Assembly: GCA_037481875.1 (NCBI GenBank)
Contig: JBBFKY010000001.1
Coordinates: 1 to 64,000 of the forward strand
Length of the DNA: 64,000 nucleotides
Direction of reading: 5' to 3'
Origin: Desulfosoma sp.
Lineage (GTDB): Bacteria > Desulfobacterota > Syntrophobacteria > Syntrophobacterales > DSM-9756
Shown: positions 1-64,000 of the stretch, piece by piece
Layout of the letters: the number at the start of each line of letters is the position of its first letter
How positions within the stretch are numbered: the stretch's first letter is position 1
Translations under genes and position numbers: made by a program
Notes under the pieces: generated by a model
What the model saw: the letters and a program-made list of their open reading frames with translations, nothing else
What the model was told of the DNA's origin: nothing
The model's database searches: none

Positions 1-275
1 GTCATTGAGTCATTGAGTCATTGAGTCATTGAGTCATTGAGTCATTGAGTCATTGGGTCATTGAGTCATTAAGTCATTAAGTTATTGAGTCATTGGGTTA
101 TTGAGTTGATTGAGCCATTGAGGGTGCATTCCGTTCGGTGATGGGGGAGCGTAGTTTTCTGAGTCATTGAGTCATTAAGTTACTGGGTCATTGAATCATT
201 GGGTTATTGGGTCATTGAGTGATTGAGGGTGCATTCTGGTCGGGGATGGGGAAGGGTAATTTTCTGGAGGGACGG
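1..275. repeat. Octamer tandem repeat array with two composite units
   Basis: The window begins inside a tandem array of the 8-base unit GTCATTGA: about 14 units to position 121, the first six identical and the later ones carrying single-base changes. A second, more degenerate block runs from about 163 to 228. Each block is followed by the same roughly 45-base unique-looking segment (about 114-160 and 219-275, beginning GATTGAGGGTGCATTC or close to it), so the whole is a composite repeat present twice. The array probably continues left of the window. The 8-base period does not keep a reading frame, so it is unlikely to be coding. Confidence 0.9.
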
Positions 276-308
276 GGGGTGAATGCGGCCACGTCACCAG
301 TGCTTGTA

Positions 309-332
309 GGGGCGGACCTGTGTGTCCGCCCC
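309..332. repeat. GC-rich palindrome, family A
   Basis: A perfect inverted repeat, GGGGCGGAC then six bases then GTCCGCCCC, flanked by TGTA on the left. Weaker relatives of the same element follow at about 360-392, 405-450 and 455-485. It is one of many copies in this window (see 14833, 15317, 19737, 22466). REP-like intergenic palindromes are common in bacterial genomes, but no transposase of the kind that mobilises them is visible here. Confidence 0.75.
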
Positions 333-532
333 TGAGCGTCCGCCGGAGGGAAGGTTTTCGGGGCGGATGCGTAGGGCCGCCTCTACAGACGAATGGGCTG
401 TATGTTGGCGTTGCCCATGGCCTCACGCCATACACAGCCACCCCTACAGATGAATGGGCTGTATCCTTGAGTATCCGCCCGGTTCAAAGGATCAATAGGC
501 TTTATGGAGCACACACGGCGGATCCTACGGGT

Positions 533-700
533 TCACGTCTTCGGGATTAAAAACATGGCGCCGTTGTTGATGCCAAAGGCGGCGAGGCTTTCCAATAGGT
601 CCATGGGCACATCCGATTCCCGAAGCCGTATAGGCAGCCCGGAAAACCCATGAACACGCCCTTGAAACTCCCGAAGCCTCTCGAGGTCGGAAAAAGCCAT
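533..700 (-). CDS. Possible small hypothetical protein
   Basis: A 55-codon open frame that starts at an ATG and reads MAFSDLERLREFQGRVHGFS at its N-terminus. The codon choice resembles that of the genes around it and the peptide has an ordinary globular composition, but no ribosome binding site is visible. The frame stays open for about 30 more codons upstream without a good start codon, so this may be the 3' remnant of a longer broken gene. I do not recognise the family. The 250 bases between it and position 952 hold nothing else I can name. Confidence 0.25.
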   Translation of the reverse strand: MAFSDLERLREFQGRVHGFSGLPIRLRESDVPMDLLESLAAFGINNGAMFLIPKT

Positions 701-952
701 GCCCGCACAACAGGCGGCATTGGCGAAAGTCGGCCTTCGCGCCGTGTCGGAATCGTCTTGGAAAACCTGAGGCAGAATTTGAACGATCAGGGATCAGTCG
801 GACGGCGGTCCAGGCCTAGGCATCCCTCTAATCGGCAACCCCGTTTGGGGAAGCGAAACAAAAGTCATTCCTAAAGGACCGCCGCAAGAACAAAAGGCGA
901 CAGGTTGTGTCAAGGGGAATTTGGTCAGTCTCGGCTTTCAATGCGTGGCCTC

Positions 953-1729
953 TCATATGTTTTCCTTGTGCTTTCTGAACCAAAGGGCGACGATGTGAGC
1001 CAATTGCTCGGTCATGTCCACGATGCGGGGTCCAGCTCGACAGGTCAACGCACACGGGAACACAAACACCGAGCCTCTGCGTATCGCAGAACAGAATTGC
1101 CAAAGGGGATCGTGCTTTAGCAGAGTTTTGATGCTCGGTTCGCAAAAAAAGATGATATCGGGATTCCAAGCGACCACCTGCTCAGGTGATACCTTTTCGT
1201 AGGCTGCAGCCCCGTCTTCCAAGAAAGGTATACCCCCGGCCCGTTGAATCACATCGTATTGAAAAGCGCCAGGTCCTACCGTGATCAGAGGGTGCCATTG
1301 CATGATGCGAAGGATCTTCGGACGCAAGGTCTTTGGAAGAAGGCTTGTTTGATGATCCACAACCCGAAGGCGGGCCCGAAGATGTTCCAGCAATCGAGCG
1401 CCGTCTTTGGGCTTTTGCAGACACTTCGCCAATGCCATCATGGCCGTCAGGGAAGCTTCCACCGTGGGCGGATCGCTATGAAACACCGAAAGACCTCGAT
1501 CCTGCAGCCAAAGAGCCATTTCCTTCTGATGCCCACCAAAGGTGCATACCAAATCCGGCCGGTCTCGACTCAAAGCGTAAAGATCAGGCGAAGCCCAACT
1601 GCCATAAGTGGGTAGACGGCGCACTTGTTCGGGAAAATCACAGTCTTCGGTAACCCCTGTCAGCAGGTTCAGGGCCCCGAGAAACGCAATGGTTTCTGTG
1701 GCGGTGGGGGCAAGGGAAACGACTCGCAT
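953..1729 (-). CDS. BtuF-like cobalamin/metal-complex binding protein without signal peptide
   Basis: A 258-residue protein of the periplasmic-binding-protein (helical backbone, PF01497) family. The N-terminus (MRVVSLAPTATETIAFLGA) is the usual start of the first domain, with CDFPEQVRRLPTYGSWASP and PDLVCTFG following as in BtuF-type proteins. Family members usually deliver B12 or ferric siderophores to a FecCD-type ABC permease. This one has no signal peptide or lipobox, and it begins directly with the domain behind a ribosome binding site (AAGGGA). Stand-alone cytosolic members of this kind are often annotated cobalamin-binding protein, and their role is unsettled. It sits alone, far from the transporter genes at 13.8-17.3 kb. 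A complete BtuF homologue with a signal peptide occurs at 13837. Confidence 0.8.
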   Translation of the reverse strand: MRVVSLAPTATETIAFLGALNLLTGVTEDCDFPEQVRRLPTYGSWASPDLYALSRDRPDLVCTFGGHQKEMALWLQDRGLSVFHSDPPTVEASLTAMMALAKCLQKPKDGARLLEHLRARLRVVDHQTSLLPKTLRPKILRIMQWHPLITVGPGAFQYDVIQRAGGIPFLEDGAAAYEKVSPEQVVAWNPDIIFFCEPSIKTLLKHDPLWQFCSAIRRGSVFVFPCALTCRAGPRIVDMTEQLAHIVALWFRKHKENI

Positions 1730-2061
1730 AAGGTCCCTTCGTGCCTTTTTGCGTTCACTGCTGAATGGCCATGAAAAAAACCATCCCTTGTGGTATGGTG
1801 GCTGAGGTTTGAGGGGGGAAATCTGAGGCCGCCCTTCTTTTCAAGTGACAATGAGACGCCGAGGTATGGCAAGTTCTCGGAAAAGCGCCCTTTCTGGAAC
1901 ATCCCATGCCGCATGGAAATGACCCATGGGCCCTTTATCCATAGCACAAAACCTCGAAGTTTGTCGATCCACGTGTGTTCGAATGCCAGGTTCTGGAAGA
2001 TCTGAAAGGTTTTCAAGGTTCCGCTTAAACTCGATAAAAGATGCGAGGTGACACGGAAGCG
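1730..2061. other. Intergenic region between divergent genes
   Basis: About 330 bases separate the binding-protein gene (minus) from the patatin gene (plus). No terminator, riboswitch or palindromic repeat is obvious. On the minus strand a frame that ends at 1841 reads convincingly as protein for some 60 codons, but it has no credible start codon and runs antisense into the patatin gene. I could not decide between a gene remnant and chance. Confidence 0.3.
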
Positions 2062-3159
2062 ATGGCGCAGTGGCTGGATTTCTACGCAGGTTCAAGCATC
2101 TTGGAAATGATTCGGGACGAAGGGCTTCGATGGGAACGCATTCAGGGGATGCTCGGGGCTGCTGGAGGTCCCAAATGGCTGATTCTCTGTGGATTGGATC
2201 GCGTGCTCTGCCGCCATTGGCTTCCTCATGCCGAAACCCCTTTGGATTTTCTCGGAGCCAGCATTGGAGCCTGGCGTTTTGCCGCCTATTGCCAGAAAGA
2301 TCCCGCAGCAGCCTTGGATCGATTTTTGGAAGCGTACCGAAGCCAGTCCTACAGCATGCACCCGACGCCTCAGGAGGTGACTCGAGTCCTCGGTGGCGTG
2401 CTAAGATCCTTTGTGGGTCATGAGGAGGCTCGGGACATCGCTTTCCAGAAAAAGCGTCGTCTTCACATTGTAACGATGCGTGGCCGAGGTTTATTGAACA
2501 GCCGGGCCACCTTTTCGGTGGCTCTGGGGCTTGCCGCAGCCTCGATGAGTAATGCCGTAGACCGAGCTTGGCTTCATGGATTTTTTGAACGAATCCTTTT
2601 TGCGCCTCCAGAAAGCCGTCTCTTGCGGCACTTGGACAAGAGCCTTTGGGCTTATCGTCTTGTGCCTTTGCAACCCGAGAACGTGATTCCGGCGCTTTTG
2701 GCATCCGGATCCATTCCGCTCCTTATGGAACCCGTCTTGGATATTCCAAAAGCACCTTCTGGGGTTTACTGGGACGGCGGGCTGATGGACTACCATGTCA
2801 CTGTCCCATGGCTTCAAGATTCCGGCGGCATTGTGCTTTACCCACACTATATGGACCGGCTTGTTCCCGGCTGGTTTGACAAACGCTTGACGAAGCGGCG
2901 TCCCAATGCAAGGTACCTGGATCAGGTGCTTGTGGTGGTACCTTCCCGTTCTTTTGTGGCATCTCTGCCGTATGGGCGCATTCCGGACCGAAAAGATTTT
3001 TGGATTTTTGCCGGGCAGGATTCCCAGCGCCTACGTTTTTGGGATACAGTGATGACAAAATCGCGTCTCCTGGGGGAAGAGTTCATGGAGCTGGTGCTTT
3101 CGGGCAGAATTCGAGACCGTGTCCGTTCCGTGGACGCCTTGGGCAACTCGTCGTCATAA
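2062..3159 (+). CDS. Patatin-like phospholipase
   Basis: A lipid acyl hydrolase of the patatin (PNPLA) superfamily, 365 residues from the chosen start. The three family signatures are present in order: a glycine-rich oxyanion loop (GAAGGPK, about residue 32), the nucleophile elbow GASIG with Ser about 67, and the catalytic Asp in DGGLMDYH about residue 238. No signal peptide or membrane segment is seen, so it probably acts in the cytosol or on the inner membrane face. I prefer the ATG at 2062 because GAGGTGA precedes it; an ATG seven codons earlier (2041) has no ribosome binding site. A GNAT acetyltransferase gene follows after 31 bases, so the two are probably co-transcribed. The natural substrate cannot be read from the sequence. 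Confidence 0.85.
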   Translation: MAQWLDFYAGSSILEMIRDEGLRWERIQGMLGAAGGPKWLILCGLDRVLCRHWLPHAETPLDFLGASIGAWRFAAYCQKDPAAALDRFLEAYRSQSYSMHPTPQEVTRVLGGVLRSFVGHEEARDIAFQKKRRLHIVTMRGRGLLNSRATFSVALGLAAASMSNAVDRAWLHGFFERILFAPPESRLLRHLDKSLWAYRLVPLQPENVIPALLASGSIPLLMEPVLDIPKAPSGVYWDGGLMDYHVTVPWLQDSGGIVLYPHYMDRLVPGWFDKRLTKRRPNARYLDQVLVVVPSRSFVASLPYGRIPDRKDFWIFAGQDSQRLRFWDTVMTKSRLLGEEFMELVLSGRIRDRVRSVDALGNSSS

Positions 3160-3190
3160 GCCTCGACTCTGCGGGCCAAGGAGCGCCTTT

Positions 3191-3613
3191 ATGGTTCGAC
3201 ACGCCGAAACCCGTGATTTGGAAAGGGTGGCCGAAATCGAACGTCTCTCCTTTCCCAACCCCTGGACACCCTATTATCTGGAAAACGCCCTCAAAGATTT
3301 TTTCCTGGTCTACGACGACGGTCATCAGGTGCAAGGGTACTTGGCGGCCACATGTCGGGACGAGGACCACAAAGCCGTCATTCTCAAAGTGGCTGTGCAT
3401 CCGGAAGCTCGAGGTCAAGGGATCGCCTCCAAACTCGTCCAAGGCGCGTTGGATGCCTTTCATCGGCGGGGTATCAAGAACGTGGAACTGGACGTGAAGA
3501 TCATCTCTGCAGGCGCTGTGCACCTATACGAAAAATTCGGCTTTCGCGTTCAACGCATGGTCACCATCGATGTGGACGACACCAGCTTTCTGGTGATGAA
3601 AAAAGAGATTTAG
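3191..3613 (+). CDS. GNAT N-acetyltransferase, RimI-like
   Basis: A 140-residue single-domain GNAT enzyme that transfers an acetyl group from acetyl-CoA to an amine. The acetyl-CoA binding motif (VAVHPEARGQGIASKLVQGA) and the following motif B (AGAVHLYEKFGFRV) are intact. The N-terminal part with SFPNPWTPYYLENALK resembles RimI, the enzyme that acetylates the N-terminus of ribosomal protein S18, but the family is broad and the substrate is not certain. The ATG at 3191 is preceded by AAGGAG at good spacing; the open frame extends upstream to 3119 but that part reads as non-coding. The stop codon overlaps the stop of the convergent kinase gene. Confidence 0.85.
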   Translation: MVRHAETRDLERVAEIERLSFPNPWTPYYLENALKDFFLVYDDGHQVQGYLAATCRDEDHKAVILKVAVHPEARGQGIASKLVQGALDAFHRRGIKNVELDVKIISAGAVHLYEKFGFRVQRMVTIDVDDTSFLVMKKEI

Positions 3614-5829
3614 GGAGAACCAGGGCTGCATACTCGAGTTCTTTGCAGGGCCTGAAGAATTCTTTCAAAACTAAAAGGCTTTTCAATAAAGTCTGCCGCC
3701 CCTTTGGCCAGCAACTCTTCGCGCTTTTCAGGATCTAGATATCCAGTGGCAACAATAACGGGAAGCTTTGGGTATCGCTTCAGAATTTCAGAAAGGCATC
3801 GAGCGCCGCCCATGCCCGGCATGTTGAGATCCAAGATGACGCTATCCGGCCTGGGCGCCATCGTGGCCAAAAGATCCAAAGCGGATTCACCGTCTGGCGC
3901 TGTGGTCACTTGCAATCCGTAACTTTCCAAAAGGTTCTGGCCGATTTCCAAAAGATGAGGCTCATCGTCCACCAATAAGACACGCAACCCTTTCAGATCT
4001 ACCTGAGCTGCCACTTGCCGATCCGGGGCCGTCTCCCTTGCAGGCGCTTGAGAGACGGGAAAATAGATGTGAAACCGTGTGCCCTTCCCGGGCTCGCTCT
4101 CACACGTGATGCCTCCTCCAAAGCGCTTGATGACACTATAGACAATAGCAAGCCCCAGCCCTGTGCCCTTGTCGGGGGTTTTGGTGGTGAAGAAGGGTTC
4201 ATAAATACGGTCTTGAATCTCCCGAGGAATTCCCGCCCCGGTGTCGGAGATGCTTAACCGTACCGTGGCTCCTGTACGAAACATGCCCAGTTTTTGAGCC
4301 AAAATCTCGTCGACCGTTGCCGGGGCGGTTGCAATGGTGATGGTGCCGCCGTCGGGCATGGCGTCTCGAGCGTTCATGACAAGATTCATGACCACCTGTT
4401 CCAACTGATTGGGATCGGCGGCAATTCTTCCCAGATGACTTTCAAGATGCAGATCCAATCGGTACATCTTTGGAAGAACCCGTTCCAGCATTTCACAAAC
4501 ACGCACCACAGCGGCATTGATGTCCACGGAAGCTACTTTTTCGTCGGTTTTTCGTCCGTAAATAAGAAGCTGCCGTGTGAGGTTGGCTCCCCGATTCACG
4601 GTCTCAAAAAGTTTGTTCAACAGAGGCCGATCGGGATGGTCGGCTTCCATGCGTCTGACAAGCATTTGTAAATAGCCGTGAATCATCTGCAAGATGTTGT
4701 TAAAGTCGTGAGCGATTCCACCGGCCAGAGTGCCGATGGCTTCCAGTTTCTGAAGTTGCACCAGTTCCTGTTCCATCTGTCTCTTGTCCGTCACATCCCG
4801 AGCGATGCACAGAAGGGCGGGACGCTGTTGCCATTCCATGGGAACCACGTTCATGTCCACCCAAACCGTGCGTCCCGACCGATGGTCGAGGCGCAAAGTT
4901 CTCAGTGGAGGCAGCGCTTGAGGGTTTCGTTCCAGAGCTTCAAAGAACTCCATAAGAGCATCTTGGTCTTCCAAGGCCACATATTCAAGCAGCAGGCTTT
5001 CTTCGATATCCGCTAAAGGTCGTCCTAAAAGGGTCTGGGTTCGAGGATTGGGGAAACGAATGCGCCCCTCTTGGCAGATGAAAATGGCATCATTAGCGTT
5101 TTCCACAAGATGCCTATATTTAGCTTCCGATTCCTCGACCGACGATTCTAACCTCTTGGAATACTGCTCCAGTTTGGCGCGTGTTTCCGCCAGTTCATGA
5201 CGAAGGACGAAGTCTCGCCATCTGTGGGTGTGATCTATGTGTGCGGCGATGAGAATAATAGAGAGTGTGCCCAAGATGAAAAGGTTATGAGCGAAAAAGG
5301 TACTGTAGGCCGGACTTGGATCGAAACCCAAAGCGCCTCCTACGTAGCAGGCATAGAGAAGAACCGTGTGTATCGCCAATGTTTTGACAGGAACAGGCAG
5401 AACCACGCAGTAAGAGAGAAAGACCAAATTGAGTCCGGCATAGTAAGGGGTCCGAGTTCCCCCCGTATCCACGATCATGGAGATGATAACCAAGCCGATG
5501 GCATAGAATGCCAGGGTGGCTAAAGCGAAACTAGGAAGGCGCCAACGTTGCTGCCGATTGAAAAGGTAAAGAACCCAGCAACTAATGCCCGCTCCAAGCC
5601 GGTAGACAATGAATTTTTCAAACAGGGATGGAAAGAGCAAAGCATCCAGAACGCCGAAAAGAGGCACAAGCGTGCCGCCCATGATCAAAATGACGTTGAC
5701 GCGAACGCGCAAAAGCGCTCGCATCTCCTCTTCAAAACCCTTCTTTAACATTTCCCGGTTGACCGGCGTGGGCAATGGAGGTGGCTTTTCCAAAGCCCAT
5801 GGGGCGCCGAAAGACTTTTCATTTGCCAT
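3610..5829 (-). CDS. Membrane hybrid sensor histidine kinase with receiver domain
   Basis: A 739-residue inner-membrane signalling protein. Six hydrophobic segments lie between about residues 43 and 198, followed by a short coiled coil (210-235), a PAS domain (about 235-350), the HisKA helix with the phospho-accepting His374 in GGIAHDFNNIL, and a HATPase domain (N box NLVMNARDA about 482-490, G1 DTGAGI about 529, G2 GTGLGL about 555). The C-terminus is a receiver domain with phospho-acceptor Asp667 in VILDLNMPGM. It should autophosphorylate and relay phosphate to its own receiver. No output regulator is adjacent. The gene lies 50 bases downstream of the cNMP-binding methyltransferase gene on the same strand. 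That arrangement, with a six-segment membrane sensor, recalls the PhcB-PhcS-PhcR fatty-acid-methyl-ester signalling genes of Ralstonia; this link is inference. Confidence 0.9.
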   Translation of the reverse strand: MANEKSFGAPWALEKPPPLPTPVNREMLKKGFEEEMRALLRVRVNVILIMGGTLVPLFGVLDALLFPSLFEKFIVYRLGAGISCWVLYLFNRQQRWRLPSFALATLAFYAIGLVIISMIVDTGGTRTPYYAGLNLVFLSYCVVLPVPVKTLAIHTVLLYACYVGGALGFDPSPAYSTFFAHNLFILGTLSIILIAAHIDHTHRWRDFVLRHELAETRAKLEQYSKRLESSVEESEAKYRHLVENANDAIFICQEGRIRFPNPRTQTLLGRPLADIEESLLLEYVALEDQDALMEFFEALERNPQALPPLRTLRLDHRSGRTVWVDMNVVPMEWQQRPALLCIARDVTDKRQMEQELVQLQKLEAIGTLAGGIAHDFNNILQMIHGYLQMLVRRMEADHPDRPLLNKLFETVNRGANLTRQLLIYGRKTDEKVASVDINAAVVRVCEMLERVLPKMYRLDLHLESHLGRIAADPNQLEQVVMNLVMNARDAMPDGGTITIATAPATVDEILAQKLGMFRTGATVRLSISDTGAGIPREIQDRIYEPFFTTKTPDKGTGLGLAIVYSVIKRFGGGITCESEPGKGTRFHIYFPVSQAPARETAPDRQVAAQVDLKGLRVLLVDDEPHLLEIGQNLLESYGLQVTTAPDGESALDLLATMAPRPDSVILDLNMPGMGGARCLSEILKRYPKLPVIVATGYLDPEKREELLAKGAADFIEKPFSFERILQALQRTRVCSPGSP

Positions 5830-5879
5830 GGTCTCTTACGTCTCTTCCGATCCACCGCCCTGAAACGGCAGCCGTTTTT

Positions 5880-7361
5880 TCAGCAAGCCTCGGCTGCAGG
5901 TTCACGATACGCGACGGCAAAAAGATTGATCCCTTCCGGTTCCGAAAGGCAGCGCACACGATGCCTAAAAGACGTTTCGGCAAATATGTCCCGTAGATCC
6001 TTTTCTGTTCTGTATATCAGCTTCCAATTCAAAATATGGTCCATGACAGCTCTATTCGGGTTGGATGGAGAAAAGTTGCCGACAATGAGGCATCCTCCGG
6101 GTTTTAACTGTTCGTAGCATCGACGGATCAAAGTGTTAAAGAGCCGTCGGTCCAAATAATCGGTTAAGCCGGCTGAATAGATAATGTCCTGTGGAGGCAG
6201 CTCCTGACGGGTTCGGCCCAGAGCCCAACGCACGGCGTTTTCATTCAGATAACGGATTTTGGCTCCATGAGGAAAGGTGTTCACTTTGGTATTGACGTAA
6301 TGTAGGGCTTCCACATCGGCGTCCATCAAGGTGGCTTCCACAGGATCCTGTAGGGGATATTCTTTGAGAAAATCAAAAAATTCTCGACTGGGCCCGCAGG
6401 CAAGATTGAGAATGCGAACGGGTTCATTGGAACCACACTTTCTAACCACATGCCGCTTTAATTCTTGGGCAAGCAATGACCGACGTCCCCGTACCGCTCG
6501 AGAAGCCGGCGTGTTTAGACACCACGTATCCACAAGGAGCCCCAGCTTTCCGTCTCCTGCAGGTTCATTCTTGTAAATCATTTCCATCATAAGAAAGTCG
6601 CCGGCATACCCTTTCGGTTTGTAATAGGCCCGTTCCGCAAAACGGCTTCTCATGAAGTAGGGAAAAATTTCCCTGAACACATAACCCCAAACATAATCTT
6701 GAAATTCACTTTCAGCGATGAGCGGTTCCAAATCCTGAAGGTTTTGGTTCAGCTGGTCGAGGATGGCCGTGCATCGTTCCTGGAGTTCTCGCACGTGTTG
6801 AGGGTTGCCGTTCTTTTGCACGGCATAGCTCAGATCAAAGAAATCTGCCTTGGTTTTTTCCACCAGTTCATGAACGATGGCTCCTTGGCGTGTGCGAATG
6901 AAGTCGTCGGGAACCGGGCGGGCTTCATAAAACTGTCTGCGTCCTGTGGATAGGGAGTCGGCATAGGCCGTCAGGGGTTCTCGTTCATCCAGAACACGGC
7001 GAAACTTGGCACAGACCGATCGCGCCACATCCGTGATAAAGAGGCTGTAGCGGTGCGGATCTTTAAAGCGTAAAGCCTCCATGGATTCCCAATCGACAAG
7101 GCGAAGGACGGTTCGTTCGGCGGCACGCACATCCCGCACTCTCGAAACACCGTCGAAAAAGCCCGTTTCACCGAAAAATTCCCCGGGGCCGAGATAAGCA
7201 ACAGCAATGGTCGTTCCGTTCTGGCCAAAGGCTACCTCCACGGCGCCCCGTTCCACATAATAAAGACACCGTTGCTGAGTGCCTTGAAAAAGGATCTTGT
7301 CGCCCTTGTCGAAAATGATCCTCTGCCCGATGGATTCCAAGACTTCCTGCCCGGCTTTCAT
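5880..7361 (-). CDS. Cyclic-nucleotide-binding domain fused to PhcB-like SAM methyltransferase
   Basis: A 493-residue cytosolic protein. Residues about 5-125 form a cNMP-binding (CRP-like) domain with the phosphate-binding cassette GEFFGETGFF. A helical linker follows (about 150-245) with GYAGDFLMMEMIY just after it. The C-terminal half is a class I SAM-dependent methyltransferase (RILNLACGPSREFFDFL; then ATLMDAD and SAGLTDYLD). The GYxGDFxMMxxIY segment is, from memory, a mark of proteins annotated as extracellular-factor (3-hydroxypalmitate methyl ester) synthesis enzymes, the PhcB type. An ATG at 7403 is possible, but the ATG at 7361 has AAGGAGGGAG upstream. The gene precedes the membrane hybrid kinase, suggesting a cyclic-nucleotide-gated methyl-ester signal made and sensed by neighbours. 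The substrate is unproven. Confidence 0.8.
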   Translation of the reverse strand: MKAGQEVLESIGQRIIFDKGDKILFQGTQQRCLYYVERGAVEVAFGQNGTTIAVAYLGPGEFFGETGFFDGVSRVRDVRAAERTVLRLVDWESMEALRFKDPHRYSLFITDVARSVCAKFRRVLDEREPLTAYADSLSTGRRQFYEARPVPDDFIRTRQGAIVHELVEKTKADFFDLSYAVQKNGNPQHVRELQERCTAILDQLNQNLQDLEPLIAESEFQDYVWGYVFREIFPYFMRSRFAERAYYKPKGYAGDFLMMEMIYKNEPAGDGKLGLLVDTWCLNTPASRAVRGRRSLLAQELKRHVVRKCGSNEPVRILNLACGPSREFFDFLKEYPLQDPVEATLMDADVEALHYVNTKVNTFPHGAKIRYLNENAVRWALGRTRQELPPQDIIYSAGLTDYLDRRLFNTLIRRCYEQLKPGGCLIVGNFSPSNPNRAVMDHILNWKLIYRTEKDLRDIFAETSFRHRVRCLSEPEGINLFAVAYREPAAEAC

Positions 7362-7657
7362 GGCAAGAAAACTCCCTCCTTCAGCTTCAGCGGGTCCCTC
7401 CATCGCTTTTCATGCCTTACAAGAAAATCGGCATTGATCGACAATGCCTTAAAGATTTTCAGGTGGCCGCCTGATTCAAAACAATCCACTGGAACCCATG
7501 ATCTTTGAATTTCTGGATATTTTTGAACCAGTTTTTCCGGCGCGACAGAAAGAGACTGAGAAAAGATCAAGGGCCCGCTTCTCGAAAATCTAGGGTAACT
7601 TATTGCCTTTTCAAGAAAAAACGTTCACGTGCCTTTAATATTGGATGGCTGAAAGGT

Positions 7658-7673
7658 TTGGCACGGTCGTTGC
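7658..7673 (+). promoter_or_regulatory. Sigma-54 promoter for the ZraP-like gene
   Basis: The sequence TTGGCACGGTCGTTGC matches the -24/-12 consensus at all key positions: GG and GC dinucleotides with exactly ten bases between. It points at the gene that starts at 7763, leaving a leader of roughly 75-80 bases. Sigma-54 promoters need an enhancer-binding activator, and none is encoded nearby. The rest of the 400-base gap (7362-7762) shows no repeat or terminator. Confidence 0.8.
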
Positions 7674-7762
7674 CTTGGATTCAGGCCGAAAGGGGAAAGG
7701 TTCCCGGGAACATGGATCATTTCGTAGGATAAAACAAAAGAGAGCAGAAAAGGAGTTTTCAC

Positions 7763-8140
7763 ATGAAGGCAATGCGATGGGTGATGGTTCTTGGATTGGT
7801 TTTGGTGGCGGCGGCTCCTGTATGGGCTCGAGGCCCTCATAGAGGAGGTGGCATGGGGCCTTGTTGGGCTCAGACCACCCCTGAAGGCCAGGCCTTCGCT
7901 CAGGATGTGGCACCCCTGCGTCAGGAGCTCTATCAGAAACAGTTGCGGTATCAGCAGATGCTCAATAATCCCAACACGGATCCTGCAGCGCTAGGGGAAT
8001 TGGCTCGAGAAATGCACCAGATTCGTCAGCAAATCTGGCAAAAGGCTCAGGATGCCGGAATTCCCTGCGGCTACGGTCCTTATGGGCGCGGCATGGGCTG
8101 GGGCATGGGACCCGGTACCGGATACGGTCAAACGCAGTAA
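7763..8140 (+). CDS. Periplasmic ZraP/Spy-like metal-stress protein
   Basis: A 125-residue exported protein. Residues 1-22 are a signal peptide (MKAMRWVMVLGLVLVAAAPVWA). The mature part is helical, with LRQELYQKQLRYQQMLNNPN and a second helix ALGELAREMHQIRQQIW, the pattern of the LTXXQ family (Spy, CpxP, ZraP). Flanking Gly/His/Met-rich stretches (GPHRGGGMGP; GRGMGWGMGP) and two cysteines suggest metal binding. Such proteins are periplasmic chaperones or zinc buffers. The ribosome binding site AAAAGGAG is clear. The sigma-54 promoter upstream fits ZraP, whose E. coli gene is transcribed by sigma-54 with ZraR; no zraSR pair lies in this window. Confidence 0.75.
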   Translation: MKAMRWVMVLGLVLVAAAPVWARGPHRGGGMGPCWAQTTPEGQAFAQDVAPLRQELYQKQLRYQQMLNNPNTDPAALGELAREMHQIRQQIWQKAQDAGIPCGYGPYGRGMGWGMGPGTGYGQTQ

Positions 8141-8211
8141 GGGTTTTGGAAAGGGGCTCCGTTCCATCCAGGCGATTCCAGCGTTGAAGCTTCATGGTTC
8201 CAGGCTTCGAA

Positions 8212-8310
8212 GGGGCGAGGCGGCTTCTCGCCCCTCCATGAAAAAGGCATAAAGTGTTATGGTACCGCTGGTTTTGGGGCGGACAAAGGGACGACGTTTT
8301 TGTCGTCCCC
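8212..8310. repeat. Two GC-rich palindromes, families B and C
   Basis: Between two convergent genes lie two inverted repeats. The first (8212-8234) is GGGGCGAG, seven bases, CTCGCCCC (family B, with close copies at 28232 and 33677). The second (8288-8310) pairs GGGACGACG with GTCGTCCC around a T-run (family C, close copy at 46125). Either could act as a bidirectional terminator, although no strong T-tract follows the stems. Confidence 0.7.
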
Positions 8311-8326
8311 TGCTTTCACAGCTTGT

Positions 8327-9667
8327 TTAAAAGCCGGAAGCTTGTTGGCGCATGAGGTCAAGGGGCATTCCGGCGATCATTTTTTCCAATCCTTCCGGAC
8401 TCATGCCACAACGTTGCAGCGCAGGAATCACGGGTCGTGGATCCAGCCGTTCCAATTGACTTCCCGCGAGAAACCGGTTTGTGATGAAATCGGCCACGGT
8501 GATGAGGGCCACCTCTTCAGGAGTGGCCGAAACGCCCTCCGCCTTCGAGCTATGGTGTCCGGCAATCACATCGGCCACGTCCATGGGTATGTTCCAGTGT
8601 TGGACCAAAAGAGCTCCCACTTCCGTGTGATCCATGCCGAAAAATTCTTTTTCGATCTCTTTCAATGGGCGGTCGCCATGCTGGGCTTGTCGGTAGAACA
8701 GAGGGGCGTTCTCGGCTACCAATTGATCCAGGACGATCTTTCCGATGTCATGCAGCAACCCGTAAGTGTAGGCTCGCCCTTGGGGAAGCCCGAGCCGCTT
8801 GGCCATGAATTCGGCTCCCAGCGCCGTTGTAACGGCATGCTGAAAAAGACCGCCTTTGCATAAAGAATAGCCGCCGGTTCTGGAAGGGAAAACTGCGGAC
8901 AAAAAGACGGAAAGTGCCATTTGCAGGATACGCCTTTCGCCGAGAAAAACCAGCGCCCTGTCCAAGGAATCGATTTTTTCGGGAGCTCCATAGACGGGAG
9001 AGTTGCACAGGGCCAGCACCTTGGCCGCCAGCACCTGGTCCAAGCGAATTTCGCGGCTGATTTCTCCCATGTGGTAAGTTTCGGAACGCAAAAGGGAGAG
9101 AATCTTAAAGGCGGTTTGGGGAATGGGTTTGACGTCTTTGATGGCTCTTTCTAAAGCTTCCTTGTCCGGCTTGGAAATCTTTTCGGAACGTGCGGGCCGA
9201 AAAAAATGGCTACCCACGGGGACGATTTCCGGAGTCCAATCGCGGCAGTGCAGACGTAAGCAACAGGTAAAGGTCCCTCCTGTTTCACTGAGGATCACGG
9301 GAATTCGGGCCGCTCTCAAAAAAAGTTCCACGCGTTCCAGGGTACGCGCTCCCAATTGCAAGTCCAGCTGAACTTCATCACTGGGACCGACGATAGCCCC
9401 ACCGGCCACAGCCGCCCGCATGCGAAAAGGTTTGGCTCCTTTTTTCCCCAAGGCATCAAGGAACAAGGGAAGTCCTGTGGAAGCGTAACGCAAAGGTTCC
9501 GGAGGATCGAGGCTGGCGGTGAGAGGTTCGGCTAGGAGGGCGTGGAACAGGCCGCCCACTCCGGCTTCCTGATCCCACAGGGCCACCCCCACACAAGTGC
9601 CGAGATAAGCTTCAAGAACTTCATGGCCTTGACGGCAGATGGCCATATCGCCCGATGGTACAATCAC
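8327..9667 (-). CDS. CheD-HDOD fusion protein
   Basis: A 446-residue soluble protein joining two signalling modules. Residues about 1-160 are CheD, a chemoreceptor glutamine deamidase: the active-site Cys lies in YLGTCVGVALWD (about Cys25) and the His in GGLFHALL (about His42), with VAGGAIVG and VILSETGG in the usual places. Residues about 175-440 are an HDOD domain (KPIPQTAFKILSLL, CNSPVYG, GLLHDIGKIVLD, AGHHSS), a regulatory relative of HD phosphohydrolases. The start is taken as GTG at 9667 because AAGGAG sits six bases before it; a TTG five codons upstream is less likely. No chemotaxis genes lie nearby. The fusion suggests control of receptor modification by a stress or second-messenger input, which is inference. 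Confidence 0.85.
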   Translation of the reverse strand: MIVPSGDMAICRQGHEVLEAYLGTCVGVALWDQEAGVGGLFHALLAEPLTASLDPPEPLRYASTGLPLFLDALGKKGAKPFRMRAAVAGGAIVGPSDEVQLDLQLGARTLERVELFLRAARIPVILSETGGTFTCCLRLHCRDWTPEIVPVGSHFFRPARSEKISKPDKEALERAIKDVKPIPQTAFKILSLLRSETYHMGEISREIRLDQVLAAKVLALCNSPVYGAPEKIDSLDRALVFLGERRILQMALSVFLSAVFPSRTGGYSLCKGGLFQHAVTTALGAEFMAKRLGLPQGRAYTYGLLHDIGKIVLDQLVAENAPLFYRQAQHGDRPLKEIEKEFFGMDHTEVGALLVQHWNIPMDVADVIAGHHSSKAEGVSATPEEVALITVADFITNRFLAGSQLERLDPRPVIPALQRCGMSPEGLEKMIAGMPLDLMRQQASGF

Positions 9668-9807
9668 ATGCGCCTCCTTCAAGCCATTTGTGTCATTGTG
9701 CCCTCCCTATTTAAACACCACGCCGTCCTCGGGCAACACTCCAAAACAAAATTTTCTGGGTTGTCGGCAGGAGAAAAAAGAAAAACATCCTCGGGCGGAC
9801 CTGTCGG

Positions 9808-10134
9808 TTACTTTGTGGTGATCAGGTCCTTGATGGCTTCATATTTCTTTTCGCCGATCCCCTGAACATTCTTGATGTCTTCTGGATTCTTAAAGGGGCC
9901 GTGGGCTTGACGATACTGAACGATGCGCTCGGCGATGGCGGGTCCGATTCCGGGAAGCGCTTCAAGCTGTTTGGCATCGGCGGTGTTGATATTGATGAGA
10001 TTGGACGATTTTCCTGGGGTTGAAGTTTGTTGTTGACTTAAGGCGGGTCCAGCACACAAGGCGATGCAGGCGGCTAAAAGAAGGAGACACCATGCCGCCT
10101 TGTTTCGTGGCGTCGACGGGCTGATGGCTTTCAT
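9808..10134 (-). CDS. ComEA-like exported helix-hairpin-helix protein
   Basis: A 108-residue protein with an N-terminal signal peptide ending near GPALSQQ and one helix-hairpin-helix DNA-binding domain (ININTADAKQLEALPGIGPA, then KNVQGIGEKKYEAIKDLI). This is the short ComEA form found in many Gram-negative bacteria, thought to bind DNA in the periplasm during uptake for transformation. It lacks the membrane anchor of the Bacillus protein. The ATG follows AAAGGAG. It may be co-transcribed with the CheD-HDOD gene 140 bases downstream. Confidence 0.85.
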   Translation of the reverse strand: MKAISPSTPRNKAAWCLLLLAACIALCAGPALSQQQTSTPGKSSNLININTADAKQLEALPGIGPAIAERIVQYRQAHGPFKNPEDIKNVQGIGEKKYEAIKDLITTK

Positions 10135-10382
10135 GGATCACTCCTTTTGCCATGCCGACGAAGTCCGCCCAAGGATGTCCACTTGAATTTTTTCTTTCAT
10201 ATATCCGGTCTTCCAAGTTTTCGTCGATAGAAAAATGAACCCAGTGCGAGTGGGCGCAAAAAAAGGAAACGAAAGGGGTGTGCCCTCCTTCATGAACGGA
10301 TTGAGGACTTGCCGCTTGATGCCCGCTTCAGGCCGTGGCAGACTACGCCCACATGCTATCTCAAGCAAAGAAAGGGTCATGC

Positions 10383-11459
10383 ATGCAAGAGCTGCTCGAT
10401 TTGACCAAGACACTCATCACCTTTCGTACCATGCATTCGCGACCGGATGAAATTGGTCGCTGCGCCGACTTCATTGAATCCTTTCTACGAAATATTCCTG
10501 TGACCGTGCAACGCATGGATCAGGAAGGTGTTCCATCCCTTTGGGTTGGACCTTCAAGAAGGCGGGTTCCGGTGCTTTTCATGAGCCACTTGGACGTGGT
10601 GGATGCTCCGGAATCCTTGTTCGAACCTGTGGAACGTGACGGGCGCCTTTACGGACGCGGAAGCATCGATGACAAGTATGCAGTGGCCCTGTCTATGATC
10701 CTTCTCAAGCAACACATGAAAGAACTTGCAGCGAGAGGTCAAGGTCAGGAAGAGCTTCCGTTCGGTATTCTCATCACAGGGGATGAGGAAATAGGGGGGT
10801 ATCACGGAGCCCTTGCGGTTCTTCCGCATATTGCCGCCGATTTCGCCATCGCTTTGGACGGCGGCAGTTTGCGAGAAATCATCGTTAAGGAAAAGGGTAT
10901 TCTGCGCCTTCGTTTGACGGCTCGAGGCAAGAGCGCTCATGGAGCTCGTCCGTGGCTGGGGCGAAACGCCATTGAAATCCTCATGGAGGATCTCATGGCC
11001 GTTAAAGGTTTGTTTGCCATGGAAACAGAAGATCATTGGCATCCCACGCTCAATATCGGCCTCATTCGCGGCGGGCGTTCCGTCAACCAGGTTCCTGACA
11101 CCGCGGAAGCGCACTTGGATATTCGATACACGGAAAACGATGATCCTGGGGCTCTTGCTGAAGCCGTGCGACGCACCGTTCGTTCCCATGTGGAAGTGTT
11201 GGAACAGGAACCTCTCTTCATCGGAGAAACCGCAGGACCTGTTCAGACACTTTTGCGCCTTGTTCCGGACGCTCGATTGGGTCAAGCCCACGGGGCTTCC
11301 GATGCCCGTTTTCTTTCCCAATTCGGTATTCCCGGAATTGTCTGGGGAGCTGATGGAGAAGAAAGCCAGCATGCGGAAGATGAACATGTGGTCATTGAGA
11401 GTCTTTTTCGCCTCTATGAAGTGTTGGACCAGTTCGTGCGCCTCGTAGGAAGAGGCTGA
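10383..11459 (+). CDS. M20-family metallopeptidase
   Basis: A 358-residue zinc-dependent peptidase or deacylase of the M20 (DapE/ArgE/CPG2) family. Metal and catalytic motifs are in order: MSHLDVVD (His ligand, catalytic Asp), GRGSIDDKYAV (bridging Asp), TGDEEIGG (catalytic Glu and Glu ligand), ALDGG (Asp ligand) and a late His in ESQHAEDEHV. The middle RGKSAHGARPW segment belongs to the dimerisation lid. No signal peptide is present. The ATG at 10383 is preceded by AAGAAAGG; the frame is open to 10335 but that extension is not protein-like. The substrate cannot be named; dapE-type context is lacking. A small protein gene follows after 45 bases. Confidence 0.85.
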   Translation: MQELLDLTKTLITFRTMHSRPDEIGRCADFIESFLRNIPVTVQRMDQEGVPSLWVGPSRRRVPVLFMSHLDVVDAPESLFEPVERDGRLYGRGSIDDKYAVALSMILLKQHMKELAARGQGQEELPFGILITGDEEIGGYHGALAVLPHIAADFAIALDGGSLREIIVKEKGILRLRLTARGKSAHGARPWLGRNAIEILMEDLMAVKGLFAMETEDHWHPTLNIGLIRGGRSVNQVPDTAEAHLDIRYTENDDPGALAEAVRRTVRSHVEVLEQEPLFIGETAGPVQTLLRLVPDARLGQAHGASDARFLSQFGIPGIVWGADGEESQHAEDEHVVIESLFRLYEVLDQFVRLVGRG

Positions 11460-11504
11460 TCATGCCAAAGCCGCTTCGGCCGCGACGAGAAAGAAGGATC
11501 GTCT

Positions 11505-11903
11505 ATGGATCAGAGACCTCGACTGCTTGTCTGGAATTTCACGCCGGAAGAAAAAGAAAAACTGGACCGCATGCTGGAACTGGTCAAGGCTCCTCCGGCC
11601 TTCACCATTGCTCCACATCAAGGCCATCTGCTGGTTCGGGACATTCTTCACACAGATCAGGTGGGGAGCGAACCCTTTGAATGTCACGAAAAGATTGTGC
11701 TTTTTTATAACATTCCGCAAAAGGGAATTTTTTTTCTGATCCAAAAATTCAAGGACGCCAATCTTCCCAAGCCTATTTTTGCCGTGGTGACGGAACATTC
11801 CATTGATTGGCCCTTCAGCCGACTGGCAGCCCATCTCATCGAAGAACGGCGACAGGCTCGAGAACGCCTATCTCGAGAAACCACGGACGAAACCTCTTCA
11901 TGA
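11505..11903 (+). CDS. Small conserved protein, probably DUF3783 family
   Basis: A 132-residue soluble protein. The sequence alternates short hydrophobic strands and charged helices, with EKIVLFYNIPQKGIFFLIQK and PKPIFAVVTEHSIDWPFSRL as its core, a pattern I associate with the DUF3783 family of anaerobes, though I hold this only loosely. The C-terminal 25 residues are a charged helix. AAGAAGGA precedes the ATG. It is probably translated from the same message as the M20 peptidase upstream. No function is known. Confidence 0.6.
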   Translation: MDQRPRLLVWNFTPEEKEKLDRMLELVKAPPAFTIAPHQGHLLVRDILHTDQVGSEPFECHEKIVLFYNIPQKGIFFLIQKFKDANLPKPIFAVVTEHSIDWPFSRLAAHLIEERRQARERLSRETTDETSS

Positions 11904-11999
11904 ATCTCGAAACCGCAGCCTCCATGGGCCGTTGCCTTTCGGCGAACTCGACAATGGGGTTTGGGGTTTCAGCCACACCCCGGCCCCAGCCGTCAAGCG

Positions 12000-12264
12000 G
12001 TTCGGGCCGACCAATGTGTCGATCCCCACGAACAAATCATCCGGGCCAACAATTGGTTGTGCCACCCCAAGGAATCTGTAGGGGCCGACCTGGATGTCGG
12101 TCCTCATGGCCAAACCCTCAAGGACCACTGGTGGTAGGGCCATGCCAAACTACCCTTAAGAGCAGACCTGTGTCTCGGCCCCTCAAGGCCTACGGCCATG
12201 GTTCGGCTCCATCGCTTTTGTCACGCCATCCCTAGGTTTTCGAGCGGACCCATGGGTCCGCCTT
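12000..12264. repeat. Cluster of degenerate family A palindromes
   Basis: The 426-base gap between 11903 and 12330 holds no gene. It contains four weak relatives of the family A palindrome, at about 12000-12030, 12078-12104 (GGGGCCGACCTGGATGTCGGTCC), 12158-12184 and 12241-12264 (GCGGACCCATGGGTCCGC, perfect). They are spaced about 75-85 bases apart, as if from an old tandem array. Confidence 0.6.
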
Positions 12265-12329
12265 TAAAGAAGCTGAAACTTATGGTGGAAAAACTTCAAA
12301 AAGGAAGTGACTCACGTAAGGAGGAGACA

Positions 12330-13763
12330 ATGAACGTTCGTCGTCCATGGCTTCTTTGTGCCGGTTTGATCCTGTGGTCCCTGATCGGACCCGGCCCAAG
12401 CCTCGCCGTGGTCCAAGAAAGATCCGTAACCATCAGCCAGAACGGCCTCGCGCTGTTCCGGGAAGTGGACACGGTGGCTGTTCCTCCCGGACGGCACACG
12501 GTGGTGCTGGAAGGCTTTCCTCAGACCATGGATCCTCAGACCCTGTGGGTTCGGCCTTTAAACGAAGCGGAAACCTTTGTCTCGTACACGTTGGCGAGCC
12601 ATTTTCGACCCGTGACGGAAAACCAATTGCTCAAGAGCTATGTCGGAAAACCACTGGATCTGGTCATGACCAATCCTAAAGGAAGCCTGGACGCTCGCAT
12701 GGTGCGCCGGGTTCAATTGGTTTCCGAGGGGGGGGAAGGAGGATCTCCGGTATTTCTCACGGAAGAAGGCGTCTATGCGGGGGAGTACCATGGCATCTTT
12801 TTCCCGTCCCTTCCCGAGGAACTGAGTGTGACGCCCAAAGCTTTTTGGGATGTGGAAAACAAAGGGAAAGCTCCGGTGGAAGTGCAGGCCGAACGCCTGT
12901 ATGAAGCCGGTGGCCTGCAATGGAAGGCTCTCTACACACTCACCATGAACGAAGAAGCTTCTCGTGCCACCCTGGAAGGTCGTATTTTTTTGCATAACAC
13001 CACCGACATGGATTTTCCCGGCGTAAAAGTGCTCCTTTTAGCCGGAGATCTGCGTAAAGTGCCCAAGCGGAGTCGCCTACCCATGGCGCCCATGGGCGAC
13101 ATGGTTGGAGCGGCCAAGGCGGAGGCAGTGGAAGAAGCGGCTGTTTTTGAGTATCACTTGTACAGGCTTGCCGAACCTTTGAACCTGAAGAGCGGAGACC
13201 CCGTGCAGGTGCCTTGGGTCAAAGCCTCGGCGGTTCCTGTGGAACGACGTCTGGTGAGCACGGGGAACGGATCGAGCGCCGAATGGGGTTCGGAACGCAA
13301 GGAAAGTCGAAAGCAGCCGGTTCGAGTCCTCATCGACCTACAGAACGAGGAGGCATCCGGGCTCGGAATGCCTCTTCCGGCAGGCGTCGTGACTGCCCGT
13401 ATGATCACGCCTGTAGGGGAGGCCATTCCCCTGGGTGAAGATGCCATCGAACATACCCCCGTGCATGGGACGCTTCGTCTGGAATTCGGCCGCTCCTTTG
13501 ACGTCCAGGTGGAACGCGTCCTCGAGGACGCCAAAAAGATCGGCCAAAACGTGCAGCGCCTCCGTTGGACCTTGATTGTCAAGAACGCCAAAGCGCAACA
13601 GGAACGCGTGTTCTTGGAGGAGAGACTCTCGGGGGATTGGAAAATCGTCCAGTCGAGTCAGCCGCATGAAAAGGTTCATGCAGGGCTGGTGCGTTTTCCC
13701 GTGGATGTGCCCGCTCAAGGTCAGGTGCAGGTCACTTACGAGGTGGAAATCACGACACGTTGA
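12330..13763 (+). CDS. Exported DUF4139 domain protein
   Basis: A 477-residue protein with a signal peptide (residues 1 to about 25, LLCAGLILWSLIGPGPSLA). The mature part begins with a beta-rich domain carrying ISQNGLALFREV and PPGRHTVVLEGFPQTMDPQT, then the long DUF4139 domain (about 180-477, YEAGGLQWKALYTLTMNEE, VLIDLQN, RLRWTLIVKNAK, ERLSGDWKI). In this family the domain is extracytoplasmic and probably all beta. Its role is unknown. The ATG at 12330 follows TAAGGAGGAG; the open frame starts earlier at 12198 but that part lies in palindromic repeats. It converges on the BtuF gene. Confidence 0.75.
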   Translation: MNVRRPWLLCAGLILWSLIGPGPSLAVVQERSVTISQNGLALFREVDTVAVPPGRHTVVLEGFPQTMDPQTLWVRPLNEAETFVSYTLASHFRPVTENQLLKSYVGKPLDLVMTNPKGSLDARMVRRVQLVSEGGEGGSPVFLTEEGVYAGEYHGIFFPSLPEELSVTPKAFWDVENKGKAPVEVQAERLYEAGGLQWKALYTLTMNEEASRATLEGRIFLHNTTDMDFPGVKVLLLAGDLRKVPKRSRLPMAPMGDMVGAAKAEAVEEAAVFEYHLYRLAEPLNLKSGDPVQVPWVKASAVPVERRLVSTGNGSSAEWGSERKESRKQPVRVLIDLQNEEASGLGMPLPAGVVTARMITPVGEAIPLGEDAIEHTPVHGTLRLEFGRSFDVQVERVLEDAKKIGQNVQRLRWTLIVKNAKAQQERVFLEERLSGDWKIVQSSQPHEKVHAGLVRFPVDVPAQGQVQVTYEVEITTR

Positions 13764-13836
13764 GGGGCGAGTGGCGCCGGCATACGAAGCCCCTGGGTCT
13801 CATGGAATCGTAGGCTTTGAGATCAGAGGGCGAGCT

Positions 13837-14742
13837 TCAAGGAAACAAAGAGGGATACAGCCGACGAGCCAGATCTTCAGCGGCCTTGACGGCTCGTGGC
13901 CCGGGACGGGAATACAGCGCTTCATCCACCACCAGGACATGGTTCCGTTGGACGGCGCGTAATCGATCGAAATGGGCACGGTCTTTGGGATGACTGGGAT
14001 TCGGGTTCATGGGACCTTTCTGGACAATGTACACATCCGGGTCTAATGCCAGAAGGTTTTCCACGGACATCGGCACGATGGCCTCCGACTGGGACACCGC
14101 ATTGACGGCGCCGACGGTTTCCATGATCGCTTGAGGCATACCCCCTTGGCCCGCTACGGCCAGAGGATTGGAACGGATTTCAAACACGACGCGTGGCCGA
14201 TGAGGAGCCGCACGACAGGTGGACCGAACAGCTTCAAGCCGTTGGCGCAGGGCTTCGATAGCGGTTCGAGCTTGCTCGGTTCGGCCGACCAATAGGCCGA
14301 GCCGCTCCATGACGGCAAAGACCCCCTCAAAAGTCTTCGGTGCAAAAACCACTATGGGAATGCCCGCTTCTTCCAAGCGGGCCAGTTCGGGAGAGGCAGC
14401 ACGACGGCTGGCGCTTTGGACCACGAGGTCCGGTTGCAGACCCAGGATCATCTCCACATTGGGACGCATGTGGGTTCCTATGGAAGGGAGCTTGGAAATT
14501 TCCGAAGGGTAAGAGTCCGCCTGCGTGCGAGCCGCAAGAGTGTCTTCGGCCCCAATGGCGTAAAGCATTTCCGCGAAGGCTCCATAGAGAGGAATGACGC
14601 GGCGTGCCGGAGCCTCGAGACGCACGGTTCGCCCCGTATCGTCTATGATCTGCACGGCTGCCTCACCCAAAGATACTAACAGCCAGCACAGGATTCCCAT
14701 GAGAAAGCACAAGAGTTTTCGTTTTCCTGTCGGCAAAGCCAT
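13837..14742 (-). CDS. BtuF-type ABC transporter substrate-binding protein
   Basis: A 301-residue exported binding protein (PF01497). A signal peptide (residues about 1-27) is followed by AAVQIIDDTGRTVRLEAPAR, the standard first strand, then LPSIGTHMRPNVEMILGLQPDLVV and PDVYIVQKGPMNPNPSHP. It should bind a corrinoid or similar chelate in the periplasm and pass it to the permease and ATPase encoded upstream on the same strand. The ATG at 14742 has AAAGGGGAG before it; the frame extends 20 codons further but without support. It is separated from the ATPase gene by nearly 600 bases of repeats, so it may have its own promoter. The cobalamin riboswitch at the head of the unit points to B12 as substrate. 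Confidence 0.85.
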   Translation of the reverse strand: MALPTGKRKLLCFLMGILCWLLVSLGEAAVQIIDDTGRTVRLEAPARRVIPLYGAFAEMLYAIGAEDTLAARTQADSYPSEISKLPSIGTHMRPNVEMILGLQPDLVVQSASRRAASPELARLEEAGIPIVVFAPKTFEGVFAVMERLGLLVGRTEQARTAIEALRQRLEAVRSTCRAAPHRPRVVFEIRSNPLAVAGQGGMPQAIMETVGAVNAVSQSEAIVPMSVENLLALDPDVYIVQKGPMNPNPSHPKDRAHFDRLRAVQRNHVLVVDEALYSRPGPRAVKAAEDLARRLYPSLFP

Positions 14743-14832
14743 GAAGCTCCCCTTTTTGAAGCTTTGATGGAAAAACGTGCAAACCCACCGCCTTTTCGCC
14801 ATGGATCTGGTATGCGGCCTTGTCTTTTAGGG

Positions 14833-15122
14833 GCGGACACATCGGTTCGCCCCTACAGGTCAACCACGAGTTGCCGTTCTGCCGGCGGACATCAACATCG
14901 GTGGCCCTACGGGAAGGGCCCGCGTCGTTGTGATCGGGTCCGCTTGGGCGATGGAGGCATGTTGAGGCGGACACATCGGTTCGTCCCTACAGGTCAACCA
15001 CGAGTTGCCGTTCTGCCGGCGGACATCAACATGGGTGGCCCTACGGGAAGGGTCCGCGTCGTTGTGATCGGGTCCGCATGGGCGATGAGGGCATGTTGAG
15101 GCGGACACATCGGTCCGCCCCT
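14833..15122. repeat. 134-bp tandem repeat, two full copies and a partial third
   Basis: Two near-identical copies start at 14833 and 14967 and a third begins at 15101 and breaks off after about 22 bases: the period is exactly 134. Each copy opens with a family A palindrome (GCGGACACATCGG then TTCGCCCC or a variant) and then carries a conserved unique segment containing a second dyad (GGCCCTACGGGAAGGGYCCGCG). Copies one and two differ at only a handful of positions. The rest of the 14743-15339 gap holds no gene. A diverged copy in inverted orientation lies at 19625-19760. Confidence 0.9.
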
Positions 15123-15316
15123 CGAGCTGCCGCACGACAATTTGCTGAACGAGTGCACACGCTGGCACAGCCCGTTTACGTACATGCACATTTTTCTCAT
15201 AGAGGCGGCTGTAACAACCCTGCGAGAAGGGTGTGTCATGTTTAGTAGGATGAACCTGTTTGCCCCCACCAAAAACAACCCTTGGCAGCCACCGGTCAGG
15301 GAGTCACAGTGATCTG

Positions 15317-15340
15317 GGGGCGGACACATCGGTCCGCCCC
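15317..15340. repeat. Perfect family A palindrome at the end of the ATPase gene
   Basis: GGGGCGGACACATCGGTCCGCCCC is a full inverted repeat. Its outer base pair abuts the TAG stop codon of the minus-strand ATPase gene (stop on 15340-15342), so the element sets the end of that gene and could act as its terminator or mRNA 3' barrier. Confidence 0.8.
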
Positions 15341-16152
15341 TACAGGTCACCCCCGGCTCCGTTTTCCCGCGTCATCTTGCCCCTCGAGAAAAAAACCTGG
15401 CGGACATTGTTCCAACCCGGTACAGGGTAGACCATAGCCGAAGTTTCGTAAACTTCTTCCAGAATCCTTGGCTGCAACACCTCTTCGGTCGATCCGTCGG
15501 CTAGAATGCGACCGTGTTTTAAAAACACGAGCCGTCGGCAAAAAACGGCCGCGGTGTTGATGTCATGGAGCACAAAGACGATGGTGCGTTTTTCCTTTTC
15601 CTGCAAGGTCTTGAGCAGATCAAAAATCTGAAGCTTGCGATGCACGTCCATGGCCGAGACGGCTTCATCCAAGAGCAGAACCGGAGTGTTCTGAGCCAAA
15701 GCTTTGGCCACGAAAACCCTTTGGCGTTCCCCGCCGCTGAGCATGGTTATGGGCCTTTGAGCCAGATGAACAGTGTCGGTCCATTCCATGGCTTGTTCTA
15801 TGATTTTTCTGTCTTCCGGTGTTTCTCGGGAACCTCTTTTCTGATAAGGGTATCGGCCCATGGCCACCACATCTCGGCACGAGAAAGGATAAGGCACATG
15901 AATATCTTGGGGAACCACAGCCATAAGGCGGGCTCTTTCCCGAGGGGTCAGACTCTTCAAAGGGCGCCCGTTCCATCGAACACTTCCAAAAGCAATGGGT
16001 AACACCCCGGAAAGAGCTAGGATGAATGTGGTTTTTCCAGATCCGTTGGGGCCCAAAACGCCTACGAAATCTCCTGCGTCAATAACGAGATTGACGTCCT
16101 GCAAGACCTTACGATCCGGATATCCGCAGTGGAGCTGTTCGACCTGAATCAC
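15340..16152 (-). CDS. BtuD/FecE-type ABC transporter ATPase
   Basis: A 270-residue cytoplasmic ATPase that powers uptake through the FecCD-type permease. Walker A (GPNGSGKTT, about 36), signature LSGGERQRV (about 140), Walker B VLLLDEAVSAMD (about 158) and H-loop VLHDINT (about 193) are all intact. The GTG start overlaps the permease stop in a GTGA junction, so the two are translationally coupled. The last residues (RENGAGGDL) run into a palindromic repeat that supplies the stop codon. The riboswitch-headed operon points to cobalamin or a precursor as the cargo, but siderophore transporters look alike. Confidence 0.9.
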   Translation of the reverse strand: MIQVEQLHCGYPDRKVLQDVNLVIDAGDFVGVLGPNGSGKTTFILALSGVLPIAFGSVRWNGRPLKSLTPRERARLMAVVPQDIHVPYPFSCRDVVAMGRYPYQKRGSRETPEDRKIIEQAMEWTDTVHLAQRPITMLSGGERQRVFVAKALAQNTPVLLLDEAVSAMDVHRKLQIFDLLKTLQEKEKRTIVFVLHDINTAAVFCRRLVFLKHGRILADGSTEEVLQPRILEEVYETSAMVYPVPGWNNVRQVFFSRGKMTRENGAGGDL

Positions 16153-17285
16153 AACATCACGGACCTTTTTCTATGGATGAGCAAATAGGCGAAAAACGGG
16201 GCTCCGAGAATAGCCGTCACGACGCCCAAAGGGATTTCTCGACCGTCGGAAAGGATGGTTCGGGCCAGAGTATCGGACACAAGAGTTAAAAGAGCCCCGA
16301 GAATCATGGACGCGGGCAGGAGTTGCCGGTGCCTGGGGCCGAGGCATAAACGCGCCACATGGGGTACCACCAATCCGATGAAGCCCACAACACCGCTTAC
16401 GGCCACAGCCGCCGCCGCCATCAAGGAAGCGGCACCCAGAAGACGTCGTCGTACGGAATCCGTAGCCACGCCGCTTTGCAGGGCGGCCGTGTCTCCAAGA
16501 GCTAGTAGATCCAATTCTCGAGCATACAGGAAAATAATCCAGGATCCGACCAACATGTAAGGAAGCACGGCCAGCACATGACGCCAACTGCGCCCCGAAA
16601 GGCTTCCCATGATCCAGAAGACAATGGCCGAAAGGGATTCTTCGTGAAGGCTCTTCAGCAGACTGATCCAGGCTGAAAGAAACGTGGAAACGATGATGCC
16701 GGCCAGAACCAATGTGGTGGAATCTATTTTGCCCTGAAGACGCCCTAAGATGAGAACAAGGCTTAGGGCTCCGACCGCTCCCAGAAAAGCCATCATGGGC
16801 AAGGCACTCATGCCCCCAAGTTTCCATGATGCCCACCCGAAAAGGATGGTCAAAGAAGCCCCAAAGGCCGCTCCAGTCGACACGCCCAAAGTAAAAGGAT
16901 CCGCTAAAGGGTTCAGCAGAAGACCCTGATAAACAGTTCCGGAAACGGCCAGAGAAGCTCCCACGAGAAGAGCCAAAGCCACCCGTGCCAGGCGAAGCTG
17001 AAAAACGATGTAGTGGGCCGTGACCGCGTCTTTTTCTGAAAGCATGGAAGGGGAATCATGGAAAACCGAAGCTAGGACACGCCATAAAGTGTCGGGTTCA
17101 ATGGTGTAGGGTCCCAGGGTGATACCATAAAAAGAAAGTGTCGGAACAAGAAGAATCGTTGCCGTCCAAAACAGCCGAATTTGCCACACTTTTTCTGAAG
17201 TCATGTCAGGCGAAACCATGGCCTTGGAAGATGTTTCGCACTCCGAGGAGGATCCTCTTGCACAAGAAGCCTCTGCCACACCCAC
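16149..17285 (-). CDS. FecCD/BtuC-family ABC transporter permease
   Basis: A 378-residue inner-membrane permease with about nine to ten hydrophobic segments. The family features are clear: LALLVGASLAVSGTVYQGLLLNPLADP, TGAAFGASL, LVLAGIIVSTF, the coupling-helix region LSGRSW, and GFIGLVVPHVARL near the C-terminus. It forms a homodimer with the BtuD-type ATPase. I keep the GTG at 17285, 17 bases after the cbiL stop, because a GAGG lies upstream; an ATG 22 codons later (17219) would remove a non-conserved hydrophilic leader and is also possible. Confidence 0.9.
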   Translation of the reverse strand: MGVAEASCARGSSSECETSSKAMVSPDMTSEKVWQIRLFWTATILLVPTLSFYGITLGPYTIEPDTLWRVLASVFHDSPSMLSEKDAVTAHYIVFQLRLARVALALLVGASLAVSGTVYQGLLLNPLADPFTLGVSTGAAFGASLTILFGWASWKLGGMSALPMMAFLGAVGALSLVLILGRLQGKIDSTTLVLAGIIVSTFLSAWISLLKSLHEESLSAIVFWIMGSLSGRSWRHVLAVLPYMLVGSWIIFLYARELDLLALGDTAALQSGVATDSVRRRLLGAASLMAAAAVAVSGVVGFIGLVVPHVARLCLGPRHRQLLPASMILGALLTLVSDTLARTILSDGREIPLGVVTAILGAPFFAYLLIHRKRSVML

Positions 17286-17302
17286 AGGTTTTCCTCGATC
17301 CT

Positions 17303-18019
17303 TTAGGGGGAATTCCCGCCTTTTTTGAGAATGAGAAGAGAAAGGTAATGGGGTTTAAGGTCCTGAAGGGCGTCGAAGTCTTTTTCCACCACCTGACCCT
17401 CCAGACCGCAACGACTGACAAAGCAGACGGCGTCTTGAAGGCCTAAAAGCCGTATCTGTTCCAAAATTTGAGGAAACTGCTTGTAGGCTTTCATGAGAAC
17501 CACATTGTCTGAAAAGGGAAGCACTTCCGAAAGACGACGGCCGCCTTTGGCCCCGGAAATTATCGTCAAGGTTTCTTCCGCTTCCGCCAAGGCCACGCCG
17601 GCGCATGCCGCAGCCGCCTGATAGGATGTGATACCCGGAACGATTTCTACAGGCACTGAAGGCAGCCGATTCCGAATCTTGCGCCATAAATAAATGAAAG
17701 TGCTGAAAGTCATGGGGTCGCCCAAGGTTAAAAAGGCCACATCCACCCCGCTTTCGAGGCGTGCCGCCACAGTGTCGCAATTGGCGCTCCACGCTTTTTC
17801 CAGATGGTCCTTGTCGAAAGTCATGGGAAAATCCAGGAAATGCACCGGCACACCTTCTCGAAGATGATCCCGAACGATTTCCAAAGCCAGGCTGTAATCG
17901 TTGGACGATGATGAAGCGGCAAAGACGTGGCCCACACGCCCCAAGATTTTAACGGCTTTCAGGGTCAAAAGATCCGGATCTCCGGGGCCGACACCGACAC
18001 CGTAAAGCGTTCCCAGCAT
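17303..18019 (-). CDS. cbiL: Precorrin-2/cobalt-factor II C20-methyltransferase
   Basis: A 238-residue tetrapyrrole methyltransferase that adds a methyl group from SAM at C-20 during corrin ring synthesis (CobI in the aerobic, CbiL in the anaerobic path). Diagnostic segments are YGVGVGPGDPDLLTLKA at the N-terminus, FLTLGDPMTFSTFIYLWRKI, EIVPGITSYQAAAA and the LLILKK end. In an anaerobe the cobalt-precorrin branch (CbiL) is expected. It lies between cbiC and the transporter genes. Most other corrin-ring genes are absent from the window, so the pathway must be split across the genome. Confidence 0.9.
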   Translation of the reverse strand: MLGTLYGVGVGPGDPDLLTLKAVKILGRVGHVFAASSSSNDYSLALEIVRDHLREGVPVHFLDFPMTFDKDHLEKAWSANCDTVAARLESGVDVAFLTLGDPMTFSTFIYLWRKIRNRLPSVPVEIVPGITSYQAAAACAGVALAEAEETLTIISGAKGGRRLSEVLPFSDNVVLMKAYKQFPQILEQIRLLGLQDAVCFVSRCGLEGQVVEKDFDALQDLKPHYLSLLILKKGGNSP

Positions 18020-18314
18020 GGGCGTGATCCTTTCCCGTCAATGAAAATGAAGCTTGAAGCAGCTTAGGCGCTTGTCCAAAAAGCCCCCCACGAGGGCATG
18101 AGTGTACCATCCGCCTCATGAGCAGGCCGAACCCCGCGATGCCAGGGGTCGGGCCCGGTTTCAGGTTTGTAAGACAAGGTGTTGCCTCGCCGCCCTCGAC
18201 GGCGACTTCCACAGCGCAAGATCTTTCAGGTTTCAGCCCTAGAGGGGCGAGGCGCCGCGTCGCCTTTTAGGTTGCAATGGCGTTCGATGCATGCCGCACC
18301 GAAGAACGCCGTCC
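18020..18314. other. Intergenic gap in the cbi operon with degenerate palindromes
   Basis: Nearly 300 bases separate cbiC from cbiL. They hold a worn family B palindrome at about 18243-18267 (GGGGCGAGGCGCCGCGTCGCC), a weak GC-rich dyad near 18180-18215 and no open frame with coding character. Confidence 0.5.
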
Positions 18315-19022
18315 TCATGATCGGGACGCTTCCTTTTGTGGCCCGTCATGTTTAGGCGTTTCGGCTCGAGCCAATTCCAAGAGGGCATGCACAATGGCTA
18401 CGGCGACGGGACTTCCCCCTTTCCGGCCGAGCACCGTGATGAAAGGCACCTTCACACAGCGCCACAGAGCCTCTTTAGAAGTCTCTGCTTGAACAAATCC
18501 AACCGGAACACCTATGACCAAAGCCGGTCGAATCTGCTCACTTTCGATAAGCTGAAGCGTTTCCAGGAGTGCCGTCGGTGCATTCCCGACGGCCACGATC
18601 GCTCCGTTGAGTCTTGAAGCTAAATAACGAAAAGCGGCCGCGGACCGAGTAATCCCCAAGGATTCCGCCAGTTCAGGCACGCCCGCCTCCGATGAGGGGA
18701 CCACCACGGTGTTGCCGAACCATTGAAGCCTTGAGGAAGAAAGACCTACCTGGATCATGCGTGTGTCCGCATAAATGGTGGCGCCTCGGCGTAATGCCTC
18801 GCAACCGGCTGTGACGGCCTGAGGATGAAATTGGATAAGCCGGGCGAATTCAAAATCGCCCGTGGTATGAATCACGCGCCGCACAATGGACCAGTGATCC
18901 GGTGGAAAGCTGTGCGGCCCCATTTCAGCGTCGATGATTCGAAAGCTTTCTTCTTCGATGTTTTTTCCCGCCGAAACCAGCGGTGTCGCCAAACTTTCGG
19001 GGTTGAAAGGTTGTGAAGTCAT
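18315..19022 (-). CDS. cbiC: Precorrin-8X / cobalt-precorrin-8 methylmutase
   Basis: A 235-residue cytosolic enzyme that moves a methyl group from C-11 to C-12, giving hydrogenobyrinate or its cobalt form. The family is clear from EEESFRIIDAEMG, VRRVIHTTGDFEFA (with the catalytic His), GATIYADTRMIQVGL and the C-terminal VIGVPVGFVQAETSKE followed by LGRKGGSPVAVAIVHALLEL. I prefer the ATG at 19022, ten bases after AAGGGA; an ATG at 19031 is too close to it. It is the first gene behind the cobalamin riboswitch and its terminator, so it should be shut off when B12 is plentiful. Confidence 0.92.
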   Translation of the reverse strand: MTSQPFNPESLATPLVSAGKNIEEESFRIIDAEMGPHSFPPDHWSIVRRVIHTTGDFEFARLIQFHPQAVTAGCEALRRGATIYADTRMIQVGLSSSRLQWFGNTVVVPSSEAGVPELAESLGITRSAAAFRYLASRLNGAIVAVGNAPTALLETLQLIESEQIRPALVIGVPVGFVQAETSKEALWRCVKVPFITVLGRKGGSPVAVAIVHALLELARAETPKHDGPQKEASRS

Positions 19023-19046
19023 GAGGCCCATGTCCCTTCAAGAAAC

Positions 19047-19079
19047 AAAAAATCCTTGAAACGTTTCCGTTTCAAGGAT
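19047..19079 (-). terminator. Riboswitch-controlled intrinsic terminator
   Basis: On the minus strand a perfect 12-base-pair stem (ATCCTTGAAACG with CGTTTCAAGGAT, loop of four) is followed at once by a run of six T. It lies between the cobalamin aptamer and the ribosome binding site of cbiC, the expected place for the expression platform. Confidence 0.85.
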
Positions 19080-19112
19080 GTCACCCTGTTTTTTCTTCAT
19101 CCCGTGGGACAC

Positions 19113-19140
19113 AAAAAGACTTTTTCCTCGAAGTCTTTTT
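19113..19140 (-). promoter_or_regulatory. Second hairpin of the riboswitch expression platform
   Basis: AAAAAGACTT and AAGTCTTTTT form a ten-base-pair stem with an eight-base loop. On the minus strand it ends in a five-T run, so it might be a second terminator or a folding intermediate. It lies between the aptamer and the main terminator. Confidence 0.5.
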
Positions 19141-19187
19141 GCGGGGAAGATCCCTTTGCCATCGGCATCTCTTCCACCAAAGGCTTC

Positions 19188-19348
19188 AGGCAGGTCTTCT
19201 GGCTCACGGATCATCCTCCGGCCGCCCTTCCCATTCCATACCCATGGAACAGTGGGTGCATCGGCCTTTGTCCCCGTTCACAGCGGCGGGACCGCGACGG
19301 AATGGCACCGTCTTCCCTTTTAAACCCGAATGCGGGTACCTGATGCCT
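19188..19348 (-). ncRNA. Cobalamin riboswitch aptamer
   Basis: Read on the minus strand, the conserved parts of the AdoCbl riboswitch occur in order: AAAAGGGAAGACGGTGCCAT, then GCGGTCCCGCCGCTGTGA, a GGGGAC side, CCCACTG, GGAAGGGCGG, and finally GATGATCCGTGAGCCAGAAG ending in ACCTGCC. The P1 stem pairs AGGC and AGGT near 19338-19348 with ACCTGCCT near 19188-19195. It precedes cbiC, cbiL and the BtuCDF-type transporter genes, which it should repress when cobalamin binds, through the terminator at 19047-19079. Confidence 0.95.
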
Positions 19349-19376
19349 CTCGTTTGTCAGAGAACCTCACACGGCT

Positions 19377-19405
19377 CTTGTAGTCCAAAGCTTTTGAGGC
19401 GTCAA
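19377..19405 (-). promoter_or_regulatory. Probable sigma-70 promoter of the riboswitch transcript
   Basis: On the minus strand TTGACG (19405-19400) and TACAAG (19382-19377) are separated by 17 bases. Transcription would start near 19370, about 20 bases before the aptamer. Four of six bases match the -10 consensus, so this is a reasonable but not certain call. Confidence 0.55.
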
Positions 19406-19624
19406 CCACGGAACAGCCTCGAGGGAACCCACATGCGTCTTTGTTTCGATGTTGGTATAGGGACCGACCCAGTTATCCTCGCGGAAAAAATACCGTCACG
19501 CAGCACCCCTTGCCTGTTTTCGCGTCTCCGTACGGGCGGACCTCGTTGTCCTCAGGACAAAATCCTCGCAAGCGGCACCCCTTTCGCCTCTTCATGTCTT
19601 TGTCAGGGCGGCCTACGTGTTCCC

Positions 19625-19760
19625 CTCAAGATGCCCCCATCGCCCATGCGGCCACAATCACCGATGCCCCGGCTGTTCCCGTAAGGCGTACCAATGTCCG
19701 GGACCGTCGGCAGAACAGGAAATCGTGGTTGCCATGGAGGGGCGGACCAATGTGTCCGCC
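19625..19760. repeat. Diverged inverted copy of the 134-bp repeat
   Basis: This 136-base stretch aligns along its whole length with the reverse complement of the 134-bp unit at 14833: matching blocks include CATCGCCCA, GCCGGCAGAAC-like GTCGGCAGAACAGG, CGTGGTTG and the terminal palindrome GGGGCGGACCAATGTGTCCGCC (19737-19760). It is flanked by further weak palindromes from about 19515 to 19620 and 19800 to 19920. The 19406-20063 gap contains no gene I can support. Confidence 0.75.
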
Positions 19761-20063
19761 TCTGTGACCCCGGTGCAAGACGGCAGTTGGGGGGACACAG
19801 AGGTTCCTCTGCACCCCCGAAGCAACGTGCTTTTAGGGTGGACACGGCGGACACACATGTTCATCCTCCAGCACTGGTGCAAAATGGACGTCGGCTGGAC
19901 ATTCAGGTTCACCCTACAACGTTTATTAGGCGACCGAGGTGAAAGAAGAAGCCGGCCACACAATCCCCGCAGCAGGGTAAAGCAGAACACAGGGGAATCT
20001 CGGCATTCCGAGGCGGGCTTGTGCCCCTGACAAAACCCGACTCGTCGATCATCACAGGCGGCT

Positions 20064-21800
20064 TCAGGTTTCGTCTTCTTTTTCCAGTTGCAAAATGCCC
20101 GATTTTTTCACCGCCGCCACGCCACCTTGCACATTTACTGCGTTATCGATGCCGGCGGCTCGCAGTTGCAGCAAAGCTTCATAGGATCGCACTCCGGAAT
20201 TGCACACAACGAAAAGCCGCTTGTTTTTCGGAACAGCCTCTAACCTCTTGGCTAAGGTTTCCTGAGGGATGTTGATCCAGCGCTCACCGAAGGCCTGCAC
20301 GAATGGTTCCGCGTTGCGAGGCCCTCGCACATCCAGGCAAACCACATTGGGGTCGGCTTCCTGAAGAAAGCATGCCTCAAATTCGTCGGGATCCGCCGTC
20401 ACATTGTAGCCGTCGAGAATATTTTCGGCGGTGTTTGCCAAGGCGTTGACAATGTCCATGGCAGCGGCAAAGGGTGGTGAGTATGCCACTTCCAGGTTGG
20501 ATAAATCTTCCAGCGTGGCACGGCGGGCTAAAAGAGGGACAACGGCGTTGATGCGGCCTACGAGAGCGTCCCCGTTTCGGCTGACCCCTTGAATGCCGAG
20601 AAGTCTTCGGGTTTTTCGATCCACCACCAGAGCGAGGGTCATAAGGTCCTGGGTTGGATAAAAATGGGCGCGGTCGGCTTGAATCACCAAAGCCTGAACG
20701 GCGTCAAAGCCTTCGGAAAGAGCCGTTTTTCGGGAAAGTCCGGCGGCCGCTACGGCCAGATCAAAGATCTTGACGGCAAAGGATCCCACCGATCCCGGAA
20801 ATGTGGCGTGTCCTCCGGCGATGTTGGTACCGATGATGCGTCCTTGACGGTTGGCCAGAGACCCTTGCGGAAAATGAAAAAGTTTTCCCGTGACAAGGTG
20901 CATCAGCTCGATGCAGTCCCCTCCCGCGTAAATGCAAGGATCCGACGTCTGCAGACGCTGATTGACCACAATACCTCCGCGAGGCGACACCAGCAAACCG
21001 GCTTCTTGGGCAAGCCGTCCATTGGGACGAACCCCGACAGCCGTAATGACCAGATCTGCTTCCAGATCCCTTTTGTTGGTCCGCACGACAAGGGAATGTG
21101 CGTCTGGACCTGAGATGATTTCTTGAACCGATTCTTCGGTGTAGACGGCGACCCCGCGTTCTTCCAAGTGAGTCGCCACCATGCGGGCGGGGAGAGGATC
21201 CAAAATCCCGGGAAGCACATGGGGAGCGATTTCCACAAGAGATGTTTCCACGCCCCACATGTCGGTGAGGGCTTCAGCCATTTCGCAGCCGATGGCGCCC
21301 GCTCCGATAATCACGGCGCGACCGACAGCTCCTTTGGCCAGCATATCCTTGATGGCCGCGGCGTCGTGCAGGTTGGACACCCGCATGACTCGAGGATGAT
21401 CCAGCCCTGGAATGGGTGGAGAATTGGGCACACTGCCCGTGGCCAGCACCAGAAAATCGTAGGGGAGTTCCTCTTCGGTCTGAGTCTCCAGACGGCGCAC
21501 ATGCAAAACTTTGCGGGAACGATCCACGGCCTCGGCTCGAGTTCGCGTCATCACACGAACCCCCTTAGCCTTTTCGAAAAATTCGGGCGTGCGCACCATG
21601 TGAAAGCTGGTGCTCATGAGGGCCGAAAGATCACTCACATCTCCGGAAACATAGTAAGGAATACCGCATCCTCCGTAAGAAATGTATTGGTCCTGATCCA
21701 CCATCACCACATCGAAATCGGGACGAAGCCTTTTGATGCGGCAGGCTGTTTTAGGCCCCAAAGCTACAGCTCCCACGATGACCACGCGTCGTGTTGCCAT
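20064..21800 (-). CDS. CoA-disulfide reductase / rhodanese fusion (Npsr-type persulfide reductase)
   Basis: A 578-residue flavoprotein. Residues about 1-445 form a pyridine-nucleotide-disulfide oxidoreductase: FAD motif VVIVGAVALGPK, the single active-site Cys in SYGGCGIPYYVSG (about Cys45), the NAD(P)H motif VIIGAGAIGCEMAEAL and the second FAD motif IYAGGDC. Residues about 475-570 are a rhodanese domain with its Cys in VVCNSGVRSYEA. This architecture matches CoADR-RHD enzymes that reduce CoA disulfide, CoA persulfide or polysulfide with NAD(P)H, in line with sulfur metabolism. AAGGAG precedes the ATG. A zinc-ribbon protein gene lies 18 bases upstream in the same unit. Confidence 0.92.
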   Translation of the reverse strand: MATRRVVIVGAVALGPKTACRIKRLRPDFDVVMVDQDQYISYGGCGIPYYVSGDVSDLSALMSTSFHMVRTPEFFEKAKGVRVMTRTRAEAVDRSRKVLHVRRLETQTEEELPYDFLVLATGSVPNSPPIPGLDHPRVMRVSNLHDAAAIKDMLAKGAVGRAVIIGAGAIGCEMAEALTDMWGVETSLVEIAPHVLPGILDPLPARMVATHLEERGVAVYTEESVQEIISGPDAHSLVVRTNKRDLEADLVITAVGVRPNGRLAQEAGLLVSPRGGIVVNQRLQTSDPCIYAGGDCIELMHLVTGKLFHFPQGSLANRQGRIIGTNIAGGHATFPGSVGSFAVKIFDLAVAAAGLSRKTALSEGFDAVQALVIQADRAHFYPTQDLMTLALVVDRKTRRLLGIQGVSRNGDALVGRINAVVPLLARRATLEDLSNLEVAYSPPFAAAMDIVNALANTAENILDGYNVTADPDEFEACFLQEADPNVVCLDVRGPRNAEPFVQAFGERWINIPQETLAKRLEAVPKNKRLFVVCNSGVRSYEALLQLRAAGIDNAVNVQGGVAAVKKSGILQLEKEDET

Positions 21801-21818
21801 AAAAAATTCTCCTTTGTG

Positions 21819-22169
21819 TCACTGATTGCCGAAACCGCGAATGGCTCCGCAGTCCGGACATGTCCAAGTGATACCGTTACAGGTCATGCCCCAGAAGTTT
21901 TCTTCCATGCAATCGGAACAGATCATGAATCCGCACGGGCATGTCCAGCAAAAAGGGAGTTCCTTTCCACAGACGGTGCATTCATAACATTGCGGGCGTC
22001 GGCGTTTTCGAGGTGCCGTTCGGACGCCCTGTTCGTTTGAACCACGGGATGAAGGCGTGTCGGGGTTTCTCTCTAAAGCCATCGTCTCTACCATGTCTTT
22101 GGATGAAGGCGTTTCATGCACGCCCGTTGAATGGCCGCGTGCTTGAGGCAGCCCAATGCCGCAAACCAA
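21819..22169 (-). CDS. Small zinc-ribbon protein
   Basis: A protein of at most 116 residues whose C-terminal half is packed with cysteines: CYECTVCGKELPFCWTCPCG, CSDCMEENFWGMTC and WTCPDCGAIRGFGNQ. Eleven cysteines in CxxC-like pairs suggest two or more zinc sites. The N-terminal half is polar and low in structure. The start is uncertain: TTG at 22169 has GAGG upstream, while ATGs at 22094 and 22082 lack a clear site. The gene ends 18 bases before the CoA-disulfide reductase, so the two are likely co-transcribed. The family is unknown to me; a redox or regulatory partner of the reductase is a guess. Confidence 0.65.
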   Translation of the reverse strand: MVCGIGLPQARGHSTGVHETPSSKDMVETMALERNPDTPSSRGSNEQGVRTAPRKRRRPQCYECTVCGKELPFCWTCPCGFMICSDCMEENFWGMTCNGITWTCPDCGAIRGFGNQ

Positions 22170-22465
22170 GAAGCCTCGGTTCGTTCAACGGCATGACGAA
22201 AACATCAAAGCTGCACCCTGTGCGAATTTGAAGGTTTGCCCCGTCTAGGAGCGTGCCCGAAAACGCGCCGTGACCGCGGTGTCCAATGCCTTTCTGTAAG
22301 GGCGAAGCGGCGCCTTGCCCGTCCCAAACCGAAGCTGGACAGTTTCCCGGGAGCATTGAGCCTTCGGCGCGCCGTTTGTGCGGACGATTCGCCGGAGTTC
22401 CCAAGAAAACAGGTTTCTAAGATTGGAGCAACGGTTCCAAGGCCGCACGCAGGATGCTCGGGTCA

Positions 22466-22661
22466 GGGGCGGACACATGGGTCCGCCCTTGTAGCTGCCG
22501 GGTTTCGTGAAGCAACCCCTTGTGGCCGGCCGGAAGCGCTCTCCGCATACAGGGGACGGACATAAGAGTCACGCGACCAGGATCCAGCTCATGCGAAGTA
22601 GCCCTCTTACGGTGTCGGTAAGCGTTCTCAGATCAGGAGGCGAACACATCGGTCCGTCCCC
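22466..22661. repeat. Two family A palindromes
   Basis: The first (22466-22488) is GGGGCGGACACATGGGTCCGCCC; the second (22637-22661) is a worn copy with AGGCGAACACATCGGTCCGTCCC. They lie in the 22170-22860 gap, which shows no coding frame. Confidence 0.65.
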
Positions 22662-22810
22662 AAAATCCCAGTTGCGTGCACCAGCCTACTGCAACCCATT
22701 GGGGACTACCCATCAGGTTTCTTGGAGACGCGCAGCGGACAGGCCGAGCCGCTTCAAAGGGCCATGAAACCGCGTTCCTATAGCATTTTCGGGTTCGAAG
22801 CGACAAGAGC

Positions 22811-22849
22811 CCCGGAAAGGCTTCCGGGTCTCGAAGCTTTCAAGCTTCG
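22811..22849. terminator. Paired hairpins downstream of the lactonase gene
   Basis: Two adjacent perfect stems, CCCGGAAAGGCTTCCGGG (22811-22828) and CGAAGCTTTCAAGCTTCG (22832-22849), begin about 12 bases after the stop of the minus-strand lactonase gene. No T-tract follows, so termination is inferred only from position and stem strength. Confidence 0.45.
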
Positions 22850-22860
22850 GAATCCCCGGG

Positions 22861-23577
22861 CTAGGACGGAATGCGTGTTCGACGTCCGACGGCCGGATCA
22901 TGCACGGGAATCAGAATGTCGGCCATGGCTCGAACCCTTTGAATACTGTCATAGGCCGCCAAAGCGTCCGTATGAACTCCAGGTGTCACGGCCGGTCCTG
23001 AGGCGGGAAAATTCTTGTCGTTACAACAAAAACCCGTAATGACGGCGCGTCCGGCGGCGGTGTTCACCACCACGGATTGGCCTCCAGGAGTATGACCAGG
23101 CGTCCAGACTAAATCGATGCCGTCCCGAAAAGACACATCACCTCGCACCAGCTCGATTTTGAGGCCGTCCAAAAGCCCTGGAATATAGCGATGATCCAAA
23201 GGGTGTGGGTTTTGGTAAAAGGCGTATTCAGCTTCCTGAACCACCACCGTGGCATTGGGACATTTGGCGTCGTTTTCGCAATGGTCATTATGTAAGTGTG
23301 TATGAATGATCACATCCACATCTTCCGGTTTCAATCCCACAGTTGCCAAGGCGTCTTCAAATTCCAAGATCTTCAGACCGTAAGTTTCCCCCACATGCTC
23401 TGGAACCATGAATTCTTCCAGACCTGTATCCACCAGAATTGTTTCATCACCGCCTTCAATGACAAAAACATACATGGGAATCCAGATACGTTTCCCGTAG
23501 TCCTTCAGATAGGTCATGATCCCTTGATCCGTTTCGTTGGCGCCGACCACCAAAGGTCGAATGCTGTACTGACGCAT
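22861..23577 (-). CDS. MBL-fold N-acyl-homoserine-lactonase-like hydrolase
   Basis: A 238-residue metallo-beta-lactamase-fold enzyme. The dinuclear metal motif HTHLHNDHCEND fits the HxHxDH pattern, followed by further ligands in TPGHTPGGQ (His) and a late IPVHDP. The N-terminal IRPLVVGANETDQGIMTYL and the FVIEGGDETILVDTGLEEF strand are typical of the AHL-lactonase (AiiA/AttM) subgroup, which opens homoserine lactone rings; other lactones or unknown substrates are equally possible in anaerobes. The ATG at 23577 has AAAGGAG at good spacing. It stands 127 bases downstream of the ExeA-like gene. Confidence 0.8.
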   Translation of the reverse strand: MRQYSIRPLVVGANETDQGIMTYLKDYGKRIWIPMYVFVIEGGDETILVDTGLEEFMVPEHVGETYGLKILEFEDALATVGLKPEDVDVIIHTHLHNDHCENDAKCPNATVVVQEAEYAFYQNPHPLDHRYIPGLLDGLKIELVRGDVSFRDGIDLVWTPGHTPGGQSVVVNTAAGRAVITGFCCNDKNFPASGPAVTPGVHTDALAAYDSIQRVRAMADILIPVHDPAVGRRTRIPS

Positions 23578-23704
23578 CGTGAGTTCTCCTTTCCCGCTGC
23601 GCGCTCGAGATCCGTCGAAAGTCAAGCTTCCTTCTTTAAGACATGTCAGGATGAAAGGCATGTCATATGGAAAAAGTCAAGATCGGTCCATGAGCGATAA
23701 GGCT

Positions 23705-25276
23705 TTAGGGTGTTTGGGTGCGCTTGTTCAGAATCCAGTCGATGACACGACCGGGGTCCGGCTGGGGCACATCGGAGGTTGCAGGTTTGGCGGGCGTCTT
23801 GGGGAACGAGGGAGCCGAAGGGGTGACGGTCTTTTCGTGGGGTGGCTCCTCTGAAGGAGCGGCACGGGACGGGTGGGTTTTTTTCAGGTTGGACAGTCGT
23901 ACCGTTTCCGGATCCCGAGACCCTGGGATCGGCGGAAGGGTCATGTCCCACAAATGATGTCCCAAAGCCCATGCATGCTTTTCCATAACAGCCGGTCCAT
24001 GGAAGGAACCGGGGCTTAAATAAGGACTCGTCTTGACAGTTTGTGATTCGGGGGTTCCGGAGGATTTTTGCGGAGTCTTTTCAGCACCGTCGCTTTCGAA
24101 AGGGGCTTGCGGCGGCGGTGTCTTCTGAGGGGCTTGAGGTTCCGGGGCGGCTTCCCTGTCTTTTGACGGTTCTTTTTCCGATAGAGGAAGGGGTTTAACA
24201 ACCCGGTGTCTCTCGGTCTTTTCGTCATTGAAAGTTTCCGAAGCCGCAGGTCTGTCCTTTTCGGCCCCCCCCGTCTCAGGGGAAGGTTCCTTTGTCCCAG
24301 GGACGGAGGCGGCGGGAGCCCACAGACCCTGAAGGTGTTTCATGTTGCCCAGAAGCCATGTCCAGGAGTTACGAGGTATTTCCGGATGCCACAGAAAAGC
24401 CAACGCCAAGACCACGGCGCCCACGAGCGCCGCGGCCAGGCGTTTTCGTCCTTTGGATGTTTCCTGCGGGCGTCCCTCGAGGTCGTTCACCACTTCTTCG
24501 ATGATCTTCGGCGTGATGGTTTTTTGTCCGTAACCAAAGCCCGTAATGAAGGCATTGTCGCAGATGATGTTGATCTTTCGGGGAATCCCCTGAGCTTCTC
24601 GAACAATGCGATCCAAGGCTTTCCTTGTGAAGTATTCCCTCGGCTCTCTCTGCACAAGGGATAACCGGTGTTGGATGTAATCCAGGCTTTCTTTGGGGGT
24701 GAGCGGCCTGAGTTGGGTGCGGATGGCGATACGCTGTTTGAGTTGGCGCAATTGGTGCCGGTTGAGAAGGTTTTCCAGTTCCGGCTGACCGATAAGAATG
24801 ATCTGAAGAAGTTTATCCTTGGTACTTTCCAGATTGGAAAGCATACGCAGATTTTCCAGGGTTTCCATAGGCATGTTTTGGGCTTCATCGATGATGAGCA
24901 CCACATTCCATCCCTCTTGGTAGGCCTGGATGAGATGTCGATGAAGGTCCAGGACCATTTCGTAAGGATCCGAATCGGGCGGCTCCAAGCCCAGCTCCTT
25001 GTAAATTACCCGCAACAGCCCCTTAAAGGACACATTGGCGTTGAAAACCAAAACCGTTTTGATGCTTTTTCGGTCATAGCGTTGCAAGTAACTACGGACA
25101 ATGGTGGTTTTTCCCAGCCCCACTTCCCCGGTGATGGTGATGAACCCCTTGCGCTGGTGCACACCATAAATAATGGCCGCCAACGCCTCTTTATGACTGG
25201 GGCTCAAGTACAGAAATTCCGGATCCGGCGTGATGTGAAAGGGTTCCGTTCGAAACCCGTAAAAATCCAGGTACAT
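23705..25276 (-). CDS. ExeA/GspA-like AAA ATPase with membrane anchor
   Basis: A 523-residue protein starting MYLDFYGFRTEPFHITPDP, the signature of the ExeA family. Walker A GEVGLGKTT (about 51), Walker B VVLIIDEAQN (about 130) and the arginine-rich sensor region QLKQRIAIRTQL are intact. One membrane segment (about 287-301, AAALVGAVVLALAFLWHP) is followed by a long Pro/Glu/Lys-rich periplasmic tail without an obvious peptidoglycan-binding domain. In Aeromonas ExeA with ExeB helps to assemble the secretin through the cell wall. Here it probably serves the type II secretion operon at 29.7-39.6 kb. The ATG at 25276 is chosen because AGAGGAG lies nine bases upstream. Confidence 0.85.
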   Translation of the reverse strand: MYLDFYGFRTEPFHITPDPEFLYLSPSHKEALAAIIYGVHQRKGFITITGEVGLGKTTIVRSYLQRYDRKSIKTVLVFNANVSFKGLLRVIYKELGLEPPDSDPYEMVLDLHRHLIQAYQEGWNVVLIIDEAQNMPMETLENLRMLSNLESTKDKLLQIILIGQPELENLLNRHQLRQLKQRIAIRTQLRPLTPKESLDYIQHRLSLVQREPREYFTRKALDRIVREAQGIPRKINIICDNAFITGFGYGQKTITPKIIEEVVNDLEGRPQETSKGRKRLAAALVGAVVLALAFLWHPEIPRNSWTWLLGNMKHLQGLWAPAASVPGTKEPSPETGGAEKDRPAASETFNDEKTERHRVVKPLPLSEKEPSKDREAAPEPQAPQKTPPPQAPFESDGAEKTPQKSSGTPESQTVKTSPYLSPGSFHGPAVMEKHAWALGHHLWDMTLPPIPGSRDPETVRLSNLKKTHPSRAAPSEEPPHEKTVTPSAPSFPKTPAKPATSDVPQPDPGRVIDWILNKRTQTP

Positions 25277-25355
25277 GAAAATCAACTCCTCTTCGCACCG
25301 GGGTCGATGGGGTGTATCGAAGGATGCCCGATTGGCTTTCGAGTGCCTGGTTCAA

Positions 25356-26282
25356 TTACGGCAGATTTTGAAGATAAGCTCTGTTTTCCTCGGACAAAGT
25401 CCCTGTCTCCGAACAGTCCCAGATGATCTCCTGGATTCTGCCTTGAGCCTGCGCCGTAAGGGTTTTCCCAAAAGTCAGCTCCGCTATTTCATAAAGACAC
25501 TGAAGGCCCGTGATGGCTGCCGGCGTATAGGGACTGCCGGCGCCCGGCGCCGCCAAATGGGCTGCGAGACAATAGGTGGGAACACAATAAGTGGATAGGC
25601 CGGGTTGAAGCACGAAAGCGGGGACATGAAGGACCATCATGGGCTGAAGTCCGGAATCTTCCGGGTAAAAAACCATTCCTGCAGGGATTTTGAATTCCAT
25701 GGGTTCCGAAGATTCGTTAACAAAGGTAACCGCCAGATGAAACGTGAGTCCCAAATCCGGGGGAAGGCATCCGATCAAGCATTCGGGGTTTGTTCCGCAA
25801 TTTTGCATGCATTGGACAACCTGTTGAATCTTGGCCGGATCCCAGGCACTGTAGTCGTAGCAGTCCACATCGCCTCCCCCCACACTGTGAATGCGCACAG
25901 GGAGCGCCTGAAGCCGTGCCAGTTTCCAGTACGCCCCCGAAGGGTCTTGAGGAACAGGCGTGTAGGCCAAGTCGATGGCATAAGGGTATCCTCGATACAT
26001 GACCACCGCATTCAGGATGTTCAGCGAGGAATCCAGCACGCCGCCTTGGGGTCCGGACATGGAAGTGCGTCCGGCCCACGTCAGTTTCCAGTAAGCTCCG
26101 GAAGGATCTTGAGGAAGCTGGACAAAGTCGAAATAAGCTCGATAATGGTCCGTACCCACCGTGACGTACGGAAGCGTCAGTTTCAGCGCATCGTCTGCGG
26201 TGCCTCCGGCGCCGTAAGCTGCTGAAGCGGCTCCGGCAAGCACAAGCGCAACCCATAAAATCGTCGAAAATTTTTTCTTCAT
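25356..26282 (-). CDS. Exported protein of unknown family with internal repeat
   Basis: A 308-residue secreted protein. The signal peptide (residues 1-24, ending ASAAYGA) follows a GGGAGG site six bases before the ATG. The mature part contains a duplicated segment of about 55 residues, each copy ending PQDPSGAYWKL, separated by GPQGGVLDSSLNILN. Seven to eight cysteines in the middle (CYDYSAW, CMQNCGTNPECLIGC, YCVPTYC) suggest disulfides, so it works outside the cytoplasm. I do not recognise the family. It lies directly upstream of the ExeA gene on the same strand, 79 bases away, so it may be a client or accessory of secretion. Confidence 0.7.
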   Translation of the reverse strand: MKKKFSTILWVALVLAGAASAAYGAGGTADDALKLTLPYVTVGTDHYRAYFDFVQLPQDPSGAYWKLTWAGRTSMSGPQGGVLDSSLNILNAVVMYRGYPYAIDLAYTPVPQDPSGAYWKLARLQALPVRIHSVGGGDVDCYDYSAWDPAKIQQVVQCMQNCGTNPECLIGCLPPDLGLTFHLAVTFVNESSEPMEFKIPAGMVFYPEDSGLQPMMVLHVPAFVLQPGLSTYCVPTYCLAAHLAAPGAGSPYTPAAITGLQCLYEIAELTFGKTLTAQAQGRIQEIIWDCSETGTLSEENRAYLQNLP

Positions 26283-26424
26283 GGCCATCCTCCCGTTGTC
26301 TGAAGTCACCCCTTAACTATCCCCTCAAACATCGCTTCCCCTTGCGGCTTCTGCTGAGGCTTTGATTGAATCGGTCCCAGTGAGTCTTAGGAGCCCTGAT
26401 TTCATCCTCGATCCAGAGCCCTTT

Positions 26425-28128
26425 TCAAAACAGGTCGGAATCGGCCCGTGTAAAGAAGAACCCCTGCATATCATCTACTTCCAAAGGGCTTTGAAAAGGC
26501 ACGTAAACAAACCATAGCCCTTGAGGTTCCGGTTGTTTTTGAAATCCCAGAAAAGACAGTTGAGTGATGAGCCACGTGGGGGTTCGGGAAACCCAGAGAC
26601 TGACCGTTTGAATGCCCAGAACCTGTCCCAGCCAAGACAGTCCTGGTGCTAAAGCTTCAGGGTGTTCGGGATCCAAAAAGAAATCCCCGATCACAGCATC
26701 CTCGTTTCTTTTTTCAGCTACCAGGTAGGCCACCACATGGCCGAAACGCCTTCGGACTTCCACGATCTTGTAGTTTTTATCCGGATCTGCAAACCGCCAG
26801 TTGAGATAGCGGCTCTGTCGCCTTACCAGAAAACGACCGTAGGCCTTTTTCACTCTTTCGTAAAGCATGTCATGTTCCGGACCGAATTTTTGAAGGGTTC
26901 GGCACGAGTAGCGTATGCGGTTCCATCGTCCCGGCGTGAAGGTCTCGAGCTTCAAAGTGTACTCGTCCAGAGGGTAGACAGGGCGGTATCCTAAAAAAAG
27001 CTTCCCCATTTTTTGAATATTTCCGGTATTGAAACCATAAACGAAGGGAACTTGGTTTTCACAGTAGCGGGCAAAGAAGTAGCGGGCCGTTCGCACCAAA
27101 AGGGACGTTTTTCCAAAACCAACATGGCGTACCTGGGGGTGCGTCATGGTGTCACCCACCTGTAAGACGACCGCCGATGTTTTCGTGAGTGTCTCTTCCA
27201 CAGGCACAAAATATCCGGAAAAATTCGCCACCACATCTCCCATGGCATTCCGGCACACCGCCACGGCATCCCGCCCGAAGGGACATGCTCGATATTTCCA
27301 GCGCCAATGATCAAGGGATCGAGAACCCGAAAAAATCTGGACGAAAAGTTGTACCAATTCAGGATCGTCCTCTTCGGGGCACGCCAGGATGCGGTAGTCA
27401 TCCTTTTCGGCTTCGAAGATTTCATAGCCCCAGGCGCCCCGTTCGTGTCTTTCCTTTTGCTTTTGCCATCCGGCCACAAGGGAATCCAACCCTTCGCACC
27501 ACGGATAGGCCTCCAAGCGTTTCAGGACCGCTTTGCAGGTAGGGGCGGTGTACGACCCGATGGGCTTGTGAAAACGAATTTTGAAGCCGGCCTCGGCCAA
27601 GGCGGTCTCGTAAAAGCGCTTGGGTTTCACGGCTGTTTCCTGGGCCGTGCTTTCGTCATAGATCATTTCGTCGCATAGAAGGATTCGCCCGTGAGGGCGC
27701 AGCAGCGTGCGGCAAGATTCAAAGAGATCGCGAAGGCAAGGAAAATACTGGGAAGATTCGAAAAAAACGACAAGATCGTAAGATTCCTGCTTCCACCAGG
27801 AGGGATGTCTTCCTTCAAAGGTTTCGCAAAGAAACCGTACGCGAGGATGGGAGAAGTGTTCCTGGGCGTACTGAATCATAGCGGGTTCGGGGGCCAAGGC
27901 TGTCACGTCATGTCCTTGAAGGGCCAACCGGTAGGCAAAGTGGCCGAAGCCGCATCCCACGTCCAATATGTTAAGGGATTCTCCATGCACGTGTTCCAAC
28001 ATGAGTTGCGTCAGTTTGTTTTGGGCATCCTCCAGAGACGTCGTGCTCTCATCCCAATAGCCGAAATGGAGGTCGTGTCCGCGCACGATGTCACGATAGA
28101 TGGAGAAAGGAAACGAGAGCTTTTCCAT
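26425..28128 (-). CDS. SAM methyltransferase fused to GNAT-like acyltransferase
   Basis: A 567-residue cytosolic protein. Residues about 1-215 are a class I methyltransferase (motif I ILDVGCGFGHFAYRLA, motif II region VTALAPEPAM, motif IV YDLVVFFESSQYF). Residues about 245-560 look like two GNAT-type folds as in GNAT/Eis-like or FemAB-like transferases (DHWRWKYRACPFG, VRHVGFGKTSLLVRTA, YGFNTGNIQKMGKLFLGYRPV, LNWRFADPDKNYKIVEV). Such enzymes acylate or aminoacylate sugars or lipids in surface polymer pathways. The open frame runs upstream to 28551 but the ATG at 28128 has AAGGGAAG before it. The neighbour is a GT2 glycosyltransferase, so a role in glycan or glycolipid modification is likely. 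Confidence 0.7.
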   Translation of the reverse strand: MEKLSFPFSIYRDIVRGHDLHFGYWDESTTSLEDAQNKLTQLMLEHVHGESLNILDVGCGFGHFAYRLALQGHDVTALAPEPAMIQYAQEHFSHPRVRFLCETFEGRHPSWWKQESYDLVVFFESSQYFPCLRDLFESCRTLLRPHGRILLCDEMIYDESTAQETAVKPKRFYETALAEAGFKIRFHKPIGSYTAPTCKAVLKRLEAYPWCEGLDSLVAGWQKQKERHERGAWGYEIFEAEKDDYRILACPEEDDPELVQLFVQIFSGSRSLDHWRWKYRACPFGRDAVAVCRNAMGDVVANFSGYFVPVEETLTKTSAVVLQVGDTMTHPQVRHVGFGKTSLLVRTARYFFARYCENQVPFVYGFNTGNIQKMGKLFLGYRPVYPLDEYTLKLETFTPGRWNRIRYSCRTLQKFGPEHDMLYERVKKAYGRFLVRRQSRYLNWRFADPDKNYKIVEVRRRFGHVVAYLVAEKRNEDAVIGDFFLDPEHPEALAPGLSWLGQVLGIQTVSLWVSRTPTWLITQLSFLGFQKQPEPQGLWFVYVPFQSPLEVDDMQGFFFTRADSDLF

Positions 28129-28231
28129 GAACTTCCCTTCGTACCTTTGGTTCTTTGGACTTTCGGTCGAAAATTCCGAATGCTTGTCCGAAAACTCGGA
28201 ATACCAAGGTCTTTCATGCCCTTTCAAGGTA

Positions 28232-28253
28232 GGGGCGAGGAGCGTCTTGCCCC
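28232..28253. repeat. Family B palindrome
   Basis: GGGGCGAG, six bases, CTTGCCCC: a near-perfect copy of the elements at 8212 and 33677. It sits in the 233-base gap between the GT2 gene and the methyltransferase-acyltransferase gene. Confidence 0.65.
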
Positions 28254-28361
28254 TATAAGGCTGAAATTGTGTCTTTTCCTTGTGGCGCGTTCCCTCCGGC
28301 CGGCTCATGATGCGAGCGGGGTGCCCGTGCTCTCGAGGAAAAGGGTTTTTCAGAAAATCTC

Positions 28362-29534
28362 CTAAACAACAGTGAAGGAGAACCGAAGGCTTTTGGATTC
28401 CTGGAAACCATTTACCGGACCGATTCTTCCGAAGTAATGTCCGGGAGCGAGCCTTTGAAAGCCGTCTTCCGGAAATTCTGCATGGGCCCCTGTGCCGAAG
28501 GCTCCTGCTGCGGGAATGAAATGGACGCTGGGACTCCATTCGAAAAGCCACGGTCTTTGAATCGCCTCAGGGACGTGAACCCGAAAGGGTTCTCGGTAAA
28601 CCTGTTCGGCTCCATGACGTGCCAGCATGTCCATCGACATGCGTGGACCTTGGGGAATCCATCGTGCCCATCGCGTATACCATGAAAAGTGTTTTCTGAG
28701 AAAGACCGCATGGGATTCTACCATGAGCCGTCTTTTTGTGGGCAAACTTTCCAGGCCGCATTGATCAAACTCATGCACCACGGCAGCTTCGGGCACGACG
28801 AAAAGGCGCCAGCCTCGGCGGGTCATGCGCAGAAACAGGTCTGTGTCTTCAAAGTAGAGGAAAAATCCAGGGTCAAAAAGCCCGCCGGCATCTTGAATAG
28901 CATCGGCTCGGATCAGGACCGAGCCGCCTGAGAGGTTTTTCACTGGAAAAGGATTTCGCGACTGCCAGGCACGCACCGTGTCCCGGCGCCATTTTTTTCC
29001 CAGAAAACGCATCAAGGGAAGCGCCGGGTCTCCAACCCTGTCGGCTGCGGATAGCATGAGGATCCATGAGGGTGGCACCGACGGAGGTAAAAGAAAGCGT
29101 TTTCCTGGATCCCAATAGATGAGAGGGCCCACGGCGCCGATACGACTATTGGTGTTGAGGGCTTTCACCAGTTGTGTCAAACACCCTTCGATCAGGTACG
29201 CATCGGGATTGAGAAGAAGAAGAGCTTCCGCCGGCCTTTGTGCCCAGGCCATGGTGCATGCCTGTCCAAACCCCAGGTTTCGATGCGAAATCATAAGATG
29301 CACCGAGCCAGGCAGATGAGCTTTCAAAAAATCGGCTTCTTTGGGGCAGGTGCTGTTGTCGACCACAACCACGTCCAGAGGACCTTGATAGTCGGAGTTC
29401 ACAATGGATTGGACGGCCCTCACGGTGAGCGGGGCACTGTGGTAGTTGACGACAACGGCGACAACATGTCGAACCTTGCGCCGATGATGGACGGACAAGC
29501 TGTGCTCTGTTGTGACTGAGGGAATCCAGTTCAT
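28362..29534 (-). CDS. GT2 glycosyltransferase, rhamnosyltransferase-like
   Basis: A 390-residue GT-A fold enzyme. Donor-site segments are VAVVVNYHSAPLTVRAVQSI, VVVVDNSTCPKEADFL, NLGFGQACTMAW, LLLLNPDAYL and FDPGFFLYFEDTDLFLRMTRRGWR, as in rhamnosyltransferase-type family 2 enzymes. No membrane segment is seen. It reads toward the methyltransferase-acyltransferase gene and away from gspE, so it shares a divergent promoter region with the secretion operon. The 45-residue C-terminal extension after RPWLFEWSPS is not typical of the family. Confidence 0.85.
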   Translation of the reverse strand: MNWIPSVTTEHSLSVHHRRKVRHVVAVVVNYHSAPLTVRAVQSIVNSDYQGPLDVVVVDNSTCPKEADFLKAHLPGSVHLMISHRNLGFGQACTMAWAQRPAEALLLLNPDAYLIEGCLTQLVKALNTNSRIGAVGPLIYWDPGKRFLLPPSVPPSWILMLSAADRVGDPALPLMRFLGKKWRRDTVRAWQSRNPFPVKNLSGGSVLIRADAIQDAGGLFDPGFFLYFEDTDLFLRMTRRGWRLFVVPEAAVVHEFDQCGLESLPTKRRLMVESHAVFLRKHFSWYTRWARWIPQGPRMSMDMLARHGAEQVYREPFRVHVPEAIQRPWLFEWSPSVHFIPAAGAFGTGAHAEFPEDGFQRLAPGHYFGRIGPVNGFQESKSLRFSFTVV

Positions 29535-29649
29535 CGAGGCTTTTCACTCCTTGGTTGAAATAAACTTCGTTTGCTAGCAGGCGCCGGCTTCGGTGTCAAA
29601 ACCATTTTTGCTTTGTTTTGTGTTTGGAAAAGCCTACAATCCGCCGACC

Positions 29650-29680
29650 TTGACCTTGTTCGCCCTTCATGTGCTATGCT
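29650..29680 (+). promoter_or_regulatory. Weak candidate promoter for the gsp operon
   Basis: TTGACC (29650) and TATGCT (29675) are separated by 19 bases, somewhat long. A start near 29687 would give a short leader before the chosen gspE start. Confidence 0.3.
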
Positions 29681-29735
29681 GCAAAAACACGAAGGGACAA
29701 GGAAATTTCACGAAGATCATGGAGCCGAACCCAAG

Positions 29736-31361
29736 ATGATGGATGTGGTGCGATCGGTGATGCAAAAGTTTCGCTCGGGATCGATGGAGGCTTTAGGGCC
29801 TTTGCCTGGCGGGAATGGAATCATGCGGGTGGAAAACCTTCCGGATTTTCCTTTTATGGACGAGGCCGATTTCCCCGACTCGCCGCCCCGCTACAATCCC
29901 CTGCCCATTGCCTATCTTAAGCGCTTTAAAGTCCTGCCCTTGGTTGAGGCCGAGGACAGGGTCACCATTGTCATGGTGAACCCCCTGGATTTGGCCACTC
30001 AGGAAGTGGTGCGCAAAGCTTATGGAAAACCCCTCAAGGTTTATCGATCCACGGCGGAAGCGATCTCTCAATTTACCTACCAATGGTACGAAGCGGACAC
30101 GGCTTTTCAGGAAACCGAGGCGGAAGGGGAAGAAAACCCGGACTTGGACGCCCATCTTTGGGACAATCCCGAGCACTTGCGGGATATGGCCTCTGAAGCC
30201 CCCATCGTGCGCCTCGTGAACCATCTGATCACTCGAGCCGTAGATGTGGGGGCTTCGGACATTCATATTGAGCCTCTCAAAAAACTGGTGAAGGTGCGGT
30301 ATCGCATCGACGGTGTTCTGCATGATCAGGATGACCTTCCCAAAAAATTTCAGGCGGCCATCGCCTCGCGAATCAAACTCATGGCTCGCATGAACATCGC
30401 TGAAATGCGGCTGCCTCAGGACGGCCGTATCAAGTTCAAACTTACCAAAAAGGAAATCGATATTCGAGTTTCCAGCTTACCGACCGTGTTCGGCGAAAGC
30501 CTGGTCCTGCGCCTGCTTCAAAAGGAAGACATTTTGCTGGATCTGGACGTTCTCGGTTTTCCCAAGGATCTTTTGAGTCGATTCAAACAGATCATTGCGC
30601 TGCCTTATGGCATTCTTCTGGTTACGGGACCTACCGGATCCGGAAAAACCACCACGCTCTACGCGGCCATCAACGAAATCAACACGCCGGACCGTAAGAT
30701 CGTCACTGTAGAAGATCCTGTGGAATACCAGTTGGACGGTGTCAACCAGGTTCAGGTGCAACCGAAAATCGGTTTGACCTTTGCTCATTGTTTGCGATCT
30801 TTTTTGCGCCAGGATCCGGACGTGATGCTTGTGGGAGAAATTCGTGACCTGGAGACCGCCGAAATCGCCATTCAGGCGGCCCTCACCGGCCATATGGTCT
30901 TTTCCACACTGCACACCAACGATGCCGCCGGGGCCATCACGCGATTGGAAGACATGGGGGTCGAACCCTTTATGATCACTTCGGCTGTGGTGGCTGTTCT
31001 GGCGCAAAGGCTCGTGCGAAAGGTCTGTTCGGGGTGCCGCAACGAGATCAGAATAGGAGACGAAGAACGACGAATTCTGGCCCAGGAATTTGCCGTACCC
31101 CTGGAAGCGGTGCCGACATCGTACTTTAAAGGCAAAGGGTGTGATCATTGTGGCGGGACGGGGTATCGAGGGCGTATCGGGCTTTTTGAGTTTTTACCTT
31201 TGGATGAGCCGGTTCAGCGGGAGATTCTTAAAGGGGCTGATCGTAACGCCATTGTGGCCAAGGCGGTAAGCTTGGGCATGCGAACCTTGCGGCAGGACGG
31301 TCTGGAAAAGGTTGTGGCCGGGATGACCACCTTTGAGGAAGTCATTCGAGTGACCAGGTGA
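29736..31361 (+). CDS. gspE: Type II secretion ATPase GspE
   Basis: The cytoplasmic hexameric ATPase that drives pseudopilus assembly, 541 residues from the chosen start. It has an N1E-like N-terminus (PLPIAYLKRFKVLPLVEAED), the Walker A GPTGSGKTTTLYAAI, the Asp box and Walker B (MLVGEIRDLETAEIAIQAALTGH), the His box (STLHTNDAAGAITRL) and a zinc-binding tetracysteine module (CSGC then CDHCGGTGYRG). The start is uncertain: ATGATG at 29736/29739 has GGAG eleven bases upstream; the frame is open to 29571. The stop overlaps the gspF start in a TGATG junction. PilB is a close relative, but the gspF-H-I-J-K-L-M-D neighbours settle the assignment. Confidence 0.93.
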   Translation: MMDVVRSVMQKFRSGSMEALGPLPGGNGIMRVENLPDFPFMDEADFPDSPPRYNPLPIAYLKRFKVLPLVEAEDRVTIVMVNPLDLATQEVVRKAYGKPLKVYRSTAEAISQFTYQWYEADTAFQETEAEGEENPDLDAHLWDNPEHLRDMASEAPIVRLVNHLITRAVDVGASDIHIEPLKKLVKVRYRIDGVLHDQDDLPKKFQAAIASRIKLMARMNIAEMRLPQDGRIKFKLTKKEIDIRVSSLPTVFGESLVLRLLQKEDILLDLDVLGFPKDLLSRFKQIIALPYGILLVTGPTGSGKTTTLYAAINEINTPDRKIVTVEDPVEYQLDGVNQVQVQPKIGLTFAHCLRSFLRQDPDVMLVGEIRDLETAEIAIQAALTGHMVFSTLHTNDAAGAITRLEDMGVEPFMITSAVVAVLAQRLVRKVCSGCRNEIRIGDEERRILAQEFAVPLEAVPTSYFKGKGCDHCGGTGYRGRIGLFEFLPLDEPVQREILKGADRNAIVAKAVSLGMRTLRQDGLEKVVAGMTTFEEVIRVTR

Positions 31362-32569
31362 TGCAGAGATTCTTTTATGAAGGAGTGGATGTTCGCGGGC
31401 GCAAGGTGCGAGGGGCCGAAGAGGCTTCGGACCTGGAAAGTCTTTTGGTGAGTCTCAGTGCCAAAGGGGTTCATGTTCTGCGGTGGTCCGAATCACCCAT
31501 AGGACGGGAGGGCTTCTCCTTTTTCCGAAAAGGGCGCCTCAGCGCCAAGCAAAGGTTGGAATTCATTTCGGAACTGGCCCATCTGGTGCGTTCCGGAGTT
31601 CCCATCGACCGGTGTCTTCAAATCCTTGCCGATGCCACCACAGCCGATCGTGTGCGTCAGTTGGCTCTCAGCCTTCGGGAAGGACTTCGCGGCGGCCAAA
31701 GCCTTTCCGAAGCCATGGCACAGAAAGCCCCTGAATTCGGTGATCTGACCGTCAGCATGATTCGAGTGGGGGAAGCAGGCGGCGTTCTGGACGATTCCCT
31801 GGAAAAACTGGCCGGTTTTTTGGCTCGAACCGAAGAGATCAAAAGATTCATCATTTCTTCCTCCATCTATCCCGTGGTGCTTCTTTTTGTGGGTGTTGCC
31901 TCGGTGGCTTCCATTCTGGGTTTTGTGATTCCCAAATTCGCCGTCATTCTGGAAGATCTGGGACCGAACATTCCAACGGCGACCCAAGCCTTGATCGCTT
32001 TAAGCCGCGTTTTCCGTGCTTTTTGGTGGCTGTTGGCTCTGATGCCCATAATCCTTGCCTTGGGGTTTGTGACTTATGCCAGAAAACCTGAAAACCGTCG
32101 TCGACTTCATTCCCTGATCCTGAAAGTTCCTTTTCTGGGACGGCTGGTTCTGGAGGTGGAGCTGGCCCGCATGACACGGACCTTAGGGACGCTCCTTCAA
32201 AGCGGCGTACCTCTTCTCAAGTCCCTGGCCATCGCACAAGCCGTGGCCCGCAACGTGCTCCTCAAGGAAGCTCTTCAGGACATCTACGAAAAGGTGCAAC
32301 AGGGCATGGCCATGAGTACTCTTATGCGAGCCTCCCCTGTTTTTCCGCCCATGGTCGTCCACATGACCTCCATCGGTGAAGAAACGGGAGATCTGGGTCA
32401 CATTTTAGGCAGTGTGGCCGACAATCTGGAAAAGGAAATCCAGAGCAAAACGAAGGCGGCTTTGGCCCTTCTGGAACCTGTGGTCATCGTGTTCATGGGA
32501 ATACTCATCGGCGGCATGGTTATCTCCATGCTTTTGGCCATTTTTGGTATCCATGAAATATCATTCTAA
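31361..32569 (+). CDS. gspF: Type II secretion inner-membrane platform protein GspF
   Basis: A 402-residue polytopic protein that anchors GspE. Two GspF repeats are visible: one around FISELAHLVRSGVPIDRCLQ to GEAGGVLDDSLEKLAGFL, the second around ELARMTRTLGTLLQSGVPLL to IGEETGDLGHILGSVADNLE. Membrane segments lie at about 170-195, 220-240 and 375-400. The N-terminal FFYEGVDVRGRKVRGAEEA is the standard start. Translation is coupled to gspE through a stop-start overlap, and its own end overlaps gspH by 17 bases. Confidence 0.95.
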   Translation: MQRFFYEGVDVRGRKVRGAEEASDLESLLVSLSAKGVHVLRWSESPIGREGFSFFRKGRLSAKQRLEFISELAHLVRSGVPIDRCLQILADATTADRVRQLALSLREGLRGGQSLSEAMAQKAPEFGDLTVSMIRVGEAGGVLDDSLEKLAGFLARTEEIKRFIISSSIYPVVLLFVGVASVASILGFVIPKFAVILEDLGPNIPTATQALIALSRVFRAFWWLLALMPIILALGFVTYARKPENRRRLHSLILKVPFLGRLVLEVELARMTRTLGTLLQSGVPLLKSLAIAQAVARNVLLKEALQDIYEKVQQGMAMSTLMRASPVFPPMVVHMTSIGEETGDLGHILGSVADNLEKEIQSKTKAALALLEPVVIVFMGILIGGMVISMLLAIFGIHEISF

Positions 32570-33011
32570 GATTTCCGGCTTTACTCTGGTGGAACTCCTG
32601 GTGGTGCTGGCCATTGTGGCCTTATCGCTTACCTTGGTGATCACCACGGTGGGTGGTGGGCTCGGCCGAAAAGAAGAGCGCCGTTTTGTCATGGAACTGG
32701 GAGGGCTTTTGAGAAAGGCGAGGCAGCACGCGGTGGCTGGAGGTCTTGCCGTGGCCGTGGTCTTTTCCGAGGAAGATCGACGGTGCTGGATCGAGGACTT
32801 CAAAGACGAAGGCTTGAGTATTCCGAGAGAGGTGGAGGTCGAAGCTCTGGGTGCCCTGCGTGCCGATGGAATGTTTTACCTTTTCTTTTATCCCGATGGG
32901 GCTTCCAGCGGAGCGGAACTGACCGTTAGGCGTCGAGGTGTGGTGCTTGGCCGCATTCGAGTGGACCCTTTGACCGGATTGGCCATGGCCGTGACCACCG
33001 AAGCGGGCTAA
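32553..33011 (+). CDS. gspH: Minor pseudopilin GspH
   Basis: A 152-residue prepilin. The short leader KYHSKISG is cleaved before FTLVELLVVLAIVALSLTLV, the type III signal with Glu at +5. The globular part (ARQHAVAGGLAVAVVFSEED, VDPLTGLA) fits GspH/FimT, the minor pseudopilin at the pseudopilus tip complex. It could be mistaken for the major pseudopilin GspG, but the calcium-site C-terminus and the GspG core are lacking. The start ATG lies within the end of gspF. Confidence 0.85.
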   Translation: MKYHSKISGFTLVELLVVLAIVALSLTLVITTVGGGLGRKEERRFVMELGGLLRKARQHAVAGGLAVAVVFSEEDRRCWIEDFKDEGLSIPREVEVEALGALRADGMFYLFFYPDGASSGAELTVRRRGVVLGRIRVDPLTGLAMAVTTEAG

Positions 33012-33058
33012 GGCGGGAAAGGGATTTGAGGCCCGTGAGATTTTCCACGGAATGGATC

Positions 33059-33508
33059 ATGCCCATCAGGCTGCAAGGGAGAATGTTTTCCCATAAACCG
33101 AAAACCTTTTCCAAAAGCGTTTCGGGATTCAGCCTTCTTGAGGTCCTGGTCGCTTTAACGATTATGGGAATCACGTTGGCCGTGATTTTCTACGGGTTTT
33201 CTCAGTCGGCTCGACTGCGGCTGCAGGCGCAGAAAGTGCTGGAGGCGTCCAGAGTGGCACGCATCGTTCTGGCCGATTCCGTGCTTCTGACCGAAGCGGT
33301 ACGGCGAGGGGTGATGGAAGGGCCGGTGGATGGCGAGCCGGGATGGTTCTACAGGTTGGAAGCTCGACCTTTGGTCCTTTCCTTGGGCAGGGACATGGAA
33401 GCTTATGAAGATCCCAACATGGTGCAACTGACCCTCTGCGTGTTTGAAGAATCGCAGAGTTCACGACGATCAAGATGTCTGGTAGGCTGGTACGAGAGAA
33501 AAGGATGA
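33059..33508 (+). CDS. gspI: Minor pseudopilin GspI
   Basis: A prepilin of about 149 residues. The signal KSVSG/FSLLEVLVALTIMGITLAV with Glu at +5 and the ALTI helix are typical of GspI, followed by AQKVLEASRVARIVLADSVL and a beta-rich C-terminus. The start is uncertain: ATG at 33059, ATG at 33083 (giving a 15-residue leader but with its site too close) or TTG at 33026. GspI nucleates the tip complex with GspJ and GspK. The stop TGA is overlapped by the gspJ ATG. Confidence 0.88.
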   Translation: MPIRLQGRMFSHKPKTFSKSVSGFSLLEVLVALTIMGITLAVIFYGFSQSARLRLQAQKVLEASRVARIVLADSVLLTEAVRRGVMEGPVDGEPGWFYRLEARPLVLSLGRDMEAYEDPNMVQLTLCVFEESQSSRRSRCLVGWYERKG

Positions 33509-34452
33509 ACTCGCCGAAAACCCAGGGTATGCCGCTGCCGTTACGAAACCACCAAAAGCATCCTAGGAGCGTGTCTGGGGACGAGTTTCTTCCAGGGAGC
33601 GGGGATGTCGTCCCGCCCGCACATATGACGGGCCGGAGGCCCGCGCTCCGAGAAAAAACAAGGTTTCAAGTCTGTGGGGGCGAGGCGGCGTCTCGCCCCT
33701 TCGTCGAAAAGGCATCAAAGACCTTGGTCTTGCGAGTTCTCGGAAAAGCTCCCAGGGATTTTGCGCAAAAAGGTGCGAAACATGACTTCCAGGCGGCTGT
33801 CGGGTTCACTCTCGTGGAAGTGCTGGTGGCCATGGTCTTAACGGCCATGGTGATCACACTGCTCGCTACGGCTCTACGGTCCGGGCTTTTGTCATGGAGT
33901 AAACTGGGTCCGGAAAGTCAAGCGGACATCTTTGCTCATGCGGTGCCGGTTTCCTTGGGCCGGTATCTCGAATACACCCCCACGGAAGCCACCCCGTGGA
34001 AAGGTGAGCAAGGTCAACTGTTTCCACTGTGCGGTGACAGGCACGGAATCGCTTTCTACAGCACCTATGGTCCTTCCGGGTCGAATCGGCAAGGCCTTCG
34101 CCTTATCGGCTACCTTTACGATCCTTCCCGAAGAATCCTTGAAGTCTACGATTTGGAGCTCTACGAAAAAGAGGACCAGGCGACGGATTGGGTGGTCCTG
34201 GCTGAAACACTGTTGAACGGAAGACAAGACCTGGGGCCGCCGATGAGTCGTTACGGGGATGTCACAGCCTTTGAGGTGGCCTATGCGGAGCTTAGTCCTT
34301 CCGATGCATCGGGGCGGGAGCTTCAATGGAAGGATCAATGGCCGTGCAAAGAGGTTCAGGAACTTCCTCGACAAGTGCGCGTGGTTTTCGGAGTGAGGAC
34401 CGGATCGGCGGAGAAGGTGAACACATGGGTTTTTCCTACAAGAATTCAGTAG
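33505..34452 (+). CDS. gspJ: Minor pseudopilin GspJ with an unusually long leader
   Basis: A 315-residue prepilin. The cleavage and helix region is AAVG/FTLVEVLVAMVLTAMVITLL and the mature part has GspJ features (ALRSGLLSWSKLG, DLELYEKEDQATDW, PRQVRVVFGV). From the ATG at 33505, which overlaps the gspI stop and has GAGAAAAGG before it, the leader would be 100 residues, whereas pseudopilin leaders usually have 5-25. Part of the leader (about CGGEAASRPF) is encoded by a family B palindrome. Either the true start lies further down at a TTG near 33720-33726 or the leader was stretched by repeat insertion. The gene end overlaps gspK by 28 bases. Confidence 0.85.
   Translation: MNSPKTQGMPLPLRNHQKHPRSVSGDEFLPGSGDVVPPAHMTGRRPALREKTRFQVCGGEAASRPFVEKASKTLVLRVLGKAPRDFAQKGAKHDFQAAVGFTLVEVLVAMVLTAMVITLLATALRSGLLSWSKLGPESQADIFAHAVPVSLGRYLEYTPTEATPWKGEQGQLFPLCGDRHGIAFYSTYGPSGSNRQGLRLIGYLYDPSRRILEVYDLELYEKEDQATDWVVLAETLLNGRQDLGPPMSRYGDVTAFEVAYAELSPSDASGRELQWKDQWPCKEVQELPRQVRVVFGVRTGSAEKVNTWVFPTRIQ
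33677..33699. repeat. Family B palindrome inside the gspJ leader
   Basis: GGGGCGAG, seven bases, CTCGCCCC, identical in its arms to the copy at 8212. It lies in the open frame of gspJ, upstream of the mature pilin part. Two smaller dyads, GCGGGGATGTCGTCCCGC (about 33599-33616) and GGGCCGGAGGCCC (about 33630-33642), precede it. Confidence 0.8.
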
Positions 34453-35267
34453 AAACCATTTTCGAAAAGACTCCTGGATATGGAGAATCGGGGGCGGTTC
34501 TGGTTTTTGTTTTATGGGCTTTGGCTCTGCTTTCTTTTCTGGGCATGCAGACCGCTTTGGCGTCCCGATTGCGGGCTTCGGAAGCGCTTTCGGCCTGGGA
34601 ACAGCTTCAGAGATGGGAGGCACTCCGGTCGGTGATCCGTTACTTTGCGGTTACCGGAAAAAACAATGGGGCTATGCAGTCTGGATTATGGTATCGGTGG
34701 AATGTGGGCGGTCAAGAAGTCTGGGTCTCTTATGAAAAGGAGTCATCAAAAATAAAGCCCACGGATGCCAATGACGCCGGAATGCGCCGGGTCTTTACTG
34801 AATCTTTGCCGCTTTCGGATGGTCGTGAAGCCGATGCGTTGGTGGATGCTTTACTGGATTGGCAGGATGCGGACGATTTGGTGCGGCTTCAGGGTGCGGA
34901 AGCGGGATGGTACTTACAAAGAGGTCTGTCACCGCCGACCAATCGGCCGTTTTCAAGCTTATGCGAAATTCAAAAGGTTCGAGGGGTTCGGCCCGAGTTG
35001 TTTTGGGGGGATCCTTTGGAGAGAGCCGTCAGGACCTGGGAACACCAGGATGTGATCGGTGAAAGGGAAACGCTGACACCTAAAAGGCGCTCTCTGGTGG
35101 ATCTTTTGACCGTCACCGGCTCCAAAGTCGATCGGTTGACGATTCTTCTTCCGTTGAATCCGACGACTTATGAAGTGGCGGTGATGGTTGGGAAAACGGA
35201 GGCGGAGGGGTGGGTGACGGCGGATCGCTGTCAGGGGTTTGTGCGTTCCATCTATCTTTTTCAGTAA
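34425..35267 (+). CDS. gspK: Minor pseudopilin GspK
   Basis: A 280-residue pseudopilin, the largest of the tip complex. The N-terminal helix is ESGAVLVFVLWALALLSFLGM, with the GxxLVxVLWxxALL pattern of GspK, which lacks the usual Glu at +5. The later SLPLSDGREADALVDALLDWQDADD and SLCEIQKVRGV match the family. The ATG at 34425 follows GGAGAAGG and lies inside the end of gspJ. GspK caps the pseudopilus and may fit into the secretin. Confidence 0.88.
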   Translation: MGFSYKNSVETIFEKTPGYGESGAVLVFVLWALALLSFLGMQTALASRLRASEALSAWEQLQRWEALRSVIRYFAVTGKNNGAMQSGLWYRWNVGGQEVWVSYEKESSKIKPTDANDAGMRRVFTESLPLSDGREADALVDALLDWQDADDLVRLQGAEAGWYLQRGLSPPTNRPFSSLCEIQKVRGVRPELFWGDPLERAVRTWEHQDVIGERETLTPKRRSLVDLLTVTGSKVDRLTILLPLNPTTYEVAVMVGKTEAEGWVTADRCQGFVRSIYLFQ

Positions 35268-35315
35268 CGCTTTGAACGGAAAAGATCGCCCATTGGAGGA
35301 CATGAAACGAGGCAG

Positions 35316-36626
35316 GTGTCGGTGGCGGGCAAGAGTATTCTGGGAATTTATCTGGATGAGAACCGGCTGGATTATGTCCATGCGGTGAAGCGGTTCGGCC
35401 GAATCCGCCTGGAGCCGCCGCATGAAGGTATGCCGCCGTTCGGGACTCTTCCCGGCGGCGCCAAAGGCTTGGAAGCTTTCTTGCGTGAACTGCCGCCCAA
35501 GTCTCATCGGCGTCTATCCCTTTGTCTTTCCAGAAACCTGTTTTTTGTTCGAGATGTGGAGGTGCCTCCGGTGCCCATGGAGGATGCTCTGGATGTGGTG
35601 CGAAACGCTCTGCCTATTCATGTGCATCTTTCTCCAGAAGACATTTATTGGAGTGTGCATCTGGTTCGGCGCCGGGACAAGACCATTTCGGCGACCCTGG
35701 TCTATGTGGAAAGAAAAATCGTGGACCCTGTGCTTTCGGTTTTGGTCGAAACCGGGCATAGAGGCCAACTGAACAGCTTGTGTCCCATCTCTTTCGGCCT
35801 TGCGGCTTGGCTTCGCCAAACATGGTCGCTCCCGTCAGGTCTGGTACGAGAAGAAGAAGGGCTGCGGGAAGTTCTTGTCTTAGATCCCGACGGTGTCGTG
35901 TGTTCACGGCTTCTAAACCCTTCGGAAGGGATCTGGGACCGGGAACAGATTCGAGCCTGGTTTCTCGCTCAAGGGAATGTGCCGGCCGAAAAGATTGAAG
36001 ACTGGACCGAATCCGTGGACTCGGAGTCGGTGACGCCTCGAAAATTCTTTTCGGATTGGCCGCACCCGAAGATCAATTTGGGAACGGCCGCCGCCTGGGC
36101 GCTTCTTTCAGGACGTTCGGTTTTGTGTTTGGACGGCAGAGCGCCGAACATTCCCGGGTTGCATCCCGCCAAAGCGGTTCTGCCGTTTCTTTTGTTTCTG
36201 GCATTGACGGCTTGGGGACTCGGATTCCATGTGGAGCGGCGCACGGCGACCTTGGAACGGAGCACTGCACGTTTGGCGGAGGAGACCCGAAAACTGGAAG
36301 CGGAACTCAAACCTTTGGAAAAGAATGCTCAGGAAATGGAACAGCTCAAGAAGCTCGTCAAGGAAGCGGATGTTTTCCTGAAAGGACGACCCCGTTTCTA
36401 TGAGCTTCTGAACGACATCGCCCAAAGGGTTCCCAATGGTACTTGGATTTCCCAATTCAATTATGCGGCCGGCAAAATGACCGTTTCCTTTCAAAGCCCG
36501 GATTCCCTGAAAACCATCGAAAGCCTCAGGGAATGCCCTCTGCTCAAAGACGTGAAGCTTCAAGGATCGGTCAATCGTGGTCGAGACGGTAAGGAAACAT
36601 TCACCGTGGTGCTGGAGCTGAAATGA
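35316..36626 (+). CDS. gspL: GspL, cytoplasmic actin-like and PilN-like fusion
   Basis: A 436-residue bitopic protein. Residues 1 to about 270 form the actin-like cytoplasmic domain that binds GspE (ILGIYLDENRLDYVHAVKRF, LSLCLSRNLFFVRDVEVPPV). A membrane segment (about 288-305, VLPFLLFLALTAWGLGF) is followed by a coiled coil (ATLERSTARLAEETRKLEAE) and a periplasmic PilN-like domain (LLNDIAQRVPNGTWISQFNY). The start is GTG at 35316 with GAGG upstream. Its last codons overlap the gspM start. It links the ATPase to the periplasmic side of the machine. Confidence 0.85.
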   Translation: MSVAGKSILGIYLDENRLDYVHAVKRFGRIRLEPPHEGMPPFGTLPGGAKGLEAFLRELPPKSHRRLSLCLSRNLFFVRDVEVPPVPMEDALDVVRNALPIHVHLSPEDIYWSVHLVRRRDKTISATLVYVERKIVDPVLSVLVETGHRGQLNSLCPISFGLAAWLRQTWSLPSGLVREEEGLREVLVLDPDGVVCSRLLNPSEGIWDREQIRAWFLAQGNVPAEKIEDWTESVDSESVTPRKFFSDWPHPKINLGTAAAWALLSGRSVLCLDGRAPNIPGLHPAKAVLPFLLFLALTAWGLGFHVERRTATLERSTARLAEETRKLEAELKPLEKNAQEMEQLKKLVKEADVFLKGRPRFYELLNDIAQRVPNGTWISQFNYAAGKMTVSFQSPDSLKTIESLRECPLLKDVKLQGSVNRGRDGKETFTVVLELK

Positions 36627-37219
36627 TGCATGTTTTGGGACGCAGAACACGGCGCTGGTTAGGGATCGCGGTGTTGGCCGCCGTGCTGTGGGTCGTGTGG
36701 TACCTTGTGGAGTGTGCTCCGAAAATGGAAGCGGCCTCTTCGGTCGAAGCGTCCGTGGAGCTGGAAACAGCCAAGCATGAAAAGTTACGGAAACAAATCT
36801 CCAAGATTCGACAGGATCTTTCCCATCAGGCCCAGCTGGCTGAAGAATTGGGTCGTGTGGAGCAGTTGCTCCTGGAGGCCAAGAGTCTGGACGATGCGGC
36901 GTCCAGAATGCAACAGAGGCTTCAAGAAGCCTTTGAAAAAACAGGCATTCAAGTGCAGTCCTACAATGTGTTGGCGCCAGGCGCTTGGGAAGAGATTCCC
37001 ATGGCTCAAGTGGAATTTCGGTTACGGGCCGACGCTTCGGCCCTGGCAAGCCTGCTCAAGGTTTTGGAAGACGATGAAAAACTGGTCCGTGTGGAATCCC
37101 TGACCGTGGCGTATCGACCAGCCAAGGACTTTCCGCTTACTGTAACGCTGCGCGTGGGCACCTTGTTTGTGGATACCAAAAGCTTAAAGACCGTGCTGAA
37201 TCAGGGATCGAAAAAATAG
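36623..37219 (+). CDS. gspM: GspM, PilO-like inner-membrane protein
   Basis: A 198-residue bitopic protein with one N-terminal membrane segment (about 13-28, GIAVLAAVLWVVWYLV), a coiled coil (about 45-110, rich in Lys/Glu/Leu) and a ferredoxin-like periplasmic domain (WEEIPMAQVEFRLRADASAL, LLKVLEDDEKLVRVESLTV). This is the layout of GspM and PilO, which pair with GspL. The ATG overlaps the gspL stop. Assignment rests on position and topology more than on sequence motifs. Confidence 0.8.
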   Translation: MMHVLGRRTRRWLGIAVLAAVLWVVWYLVECAPKMEAASSVEASVELETAKHEKLRKQISKIRQDLSHQAQLAEELGRVEQLLLEAKSLDDAASRMQQRLQEAFEKTGIQVQSYNVLAPGAWEEIPMAQVEFRLRADASALASLLKVLEDDEKLVRVESLTVAYRPAKDFPLTVTLRVGTLFVDTKSLKTVLNQGSKK

Positions 37220-37240
37220 AGAGGTGAAGGAGACGTGAGC

Positions 37241-39571
37241 ATGGTAGTGCGAAGGTCCCCATGGAAGTTGGTGATGCGAGCCGGAATCCTGTGTGTGGTC
37301 CTGGGGATGGTGGGATGTGGCACGACGTCCTTACAGGGTCGACCCCCTGGCGGGCCTTCCGTGGGGACGACGCCTTCGTTGACGCCGACGACCCAGACGA
37401 TTCCGGGGACCGAATCGGGTTCAGAAAAAAAATCGGAGGCGGTGATTGTGGCTCCCCCAAAAGGTTCTTTGACGGAGCTGCCCGCGCGTGATCTTTCTTA
37501 CCAGGGACGTCCTGGGGCGGGAGCCACTCCAGCCGCCGTCGCTCAGGAAGCCCGCCGGGAAGCCGCCAAGCTCGCCGCCGCAGACCAAACGGTGGCCATC
37601 GATATGGCCTTTGATGCAGCGGATCTTTATCAGGTTCTCGATGCCACCCTTTATCAGCTCTACGGAGTCAACTACATCGTAGATCCCAGTATCAAGGCCA
37701 AGGTGACTTTTCGTGCCAAGGGTTCCTATACGAAACCTGCCTTCATGAAGCTGCTCAACGACGTTCTTCAAGTGAGCGGTTTGGCCTTGGTGCCCGGCCC
37801 GGGGGACATGGTCAAGGTGGTCCGTAAGGATCTCGGCGGAGGCTTAAGTGGGGCCGGAATTGAAACAGGAATAACCGAAACGGGTTTTGTGGATGTGACA
37901 CGCCTGATCCGTTTGAGGTACCTCAGTGCGGAAACCGCTGCGGGCAATATCAAACCCTTTCTTTCTCCCAATGCCGTGGTGGTGCCGGACAAAGCCAGCA
38001 ACGCTCTCATCGTGACGGACACTTTGGCTAACATCGAAAAAGTGGCCGGAGTGCTCGCGGTCATGGATGTGGATCGTATTCAGGAGGTATCCTGGAGAAT
38101 TTTTCCTTTACTGCATGCGGAAGCGGACCAGGTAGCCCAGGAACTGACGGAAATTTTGAGCAAAGAAGGTCTTTTTCTGCGTCCTGGGGCGGATCCCGGA
38201 GGGTTTCAGCTTTTTGCCATTAGAAGCCTGAATGCCGTGTTTTTAGCCACACGATGGCCGGCGCTCATCGATCAGGCGGCCCGATGGCTGGCCGTGATCG
38301 ACCGGCCTGGGGAGGCGGGCCAAGGGGTTTATGTCTATTTTGTAGAGAACGGCTCGGCGGTGGAATTGGCCGATGTCTTATCACGGGTCTACGGTCTGCC
38401 GACAACCACGTCACGGACAACGAGAACCGGTCAGGCCGCAACGTCCATAGCCGCCACCCGAACTTCCAGATCACGCTCGACATCTTCACCCTTCACAAGC
38501 CCCACCGGGACCACCGGTCTTGCAACGCAGAGGCCCTCGGCCTCGGGAGCCGCCGGCTCCACCGGGACTTCCACAGCTCCCGAAAGAACGACCTTGGGAG
38601 CGGCCGCCGGTTCTCTGGAAGCCGAGGTCGCCTTCATTCCGGATGAAGCCACCAACAGTATCGTCATCAAGGCCCGGGAAAAGGACTACCGTATCATTCG
38701 AAACGTTCTAGAAAAACTGGATCAGATACCGCGCCAGGTGCTTATCAACGTGATTATTGCAGAACTGTCCCTTTCCGGTTCAGCCGAATACGGCATTGAA
38801 TGGTTTCTGCAAGGGCACTACAAGGACTACACAGGTCAGTTTGTGCTCGATAACCTTCGGTCCCGAGCCGCGAACACGGCTTTGGGGACGGGGACGGGTT
38901 TCGCCGCCGCCGTTTTCGACAGCACGGACTTTCTTCGAGGTCTGATCAGCGCCTTGGGCAAAGACACCTCTCTCAATATTCTTTCGTCACCGAACATTAT
39001 GGCTTCGGACAACAAGGAAGCCTATATTGAAGTGGCTGAAGAAATTCCCATTGTCACGGGTGAAGTGACAAGCCAGGAGACCACGGCGACCTCGCGGACC
39101 ATTCAATACCGTAAAACCGGCATCATTCTTAAAGTGACCCCTCATATCAATTCCAGCGGCCTGGTCAAGATGGACATTTCCCAGGAAGTCAGTGAACGCG
39201 GTGAAAAAGATCCGGACCTCAAAACCACTTCCATCGTGAGTCGAGTGGCCGAAACTTCCCTGGTGGTTCAGGACGGCCAGATGATCGTCATCGGCGGCTT
39301 GATGCGTAATCGCGATTCGGTGAGTCGTTCCGGTATTCCGGGCTTGCGCCATCTTCCCCTTTTGAAATATGTTTTCGGCAGTGAAGGCAAGGAAAATTCC
39401 AAAACAGAACTGATCATATTGATCACGCCGCGGGTGGTACGAGATCGCAGGGAAGCGGAAGTGGTGACTCAGGAATTTTCTCGGAAAGTGGAAGGCTTGC
39501 GGGAAATGCTTCGGTCCCGTGGAGGGGTGATGGAAGAAAATTCTAAAGCTTTAGAGCCGCAAGGACGATAA
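37241..39571 (+). CDS. gspD: Type II secretion secretin GspD
   Basis: A 776-residue outer-membrane channel protein. The N-terminus is a lipoprotein signal (VVLGMVGC, lipobox Cys near residue 22), so it may pilot itself to the outer membrane without GspS. A Pro/Thr/Gly-rich linker is followed by the N0 domain (about 115-195), N1-N3 repeats, and the secretin core (VLINVIIAELSLSGSAEYGI, ILSSPNIMASDNKEAYIEV, VMEP-like region, and VIGGLMRNRDSVSRSGIPGL). The N3 region carries a Ser/Thr/Arg/Gly low-complexity insert of about 65 residues (roughly nucleotides 38400-38610). The ATG at 37241 sits eight bases after AAGGAG; GTG at 37235 is the alternative. Confidence 0.93.
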   Translation: MVVRRSPWKLVMRAGILCVVLGMVGCGTTSLQGRPPGGPSVGTTPSLTPTTQTIPGTESGSEKKSEAVIVAPPKGSLTELPARDLSYQGRPGAGATPAAVAQEARREAAKLAAADQTVAIDMAFDAADLYQVLDATLYQLYGVNYIVDPSIKAKVTFRAKGSYTKPAFMKLLNDVLQVSGLALVPGPGDMVKVVRKDLGGGLSGAGIETGITETGFVDVTRLIRLRYLSAETAAGNIKPFLSPNAVVVPDKASNALIVTDTLANIEKVAGVLAVMDVDRIQEVSWRIFPLLHAEADQVAQELTEILSKEGLFLRPGADPGGFQLFAIRSLNAVFLATRWPALIDQAARWLAVIDRPGEAGQGVYVYFVENGSAVELADVLSRVYGLPTTTSRTTRTGQAATSIAATRTSRSRSTSSPFTSPTGTTGLATQRPSASGAAGSTGTSTAPERTTLGAAAGSLEAEVAFIPDEATNSIVIKAREKDYRIIRNVLEKLDQIPRQVLINVIIAELSLSGSAEYGIEWFLQGHYKDYTGQFVLDNLRSRAANTALGTGTGFAAAVFDSTDFLRGLISALGKDTSLNILSSPNIMASDNKEAYIEVAEEIPIVTGEVTSQETTATSRTIQYRKTGIILKVTPHINSSGLVKMDISQEVSERGEKDPDLKTTSIVSRVAETSLVVQDGQMIVIGGLMRNRDSVSRSGIPGLRHLPLLKYVFGSEGKENSKTELIILITPRVVRDRREAEVVTQEFSRKVEGLREMLRSRGGVMEENSKALEPQGR

Positions 39572-39683
39572 AACAGTAAGCGCTGTGTGTGGGGATGGAC
39601 CCTGCGGTCACGTGCCGTCGGTGTTCAAGCAAAAGGGCGGACCGATTCCCCTGTTAGAAGAGCCTGGTCAAGGAGGGTCTTCC

Positions 39684-41600
39684 ATGAAGGTTCGGGCCAA
39701 GTCGGTGTGGGTTTCTCTGGGGTTTTTTGTCCTTTGTTGTTGCTTGATGTCCCCCTGCCCCTTGTGGGCTCAGGACTCGGACAACAAAACGGACAACGAA
39801 ACCCTTGTGGTTTCACCGAGTTTCGTGGATGTGGGGACGTTTCGTCTGCAGCCGGGCGAAAGTCTGGAGCCTGGATCTTTTACGATAACGGTCACAGGAG
39901 GTCCTGAGGTCTCAGATCCCAACACTACCAGCAAATTTTTCGCTTCCAGTGACGCTGTCTGGTTAAAGCTGGACCCCACCTCCGGAGACATTCCGGGAAC
40001 CATCACGGTCACCGTCACCATTTCCGAACTTATGGAAGGGACCTTCACGGGAACGATTACCGTGGTCTCGGGCCTGGATCCATCGAAATCCGCGACAGTC
40101 ACGGTCTCCATGACAGTCATCCGCACGCCGGAAAGAAGACTGACGGTCTCCCCCACTCACATACAGTTGGATTTCACCACGGCGGATCTTTCCTCACGTG
40201 CCTTTCCTGTTCTTGTACGAAACGCAGACCCTTCGGACACAACGTTTCTCTGGTCTGCAGCCGTTATGGTGCCGTGGCTCGGTCTAGCGCCTTCCAGTGG
40301 CACAGGGAACGCTTCCGCGACCCTGACCGTGGATCCCACCAAGATTCCTATCCTGCAAGACGGTTCCTATGTGGAAGGAAAAATTGTCTTTTATTCCAGT
40401 TTGTCCACGGATCCGGTGGAACTGGTGGTCAAGGCGAGAGTGATTCCCGTGTCACGGGAACGATTGAGTGTTTATCCGGGCTATCTGTTCTGGAGCCTGG
40501 AGCGCACGGCTGAAGGCCTTCTGGACGCCGCTTCCTCACAGACTTTGTATGTCATTTCCCAGGAAGCGGGTTGGTTCGCCACGGTAGACGTTCCGTTCCT
40601 GGATGTCTCGGTGGATTCCAACCTTGGGGTTCCGGGGTCGACGGGAAGATCCGGAACCGTTGTCGTGACCCCCATAGATTCCATACTCCAGACCATGGGG
40701 TACGGTCGTTTCACGGGAAGGATCACGGTCTATAACGTCACGGGGGATGCCTACCGTGTGATTCCGGTGATCGTGGATGTTCGCCGACCTGGAGAACCGA
40801 TCAGCGGGCCGCCGGTTTCAGTGACCATTTCCCAGACCACTTCCGGGTTTCTTATGGTGGAAACCGTCGATTCGGCATGGTTGGAACTGATCTTGGCGGC
40901 CCCGAGTCTTGTGAGCCGTTACAACAGCCAGGCGTCCTGCATTCAGGCCGGAGGCCGTTGGATAGATCCGGACGGTCTTGGGGGAAGTTTGGATGAAAGC
41001 TGTAGTTTGGATGAAAAAATTTACCTGCTGCTTTCCTTTCCCGATGCCCTGCCCGGTGTGGTCTACGCCCTCTCGGCGCAGCATCCTCAGGGTCTCGCCG
41101 TGGTTTTTCAAAGCGGTGTCAAAGTGCCTGGGGCCGATGATTTCTATTACGCCTCGGGTCCCATCGGATCCATTCCCTTGGGTCCTGTGCGTCTTCTCGG
41201 ATTGCAGGGTCGTATCATCGTCAGTTCGCGCGTGGGAAAGACCTTGGCCGATGCGGTGGAAGTGCAGCGAGCTCAAATCAATGTGCGCACGCCTGAAGGC
41301 ACATGGCTGGTCAGCGAAACCTATCGGGGTGCCGTCTACGATTACGGGCCGGATCGGGCGCTTCGCTTGCATCGTAATCCCGAAAGCTTTCTTTTTGTGG
41401 GAACATGGGGGGAGACACCTGTAACGTGCCGACCCGGAGACGGAGTGAGCACACTTTATGTTCTGGAATTTGTGGAAAGAGGTGTGGCATACATATACGA
41501 AATCACGTCCCTGACTGCGCAAAAGATGAAGGGACGGTGGACTTTTCAGTATGGGGGTCCATGGGAGACTTTTGAGGCCGCTCGAGTGGCTTTTCGTTAG
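39684..41600 (+). CDS. Exported protein with BACON-like beta domains
   Basis: A 638-residue secreted protein. The signal peptide ends about residue 30 (CPLWAQD). Residues about 38-130, 135-230 and 235-350 look like three related immunoglobulin-like domains of the BACON type: each opens with a LxVSPxxxxx strand (LVVSPSFVDVG, LTVSPTHIQLD, LSVYPGYLFWS) and contains WLxLxPxSGxxxxxxTVTV (SDAVWLKLDPTSGDIPGTI, VPWLGLAPSSGTGNAS). The C-terminal 250 residues form a different domain with four cysteines. GGAGG precedes the ATG. It lies 112 bases behind gspD and probably belongs to the same transcription unit, so it may be a secreted client or surface component. BACON domains are often linked to carbohydrate or mucin binding. 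Confidence 0.7.
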   Translation: MKVRAKSVWVSLGFFVLCCCLMSPCPLWAQDSDNKTDNETLVVSPSFVDVGTFRLQPGESLEPGSFTITVTGGPEVSDPNTTSKFFASSDAVWLKLDPTSGDIPGTITVTVTISELMEGTFTGTITVVSGLDPSKSATVTVSMTVIRTPERRLTVSPTHIQLDFTTADLSSRAFPVLVRNADPSDTTFLWSAAVMVPWLGLAPSSGTGNASATLTVDPTKIPILQDGSYVEGKIVFYSSLSTDPVELVVKARVIPVSRERLSVYPGYLFWSLERTAEGLLDAASSQTLYVISQEAGWFATVDVPFLDVSVDSNLGVPGSTGRSGTVVVTPIDSILQTMGYGRFTGRITVYNVTGDAYRVIPVIVDVRRPGEPISGPPVSVTISQTTSGFLMVETVDSAWLELILAAPSLVSRYNSQASCIQAGGRWIDPDGLGGSLDESCSLDEKIYLLLSFPDALPGVVYALSAQHPQGLAVVFQSGVKVPGADDFYYASGPIGSIPLGPVRLLGLQGRIIVSSRVGKTLADAVEVQRAQINVRTPEGTWLVSETYRGAVYDYGPDRALRLHRNPESFLFVGTWGETPVTCRPGDGVSTLYVLEFVERGVAYIYEITSLTAQKMKGRWTFQYGGPWETFEAARVAFR

Positions 41601-41665
41601 AGCGAAAAGCTTAAAGGCCCTCAAGGCGCATGGGGATGGCTCTGGACAGTCGTGAGGAGAGGACG

Positions 41666-42847
41666 ATGATCAGGAAATGCATGGCGATAGGGCTTGGCCT
41701 GTGGATCCTTTCCGGCTGTGGGACGTCGGTGATGGAACTGAAGACTCCCGTGGCCCGCGAGTCTTCCGTCGGGGAATCCAAGAGGGTGGTGGTGCTGCCG
41801 TTTTCCGACTACACGCCGGAAGATGCCCTTTACGGCTACTGGAGGCGCAACATTTTGATCAATGAAGCCTTGACGGATGAATTCTTGCGCTTCGGTTTCT
41901 CTCCTGTGGTCTACGAGGATGTCATCGGCTATCTTTTGGAAAAAGGCATTATTCAGGAGGCGACGCCCGAGGAAGGCAAGAGCACGGCCACACTGGCTTT
42001 GGAAAAGGAGCTGCTCAAAGAATGGTCTTCGGGGATGAAGGCTGAAATTCTTGCAGCCATCTATCGCAATGAAGCCAATCGTCGTGCGAGTGAACCGTAT
42101 TGGAACCGAGAGCGATTGATCACCTTGGACAGTGATGCGGTGCGAGGGATCGGAAACCGGTTTCGAGCCGATTACGTGCTTCGAGGCCGCGTGTTGGTGT
42201 TTCGTTCCGGGCAGGAAGACAGTTTTAATCCGATCCAGACCGGGTTATTGCCGTTCTTTTTCAAGGTGGGGTCCCGTACGGTTTTTGGTGTTGCGCAAAG
42301 CGACACCTATGAAATGATCGACAAGATGGCCATCGGAGGCCTTGTGGGAGCGGCTCTGGCCAAAGATAACTGGCCTTTGGAAGACAATGACAAGAAGTTC
42401 GTGGGGCACCCTCGTTTTGGCGGCGGGTTGCTGCGCGAAGAGGATTATGCCAGTTTGAACACGGCCGTTTGGGGAGCGGCGGGGGCCGGTATCGCCTTTC
42501 TGGCCCACAAAGGGGGTCGTGTGGATCATGCGTGGGTCCAGTTGCGTATGATCGCGCAGGATGCTCGCACGGGCCAGATCGTGTGGGTGAACCGGGCTGA
42601 AGTGAAGGTCATGCCCAAGACCGTCTTCGGCGAAAAGGATGTGGATATTCTGACCAGTGAAGCCATTCAGCATGCCGTGGGGCGTCTTATCGACAACTTT
42701 GTGGCGAGCCTGACCGGCCGGGAAGTTATTCGCAGCCGTGTGGACGGCACCTTCTATGTGACCCCTGCCGGTGGTATTCACGCTCCCGATCGTACCCGTT
42801 ACGGAACCATTCATGTGGGACCACCTGTAAGCACCATAGTGCAGTAA
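41666..42847 (+). CDS. Outer-membrane-type lipoprotein of unknown function
   Basis: A 393-residue lipoprotein: signal MIRKCMAIGLGLWILSGC with the lipobox Cys at about 18. The mature protein starts with KRVVVLPFSDYTPEDALYGYW, followed by NILINEALTDEFLRFGFSPVVYEDV, which recalls the CsgG/TolB-N/LpoB-like fold of lipoproteins involved in outer-membrane assembly. Later parts (ADYVLRGRVLVFRSGQ, AWVQLRMIAQDARTGQIVWVNRAEV) strengthen that picture, since CsgG-like proteins carry a comparable strand pattern. I hold the family only loosely. GAGGAGAGG precedes the ATG. It ends the run of genes behind gspD; a hairpin follows. Confidence 0.65.
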   Translation: MIRKCMAIGLGLWILSGCGTSVMELKTPVARESSVGESKRVVVLPFSDYTPEDALYGYWRRNILINEALTDEFLRFGFSPVVYEDVIGYLLEKGIIQEATPEEGKSTATLALEKELLKEWSSGMKAEILAAIYRNEANRRASEPYWNRERLITLDSDAVRGIGNRFRADYVLRGRVLVFRSGQEDSFNPIQTGLLPFFFKVGSRTVFGVAQSDTYEMIDKMAIGGLVGAALAKDNWPLEDNDKKFVGHPRFGGGLLREEDYASLNTAVWGAAGAGIAFLAHKGGRVDHAWVQLRMIAQDARTGQIVWVNRAEVKVMPKTVFGEKDVDILTSEAIQHAVGRLIDNFVASLTGREVIRSRVDGTFYVTPAGGIHAPDRTRYGTIHVGPPVSTIVQ

Positions 42848-42864
42848 ACCCTCAAGCTCAGATG

Positions 42865-42895
42865 AAGCCGGCCTGAAGATTCACGCCGGCTTTCA
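42865..42895 (+). terminator. Probable terminator after the gsp operon
   Basis: AAGCCGGC and GCCGGCTT form an eight-base-pair GC-rich stem with a 12-base loop, 18 bases after the lipoprotein stop. The T-tract is short (TTTC), so its strength is uncertain. Confidence 0.6.
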
Positions 42896-42904
42896 AACCT
42901 ATTC

Positions 42905-42934
42905 TTGACAGTCTCTTCTTTGTGAGACTAAGAT
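42905..42934 (+). promoter_or_regulatory. Probable sigma-70 promoter for the subtilase gene
   Basis: TTGACA (42905) and TAAGAT (42929) are separated by 18 bases, immediately behind the terminator. The leader to the GTG start at 43053 would be about 110 bases. Confidence 0.6.
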
Positions 42935-43052
42935 CAAGCAAAAGTTGAAGCGCTTTCTCGCGGCACCGAAGCCTCAAAAGTTTTTAGTTGTTTGAACGAG
43001 CACCTCTTGTGGTTTGTTCACTCACTGTTGAGATGAAAGCTGGAGCGAGCCC

Positions 43053-44993
43053 GTGTTGAGGAAAAATTTATTGCGGGGAGATGTTCAACGGGTCAGTTCT
43101 ACACGAAACCCGAGAACTTCTTTAAGCTTTATCCTCCTTATTTTTGCGTTGGCCCTAATGGTGTGGCTGGGGGAAGGCTTGGCTCAGAGCCAAGCAGACT
43201 ACGTACCCGGTGAAATCCTTGTAAAGTTTAGAGATGGGGCCTTTCAAAGACAAGGGGAACGGAGAACTCAGGCGGCTGAGGAAGAAAGGCGTATGCTTCG
43301 TTCTCTGGGTATCCATGTGGAACGATCCTGGCCGGATTTGGGGATTCATCGGGCGCGGTTTGAACCTTCCAAGCGCATGGAAGAGGTTCTTCAGAGCTTA
43401 AACGCTCGAGATGACGTTGAATTTGCGGAACCCAACTATCTAAGGCAAAAGCTGGAAATCGTTCCGAACGATCCTTACTACGGCGAACAATGGGCCTTGG
43501 AAAAAATCGGTATGCCTCAGGCTTGGGAGGTGAGCTCTGGAAGTGGCTCTGTCCTTCTGGGTGTCGTGGATACCGGTATCGATCTTAGCCATGAAGATCT
43601 TGCCGACAAGATTTGGAGGAATCGTTGGGAAGTCTGCGGAAACGGACGGGACGACGACGGAGACGGTTATGTGGATAACTGTCGCGGGATCAATGTGATC
43701 ACGGGTCACGGGGACCCTTGGGATGATGATGGGCATGGTACGCATGTTGCGGGGATCGCCGCCGCCGTCGGTAACAACGCTCGAGGAATGGCCGGTGTGG
43801 ACTGGCGCACCACTATTTTACCCGTCAAATTCTTAGGGGAAGGCGGCGGCAATGTGGCCGATTTCGTGGAAGCCGTCGCTTTCGCCAAAGCACGGGGCGT
43901 TCGAGTCATCAACATGAGTTTCGGGGGCTATTCCTATTCCGAAGCGGAAAAGCGGGCTATTTCTGGAGCCTCCAATATCCTTTTTGTGGCGGCGGCGGGC
44001 AATGAGCGCTATGACAATGATTTTCATCCCCTCTATCCCGCCAGTTACGATCTACCCAACCTCATCTCGGTGGCTTCCACGAATAAGGCTGATAGAATGT
44101 CGCTGTTTTCAAATTACGGCGTTCAGACGGTCCATGTGGCTGCTCCCGGAGAAAACGTTTTGGGGACTCTGCCAGGAAACGACTACAACAACCTATCGGG
44201 AACCTCCATGTCCACGGCCCTGGTCAGCGGACTGGCGACACTCATTCTGTCTCGATATCCTCATTTGTCTCCCAGTGACGTCAAAGCCAGGATTCTAAGA
44301 ACGGCGGATCAAACAGAAGACCTGCGAGGGATTCTTACAAAAGGTCGTGTCAATGCTTACCGTGCTTTGACCGAACCGATAGGGGGGCCTTACATTTTCA
44401 GGGTGATTCCACAAAGAGCTCCAGTTGGTTCCCAAATTATCCTGAGAGGTACAGGATTTGGACAAGCACAAGGGGCTGTGATCTTCGGGGGAAATGTGCA
44501 AGGAAGTGTTGTCGCCTGGGGCGATGAAAAGATCGTTGTCAAGGTTCCGGAAGGAGCCTTTTCCGGTGACATCATCGTCGAGACCCTCTATGGGAGAAGC
44601 AACGGGGTCTTCTTTGAGGTTGCCATTGAATTCTCAGGGGGGCTGCGCACACTGTTTGCCGAGGTGCTCGCTGATCCTAGGTATATCCCTTTTCTTGTGC
44701 TATCAAACTTTTCCAAAGATCCGGCGGTGGTTTATGTTCGAATCAACGAGATCCCTTCCAGGACTCAGACTTTGTGGATCATCCAAATGGAAGGCCTTGA
44801 AAAATATATAGAAGATCTGAGCTATTTTTACAATCGTCCATGGGCGCAATCTCTGACGGTGGAATGTCAATCTTCCAGTCCTGTGGCTGCGGTTGTTGTG
44901 AACCTGGCTCCTGATCTCTCCAAGGTGAAGGTCATGCCGCATATTCATATTGCAGGAAAACCTGTTGATGGAATACAGGTGCCCGTAAAATGA
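43053..44993 (+). CDS. Exported subtilisin-like serine protease (S8) with C-terminal beta domains
   Basis: A 646-residue secreted protease. A signal peptide (about 25-46) is followed by an inhibitor-type propeptide (YVPGEILVKFRDGAF to DVEFAEPNYLRQ). The catalytic domain has Asp in GVVDTGID, His in DDDGHGTHVAGIAA and Ser in SGTSMSTALVSGLA, plus the oxyanion Asn in FVAAAGNERYD. A Cys-flanked Asp/Gly loop (CGNGRDDDGDGYVDNC) before the His probably binds calcium. An IPT/TIG-like domain follows (FRVIPQRAPVGSQIILRGTG) and then a C-terminal beta domain (about 525-630) that resembles the exported protein at 45563. The GTG start has GGAG eight bases upstream. Its place behind the secretion operon makes it a likely client. 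Confidence 0.9.
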   Translation: MLRKNLLRGDVQRVSSTRNPRTSLSFILLIFALALMVWLGEGLAQSQADYVPGEILVKFRDGAFQRQGERRTQAAEEERRMLRSLGIHVERSWPDLGIHRARFEPSKRMEEVLQSLNARDDVEFAEPNYLRQKLEIVPNDPYYGEQWALEKIGMPQAWEVSSGSGSVLLGVVDTGIDLSHEDLADKIWRNRWEVCGNGRDDDGDGYVDNCRGINVITGHGDPWDDDGHGTHVAGIAAAVGNNARGMAGVDWRTTILPVKFLGEGGGNVADFVEAVAFAKARGVRVINMSFGGYSYSEAEKRAISGASNILFVAAAGNERYDNDFHPLYPASYDLPNLISVASTNKADRMSLFSNYGVQTVHVAAPGENVLGTLPGNDYNNLSGTSMSTALVSGLATLILSRYPHLSPSDVKARILRTADQTEDLRGILTKGRVNAYRALTEPIGGPYIFRVIPQRAPVGSQIILRGTGFGQAQGAVIFGGNVQGSVVAWGDEKIVVKVPEGAFSGDIIVETLYGRSNGVFFEVAIEFSGGLRTLFAEVLADPRYIPFLVLSNFSKDPAVVYVRINEIPSRTQTLWIIQMEGLEKYIEDLSYFYNRPWAQSLTVECQSSSPVAAVVVNLAPDLSKVKVMPHIHIAGKPVDGIQVPVK

Positions 44994-45448
44994 AAAGACT
45001 ATCAGTTATCCTGGTGATTCAATGCTTGTGGATGGCATGTTCATGTGCCCCGCTCAAAACGAGACACGTATCATCGGAAGAAGCGCTCCGTTATAGGGCC
45101 GAAGCTTACTGGGTGGCTCGCCAGGAAAAAGACTGGGAAAAAATACGAAGTTTCGTAGACCCAACGTTGGTCGATGATTTGGATAGTTACTTTAAGAAAA
45201 TGGAAGAATCCAAGGACTTTTCCAAGATTATAGCGTTTTCCATTCGGGACATAAAAATATTGGAAGATGAAGGACATACGAGGACGTCTATATCCTTGCA
45301 TTTATCGCACCCACTTTTGGGGTCGAAGCCGTATCCCCTGGAACAAACGGTGGAAGATAGGTGGGTGCGACGAAAAGGGCAGTGGTATCTAGTGATCCAA
45401 CCCCCAAACATGGCGGACATCTTGCGGAAGCTAAATAGAACACCGTGA
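44990..45448 (+). CDS. Small lipoprotein, NTF2-like
   Basis: A 152-residue protein with a lipoprotein-type signal (LVIQCLWMACSC; lipobox imperfect, Cys 17 or 19). The mature part follows the plan of NTF2-like domains: a first helix pair (AEAYWVARQEKDWEKIRSFV), FSIRDIKILEDEGHTRTSIS strands and a closing DRWVRRKGQWYLVI strand. A similar plan is seen in the lipoprotein at 63011. The ATG overlaps the protease stop in an ATGA junction, so the two are coupled and this may be a partner or chaperone of the protease. Confidence 0.6.
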   Translation: MKRLSVILVIQCLWMACSCAPLKTRHVSSEEALRYRAEAYWVARQEKDWEKIRSFVDPTLVDDLDSYFKKMEESKDFSKIIAFSIRDIKILEDEGHTRTSISLHLSHPLLGSKPYPLEQTVEDRWVRRKGQWYLVIQPPNMADILRKLNRTP

Positions 45449-45481
45449 GGATCGGCTTCAGGGGGGTGAAAGGAGGTGAGA

Positions 45482-45505
45482 GTGTTTAGAGAAAAGTTTT
45501 TTTAG
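45482..45505 (+). other. Tiny frame behind a perfect ribosome binding site
   Basis: AAAGGAGGTGA, a near-complete match to the 16S anti-Shine-Dalgarno sequence, is followed four bases later by GTG and a seven-codon frame ending TAG. It lies in the leader of the next gene, which has its own site (GAGAAGGAG). It could be a leader peptide or simply a chance purine run. Confidence 0.2.
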
Positions 45506-45562
45506 GCGGCGGTGGTCTTGTCGTAGGCGTAGAAGCGCAAAAGATGAGAAGGAGAAAAGGCC

Positions 45563-46009
45563 ATGAAGAAGATTGCAAGCACGGTTTTGGTTGCCATGTT
45601 GGTCCTTGGTGCCGGGTTGGCTTTGGCCGGGGATGCAAGAATCCCGCAAGAATTACAGGCTGAATACGAACAGGCGACAGGGACTAAAGCCACATTCGCA
45701 ATTTGGTTTCCTGTTGCCCCTGAGCTTAGAACTCCCGGATGGGAAAACATTCTGATTTTGTCAAACTTTAGTACGTCGGCAATGCAAGTTCAGTGCTGGT
45801 TTACCTCTCTTGCAAGAACTCAAACAATAAAACTATATGAGCTCGGCAAATATGAAAAGAGAGTCTTTTTTCTTCAAAATGAGCTAGGTAGAAATGATGA
45901 GATTTATGATATTTTTTGTTTAGCATCGAACCTGTTTGGAGCGGGATTGCTGTTGCTAGAAGGAGGCAACATCGTAACCGCCTGGCCACCGGTGTTTCTG
46001 ATCTACTAA
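45563..46009 (+). CDS. Exported protein related to the subtilase C-terminal domain
   Basis: A 148-residue protein with a signal peptide (residues 1-22, MLVLGAGLALAGD). The mature part aligns along its length with the last 100 residues of the subtilase at 43053: ENILILSNFS with IPFLVLSNFS, ARTQTIKLYEL with SRTQTLWIIQM, and the AGLLLLEGGNIV end with AVVVNLAPDLSKV. It is therefore a free-standing copy of that beta domain. Its second half is more AT-rich than the surrounding genes. GAGAAGGAG precedes the ATG. It may compete for, or share, the surface partner that the protease domain binds; this is inference. Confidence 0.6.
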   Translation: MKKIASTVLVAMLVLGAGLALAGDARIPQELQAEYEQATGTKATFAIWFPVAPELRTPGWENILILSNFSTSAMQVQCWFTSLARTQTIKLYELGKYEKRVFFLQNELGRNDEIYDIFCLASNLFGAGLLLLEGGNIVTAWPPVFLIY

Positions 46010-46119
46010 AACCCTGACTTCCAAATCACATGGAATATTTCTCAAACATCTCGAGTGTGGGCTGTGTATAATTCATTTGGCTCGCATGCCTAGTCCTTCA
46101 AGTCAACTGGCCGGATCAC

Positions 46120-48363
46120 CTAGAGGGGACGACGGAAACGTCGTCCCCTTGGTGTTAATAAAGACTGAAAGAATCGAAGAAGGGCGGCAAGAGGTTTTCG
46201 AAAGACGGGGTGAAGCCGGGGCGACCGCTGCATCTTGCTTATGGCATAATCTAAGAATTCCAGGAGCACCACACGGAAGGGAGCCTGAGGATCGATGTGA
46301 AGGGCCCTGTTGGGCGCCGATGTCAAAGCAGAAGGATCCATTACTTTGGGCAAAAAGGCTTTGAGGCGACGCTGATCACAAAACGGGAGAGGCGTGAGGC
46401 GATGGTAGTCCATGACCATCTCGGAACAGGACCGGGGGCGGTAACTTTGAAGACGTTGCGCAACCTCTTCGATAAGATTGAAGGATGTTTCAAGGGACCG
46501 CAGCTTTTGGACTATTTCTTCAGCGTTCGGCTCGCAGAGCCACCCGTTCACACCATGTTCCACGCGGTCCAAAAAACTGCCTACCTTTGTGGCAAGCACA
46601 GGAACTCCCAAGGCCCACAGTTCGCTCAGAGCATAGCTGAATGTTTCCGGAACTATGGAGGCAAGAAGCGCCAGATCAGGTTTGAGGTCATCTATGATTG
46701 CCGGCAGGTGGTTCCGCTCATAGTTAGGGATGAGGGTGACATGCGGAAAGTGCTTGAAGGCTTGACCGTCCTCCCCGCATCCTAAAAGCGTGAACTGATA
46801 GGAATGACAAAGACGACCGATGACCTTCAAAAGCAGGGATTGCCCTTTTTCTTGCGAAACGCGCCCTGGGACAAGTACGTGGAGACCCGCCTTTCTCTCC
46901 GTGAAAGAACCCTTTCTTGAAGGCTTGGCTGCACGTTTCGTAAAGAGGTCTGGAAGACCATGCGGCACAATGTGATGTTCAAGGGCGGCCAACCGGGATT
47001 CCACCTCAAATAGGTTGCGAAAAACCGACGGAGACGGAGCTACGAGAGAAATATTATTGAATGTGAGCGCGCCGACAAAGGTTTCACGTAAAGAAAACCA
47101 TTCAGAAAGAGTCACGTTGCGAAATATTCTCGGCAATCTGTTTTCGGCAAAGCAAAACCGCATGATCTTTTCGGAGCATTCTCGGCAGGTCCCGTGAAAT
47201 GAAAGGTATAAGAACGGACATATGGGATAATAGTCATGAAATATCACGATGGTTTTCAGAGCTGTTCTTAGGATGTCCAAAGAATGACCGATCACGGAGG
47301 ACACTACGATCACTTCAACCCCATACTTATGGATGATTTCTTCAAGGACTTGCTTGTATTCATAGTGGGAAGGCGCGGTAGCTCTTATGGGCAGGGAAAG
47401 ATTCCATTCTTCGATAGGGACAGGGCCGGCGCCGTTGTAAAGGGCCAAGCGTTGCCCGAAGCTTCCCCAAGATCCGATGGAGCGAAGGACAAGATTGCGG
47501 CGGGTTTTATCCGCCATGATGAAGTCATTGACCCACTGACCCAGTCCCCCTCCCCAGCTGTGCGCCACATGGAGTTGGACGGGGCGGATTGTGTCAATCT
47601 CAACGGTTTTCTCTTCTTCCAGCTGATGCTCGAAAGCCCATCGTAAGCCGGTCAGGGGATGATGGTGCAGAAAGTCCAGCACGTCCTCACGCGTTTCCAG
47701 CATGGTGTCATGCTGTTGACCGGCGGCTTTGGCATCGTCCACATAGACGTTTTCGCATCCTACGAGGGACCATCCTTTGGCCGAAAGAGCTTGAGCAAGA
47801 GAGTCATCGTTAAGGTTGCAAAAATCTTGTTCCAAGCTTTCCAGGGCCGAGTGGCGTAAGAACACGCAGCTTCCCAAAAACACGGGAACATCGAAAACTT
47901 TATGACGTCCGAGGGACTGAAGCCAGGCGTTTACGGCATGGGGATCCCAATGGCCGTGATTCGGATGGGATGCGAGGGAGAAGAAGGGATCGCGGGCGGA
48001 GAGTGGGGAGACGGCGGCAATGGTTGGATCGAGGCACGCTGTGGAACAGAGGAGAATGTCCCAATTGCGGGCCACGCGAACACCGGCTCGAAGGAAAAGA
48101 ATGTCTCGGTTTTCAGAACGAAGCTTTCCCCATGCTCGGCAGATCAAGGATCCTCGGCCCGGAGTCATCCAGACATGGCGGTAGTTTAACTGCGGCCCCT
48201 GGGAGTCGAAGACGTCCTTTTCAGACGCCACCACGATCTCGCCCTGGGTTTCAGAGGCGCGTAAACTCTCTAAGGTTTCCCTTAAAGCTCGGTCTTCACC
48301 CTTTTTGAAAAGGACACAGATCAACGGTGTTTTGACAATGTGCGAAGCAGAAAGAGCACCCAT
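46120..48363 (-). CDS. Large GT4-type glycosyltransferase with N-terminal GT-A-like domain
   Basis: A 747-residue cytosolic enzyme. Residues about 10-235 look like a family 2-type (GT-A) domain without a clear DxD (LICVLFKKGEDRALRETLES, RDILFLRAGVRVARNWDILL, PVFLGSCVFLRHSALESL), perhaps inactive. Residues about 255-680 are a GT-B family 4 enzyme: HVLVPGRVSQEKGQSLLLKVIGRL, TLLGCGEDGQAFKHF and the EX7E-like IVPETFSYALSELWALGVPVLA. It is the last gene of the polysaccharide operon. Its last codons (RGRRFRRPL) are formed by a family C palindrome. A Cys cluster (CRECSEKIMRFC) lies mid-protein. Confidence 0.8.
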   Translation of the reverse strand: MGALSASHIVKTPLICVLFKKGEDRALRETLESLRASETQGEIVVASEKDVFDSQGPQLNYRHVWMTPGRGSLICRAWGKLRSENRDILFLRAGVRVARNWDILLCSTACLDPTIAAVSPLSARDPFFSLASHPNHGHWDPHAVNAWLQSLGRHKVFDVPVFLGSCVFLRHSALESLEQDFCNLNDDSLAQALSAKGWSLVGCENVYVDDAKAAGQQHDTMLETREDVLDFLHHHPLTGLRWAFEHQLEEEKTVEIDTIRPVQLHVAHSWGGGLGQWVNDFIMADKTRRNLVLRSIGSWGSFGQRLALYNGAGPVPIEEWNLSLPIRATAPSHYEYKQVLEEIIHKYGVEVIVVSSVIGHSLDILRTALKTIVIFHDYYPICPFLYLSFHGTCRECSEKIMRFCFAENRLPRIFRNVTLSEWFSLRETFVGALTFNNISLVAPSPSVFRNLFEVESRLAALEHHIVPHGLPDLFTKRAAKPSRKGSFTERKAGLHVLVPGRVSQEKGQSLLLKVIGRLCHSYQFTLLGCGEDGQAFKHFPHVTLIPNYERNHLPAIIDDLKPDLALLASIVPETFSYALSELWALGVPVLATKVGSFLDRVEHGVNGWLCEPNAEEIVQKLRSLETSFNLIEEVAQRLQSYRPRSCSEMVMDYHRLTPLPFCDQRRLKAFLPKVMDPSALTSAPNRALHIDPQAPFRVVLLEFLDYAISKMQRSPRLHPVFRKPLAALLRFFQSLLTPRGRRFRRPL
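46125..46148. repeat. Family C palindrome at the end of the GT4 gene
   Basis: GGGGACGACG, loop GAAA, CGTCGTCCCC: a ten-base-pair perfect stem. It overlaps the last eight or so codons of the minus-strand glycosyltransferase gene, whose stop codon lies three bases outside it. It may double as a terminator for the whole polysaccharide operon. Confidence 0.8.
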
Positions 48364-48383
48364 GATCTTGCCAATGAGCAGTT

Positions 48384-49631
48384 TCAGGAAATAAGGGGAC
48401 GAGACGCGGACAGCAGCACGTCAAAAGCCTTTAACAGCAAAGGCTTGGCCGCCGTGGGAAGCCGTGAGCTTCCGCTGATTTTATTCTTGGTGAAGACGAC
48501 GAAATCGGTGAGCGCCTGATGGTACGGGACCGTCATATCCATGGAAACCGAAGACCTTTCCTGGGAGGATCCATAATGGATCCTATACCAGTGGTAGTAA
48601 CTTCGGTTGACATCCTCGGCATCAAAAGGATTTGGGAATTCCCTCTGCACGTCGAGTCTTGTTCGGTACACAGTCCGCTGGTGGGCGGTGATTTTTTCCC
48701 CGTTACTGAAAGTCGCATAGGCGCATGGCCGATTTCCAAGCCGACTTTGCCCTTCCCGTTCGCACGCTTTCACATACCATTGCCGCAATTCAAAGAGGAC
48801 ACGGTAGCTCTGGCCGTACTTCTTAAGCATCACTTCCTGCGCCCCGCTGTCGAAGCCTGAAAAGTGATAAAATCCCAAAGGCTTGCCGTTGATCAAAATA
48901 CCTGACTTAAGGGATCCCTCGGCATGACGGTGGGTGAGGTTCCATGTGGCCACATTGAAAGCGGGATCACGAAGAATAATCACTTCATCAAAAAAACACG
49001 GGGCTAAATCCATCCAGCGTTGATCGGTAAAAAGACCTCCTGCAATGTCGTCACGGCAAAAGTGATAAAGCCGTGAACTCCACCAATCCAAGAACTTCAT
49101 TCCTTCGGCCGTTCTTCGCACGCCCAGAAAACCTAGATTGAAGACACCGTGTTTCAAGCTTGCGATTTCGTTGTCCGCGACCGCTTCCAGATCCTTTTCG
49201 GGTTCGGTCAGGTGAGGCGTCAGCAACAAGCTTCCTCGCTCGAGGTGCTCCAAGAGCTCTTCGAAACGGCCCAAGACCACAATGTCAGGATCGAAGAAGA
49301 AGACTTTATCGGCATCGGTTTTGTTGAAGATCTCCTGAAAAGCGAATCCTTTGACGGCAGTGCATAATTCCACGACGCTATGACTGAAGATCCAGCCTTT
49401 TTTGTTGGGTATTTCCAAATCCTCCACAAGTATCAAACGGTCGAAAGGTTCGACGCTCATGTCAAACCCTGCAGGAGGGACGTCGTTCAGGCACAGATGA
49501 AAGCATAGGTCAGGGAAGACCGATTTCAGGGAACGCGCCAAAACGCGTGCTTTGGGAATATAGTTGCAAGTAATGCTCGTAAACGCATGGATCTTTGATG
49601 TCTTCAAGGTTATTTCCTCTTTCGCGGGCAT
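48384..49631 (-). CDS. GT8-like glycosyltransferase
   Basis: A 415-residue cytosolic protein with a GT-A fold. It opens with IHAFTSITCNYIPKARVLARSLK, contains the metal-binding DxD in KVFFFDPDIVVLGRFEEL and a conserved FNLGFLGVRRTAEGMKFLDWW segment, as in family 8 and related enzymes. No membrane segment is present. It lies 20 bases upstream of the GT4 gene. AAGG precedes the ATG; a TTG at 49607 with AGAGGAA is an alternative start. The donor sugar cannot be read. Confidence 0.8.
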   Translation of the reverse strand: MPAKEEITLKTSKIHAFTSITCNYIPKARVLARSLKSVFPDLCFHLCLNDVPPAGFDMSVEPFDRLILVEDLEIPNKKGWIFSHSVVELCTAVKGFAFQEIFNKTDADKVFFFDPDIVVLGRFEELLEHLERGSLLLTPHLTEPEKDLEAVADNEIASLKHGVFNLGFLGVRRTAEGMKFLDWWSSRLYHFCRDDIAGGLFTDQRWMDLAPCFFDEVIILRDPAFNVATWNLTHRHAEGSLKSGILINGKPLGFYHFSGFDSGAQEVMLKKYGQSYRVLFELRQWYVKACEREGQSRLGNRPCAYATFSNGEKITAHQRTVYRTRLDVQREFPNPFDAEDVNRSYYHWYRIHYGSSQERSSVSMDMTVPYHQALTDFVVFTKNKISGSSRLPTAAKPLLLKAFDVLLSASRPLIS

Positions 49632-49644
49632 TGGGGCCGCCTTT

Positions 49645-51450
49645 TCATGAGATCATCTCGTGGATTCGGCGTCGTGCACGTTTCAGCACACCGGCCAAAA
49701 ACCGAACCGGTGCCGTGAGGCGCCACACGGTAGAATTAAGAAGAATTTCCCGTTCCCGTTCAAAGGCGGCCAGTTGATGTCGCAACTCATTGTTTTCGCG
49801 GAGAACCTCTTGGTTGTGAAGCACTTGCGCCGCCAGATCTGCTCGTGTTTCGTCCAGTTCCTGCTTGAGTGCAGCGTTGTGTCGAAGCAGGTCTTCACGT
49901 ACTCGTTGAAGCTCTTCCAATTCCCTTTTGAAGGCGCCCTTTTCCCTTCCCAACTGGTCCAGTTCCTGAGCTAAACGATACAAGGCGGCGGCAAAGGGCT
50001 CGACCCCTAGGGCTCGAAACCATTTTTCAAGGACTTTCTTTCGCCAATAGAGATAAAAGTTATGGTCTCGATCTCGGGAAAGTTTGGATTCTCCAAGGTA
50101 GTACCTGTAAATGGCGCTCACTCCAGGCACGTGGACTAACGGAGTGTGTTGTGAAATCTGCATCCAAAAATCCCAATCCTCGGAAACCTCGAAATCCTCA
50201 TCGAATCGACACCCATCCTCAAAAAGGGCACGTTCAAAAAGAACCGCCATGATCGGAATGAAATTGGCCGCCAGCATTCGATCCACGGACCATGAAAGAT
50301 CGTATTCCACGATGGTTGTGCCTGTTTCGTCCACGGCACGAACCCCCGCATAAGCGGCTTTGGCTTCTCTTCGGGCTTGCAGAGCCTTGACAAGCCGCCA
50401 CACATGATCCGGGAGCAGAAGATCGTCTTCGTCGAGAAACAGGACGTAACGGCCTGAAGCTTCTTGAAGTCCCAAGTTAGCCGCACGGCTTCTGGAAAGG
50501 GATTGTCCTGTGGAGACCGTCTTTAAGAGCAGGCGGCCAGCATAATGATTTTCGTGAGAGGCAAGGCTTCCTAGCGCGTCCACGAGAACAACTTCCAGAT
50601 TAGGATAGGTTTGGTTGGCGATGGATTCCAGAGCCTCGGAAAGTTCACGACGCCCCGTGGAACGCACGATGACGCTCACTAAGGGAAGGTCCGCCGGTTC
50701 GACAGCCAAACCCCTGGTTCGACGACGCGATAGCCATGTTTCGCAGACCCTCGCCAGCCCGTGTTCCAACCGGGAACTATCAACCATGAGAAAGGCTTCT
50801 GCAGCCTCAGCGTTTTTTCCCAGAACATAGGCTCGGTATCGGTTCAAGGCCAGAATGCGTTCGTGGTATGGGTGGATGGCTTCTTGAGAGATGAAGCATT
50901 GCATGGCCCGTTTCTTGACGTCCACAACCGGGCTGATATCGATGAGCGTATTGGGTGTTGTGGGAGCACTCACCTCATAAAAAGCCAAAAGCCTGGAGCC
51001 GCCGCTACGCCGGACCGCTTCCCCCACAGCGAGAGCCAGAGCCTGATGGTCCGGATGCATTTCAGAAAGTGCCGGAGCAAAAACGAGATCGGCATCCAGG
51101 CTTGTGATGATGTGGTGCAGGCGGCAGACAAGATTTTCCGTGTAGCGTAGTTCCCGATCTGGAATGTCCCAATGCTTTGGAGCCGCATAGCCGAGAAGGC
51201 GTGAGGCCTCGAAGGATTCCCGACGCCGCCTTTCGACGATTTCTTCGCTCACGTCGCCTCGACATTGGTTTCCCTGGGTGACCACGACCACCGAAACGGG
51301 GGTTCCTTTTTCCGACAAAAGGCGAAGAGTTCCCCCACAGCCGTAAACCTCGTCATCTGCATGAGCGGCAAAAACAAGTGCCTGTCGCGCCGAAGGCAAA
51401 GGAGCGGCTTCTATCGGGTAAAGTTCGGCCTCGAAAGCCCGGTCCATCAT
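49645..51450 (-). CDS. PIG-L deacetylase fused to GT2 glycosyltransferase
   Basis: A 601-residue protein with two enzyme domains. Residues about 20-215 are a zinc-dependent LmbE/PIG-L de-N-acetylase (LVFAAHADDEVYGCGGTL with the HxDDE ligands, then SEMHPDHQALALAVGEA). Residues about 255-480 are a GT2 domain (LVSVIVRSTGRRELSEALES, LSRSRAANLGLQEASGRYVLFLDEDDLL). Residues about 500-575 form a coiled coil (ELEELQRVREDLLRHNAALK onwards), followed by a short basic tail that may touch the membrane. A sugar deacetylated by one domain could be an acceptor for the other. It lies 13 bases before the GT8-like gene. Confidence 0.85.
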   Translation of the reverse strand: MMDRAFEAELYPIEAAPLPSARQALVFAAHADDEVYGCGGTLRLLSEKGTPVSVVVVTQGNQCRGDVSEEIVERRRRESFEASRLLGYAAPKHWDIPDRELRYTENLVCRLHHIITSLDADLVFAPALSEMHPDHQALALAVGEAVRRSGGSRLLAFYEVSAPTTPNTLIDISPVVDVKKRAMQCFISQEAIHPYHERILALNRYRAYVLGKNAEAAEAFLMVDSSRLEHGLARVCETWLSRRRTRGLAVEPADLPLVSVIVRSTGRRELSEALESIANQTYPNLEVVLVDALGSLASHENHYAGRLLLKTVSTGQSLSRSRAANLGLQEASGRYVLFLDEDDLLLPDHVWRLVKALQARREAKAAYAGVRAVDETGTTIVEYDLSWSVDRMLAANFIPIMAVLFERALFEDGCRFDEDFEVSEDWDFWMQISQHTPLVHVPGVSAIYRYYLGESKLSRDRDHNFYLYWRKKVLEKWFRALGVEPFAAALYRLAQELDQLGREKGAFKRELEELQRVREDLLRHNAALKQELDETRADLAAQVLHNQEVLRENNELRHQLAAFEREREILLNSTVWRLTAPVRFLAGVLKRARRRIHEMIS

Positions 51451-51612
51451 AGAGGTGTTTCTGACCTTTCTTCAGCAAGGCTACCGCAAGTGATGCGAAC
51501 CGGCAACGCCCGCAGTTCTTAACAATCGTCTCCGGTTAGGTCAAGGCGATTGTGTGTCTTGGGAAAAAACGTGCCCGATAAGCTTCTCTGAAAACATGTC
51601 GCGGTTAGTGTC

Positions 51613-51638
51613 GGGGTGAGAAGACATGCCTCAGCCCC
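51613..51638. repeat. Imperfect palindrome at the end of a methyltransferase gene
   Basis: GGGGTGAG, nine bases, CTCAGCCCC. It resembles family B. The TGA stop of the minus-strand methyltransferase gene (51631-51633) lies inside the left part of the right arm. Confidence 0.5.
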
Positions 51639-52182
51639 TACGAGTTTTTCGAAACACAAAGATGTTGTTCAAACCCAGTTGGAATCGTGCCCGTGTGATC
51701 AAAGAAAAGCCGAACCGCCCGAAAAGGGGAACCACCATAGCGGGGTCGAAATGATGATGTTCTTCTGCAGCCATGCCGTCGGCGATTCGGAGCCTTATGA
51801 GAACTTTGAGAATATCGTCCACAAGAGGCTGGGGGACCGTAAGGATCACCAGGCCTTCATCCTGAAGCACCCGGAAGATTTCACGGACCAGGGCTTCCCT
51901 TTCCTGGATGTGTTCGAAAACGGCCAACAAAGTGACCACATCCACGGAAGCGGTAGGTAACGGAAGTTCCTGGCCGGCATGAGCCTGAATCAAATGAAAA
52001 GGCCCTTCCGACCTCGTTCGGCACAAAGGATCGAGGCAATAGCCTTGCACCAATCTGTCTTTAACAAAGTATAGAAAGCTACCATCGTAGCCACCTATGT
52101 CCAACAGACGGCACCCATGCGGAATAAAGGGAGTCACCACATGGTAGCGCCACTTTTGAAGCATATGATCTAAGGTTTTCAT
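51631..52182 (-). CDS. Class I SAM methyltransferase
   Basis: A 183-residue methyltransferase: GCRLLDIGGYDGSFLYFVKD is motif I, YCLDPLC follows, and LPTASVDVVTLLAVFEHIQE with EIFRVLQDEGLVILTVPQPL are the usual later motifs of type 11 enzymes. It presumably methylates a sugar or a lipid carrier in the surface polymer pathway. I use the ATG at 52182, which gives a normal N-terminus (MKTLDHMLQKWRYH); the frame is open for 17 more codons. It ends inside a palindromic repeat. Confidence 0.8.
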   Translation of the reverse strand: MKTLDHMLQKWRYHVVTPFIPHGCRLLDIGGYDGSFLYFVKDRLVQGYCLDPLCRTRSEGPFHLIQAHAGQELPLPTASVDVVTLLAVFEHIQEREALVREIFRVLQDEGLVILTVPQPLVDDILKVLIRLRIADGMAAEEHHHFDPAMVVPLFGRFGFSLITRARFQLGLNNIFVFRKTRRG

Positions 52183-52238
52183 GTCTTGCGTTCTTTCGCT
52201 GCACCCAATCCAAAGGCGTTCTCGAAGCTTCAAGCAGC

Positions 52239-53405
52239 TCAGGAGCTTGTGTCAATGCGAAAGACGGACAGGAGAAAAGAAGAGAAGATTACCTGAATGC
52301 CGGCGGCCATAAAAAGCCCTGACGGGATGACAAAACGCATAACCCGGGAAGGCTCAAGCGCCTGATATTGCACTGAACGCCAGAGGCCGAATGCGTAAAA
52401 AGCACCGGCGATACCCACGAGGAAAAGAAGTGTTCCCAATAAGATGCCGTATTCAAGCCGCCAACGAAAGACGGAAGCAATGGCCGCCGGCTTCATGGGA
52501 AGGATTCCTTTTCGGTACGCATACTCGGTGGATACCACATAGAAAAGGACGACTTGCAAACCCACAAGGCAACCGAAAGCGGCATAGGCCAGGGTATGAA
52601 TGTCGAAAACGATTCGTCCCACATGAACGGGATGAGCCATGATGGCAAGGAATACGAGAAGACTTGCGCCAAAAAGAAAAAAACCCGGATAAAAGAAAAG
52701 CCACTTGGGACTGTAAAGCAAAAGAAACCGCAGGTGCCGCCAGCCGTCCCGCCAGGTCCTCAAGTGAGGTGGACGGTCTCTGCCGTCGCGTGAAAGTACC
52801 GTCGGTACTTCGGTCATGCGTAACCCCTGTAGGGACGCTTTGACGATCATTTCACTAGCAAACTCCATCCCCGTCGTCTTCAAATCCAATCCAAGCACGG
52901 CTTCTCGCCGAAAACCTCGTAGGCCGCAATGGAAGTCCCCTAAGTTCGTTTTAAAGAAAAGATTGCCGAGAGAACTCAGCACCGGATTCCCGAGGTACCG
53001 ATGCAGAAAGGGCATGGCACCCGGTTCGATCCCCCCAAGAAACCGATTTCCCACCACCAGATCGTAGCCGTCTCGAAGTTTTTCCAGAAAATTTTCCAGA
53101 TGCAGAAAATCGTAGGAATCGTCACTATCGCCCATGATCACATAGGTACCTCGGGCCGCGCTGATGCCTCCCATAAGGGCGCTTCCGTAACCCTTTTTGT
53201 CGACATGAACGACCCGAGCCCCTTCAGCTTTCGCAATCTGAATGGATCCATCGGTACTGCCGTTGTCTGCCACGATCACTTCGCCCCGCACTTGGGCCTG
53301 ATCCAAAAAGGCCCTGGCCTTTTGAATGCATGTTCGAAGTGTGCGGGATTCGTTGAGGCAAGGCATCACAATGGAAAGTTCCAGATTCGGGTCGCGTTCC
53401 ATCAT
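52239..53405 (-). CDS. Membrane GT2 glycosyltransferase, polyprenyl-phosphate type
   Basis: A 388-residue enzyme. Residues 1 to about 225 form a GT2 domain (LSIVMPCLNESRTLRTCIQK, VIVADNGSTDGSIQIAKAEG, the DxD-like GDSDDSYDF, and CGLRGFRREAVLGL). The C-terminal 150 residues hold four hydrophobic segments (about 238-258, 268-290, 312-338, 355-385). This matches DPM1/GtrB-like enzymes that load a sugar onto undecaprenyl phosphate. The GT-C-like membrane protein encoded just upstream could use the product as donor, which would make a two-gene side-branch module. Confidence 0.85.
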   Translation of the reverse strand: MMERDPNLELSIVMPCLNESRTLRTCIQKARAFLDQAQVRGEVIVADNGSTDGSIQIAKAEGARVVHVDKKGYGSALMGGISAARGTYVIMGDSDDSYDFLHLENFLEKLRDGYDLVVGNRFLGGIEPGAMPFLHRYLGNPVLSSLGNLFFKTNLGDFHCGLRGFRREAVLGLDLKTTGMEFASEMIVKASLQGLRMTEVPTVLSRDGRDRPPHLRTWRDGWRHLRFLLLYSPKWLFFYPGFFLFGASLLVFLAIMAHPVHVGRIVFDIHTLAYAAFGCLVGLQVVLFYVVSTEYAYRKGILPMKPAAIASVFRWRLEYGILLGTLLFLVGIAGAFYAFGLWRSVQYQALEPSRVMRFVIPSGLFMAAGIQVIFSSFLLSVFRIDTSS

Positions 53406-53589
53406 CGTGCTCCATGCCGGTTCAACAACCTCAAGGCTTTTGGGGAGCCATCCATTTCGACGACGTTACATGTTTTAAGTGCCAATCTTTCTAGCTGCGG
53501 GAATCCGCTCGGTCAAGGACGTTATCCCGAATTTGACCTGCTTCCACGATGACCCTAGGCGACCTTTCCATTGACCCGCAAGGATCACT

Positions 53590-55386
53590 TTACCCTTCGG
53601 CTGGTTTTCTTTTTTTGTGTCGTAAGATGTCCGGTGGCGGCTCTGGGGAGCGCAGAAAGTCTTTCATGGCCGGAAAAACCAAAGCCACATAAAGGATGGC
53701 CAGAGGGGGCAAGGGGGCCAGGTAGCGCGGTTCGATGCCTGGAAAGGAAGTCACGTGCACATAAGCCAAAATGGCTGCCAGAGTCGCGCATGAAGCCAGA
53801 ACAGCCGTGGCAAACCCCCATAAAGGACCGAGAATGGTTTTCTTGGAGAAGCTCAAAAGAAGGTGGACACCCAAAGCGGCATAGAAAAGCCAGGGGAAAA
53901 CGACACGATAGAAAACGGCGATATGATCCAGAACCGTCGTACGGAAAATCTCTTTGGAACTCGGGGCCGCCTTTTCCAAGGGCATGGGGTCCTCATGAGT
54001 CATGTGCCTAAAAAGAGCCTGGGCTTTCGCGTCTCCCTTGGAAACCGAGGTTTCGTAGTGAAATCCTTGATGCGACACCGCGAGATGCAGAACCTGCCCG
54101 AACATTTTGACCCATGGAGGCAGAAATTCCCATCTCCAGCGTGGCGCCAGCGACGATCTTGCCGGTCCGCAGGGAATTTCCTTTCGGTCACAGGCGCCGT
54201 GAATTTCACGGGCAAGCCTTTCGTAATAAGCACGGGCCTCAGGAGCTGACCGGTGGTATCCGGCCGCCGCCGCCGCTTCTCGAAAAGCCCACACAAACCA
54301 GGGTCCGTGAAGATCGCAAGGTTCCTCGTCGACTTTTTCCCAAATACCGCGCCACACGCCTGAAGCATCATGGCGCAGAATAAAGTCGATTCCTTTCCTG
54401 GCAGTGTCATCCAGACCTCCGGTCTCATAGAGACGTTTCAGGTGACGGAGGGTGCAAGCCCAGCCCGTATCTTCCCGTTCCAAAAACGGACGCAGTTCTG
54501 CAAAAGAAGGACTGACGCCATACACTTTTTCCCGGACTTCTCGAGGCACAGGGACGGCCGGCTTGAAAATATCTGAATGGACCCGGGTTAAGGCTCCGTA
54601 GGCATCTCGAAAAAACCTGCTTTTGATTTCCACGGTTTCGGCGATTCCGTAGTGAGCTCGATTGAGTTCCATAACAACAACGATGGATCCCGCCAAAATC
54701 CCCAAAGGGAAAAGAGCCAAGGCTCCGTTTATCACCAGATTGCGCCAAGAATTCTTGGAACCGAATCGCAACCGCAAAAACACATGGAGCACCGTAACGC
54801 CATAAAAAGGAAGAATCCAGAGGGATTCTTCCCGTGTGAGCCAAAAGGCGCTGAAAACAATGCCCAAAATCCCCGCGTAAAGCGTACGGCGCCACGAGGG
54901 CCCAACGTCTCGAAACAGCAAAAAGCTGAAAGCGACGACAAGCATAGCCAGGGAAGCCGACACGTATTCCCTCATGACCATGCTCGTATAAAGGGCATAA
55001 CTCATGGGATTGAACCAAAGCAGCGTCCAGAAAAACAGAGCGCACCAGGGATCAAAAAACCGAAAAAGCGCCCAGGCCGCCGCTGCACAAGCTGCAAGGT
55101 AAAGACAATGTTGTGCTGTCAATAGCGGCACGTGGATAGAGTGCGTGGCGGCGATCCAAAGGGGATAAAAGGGGCCTTTGATCAAGGTTCTTTCGTGGTA
55201 AGGACCAAGCCATCGGCCCTGGCTGAGGTTTTGAGCCAACTCGACAAACAGCCTCGAATCGTAAAAAGCGTCTCCAAGAACCATGAGCTTTTGGTCCTGG
55301 AGAAGGTAAAATTTCACGGCGACGAGGGCGTAACCGACCAGAAAAAGCGCAAGGATTCTAAACGGCCTATGGACTGGGGGATTCAT
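53590..55386 (-). CDS. Polytopic GT-C-like membrane protein
   Basis: A 598-residue membrane protein with about ten hydrophobic segments, most in the first 250 residues and the last 120. The first periplasmic loop carries LGDAFYDSRLFVELAQNLSQ and TLIKGPFYPLW, close to the acidic-residue loop of GT-C glycosyltransferases that take a sugar from a polyprenyl-phosphate donor. The large loop at about 260-470 is soluble and unrecognised. It stands between the AlgJ-like gene (6 bases away) and the polyprenyl-phosphate GT2 gene, which fits a transferase role. Sequence support for the family is weak. Confidence 0.65.
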   Translation of the reverse strand: MNPPVHRPFRILALFLVGYALVAVKFYLLQDQKLMVLGDAFYDSRLFVELAQNLSQGRWLGPYHERTLIKGPFYPLWIAATHSIHVPLLTAQHCLYLAACAAAAWALFRFFDPWCALFFWTLLWFNPMSYALYTSMVMREYVSASLAMLVVAFSFLLFRDVGPSWRRTLYAGILGIVFSAFWLTREESLWILPFYGVTVLHVFLRLRFGSKNSWRNLVINGALALFPLGILAGSIVVVMELNRAHYGIAETVEIKSRFFRDAYGALTRVHSDIFKPAVPVPREVREKVYGVSPSFAELRPFLEREDTGWACTLRHLKRLYETGGLDDTARKGIDFILRHDASGVWRGIWEKVDEEPCDLHGPWFVWAFREAAAAAGYHRSAPEARAYYERLAREIHGACDRKEIPCGPARSSLAPRWRWEFLPPWVKMFGQVLHLAVSHQGFHYETSVSKGDAKAQALFRHMTHEDPMPLEKAAPSSKEIFRTTVLDHIAVFYRVVFPWLFYAALGVHLLLSFSKKTILGPLWGFATAVLASCATLAAILAYVHVTSFPGIEPRYLAPLPPLAILYVALVFPAMKDFLRSPEPPPDILRHKKRKPAEG

Positions 55387-55392
55387 AGAGGT

Positions 55393-56592
55393 TTACGGAC
55401 ATGGCACTGAGGTGGAATGGGTGGCTTTGGAAACCCGTGTTTCAAGATAAGCCCGGTAGGGCTCTGAGTCGGGATCGGGTGCCTTGGGAAGGACCTTAAG
55501 ATACCGCTCGACACGTTCTTCCAAAACCACATCCGGGGCATATTCTTTCACCAATCGTTCCAGGGTTTCGATTTCCGGCAACGCCATGGTGTAGACAGCC
55601 TTCCTGAAATGTTCGGAAACAAAAGGACGCAGTCGCGTAAAGAAAGAGTCTCGAAAGATCAAGGCCGATTTCCCCTCCGATCGGCATGACGTGATGATCA
55701 GTTCCGGATCTTCCGCATTCAACACATCGTCTTGGTTGTGATCAAAGCATCGAAGCACTCCGGGACGAACCACAGGGACCTGATGTTCTTTAAGGATCCT
55801 TGAAAGATTCAGCATTCGTGCCAGGTCGCCGCCTTCGGCCGAACGCTGGAAAAAATCCTCTACTCTGTAATGACCTTGACCTGCGGTGAGCCCAAAGGAA
55901 AAGAGTTTATCCACAATGACGTTGGCGGCCAAAGCGGCGCCTAAGTCGTTCCAATGCGTGTCGGTTTTATGATAGAGCCGCCCGAGAACCTTCGCTTCCA
56001 GGAAGGGTTTTCGAAGGTCGAGCACCGGAACATCAGAGTCTTTCAGAGCGTCCATCAGCTGATCCAAACGAGAGCGAACGCCGTGCACCCTTACTCGGGA
56101 TGAGTAATATTCCGGATAGATCGTATGCTTGTTGGGGACCACGATAAAAAAATAAGCAATGCCTCGACTTTTAAGCCAAGCTGCCTTCGTTTCAAGGACA
56201 AGGCGCCAACGTTCCAGATCATCCTGTGTCAAGGGGTCTGTTCGGCGGTAATCATCCAGATTGTTGCCGTCTTCAGGATCCGTGTAAAAAAGCCAGCCGT
56301 CCTTGCCGAGAAGAACACGTGGAGAGCCTGTGGTTCCGAGGGCGAGGCTCATGAGGTGATAAGCCTGCACGAGACGATGACGGCCTCCGAAGTGATCGTC
56401 GAACCATTTTTCAAAAGCTGTCTGGAACACCCTGATTTCGTGCGTGTTTTTCGGCCATTGAGGAAAAGGGGCCAAAGAACGCTTTTCCGAGACTGAAGCC
56501 TGCTCAAAGCGCAAGGTGGCGAGGGGTAAAAAGAGGCTCACAAGAAAGCTTAAAACAAGTAGAATATCGAACATTCGATCCGAGCTCTTCAT
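55393..56592 (-). CDS. AlgJ/AlgX-like O-acetyltransferase
   Basis: A 399-residue protein with one N-terminal membrane segment or signal (about 9-25) and a SGNH-type periplasmic domain. Marks are LLGKDGWLFYTDPEDGN, FIVVPNKHTIYPEYY, the DTHWNDLGAALAANV motif that holds the catalytic Asp and His, and LIFRDSFFTRLRPF, which holds the likely nucleophile Ser. AlgJ and AlgX work with the MBOAT protein AlgI to acetylate alginate; the MBOAT gene is immediately upstream here. The polymer is not alginate on present evidence, since alginate synthesis genes are missing, but O-acetylation of the exported glycan is likely. Confidence 0.85.
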   Translation of the reverse strand: MKSSDRMFDILLVLSFLVSLFLPLATLRFEQASVSEKRSLAPFPQWPKNTHEIRVFQTAFEKWFDDHFGGRHRLVQAYHLMSLALGTTGSPRVLLGKDGWLFYTDPEDGNNLDDYRRTDPLTQDDLERWRLVLETKAAWLKSRGIAYFFIVVPNKHTIYPEYYSSRVRVHGVRSRLDQLMDALKDSDVPVLDLRKPFLEAKVLGRLYHKTDTHWNDLGAALAANVIVDKLFSFGLTAGQGHYRVEDFFQRSAEGGDLARMLNLSRILKEHQVPVVRPGVLRCFDHNQDDVLNAEDPELIITSCRSEGKSALIFRDSFFTRLRPFVSEHFRKAVYTMALPEIETLERLVKEYAPDVVLEERVERYLKVLPKAPDPDSEPYRAYLETRVSKATHSTSVPCP

Positions 56593-56610
56593 GGGAAACT
56601 CTCGGCTTCC

Positions 56611-58068
56611 TCAAAAACGAAAATAGATGAACGGATTATAAGTGCCCGCCGCCAGATGGGCGGCCGAAGCAACGAACAAAGAAATCAGGAGAAGATAGCG
56701 GCCCGTGTTCAAAAATATCGAAGAGGAAGCGCGCCTTCTCTTCTCGGATAAATTTTGGAGCTTTTGAGCGACACAGGGGACGATGGGCACGGCGAAAACG
56801 GCGCCGAGCACCAGTGTCCAAACTGTTTTGGGGTCACAATATAGCAAAGCGTCATGTGGGGTCGTGACAGGCAGAAAGAAGCCGAAAAGACAGGCCAGGT
56901 ACTTCAAGGCATACGGAAGGCTTTCGGATCGAAAAAAAACCCATCCCACAACCACAAGCCCCAGAGTGTAGAGATGTTGCAAGGGACGCCAAAGGCGTGG
57001 AATCGTGAGCTGCCATAGGCGGGTGCGTTCCAGAGAAAGACAGAGCCCGTGAAAGATACCCCAGACGATGAAGGTCCAGCCCGCCCCATGCCACAGGCCG
57101 CACAGGAAAAAGACCACCCAAAGATTCAAGACGGTTCGACGCGTGGATCCTCGGTTCCCGCCCAAAGGAATATACAGATAGTCCCGAAACCATGAGGATA
57201 AGGTCATGTGCCATCGCCGCCAGAATTCTCTCAGGGATCGACTAACATAAGGATAGTCAAAGTTTTCGGGGAACCTGAACCCGAACATCTGCCCCAATCC
57301 GATAGCCATGTCGGAATAGCCGGAAAAGTCGTAATAGATTTGCAGCGTATAGCAGATAAGACCCAGCCAAGCCATACCAACGCTGAGTTCATCCGTAGGG
57401 CAGGCAAAGACAATGTCTGTGATGCGTCCCAACGGATTGGCCACTAAAACCTTTTTGGACAGACCGAAAACGAATCTTTGGATTCCTGCAGAGAATGTGG
57501 GCAGAGTGACGATTCGAGAAGTGATCTGAGCGGCGATTTGCGTGTATCGAACGATGGGTCCTGCGATGAGCTGCGGAAACAGGGCGATGTAAAGGCCGCA
57601 ATGAAGTGGATTTTTCTGAACTGGTGCATGATGTCGATAGACATCGATGACATAGGACATAGCCTGAAAGGTAAAGAAGGAAATACCTAGAGGAAGAGAC
57701 ACCGGCTCAAAGGGAATTGTGTGGAGTCCCAGAGCCGTGAGGCCCCTGTTTAGGTTATCCATCAAGAAAGTGGCGTATTTATAATAGCCGAGAATTAGAA
57801 GATTTCCGGCGACGGTGAGCGTTAGTATATGTTTTTTGGAAAAGCCTGAAAAAGGGGTCCCACATGGACGGTGCAGCAAAAGACCGCTTGCGTAATTGAA
57901 AAGTATAGAAAAAAGCATGACGCCTACATGGAAGGGTTCCCCCCATGCATAAAAGAAGAGGCTTACCAAAAGAATATAGAGATTACGGTATTTGTTTCCG
58001 AGAAGAAAATATCCGGCCAAAGTCAAGGGAAGAAAGAGGAAAAGAAAGATAGGTGAGGCAAAAACCAC
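56611..58068 (-). CDS. MBOAT O-acyltransferase, AlgI-like
   Basis: A 485-residue polytopic membrane protein of the MBOAT family. It starts MVFASPIFLFLFLPLTLAGY as AlgI does and has the conserved RHWHMTLS-type segment (EFWRRWHMTLSSWFRDYLYI) and the catalytic His in FFLCGLWHGAGWTFIVWGI. It moves acetyl groups from the cytoplasm to the AlgJ-like partner in the periplasm. The start is GTG at 58068, with GGAG upstream. The AlgJ-like gene follows after 18 bases. Confidence 0.92.
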   Translation of the reverse strand: MVFASPIFLFLFLPLTLAGYFLLGNKYRNLYILLVSLFFYAWGEPFHVGVMLFSILFNYASGLLLHRPCGTPFSGFSKKHILTLTVAGNLLILGYYKYATFLMDNLNRGLTALGLHTIPFEPVSLPLGISFFTFQAMSYVIDVYRHHAPVQKNPLHCGLYIALFPQLIAGPIVRYTQIAAQITSRIVTLPTFSAGIQRFVFGLSKKVLVANPLGRITDIVFACPTDELSVGMAWLGLICYTLQIYYDFSGYSDMAIGLGQMFGFRFPENFDYPYVSRSLREFWRRWHMTLSSWFRDYLYIPLGGNRGSTRRTVLNLWVVFFLCGLWHGAGWTFIVWGIFHGLCLSLERTRLWQLTIPRLWRPLQHLYTLGLVVVGWVFFRSESLPYALKYLACLFGFFLPVTTPHDALLYCDPKTVWTLVLGAVFAVPIVPCVAQKLQNLSEKRRRASSSIFLNTGRYLLLISLFVASAAHLAAGTYNPFIYFRF

Positions 58069-58116
58069 GCTGTCTTTGGCTCCATGACGAGATTTTTTCC
58101 GGCGTTATTCCCCGGC

Positions 58117-59298
58117 TTAGAGTCCGCGACGTTTTTTTCGAGCTCTGAGACGAAACCTTTCCGTGCGAAGGGATCGTTCATCACCGAACCCCGCCGAAAC
58201 CAGGGTTTCCATGAAACGTTGCCCTGTAGGGGTCGGTGTGGACTCGTCCCGTTCCATGAGTTCCACACTCCAATCGGCTTGGTCAAGGAGAAGAAGCAGA
58301 TCCTCCTCGGTGAAAAAGCGGATATGGGTGGAACAAAGGAATCCGGCCGGAACCGTTTCGAAGCGACCCAAAGCCAGATCCAGCACCACAGACCAGTGGG
58401 CGGTGTTGGGCACACTGGCGATAAGGACACCGTCGTCCGTAACCGTTTCCCAAAGATACCGAAGCACCGTCGAAGGGTGAAGAAGATGTTCCAGGACGTC
58501 GCCGCAGACAACCGCGTCAAACCGCCCTTCGAATCGAGCCTCTTCCACGGGGCAGGTGAGCACGGTGTCATAAAAAGCGGCCGCCGCTCGAGCCATATGC
58601 GGGTTCCGTTCAATGCCCGTCACGTGGCAAGGTCGCAAGCTTTTCAGGTAACGACCCAAAGCCCCGTAGGCGCACCCCACATCGAGCACCTTTGCAGCGG
58701 TTTCGGGAATCAACTTGATCAGATCCTCTCGGGGTGACTGATGGACAAAAGCGAACCGGTGCACAAAACAGGTGTCCACGGTCCCAAGGCGCCCTTCTAT
58801 GGCCCATTGAGACCAAAGATGCTCCAAAGGAGTTTCTGAAGGTAGATCGTCAAGAGCCTCTGTGTGAAGGAACACGCAGGGCCATTCCGCAGGCAGTTTC
58901 AGCGTTTTGGGCCGTGCAGGTCGGGATTTCGCCAAAATGTCCGCGGTTTCCAGGAAAGTGCGCACCGTGTGATAGGGGTACAAAAGGGGAGGCCGCTGAT
59001 GGTCGAATCGAGCGGGGCTGAGTGCGGGGACGAGAGCGGACCAGGGCCCGTCCGCCAACAGTGGTGGAAGGATGTGAAAGAGATGTGGAGTAACCAGCAG
59101 TTCATCTTCATTGATGATCAACACCGTTTGCGCCTCGGTCAGCTCCCGCAAAGCCCCGACGGTGAAAACTTTTTCGGGGGAAACTTCCAGGATTCGGTCC
59201 GAGTGAAAAAAAGCCTTCAGGTACCGAAGACAGAAGCTTCGACTGAAGAGAACTTCTTCAATGGGATCTGGATCCCCGAGCCTCAGAATGATCTCCAT
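58117..59298 (-). CDS. Class I SAM methyltransferase with N-terminal extension
   Basis: A 393-residue protein. The C-terminal half (about 200-390) is a methyltransferase: AKVLDVGCAYGALGRYLKSL (motif I), VTGIERNPHMARAA (motif II), FDAVVCGDVLEHLLHPSTVL and VLIASVPNTAHWSV, as in type 23 or UbiG-like enzymes. The first 160 residues are unlike methyltransferases; strands such as TVLIINEDELLVTPHLFHIL and WPCVFLHTEALDDL resemble the second half of a GT2 domain, so this may be a shrunken glycosyltransferase. In ABC-type O-antigen systems a methyltransferase often caps the chain end before Wzt binds it; its place directly after wzt fits that role. Confidence 0.8.
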   Translation of the reverse strand: MEIILRLGDPDPIEEVLFSRSFCLRYLKAFFHSDRILEVSPEKVFTVGALRELTEAQTVLIINEDELLVTPHLFHILPPLLADGPWSALVPALSPARFDHQRPPLLYPYHTVRTFLETADILAKSRPARPKTLKLPAEWPCVFLHTEALDDLPSETPLEHLWSQWAIEGRLGTVDTCFVHRFAFVHQSPREDLIKLIPETAAKVLDVGCAYGALGRYLKSLRPCHVTGIERNPHMARAAAAFYDTVLTCPVEEARFEGRFDAVVCGDVLEHLLHPSTVLRYLWETVTDDGVLIASVPNTAHWSVVLDLALGRFETVPAGFLCSTHIRFFTEEDLLLLLDQADWSVELMERDESTPTPTGQRFMETLVSAGFGDERSLRTERFRLRARKKRRGL

Positions 59299-59336
59299 GA
59301 CCCGCTTCTTTCACTCTATAGGCGCAGCCGAGCGTC

Positions 59337-60587
59337 TCAAACGCCGAAAGCTTTCGAGTCGAGCGCTTCCCAATGGTAGTCCATTTCCACAAGACCGACT
59401 TCCGTGCGTTGGCGACCATCTGCTTCCACGCAAAAAGGGACCGATCCTTTTTGGTGATAGATCTGCACTCCGGAGGGGTCAAGAAGATAACCTACGGCGT
59501 AGAATTCTCCGTGAAGAAGCGGCACTTTGGGATAGACGACACGAACGGCGACCGTACACGGTCCTTGATAGATTTTTTGGGAAACTCGGGAAAGATTGAC
59601 CGCATGACAGACCAGACCGTCGTTTCGCTCAATCCCCACACCGACGGCAAAGGCCACGGGTTCCGTCACTTCATATTCCACGATGATTTCCAGATCCTCC
59701 CCCGTGTGCAAAGAAAACGTCTCTCGATGACCGTTTACCGTCACGGAACGAACCCGCATCGGCACCGGACTTCCTTCAGTCTGGAGCGAAGAAGGTTCTT
59801 GGACGGAGGCCCGGGATCTTTCTCGAATGGAGTTTTCATAAGCCGCCGTGACTGCCGTTGCAGACCCGTCCATATGGATGACGCCGTTTCGTATCCAAAC
59901 GGCTCGAGCACAAAGAAGATTGACGGTGTAAAGAGAATGGCTGCAGAAGAGGATGGTTTTGCCTTCTTTCTGAAATTCCAGAATACGATCGATACATTTC
60001 TTTTGGAAATACTGGTCCCCGACGCTTAGGGCTTCATCGATCACCAAAATATCGGGATTCACACTGGTGGCGATGGAAAAGGCCAAACGGACCACCATTC
60101 CGGAAGAATAGGTCTTGATCGGCTGATCGATAAAGGGACCCAATTCGGCAAAATCGATAATGGCATCTTCACAAGCCTTGATTTCCGTATCGGTCAACCC
60201 CAACAAGGAAGCATTCAGGTAGATATTGCGTCTTCCGGTGAATTCCGGATGAAAGCCGGCTCCCAGTTCCAAAAGGGCGGCGACTCGGCCTCCGACGGAA
60301 ACATTTCCCTGGGTTGGAAACAGGGTTCCGGAAACGATTTTTAAGAGCGTGCTTTTGCCGGCTCCGTTATCCCCGACGATTCCGACACTTTCTCCGGGAT
60401 TCACCCTAAGGTTGACGTTTTGAAGACTGTAGAAGGCCTGATGGTATGGCCTTCTTAGAAAGGCTTCTTTGAGGCGGTCAAAGGGTTTGCCGTAAAGCCG
60501 GTAAACCTTGGTGACGCCCTGAAGCCGAATCTCACCGCGACAAAGGGCTCTGGCGTGATCGGTTTCAAAGAACGTCGGCGAAGGCAC
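59337..60587 (-). CDS. wzt: Polysaccharide ABC exporter ATPase Wzt with C-terminal binding domain
   Basis: A 416-residue ATPase. Residues about 18-250 are the nucleotide-binding domain: Walker A GDNGAGKSTLLKIVSG, LLELGAGFHPEFTGRRNIYL (typical of Wzt/TagH), signature KTYSSGMVVRLAFSI and Walker B DILVIDEALSVGD. Residues about 275-410 form a Wzt-C-type beta-sandwich (VRSVTVNGHRETFSLHTGED, VAFAVGVGIERNDGL), which in known systems recognises the capped end of the O-polysaccharide. The GTG start lies inside the end of the permease gene with GAGG upstream. The presence of the binding domain predicts a chain-terminator-dependent export system. Confidence 0.92.
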   Translation of the reverse strand: MPSPTFFETDHARALCRGEIRLQGVTKVYRLYGKPFDRLKEAFLRRPYHQAFYSLQNVNLRVNPGESVGIVGDNGAGKSTLLKIVSGTLFPTQGNVSVGGRVAALLELGAGFHPEFTGRRNIYLNASLLGLTDTEIKACEDAIIDFAELGPFIDQPIKTYSSGMVVRLAFSIATSVNPDILVIDEALSVGDQYFQKKCIDRILEFQKEGKTILFCSHSLYTVNLLCARAVWIRNGVIHMDGSATAVTAAYENSIRERSRASVQEPSSLQTEGSPVPMRVRSVTVNGHRETFSLHTGEDLEIIVEYEVTEPVAFAVGVGIERNDGLVCHAVNLSRVSQKIYQGPCTVAVRVVYPKVPLLHGEFYAVGYLLDPSGVQIYHQKGSVPFCVEADGRQRTEVGLVEMDYHWEALDSKAFGV

Positions 60588-61392
60588 GTTTCGACCTCAT
60601 GAAAAACCAGGCTCCCAGAGCGTAGGAGACAAGGGCGAGGCCGGCAAATCCCATGACATGCTTCCAAGGCACCATTCCGCGAAGCAGAGCTTCCCGGAAA
60701 GGCACGATGAGAGAGCTCATGGGATTCAGCCATATCCATTGCCTCAGAGGCTCTGGAACAAGACGCATTGGGTACAACACCGGGCTGGCATAAAACCAGA
60801 CCATCAAAAAAAGGCCGAGGGCCTGCTGAACATCACGGATAAAGACAACAAGAGCCGAAACCAGAAAAGACAACCCGCAGCAAAAAACAGCGTGGAGCAA
60901 AAACAAAACAGGCAGCATCAGCCAGGTGGCCGAAACTTTACCTATCATAGCTAGGTAGATGAGATAAAGACCAAAGCCGACTCCATGGATTAGAAAAGAC
61001 GACAAGACGGAAGATAAGGGCAACAAATCCACGGGAAAGATGACCTTTGTCACAAGGGTGCTGTTTCCCACGATGGAACCTGCCCCTCGAGAAAGGGCTT
61101 CAGAAAGCATGAGCCATGGAAAATAGCCGGCCAGGAAAAAGACTGTAAAACTAGCTGTGCCGTCCATTTCCATATTCAAGGAAACGCGAAAGACGTAGGT
61201 AAAAACAAAGCTGAAAATCAAGATGGTGGCCAGGGGCTCGAGGATGATCCATACCATGCCGGCATAAGAGCCTGCGTAGCGCCCTCCAATCTCTTTCCCA
61301 AGGAACCCACGCACAATGGAACGATGCCGCAACGCATGAAACAAGGGCTCAAACAATAAATGCAGGAAAAACTTGAGAGGAGACACAATCAA
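60565..61392 (-). CDS. wzm: Polysaccharide ABC exporter permease Wzm
   Basis: A 275-residue inner-membrane protein with six hydrophobic segments. Family marks are EIGGRYAGSYAGMVWIILEPLA near the N-terminus, AGYFPWLMLSEALSRGAGSI, VIFPVDLLPLSSVL, and ASPVLYPMRLVPEPLRQWIWLNPMSSLI. It forms the channel energised by Wzt. The start is TTG at 61392 or GTG at 61386; no ATG is available. It is the first gene of the polysaccharide operon, whose promoter should lie in 61393-61446. Confidence 0.9.
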   Translation of the reverse strand: MIVSPLKFFLHLLFEPLFHALRHRSIVRGFLGKEIGGRYAGSYAGMVWIILEPLATILIFSFVFTYVFRVSLNMEMDGTASFTVFFLAGYFPWLMLSEALSRGAGSIVGNSTLVTKVIFPVDLLPLSSVLSSFLIHGVGFGLYLIYLAMIGKVSATWLMLPVLFLLHAVFCCGLSFLVSALVVFIRDVQQALGLFLMVWFYASPVLYPMRLVPEPLRQWIWLNPMSSLIVPFREALLRGMVPWKHVMGFAGLALVSYALGAWFFMRSKRAFADVL

Positions 61393-61448
61393 CCCGTCTT
61401 TACCACCTAAGGTCCATAAGTTCGGTCGTGATGCGACAAAAAGGCGAA

Positions 61449-61469
61449 GGGCAGGAAAGCTTCCTGCCC
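61449..61469 (-). terminator. Intrinsic terminator between the surface-protein gene and wzm
   Basis: GGGCAGGAA and TTCCTGCCC pair around a three-base loop. On the minus strand the stem is followed by TTCGCCTTTTTG, so the T-run is slightly displaced. It lies 55 bases after the stop codon at 61525. Confidence 0.65.
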
Positions 61470-61524
61470 TTTGCCATGTCAGTGGATCGCTTAGATCGAA
61501 AGCTGAAACGATCCTAGGTTTGCG

Positions 61525-62943
61525 TTATGGTGTAAATTCGCTGGGGTATGGTATATTCGAGTACTTGTAGTTCACCATGTCGTTGAAACCTTCAACAGGG
61601 TAGACGGTGCCGCCGACGCTGTCGCTCACGGTAACACCAGGCGATGGATCATCCCAAGCGCCGTAGCGGAGCGAAGTGAAGACTTCGCCGAAGGTAATAT
61701 CAAAAAGCGTGGGAATCACCGGGGTGCCCTCGTAGGTCAAAGTAGAATTGTTCCGCACTTCATTCCATATCGTATTGTTATCGGTTGTAGGACCCTTCGG
61801 GAAGGTGTAGCGAGCCCAACCTTCGGAGAACGGGAAGTTATCGGTGAAAATATACTGTACTTCGTTACAAAAGTCATCAGCAGGTAGAGGAGGCGAAAAC
61901 GCTCGCGACACGGACCTTTCCGTAAGATCGTAGATCTTCCGGTCGACAGAAATGCAAGCCATAGGATCTTTTTCAGTTTTCGGCTTGAAGAACGGGCTTC
62001 GAACTCCCTCGGCAATATCCTTGGTCGGGAAGGTGAACATGTGGACTGTGAACTCCGGAAGATCAAAGGCACCTTTCACGTAAGGCATTGCCACTCTTAT
62101 CTTAGCCAGCACAGCTTCGATATCGCTCAAGGAGTTACGTGCGTAGCTACCGCCATATTGGTCGCCATCTTCGTCGGGGAAAACCCGAGACAATAGAGTG
62201 GTGTCCCCCGCCGAAATGTACGCGCGGTTTTGATAATCAGCAAGCGTAGTCGCGTTTAAGCCAGAAATGTTGTACAGGTAGCCATAGGTAAGTTCCATCC
62301 AACCGGCCAGAATGTTTTCAGGGCGTGCCTGGTCTCCTGTATACAGACTAAACTCGTTTTCGTTTTTCAAGTTTGTCTTGTCACTGTCTTCGAAACCGTA
62401 GTACCAATCATAAATCTTAGCCTTTAGTATACCTGGCGCTCCTCCGAGCCTTTGTCGATCATCACCAGCACCGTCAGTATCGGTATCGGTAGCAGCGTTG
62501 ATCACATAAACGTACCCTAGCCAATTAGTGTCGTCTTTGTCTGCAGGCTGCAGGTGAATTTTGACAGGGTTATCCGCAGAACCCCATCGGCCGTTTTCAT
62601 CGTGCATACTATCGTCAAAACTGACAAGATAAACCGTCCCGCCTAAGCTCACAATGTAACCGGTCCACACATCCGCCGGGGACAGGTAAATCAAAAAATC
62701 ACGAACTTCTTTACTCTTCGCCCAGGTCTTGATGACCACTTTGGCCACCGTGGATTTGGTCTCCGAGGTGTTGACAACCGTCAACTTGGTCGCGATGCCG
62801 GAGTCATCCGTGTAATAGAAAGGAAAGATCAAAAGATCGCCAATGTTATTAGGGGCGATTTTCACATGGCCAGGGTCTTGGGCCAAGGCCGGAACGGCTG
62901 CAAACAGAGCGGCAGCCATTAGAACTGCGATCAATCGTTTCAT
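61525..62943 (-). CDS. Exported surface protein of unknown function
   Basis: A 472-residue secreted protein. The signal peptide ends at about residue 21 (AAVPALAQD) and GAGGAGG precedes the ATG. The mature N-terminus (VKIAPNNIGDLLIFPFYYTD, then TKLTVVNTSETKSTVAKVVI and DFLIYLSPADVWTGYIV) belongs to a type of exported protein I have seen in Desulfobacterota and Geobacter annotations as hypothetical. An Asp-rich loop (DTDTDGAGDDRQR) may bind calcium. No membrane anchor, lipobox or C-terminal sorting signal is visible, so it may be released or held in an S-layer. It is more AT-rich than the polysaccharide genes. Confidence 0.7.
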   Translation of the reverse strand: MKRLIAVLMAAALFAAVPALAQDPGHVKIAPNNIGDLLIFPFYYTDDSGIATKLTVVNTSETKSTVAKVVIKTWAKSKEVRDFLIYLSPADVWTGYIVSLGGTVYLVSFDDSMHDENGRWGSADNPVKIHLQPADKDDTNWLGYVYVINAATDTDTDGAGDDRQRLGGAPGILKAKIYDWYYGFEDSDKTNLKNENEFSLYTGDQARPENILAGWMELTYGYLYNISGLNATTLADYQNRAYISAGDTTLLSRVFPDEDGDQYGGSYARNSLSDIEAVLAKIRVAMPYVKGAFDLPEFTVHMFTFPTKDIAEGVRSPFFKPKTEKDPMACISVDRKIYDLTERSVSRAFSPPLPADDFCNEVQYIFTDNFPFSEGWARYTFPKGPTTDNNTIWNEVRNNSTLTYEGTPVIPTLFDITFGEVFTSLRYGAWDDPSPGVTVSDSVGGTVYPVEGFNDMVNYKYSNIPYPSEFTP

Positions 62944-63010
62944 GATTTCCTCCTCGATCAAAGTTTGAGCACATACCACATTCCAAAAAAACTATGCCGA
63001 AGTCTGCGTT

Positions 63011-63571
63011 TCAGTCAGTCTTTCCCACCTCCTTTCCTTCAGGAGTTGAGCCCGATTGCCCCGTCAAAGCGGAAGCAACCCCAAGCTCCGGAAACAAAAG
63101 ACTCGCCTTGATGGCATGGTACCACCCACTGTCCGTCTTGACCCAATAATCCATCCGTGTTGGAGAGGGCAGACCAGGTGTGGGCGTTGGGACAGCAGCC
63201 TTTAAGGGAATCTTGTAAAGGTAGGGGGACACGGCCTGAGGCTGGCCCACCTCAAAGGCCGTCACCTTTTTAGGGTCCATGGTGAATTCCATAAACTGGC
63301 CATATTTTTTTTGAATAACGAGTTGTCGCACGTAATCGGCTTCCCTTTGATAGCATTCTTCAAAGCGACCTTCCAGGGCGGCTTCCCAATACTTGGTAAA
63401 AGCCTGCCTTAACTGAGCATCAGGCCAGGCTTCCTTGTGTTTGGCTTGCTCCGAAAAGGTCAAACGATTTTTCGCTAAGGATGCCTTTCCCGGACTTGAT
63501 CCTGTGTCAGCGCATCCGTTCAAAACGAAAACACCCGCCAGCACAAACAATGCCAATCGACGACGTTTCAT
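63011..63571 (-). CDS. Lipoprotein, NTF2-like
   Basis: A 186-residue lipoprotein: MKRRRLALFVLAGVFVLNGC ends in a good lipobox. After a low-complexity stretch, LRQAFTKYWEAALEGRFEEC begins a domain with the NTF2-like plan (helices, PYLYKIPLKAAVPTP strand, MDYWVKTDSGWYHAIKASLL). The plan is shared with the lipoprotein at 44990, although direct identity is low. ATG at 63571 is preferred over GTG at 63583, because it gives a normal signal peptide. It follows the chaperone-like gene by two bases and probably shares its message. Confidence 0.65.
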   Translation of the reverse strand: MKRRRLALFVLAGVFVLNGCADTGSSPGKASLAKNRLTFSEQAKHKEAWPDAQLRQAFTKYWEAALEGRFEECYQREADYVRQLVIQKKYGQFMEFTMDPKKVTAFEVGQPQAVSPYLYKIPLKAAVPTPTPGLPSPTRMDYWVKTDSGWYHAIKASLLFPELGVASALTGQSGSTPEGKEVGKTD

Positions 63572-63584
63572 GAGACGCGTCACC

Positions 63585-64000
63585 CTATTTCATCGCTACT
63601 TGATAAGCAGACAGTAGGTCCTCATAAGCCCAAAGTTCCACGCGTTTCCGTAACTGCCCCCTGATAAAAGCTTCAATCTGCGGAGCCACTTGGTCAAAAG
63701 GCAAAAGGTCGGATTCTTCGATCAAGGGCCGAGGCTGCGTCTCCCATTTTTTATCCGTTGGATCCTTGAGGTAACGTTCAGGAAAGGCACGGTAGTAAGA
63801 CAGGACGGCCTCGGGTTCCAGCTTCAGGTTTTTCAATCGGTGTTCCAGATAGATATTGGCCAAAGCCAAACGCCTGGGCACAGGATCCTCAGGAAGTGCT
63901 TCAGTTTCGGAAACCAAACCGAGCCTTTCCGCTTCTTTGGCAAAAAGAAAGGTCTGCACCGTGTATCGACGGTATTCCTTTTCCGTAGTGTCAAAGATGG
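63585..64000 (-). CDS. 3' part of a probable SurA/PpiC-type chaperone
   Basis: The gene is cut by the window edge; the visible frame of 138 codons is open at 64000. The visible C-terminal part is helical: EKEYRRYTVQTFLFAKEAER and ALANIYLEHRLKNLKLEPEA resemble the N- and C-terminal helical domains of SurA or PpiC-family peptidyl-prolyl isomerases, and the closing VAPQIEAFIRGQLRKRVELW helix is usual for their end. No parvulin domain is visible between the two parts, so it may be a chaperone-only member. Next to a surface protein gene and a polysaccharide operon it could be an EpsD-like factor. This is tentative. Confidence 0.5.
   Translation of the reverse strand, partial: IFDTTEKEYRRYTVQTFLFAKEAERLGLVSETEALPEDPVPRRLALANIYLEHRLKNLKLEPEAVLSYYRAFPERYLKDPTDKKWETQPRPLIEESDLLPFDQVAPQIEAFIRGQLRKRVELWAYEDLLSAYQVAMK

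Follow-up and report, generated by a model that had tools for sequence, protein, structure and literature searches.

Does the sulfate reducer Desulfosoma sp. have the means to make and to sense a lipid signal of the Phc type? The question is raised by two neighbouring genes in the stretch of DNA analysed here (64,000 nucleotides, hereafter the window), for which a preliminary description had suggested a PhcB-like methyltransferase gated by a cyclic nucleotide and, next to it, a PhcS-like sensor kinase. The kinase gene lies 50 bp downstream of the methyltransferase gene on the same strand, a spacing that agrees with the earlier reading, and the other structural elements named there were also recovered (Table 1). 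These include the fusion of a cyclic-nucleotide-binding (CNB) domain to a SAM methyltransferase, seen as PF00027 and class I methyltransferase matches within one open reading frame, the latter spanning residues 273-437 of the 507-aa protein; the GYxGDFxMMxxIY segment, found as KPKGYAGDFLMMEMIY at residues 262-277; and the PAS, HisKA and receiver domains of the kinase, all of them above the Pfam cut-offs, as is HATPase_c. Hydropathy peaks over the first ~200 residues of the kinase are consistent with the six membrane segments described, one or two of them being weakly to moderately hydrophobic. Orthologues of the CNB-methyltransferase align from residue ~14-15, so that the alternative start of the gene (M15) is plausible. 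The Desulfosoma genome (3.4 Mb, 99.6% complete) holds the fusion as a single copy and, as expected for a sulfate reducer, encodes dsrA, which scored well above the cut-off.

Table 1. Features of the methyltransferase-kinase locus, with positions in the window.
Feature	Position	Strand	Details	Basis
CNB-methyltransferase fusion gene	5880..7403	-	507 aa, alternative start 7361	ORF and Pfam
CNB domain	7068..7313	-	residues 31-112	PF00027, E 7.8e-16
Phosphate-binding cassette GETGFFDGVSRVRDVRA	7122..7172	-	residues 78-94; Glu79 and Arg88 kept, then V-R	alignments of orthologues and distant CNB-methyltransferases
KPKGYAGDFLMMEMIY segment	6573..6620	-	common to PhcB as KPLGYAGDYxMVNQI	invariant KPxGYAGD columns in two alignments
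SAM-binding core of methyltransferase	6093..6413	-	residues 331-437	PF13649 just under cut-off; Rossmann-type strand/helix order (model); methyltransferase fold matches
Intergenic gap	5830..5879	-	50 bp, between methyltransferase and kinase genes	
Six-segment hybrid histidine kinase gene	3610..5829	-	739 aa	ORF and Pfam
PhcS-type six-segment membrane sensor domain	5155..5760	-		PhcS-only profile, E 4.6e-13; hhalign
GGTRTPYYAGLNLVF motif of sensor	5419..5463	-	common to PhcS as GxxSxYYAGLNLAIF	three alignments
PAS domain	4792..5121	-		PF00989, E 1.5e-9
HisKA phospho-acceptor domain	4546..4734	-		PF00512
HATPase_c domain	4051..4416	-		PF02518, E 5.9e-26
C-terminal receiver domain	3646..3981	-		PF00072, E 3.4e-27

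The genes around the pair were also inspected. The 3' end of a RimI-like acetyltransferase gene (3119-3613, +) overlaps the end of the kinase gene by 4 nt in convergent orientation, and is itself preceded by an overlapping gene for a patatin-like protein (2041-3159, +; just under the Pfam cut-off). Both are kept within the genus but are missing where more distantly related genomes carry the pair. On the other side, a 451-aa open reading frame (8327-9682, -) encodes an HDOD/HD domain (PF08668, E 2e-46) joined to a CheD-like domain (PF03975, E 2e-12), a fusion kept in two genomes of the same genus.

For comparison with the Phc system, PhcB and PhcS profiles were built solely from betaproteobacterial phcBSRQ operons of Cupriavidus, Paraburkholderia and Janthinobacterium, the PhcB sequence of R. 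solanacearum not being included. Scanning named genomes gave 80 loci in Burkholderiales, most of which have the phcBSRQ order (methyltransferase, kinase, receiver protein, PhcQ-like receiver protein), the third gene in Cupriavidus being mostly a ~380-aa receiver-kinase. The closest plasmid match to the window methyltransferase (E 1e-26) is part of a Paraburkholderia graminis operon of methyltransferase, short membrane kinase, receiver and receiver; save for this phcBSRQ-type operon, the plasmid collection yielded distant methyltransferases only. The reference set agrees with the published proteins. Position 22 of its 467-aa PhcB is an invariant Arg, matching R22 of R. solanacearum PhcB (PMC6989110), and the phospho-His of its kinases falls at 227-241, mostly 230-233, in agreement with H230 of PhcS (PMC11960443). 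C. metallidurans has a documented phcBSRQ operon (PMC2864759), and Phc has been reported to work in C. taiwanensis, as cited in PMC10653808.

Profile comparison shows both window proteins to be homologous to their Phc counterparts. The window-type methyltransferase half aligned to PhcB by hhalign over 295 columns (P 100%, E 3.5e-40) and the window-type membrane domain to PhcS over 199 columns (P 98.9%, E 2.3e-17). Because these figures rest on small alignments, we ran the Phc-only profiles on the whole genome as a control. At E<=10 the PhcB-only profile found a single match in the 3.4 Mb, the window methyltransferase (E 2.2e-41), and the PhcS membrane-domain profile likewise found the window kinase alone (E 4.6e-13); the two matches are neighbours, B preceding S. 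Generic similarity among membrane kinases as the source of the PhcS match is ruled out, there being no second match in the genome at that threshold. The relationship proposed in the preliminary description for the methyltransferase and for the membrane part of the kinase is supported by these searches. The window methyltransferase retains the PhcB-type motifs KPxGYAGD and YxAGLxDYL and the W-x-L-I-x-R segment, and the motif Gxx[ST]xYYAGLNL is common to the window-type membrane domain and PhcS.

The arrangement of the two genes is conserved well beyond the genus. In relatives that keep both genes and their order, the methyltransferase is 50-77% identical and the genes are spaced at -107 to +130 nt between longest-ORF bounds, negative values being overlaps; since both genes and their order are kept, the pairing is not due to chance. 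The PhcS-only profile matched eight of 39 genomes of the order. The PhcB-only profile matched the same eight together with G032, where the contig ends inside the gene, and gave one further, marginal match (E 0.006). The PhcB and PhcS matches are side by side in all eight jointly positive genomes. A survey of 395 genomes of the phylum, using profiles that contain both window and Phc types, found the methyltransferase in 36, the membrane sensor in 42 and both in 27 (Fisher p 1e-23, uncorrected for kinship). A PhcS-type six-segment sensor gene adjoins the CNB-methyltransferase gene in 20 of the 22 genomes of the phylum in which the latter was found, and the two-gene arrangement is thus conserved across Desulfobacterota, a point on which the earlier reading had hinged. 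The two exceptions are G032, cut by the contig end, and G195, with an unrelated gene on that side; the order of synthase then sensor is reversed in G160 only, where the sensor comes first. Adjacency confined to close kin was ruled out by the phylum survey. The idea that two genes with unrelated housekeeping roles came to lie together by accident is refuted by this conservation and by the joint presence or absence of the genes in the order, unless a shared-operon artefact arose in each lineage. Nothing was found in its favour, and we give it a negligible chance.

While the methyltransferase and the sensor stay together, the domains attached to them vary. Of 35 PhcB-type enzymes scanned, 20 bear an N-terminal CNB domain, 10 a PilZ domain and one a domain of HATPase_c_2 type. 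A profile of the PhcB N-terminus gave no match beyond chance in the CNB group, where the CNB domain takes its place. The PhcB N-terminus itself is predicted to form a six-stranded barrel and matches the PilZ profile weakly (P 13%, E 0.002), and we suggest, from this modelled fold, that it may be PilZ-like. The R22C substitution in PhcB slows the quorum response of R. solanacearum (PMC6989110), so the N-terminal domain matters for output, and the exchangeable N-termini found here suggest that this otherwise unexplained region of PhcB is a regulatory domain. The outputs of the sensor are equally diverse: a hybrid kinase in the window relatives and in families f39 and f82, a plain kinase in G030, and HD-GYP in families f15, f20 and f68. 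The HD-GYP protein of G167 falls inside the kinase clade (98/93) of the sensor tree, indicating that the output was swapped while adjacency to the methyltransferase persisted. Variable control and output around a fixed synthase and sensor is the pattern predicted by a signal-receptor pair, and this modularity is the strongest argument for such a function short of chemistry.

Several individual loci illustrate the range of these arrangements. At L194, L195 and L196 a CNB-methyltransferase gene is followed by one or two PhcS-type sensors, mostly fused to HD-GYP, and judging from domain content this is the same receptor wired to c-di-GMP breakdown. In G340 (L189 and L199) a PhcB-type methyltransferase, whose N-terminus resembles HATPase_c_2, an anti-sigma-kinase-like domain, lies beside two tandem PhcS-type sensor genes. 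The PilZ-methyltransferases of family f38 (L180-L188) occur in genomes that mostly also have a PhcS-type HD-GYP sensor, encoded elsewhere; that these cousins are not adjacent to their sensors counts against the pair model.

Taken together, we regard a synthase-receptor logic for the pair as highly probable. With less assurance, we favour the fuller model in which the pair is a PhcB-PhcS-like synthase and receptor with synthesis gated by a cyclic nucleotide through the CNB domain. In this model intracellular cyclic nucleotide, most likely cAMP, would bind the CNB domain and render the methyltransferase active. The enzyme would then form a small, lipophilic methyl ester, and by analogy the starting material would be a 3-hydroxyacyl precursor from fatty-acid synthesis. 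The ester would diffuse and be bound, as the putative ligand, by the six-segment membrane domain, and the ligand-bound sensor would act through the PAS/HisKA/REC phosphorelay to alter phosphoryl flow to a partner protein.

The identity of the signal is a separate matter. That the product is specifically a 3-hydroxy fatty-acid methyl ester is a tentative proposal, made by analogy with the 3-hydroxy myristate/palmitate methyl ester that the Phc system makes and senses. Identity is only ~26% to PhcB and ~20% to PhcS, and both window proteins fall outside the respective clades, so substrate and ligand may have changed. In the methyltransferase tree, PhcB (9 rows, 100/99) and the CNB type (20 rows, 99/95) form separate clades whose mutual closeness the tree does not settle, and in the sensor tree the PhcS clade (100/100) stands apart from the 14-row clade of the window (98/93). 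Scores against the PhcB profile were 114-171 bits for the CNB group, far below the 578-625 bits of true PhcB and not above the scores of the PilZ group (146-159) or L183 (176), with the wider methyltransferase family at 51-92 bits. These scores and the separate clades of enzyme and sensor speak for the alternative that the synthase makes some other lipophilic methylated compound, the ligand pocket of the receptor having changed to match. We consider this unlikely, given that KPxGYAGD, YxAGLxDYL, W-x-L-I-x-R and the YYAGL of the sensor are all retained. Structural comparison did not discriminate. In a sequence search of solved structures, phmmer matched CNB domains and the methyltransferase profile gave one chance-level match. 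Foldseek on models found class I methyltransferases with many different chemistries, the best match, 3ocj, having an unknown function. Neither search gives information on the substrate.

Another explanation is that no diffusible signal is made, and that the methyltransferase modifies a protein, such as the adjoining sensor in the manner of CheR, or a membrane lipid, and so adapts the sensor. Strict coupling of the two genes is likewise expected on this account, and the SAM core weakly resembles CheR (E 0.04 for the window protein; E<=0.01 for 13 of the 35 family members). The CheR match is limited, however, to the generic SAM-binding region, and the closest functionally known relative, PhcB, has been reported necessary for making the diffusible methyl ester (PMC6989110). 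Sensor adaptation of this kind is therefore a highly improbable account of the pair, and we retain the model of a synthase and its receptor.

Gating of the synthase would depend on the CNB domain, which scores 58.3 bits against PF00027, about twice the curated cut-off of 27.5. The cassette of the CNB-methyltransferases follows the pattern [FL]GE-x-[AG]-[FY]-[FIL]-[DE]-x2-[ST]-R-[VI]-R-x-[VIL]-[RK]-[AT]. Its Glu79 and Arg88 are invariant in eight aligned orthologues and recur in every distant CNB-methyltransferase for which the cassette could be read. Arg88 is followed by V-R or I-R throughout the group, in contrast to the R-[STA]-A of CRP and PKA, and as a result the ligand may be something other than cAMP or cGMP, or the site may be non-binding; binding of either nucleotide, as read from the cassette, is plausible but not assured. 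Many CRP-fold domains bind no cyclic nucleotide. This fact, together with the R-[VI]-R of the whole group, fits the alternative that the pair is a signal synthase and receptor in which the CNB domain has a structural role or responds to another cue. The retained Glu and Arg, the PF00027 score, a class III cyclase encoded in the genome and the presence of PilZ, another second-messenger domain, on sister enzymes all argue the other way, and we doubt that gating by a cyclic nucleotide is absent. The c-di-GMP gating also envisaged in the preliminary description is without support for this methyltransferase because its domain is a CNB domain; PilZ is found on its cousins. The cyclase (L132:814-2214, contig C3, 466 aa) is the one match to PF00211 (class III nucleotidyl cyclases) that the genome yielded; its hydrophobic N-terminus is probably a multi-span membrane region, and by eye its residues resemble those of adenylate cyclase.

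A survey of Proteobacteria reported the phc cluster from Betaproteobacteria only (PMC10653808). Our literature search, which covered few subscription journals, turned up neither a CNB-methyltransferase fusion like this one nor Phc-like pairs described from this group. If the pair is functional, sulfate reducers and many of their relatives would have a cell-to-cell language, none such having been found described for them in that search. Making the signal would then depend directly on cAMP, or on c-di-GMP in the PilZ-bearing cousins, and in several lineages its reception would be linked to c-di-GMP breakdown. Phc-type signalling may then be one branch of a wide modular family in Desulfobacterota and not a betaproteobacterial speciality, in which a CNB- or PilZ-gated methyl-ester synthase is combined with one six-segment receptor wired to a phosphorelay or to an HD-GYP c-di-GMP phosphodiesterase. 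We see the chances of this broader reading as close to even, though somewhat against it; if it is true, the coupling between an extracellular lipid signal and second messengers inside the cell would run both ways.

How, then, does the pair compare with systems already known? As in the Phc system of Ralstonia and Cupriavidus, the window protein has a homologous methyltransferase domain, the sensor is a homologous six-segment domain with a YYAGL motif on a histidine kinase, and the synthase gene is directly upstream of the kinase gene on the same strand. The differences are equally clear. The window protein has a CNB domain where PhcB has the N-terminal barrel with Arg22; its partner is a hybrid kinase with PAS and its own receiver, whereas Phc has a short kinase and separate PhcR and PhcQ; and enzyme and sensor are outside the PhcB and PhcS clades. 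The window operon ends after the kinase gene, so that phcR and phcQ do not follow, and a profile search of the genome at E<=10, run without a positive control, gave no homologue of the PhcQ C-terminus. Phc signalling ends at PhcA, a regulator of LysR type, and LysR proteins are so numerous that similarity in sequence is by itself a poor guide to a PhcA counterpart. Given the separate clades, the lack of a PhcB-type N-terminus and of a detected PhcQ, and PhcB-profile scores far below those of true PhcB, the pair is by its sequence Phc-like and not the Phc system in the strict sense. In G034 and G037 an opposite-strand histidine kinase and a receiver-kinase protein are found beside the pair (L038 12037-15449; L039 5714-9126), the receiver-kinase copy of G034 being 26.7% identical to PhcR over 397 aligned positions.

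Two further comparisons concern the sensor and one the synthase. PhcS-type domains match MASE8 (PF20968) weakly, with E 0.004 for the Paraburkholderia kinase and E<=0.01 for 3 of 27 members, whereas the window kinase has no match at E<=1; our literature search found no paper on MASE8. The catalytic core and C-terminal receiver of the window kinase resemble those of CckA-type hybrid kinases (322 bits), but the score is far below the cut-off of 1000 and the membrane input domain is of PhcS type. For the synthase, a parallel is Bd1971 of Bdellovibrio, in which a cAMP-sensing CNB domain switches on an enzyme (PMC6717892). Its CNB domain ranks with the best sequence matches of the window protein in the PDB, and both proteins fuse an N-terminal CNB domain to a C-terminal enzyme, which is an EAL c-di-GMP phosphodiesterase in Bd1971 and a methyltransferase in the window.
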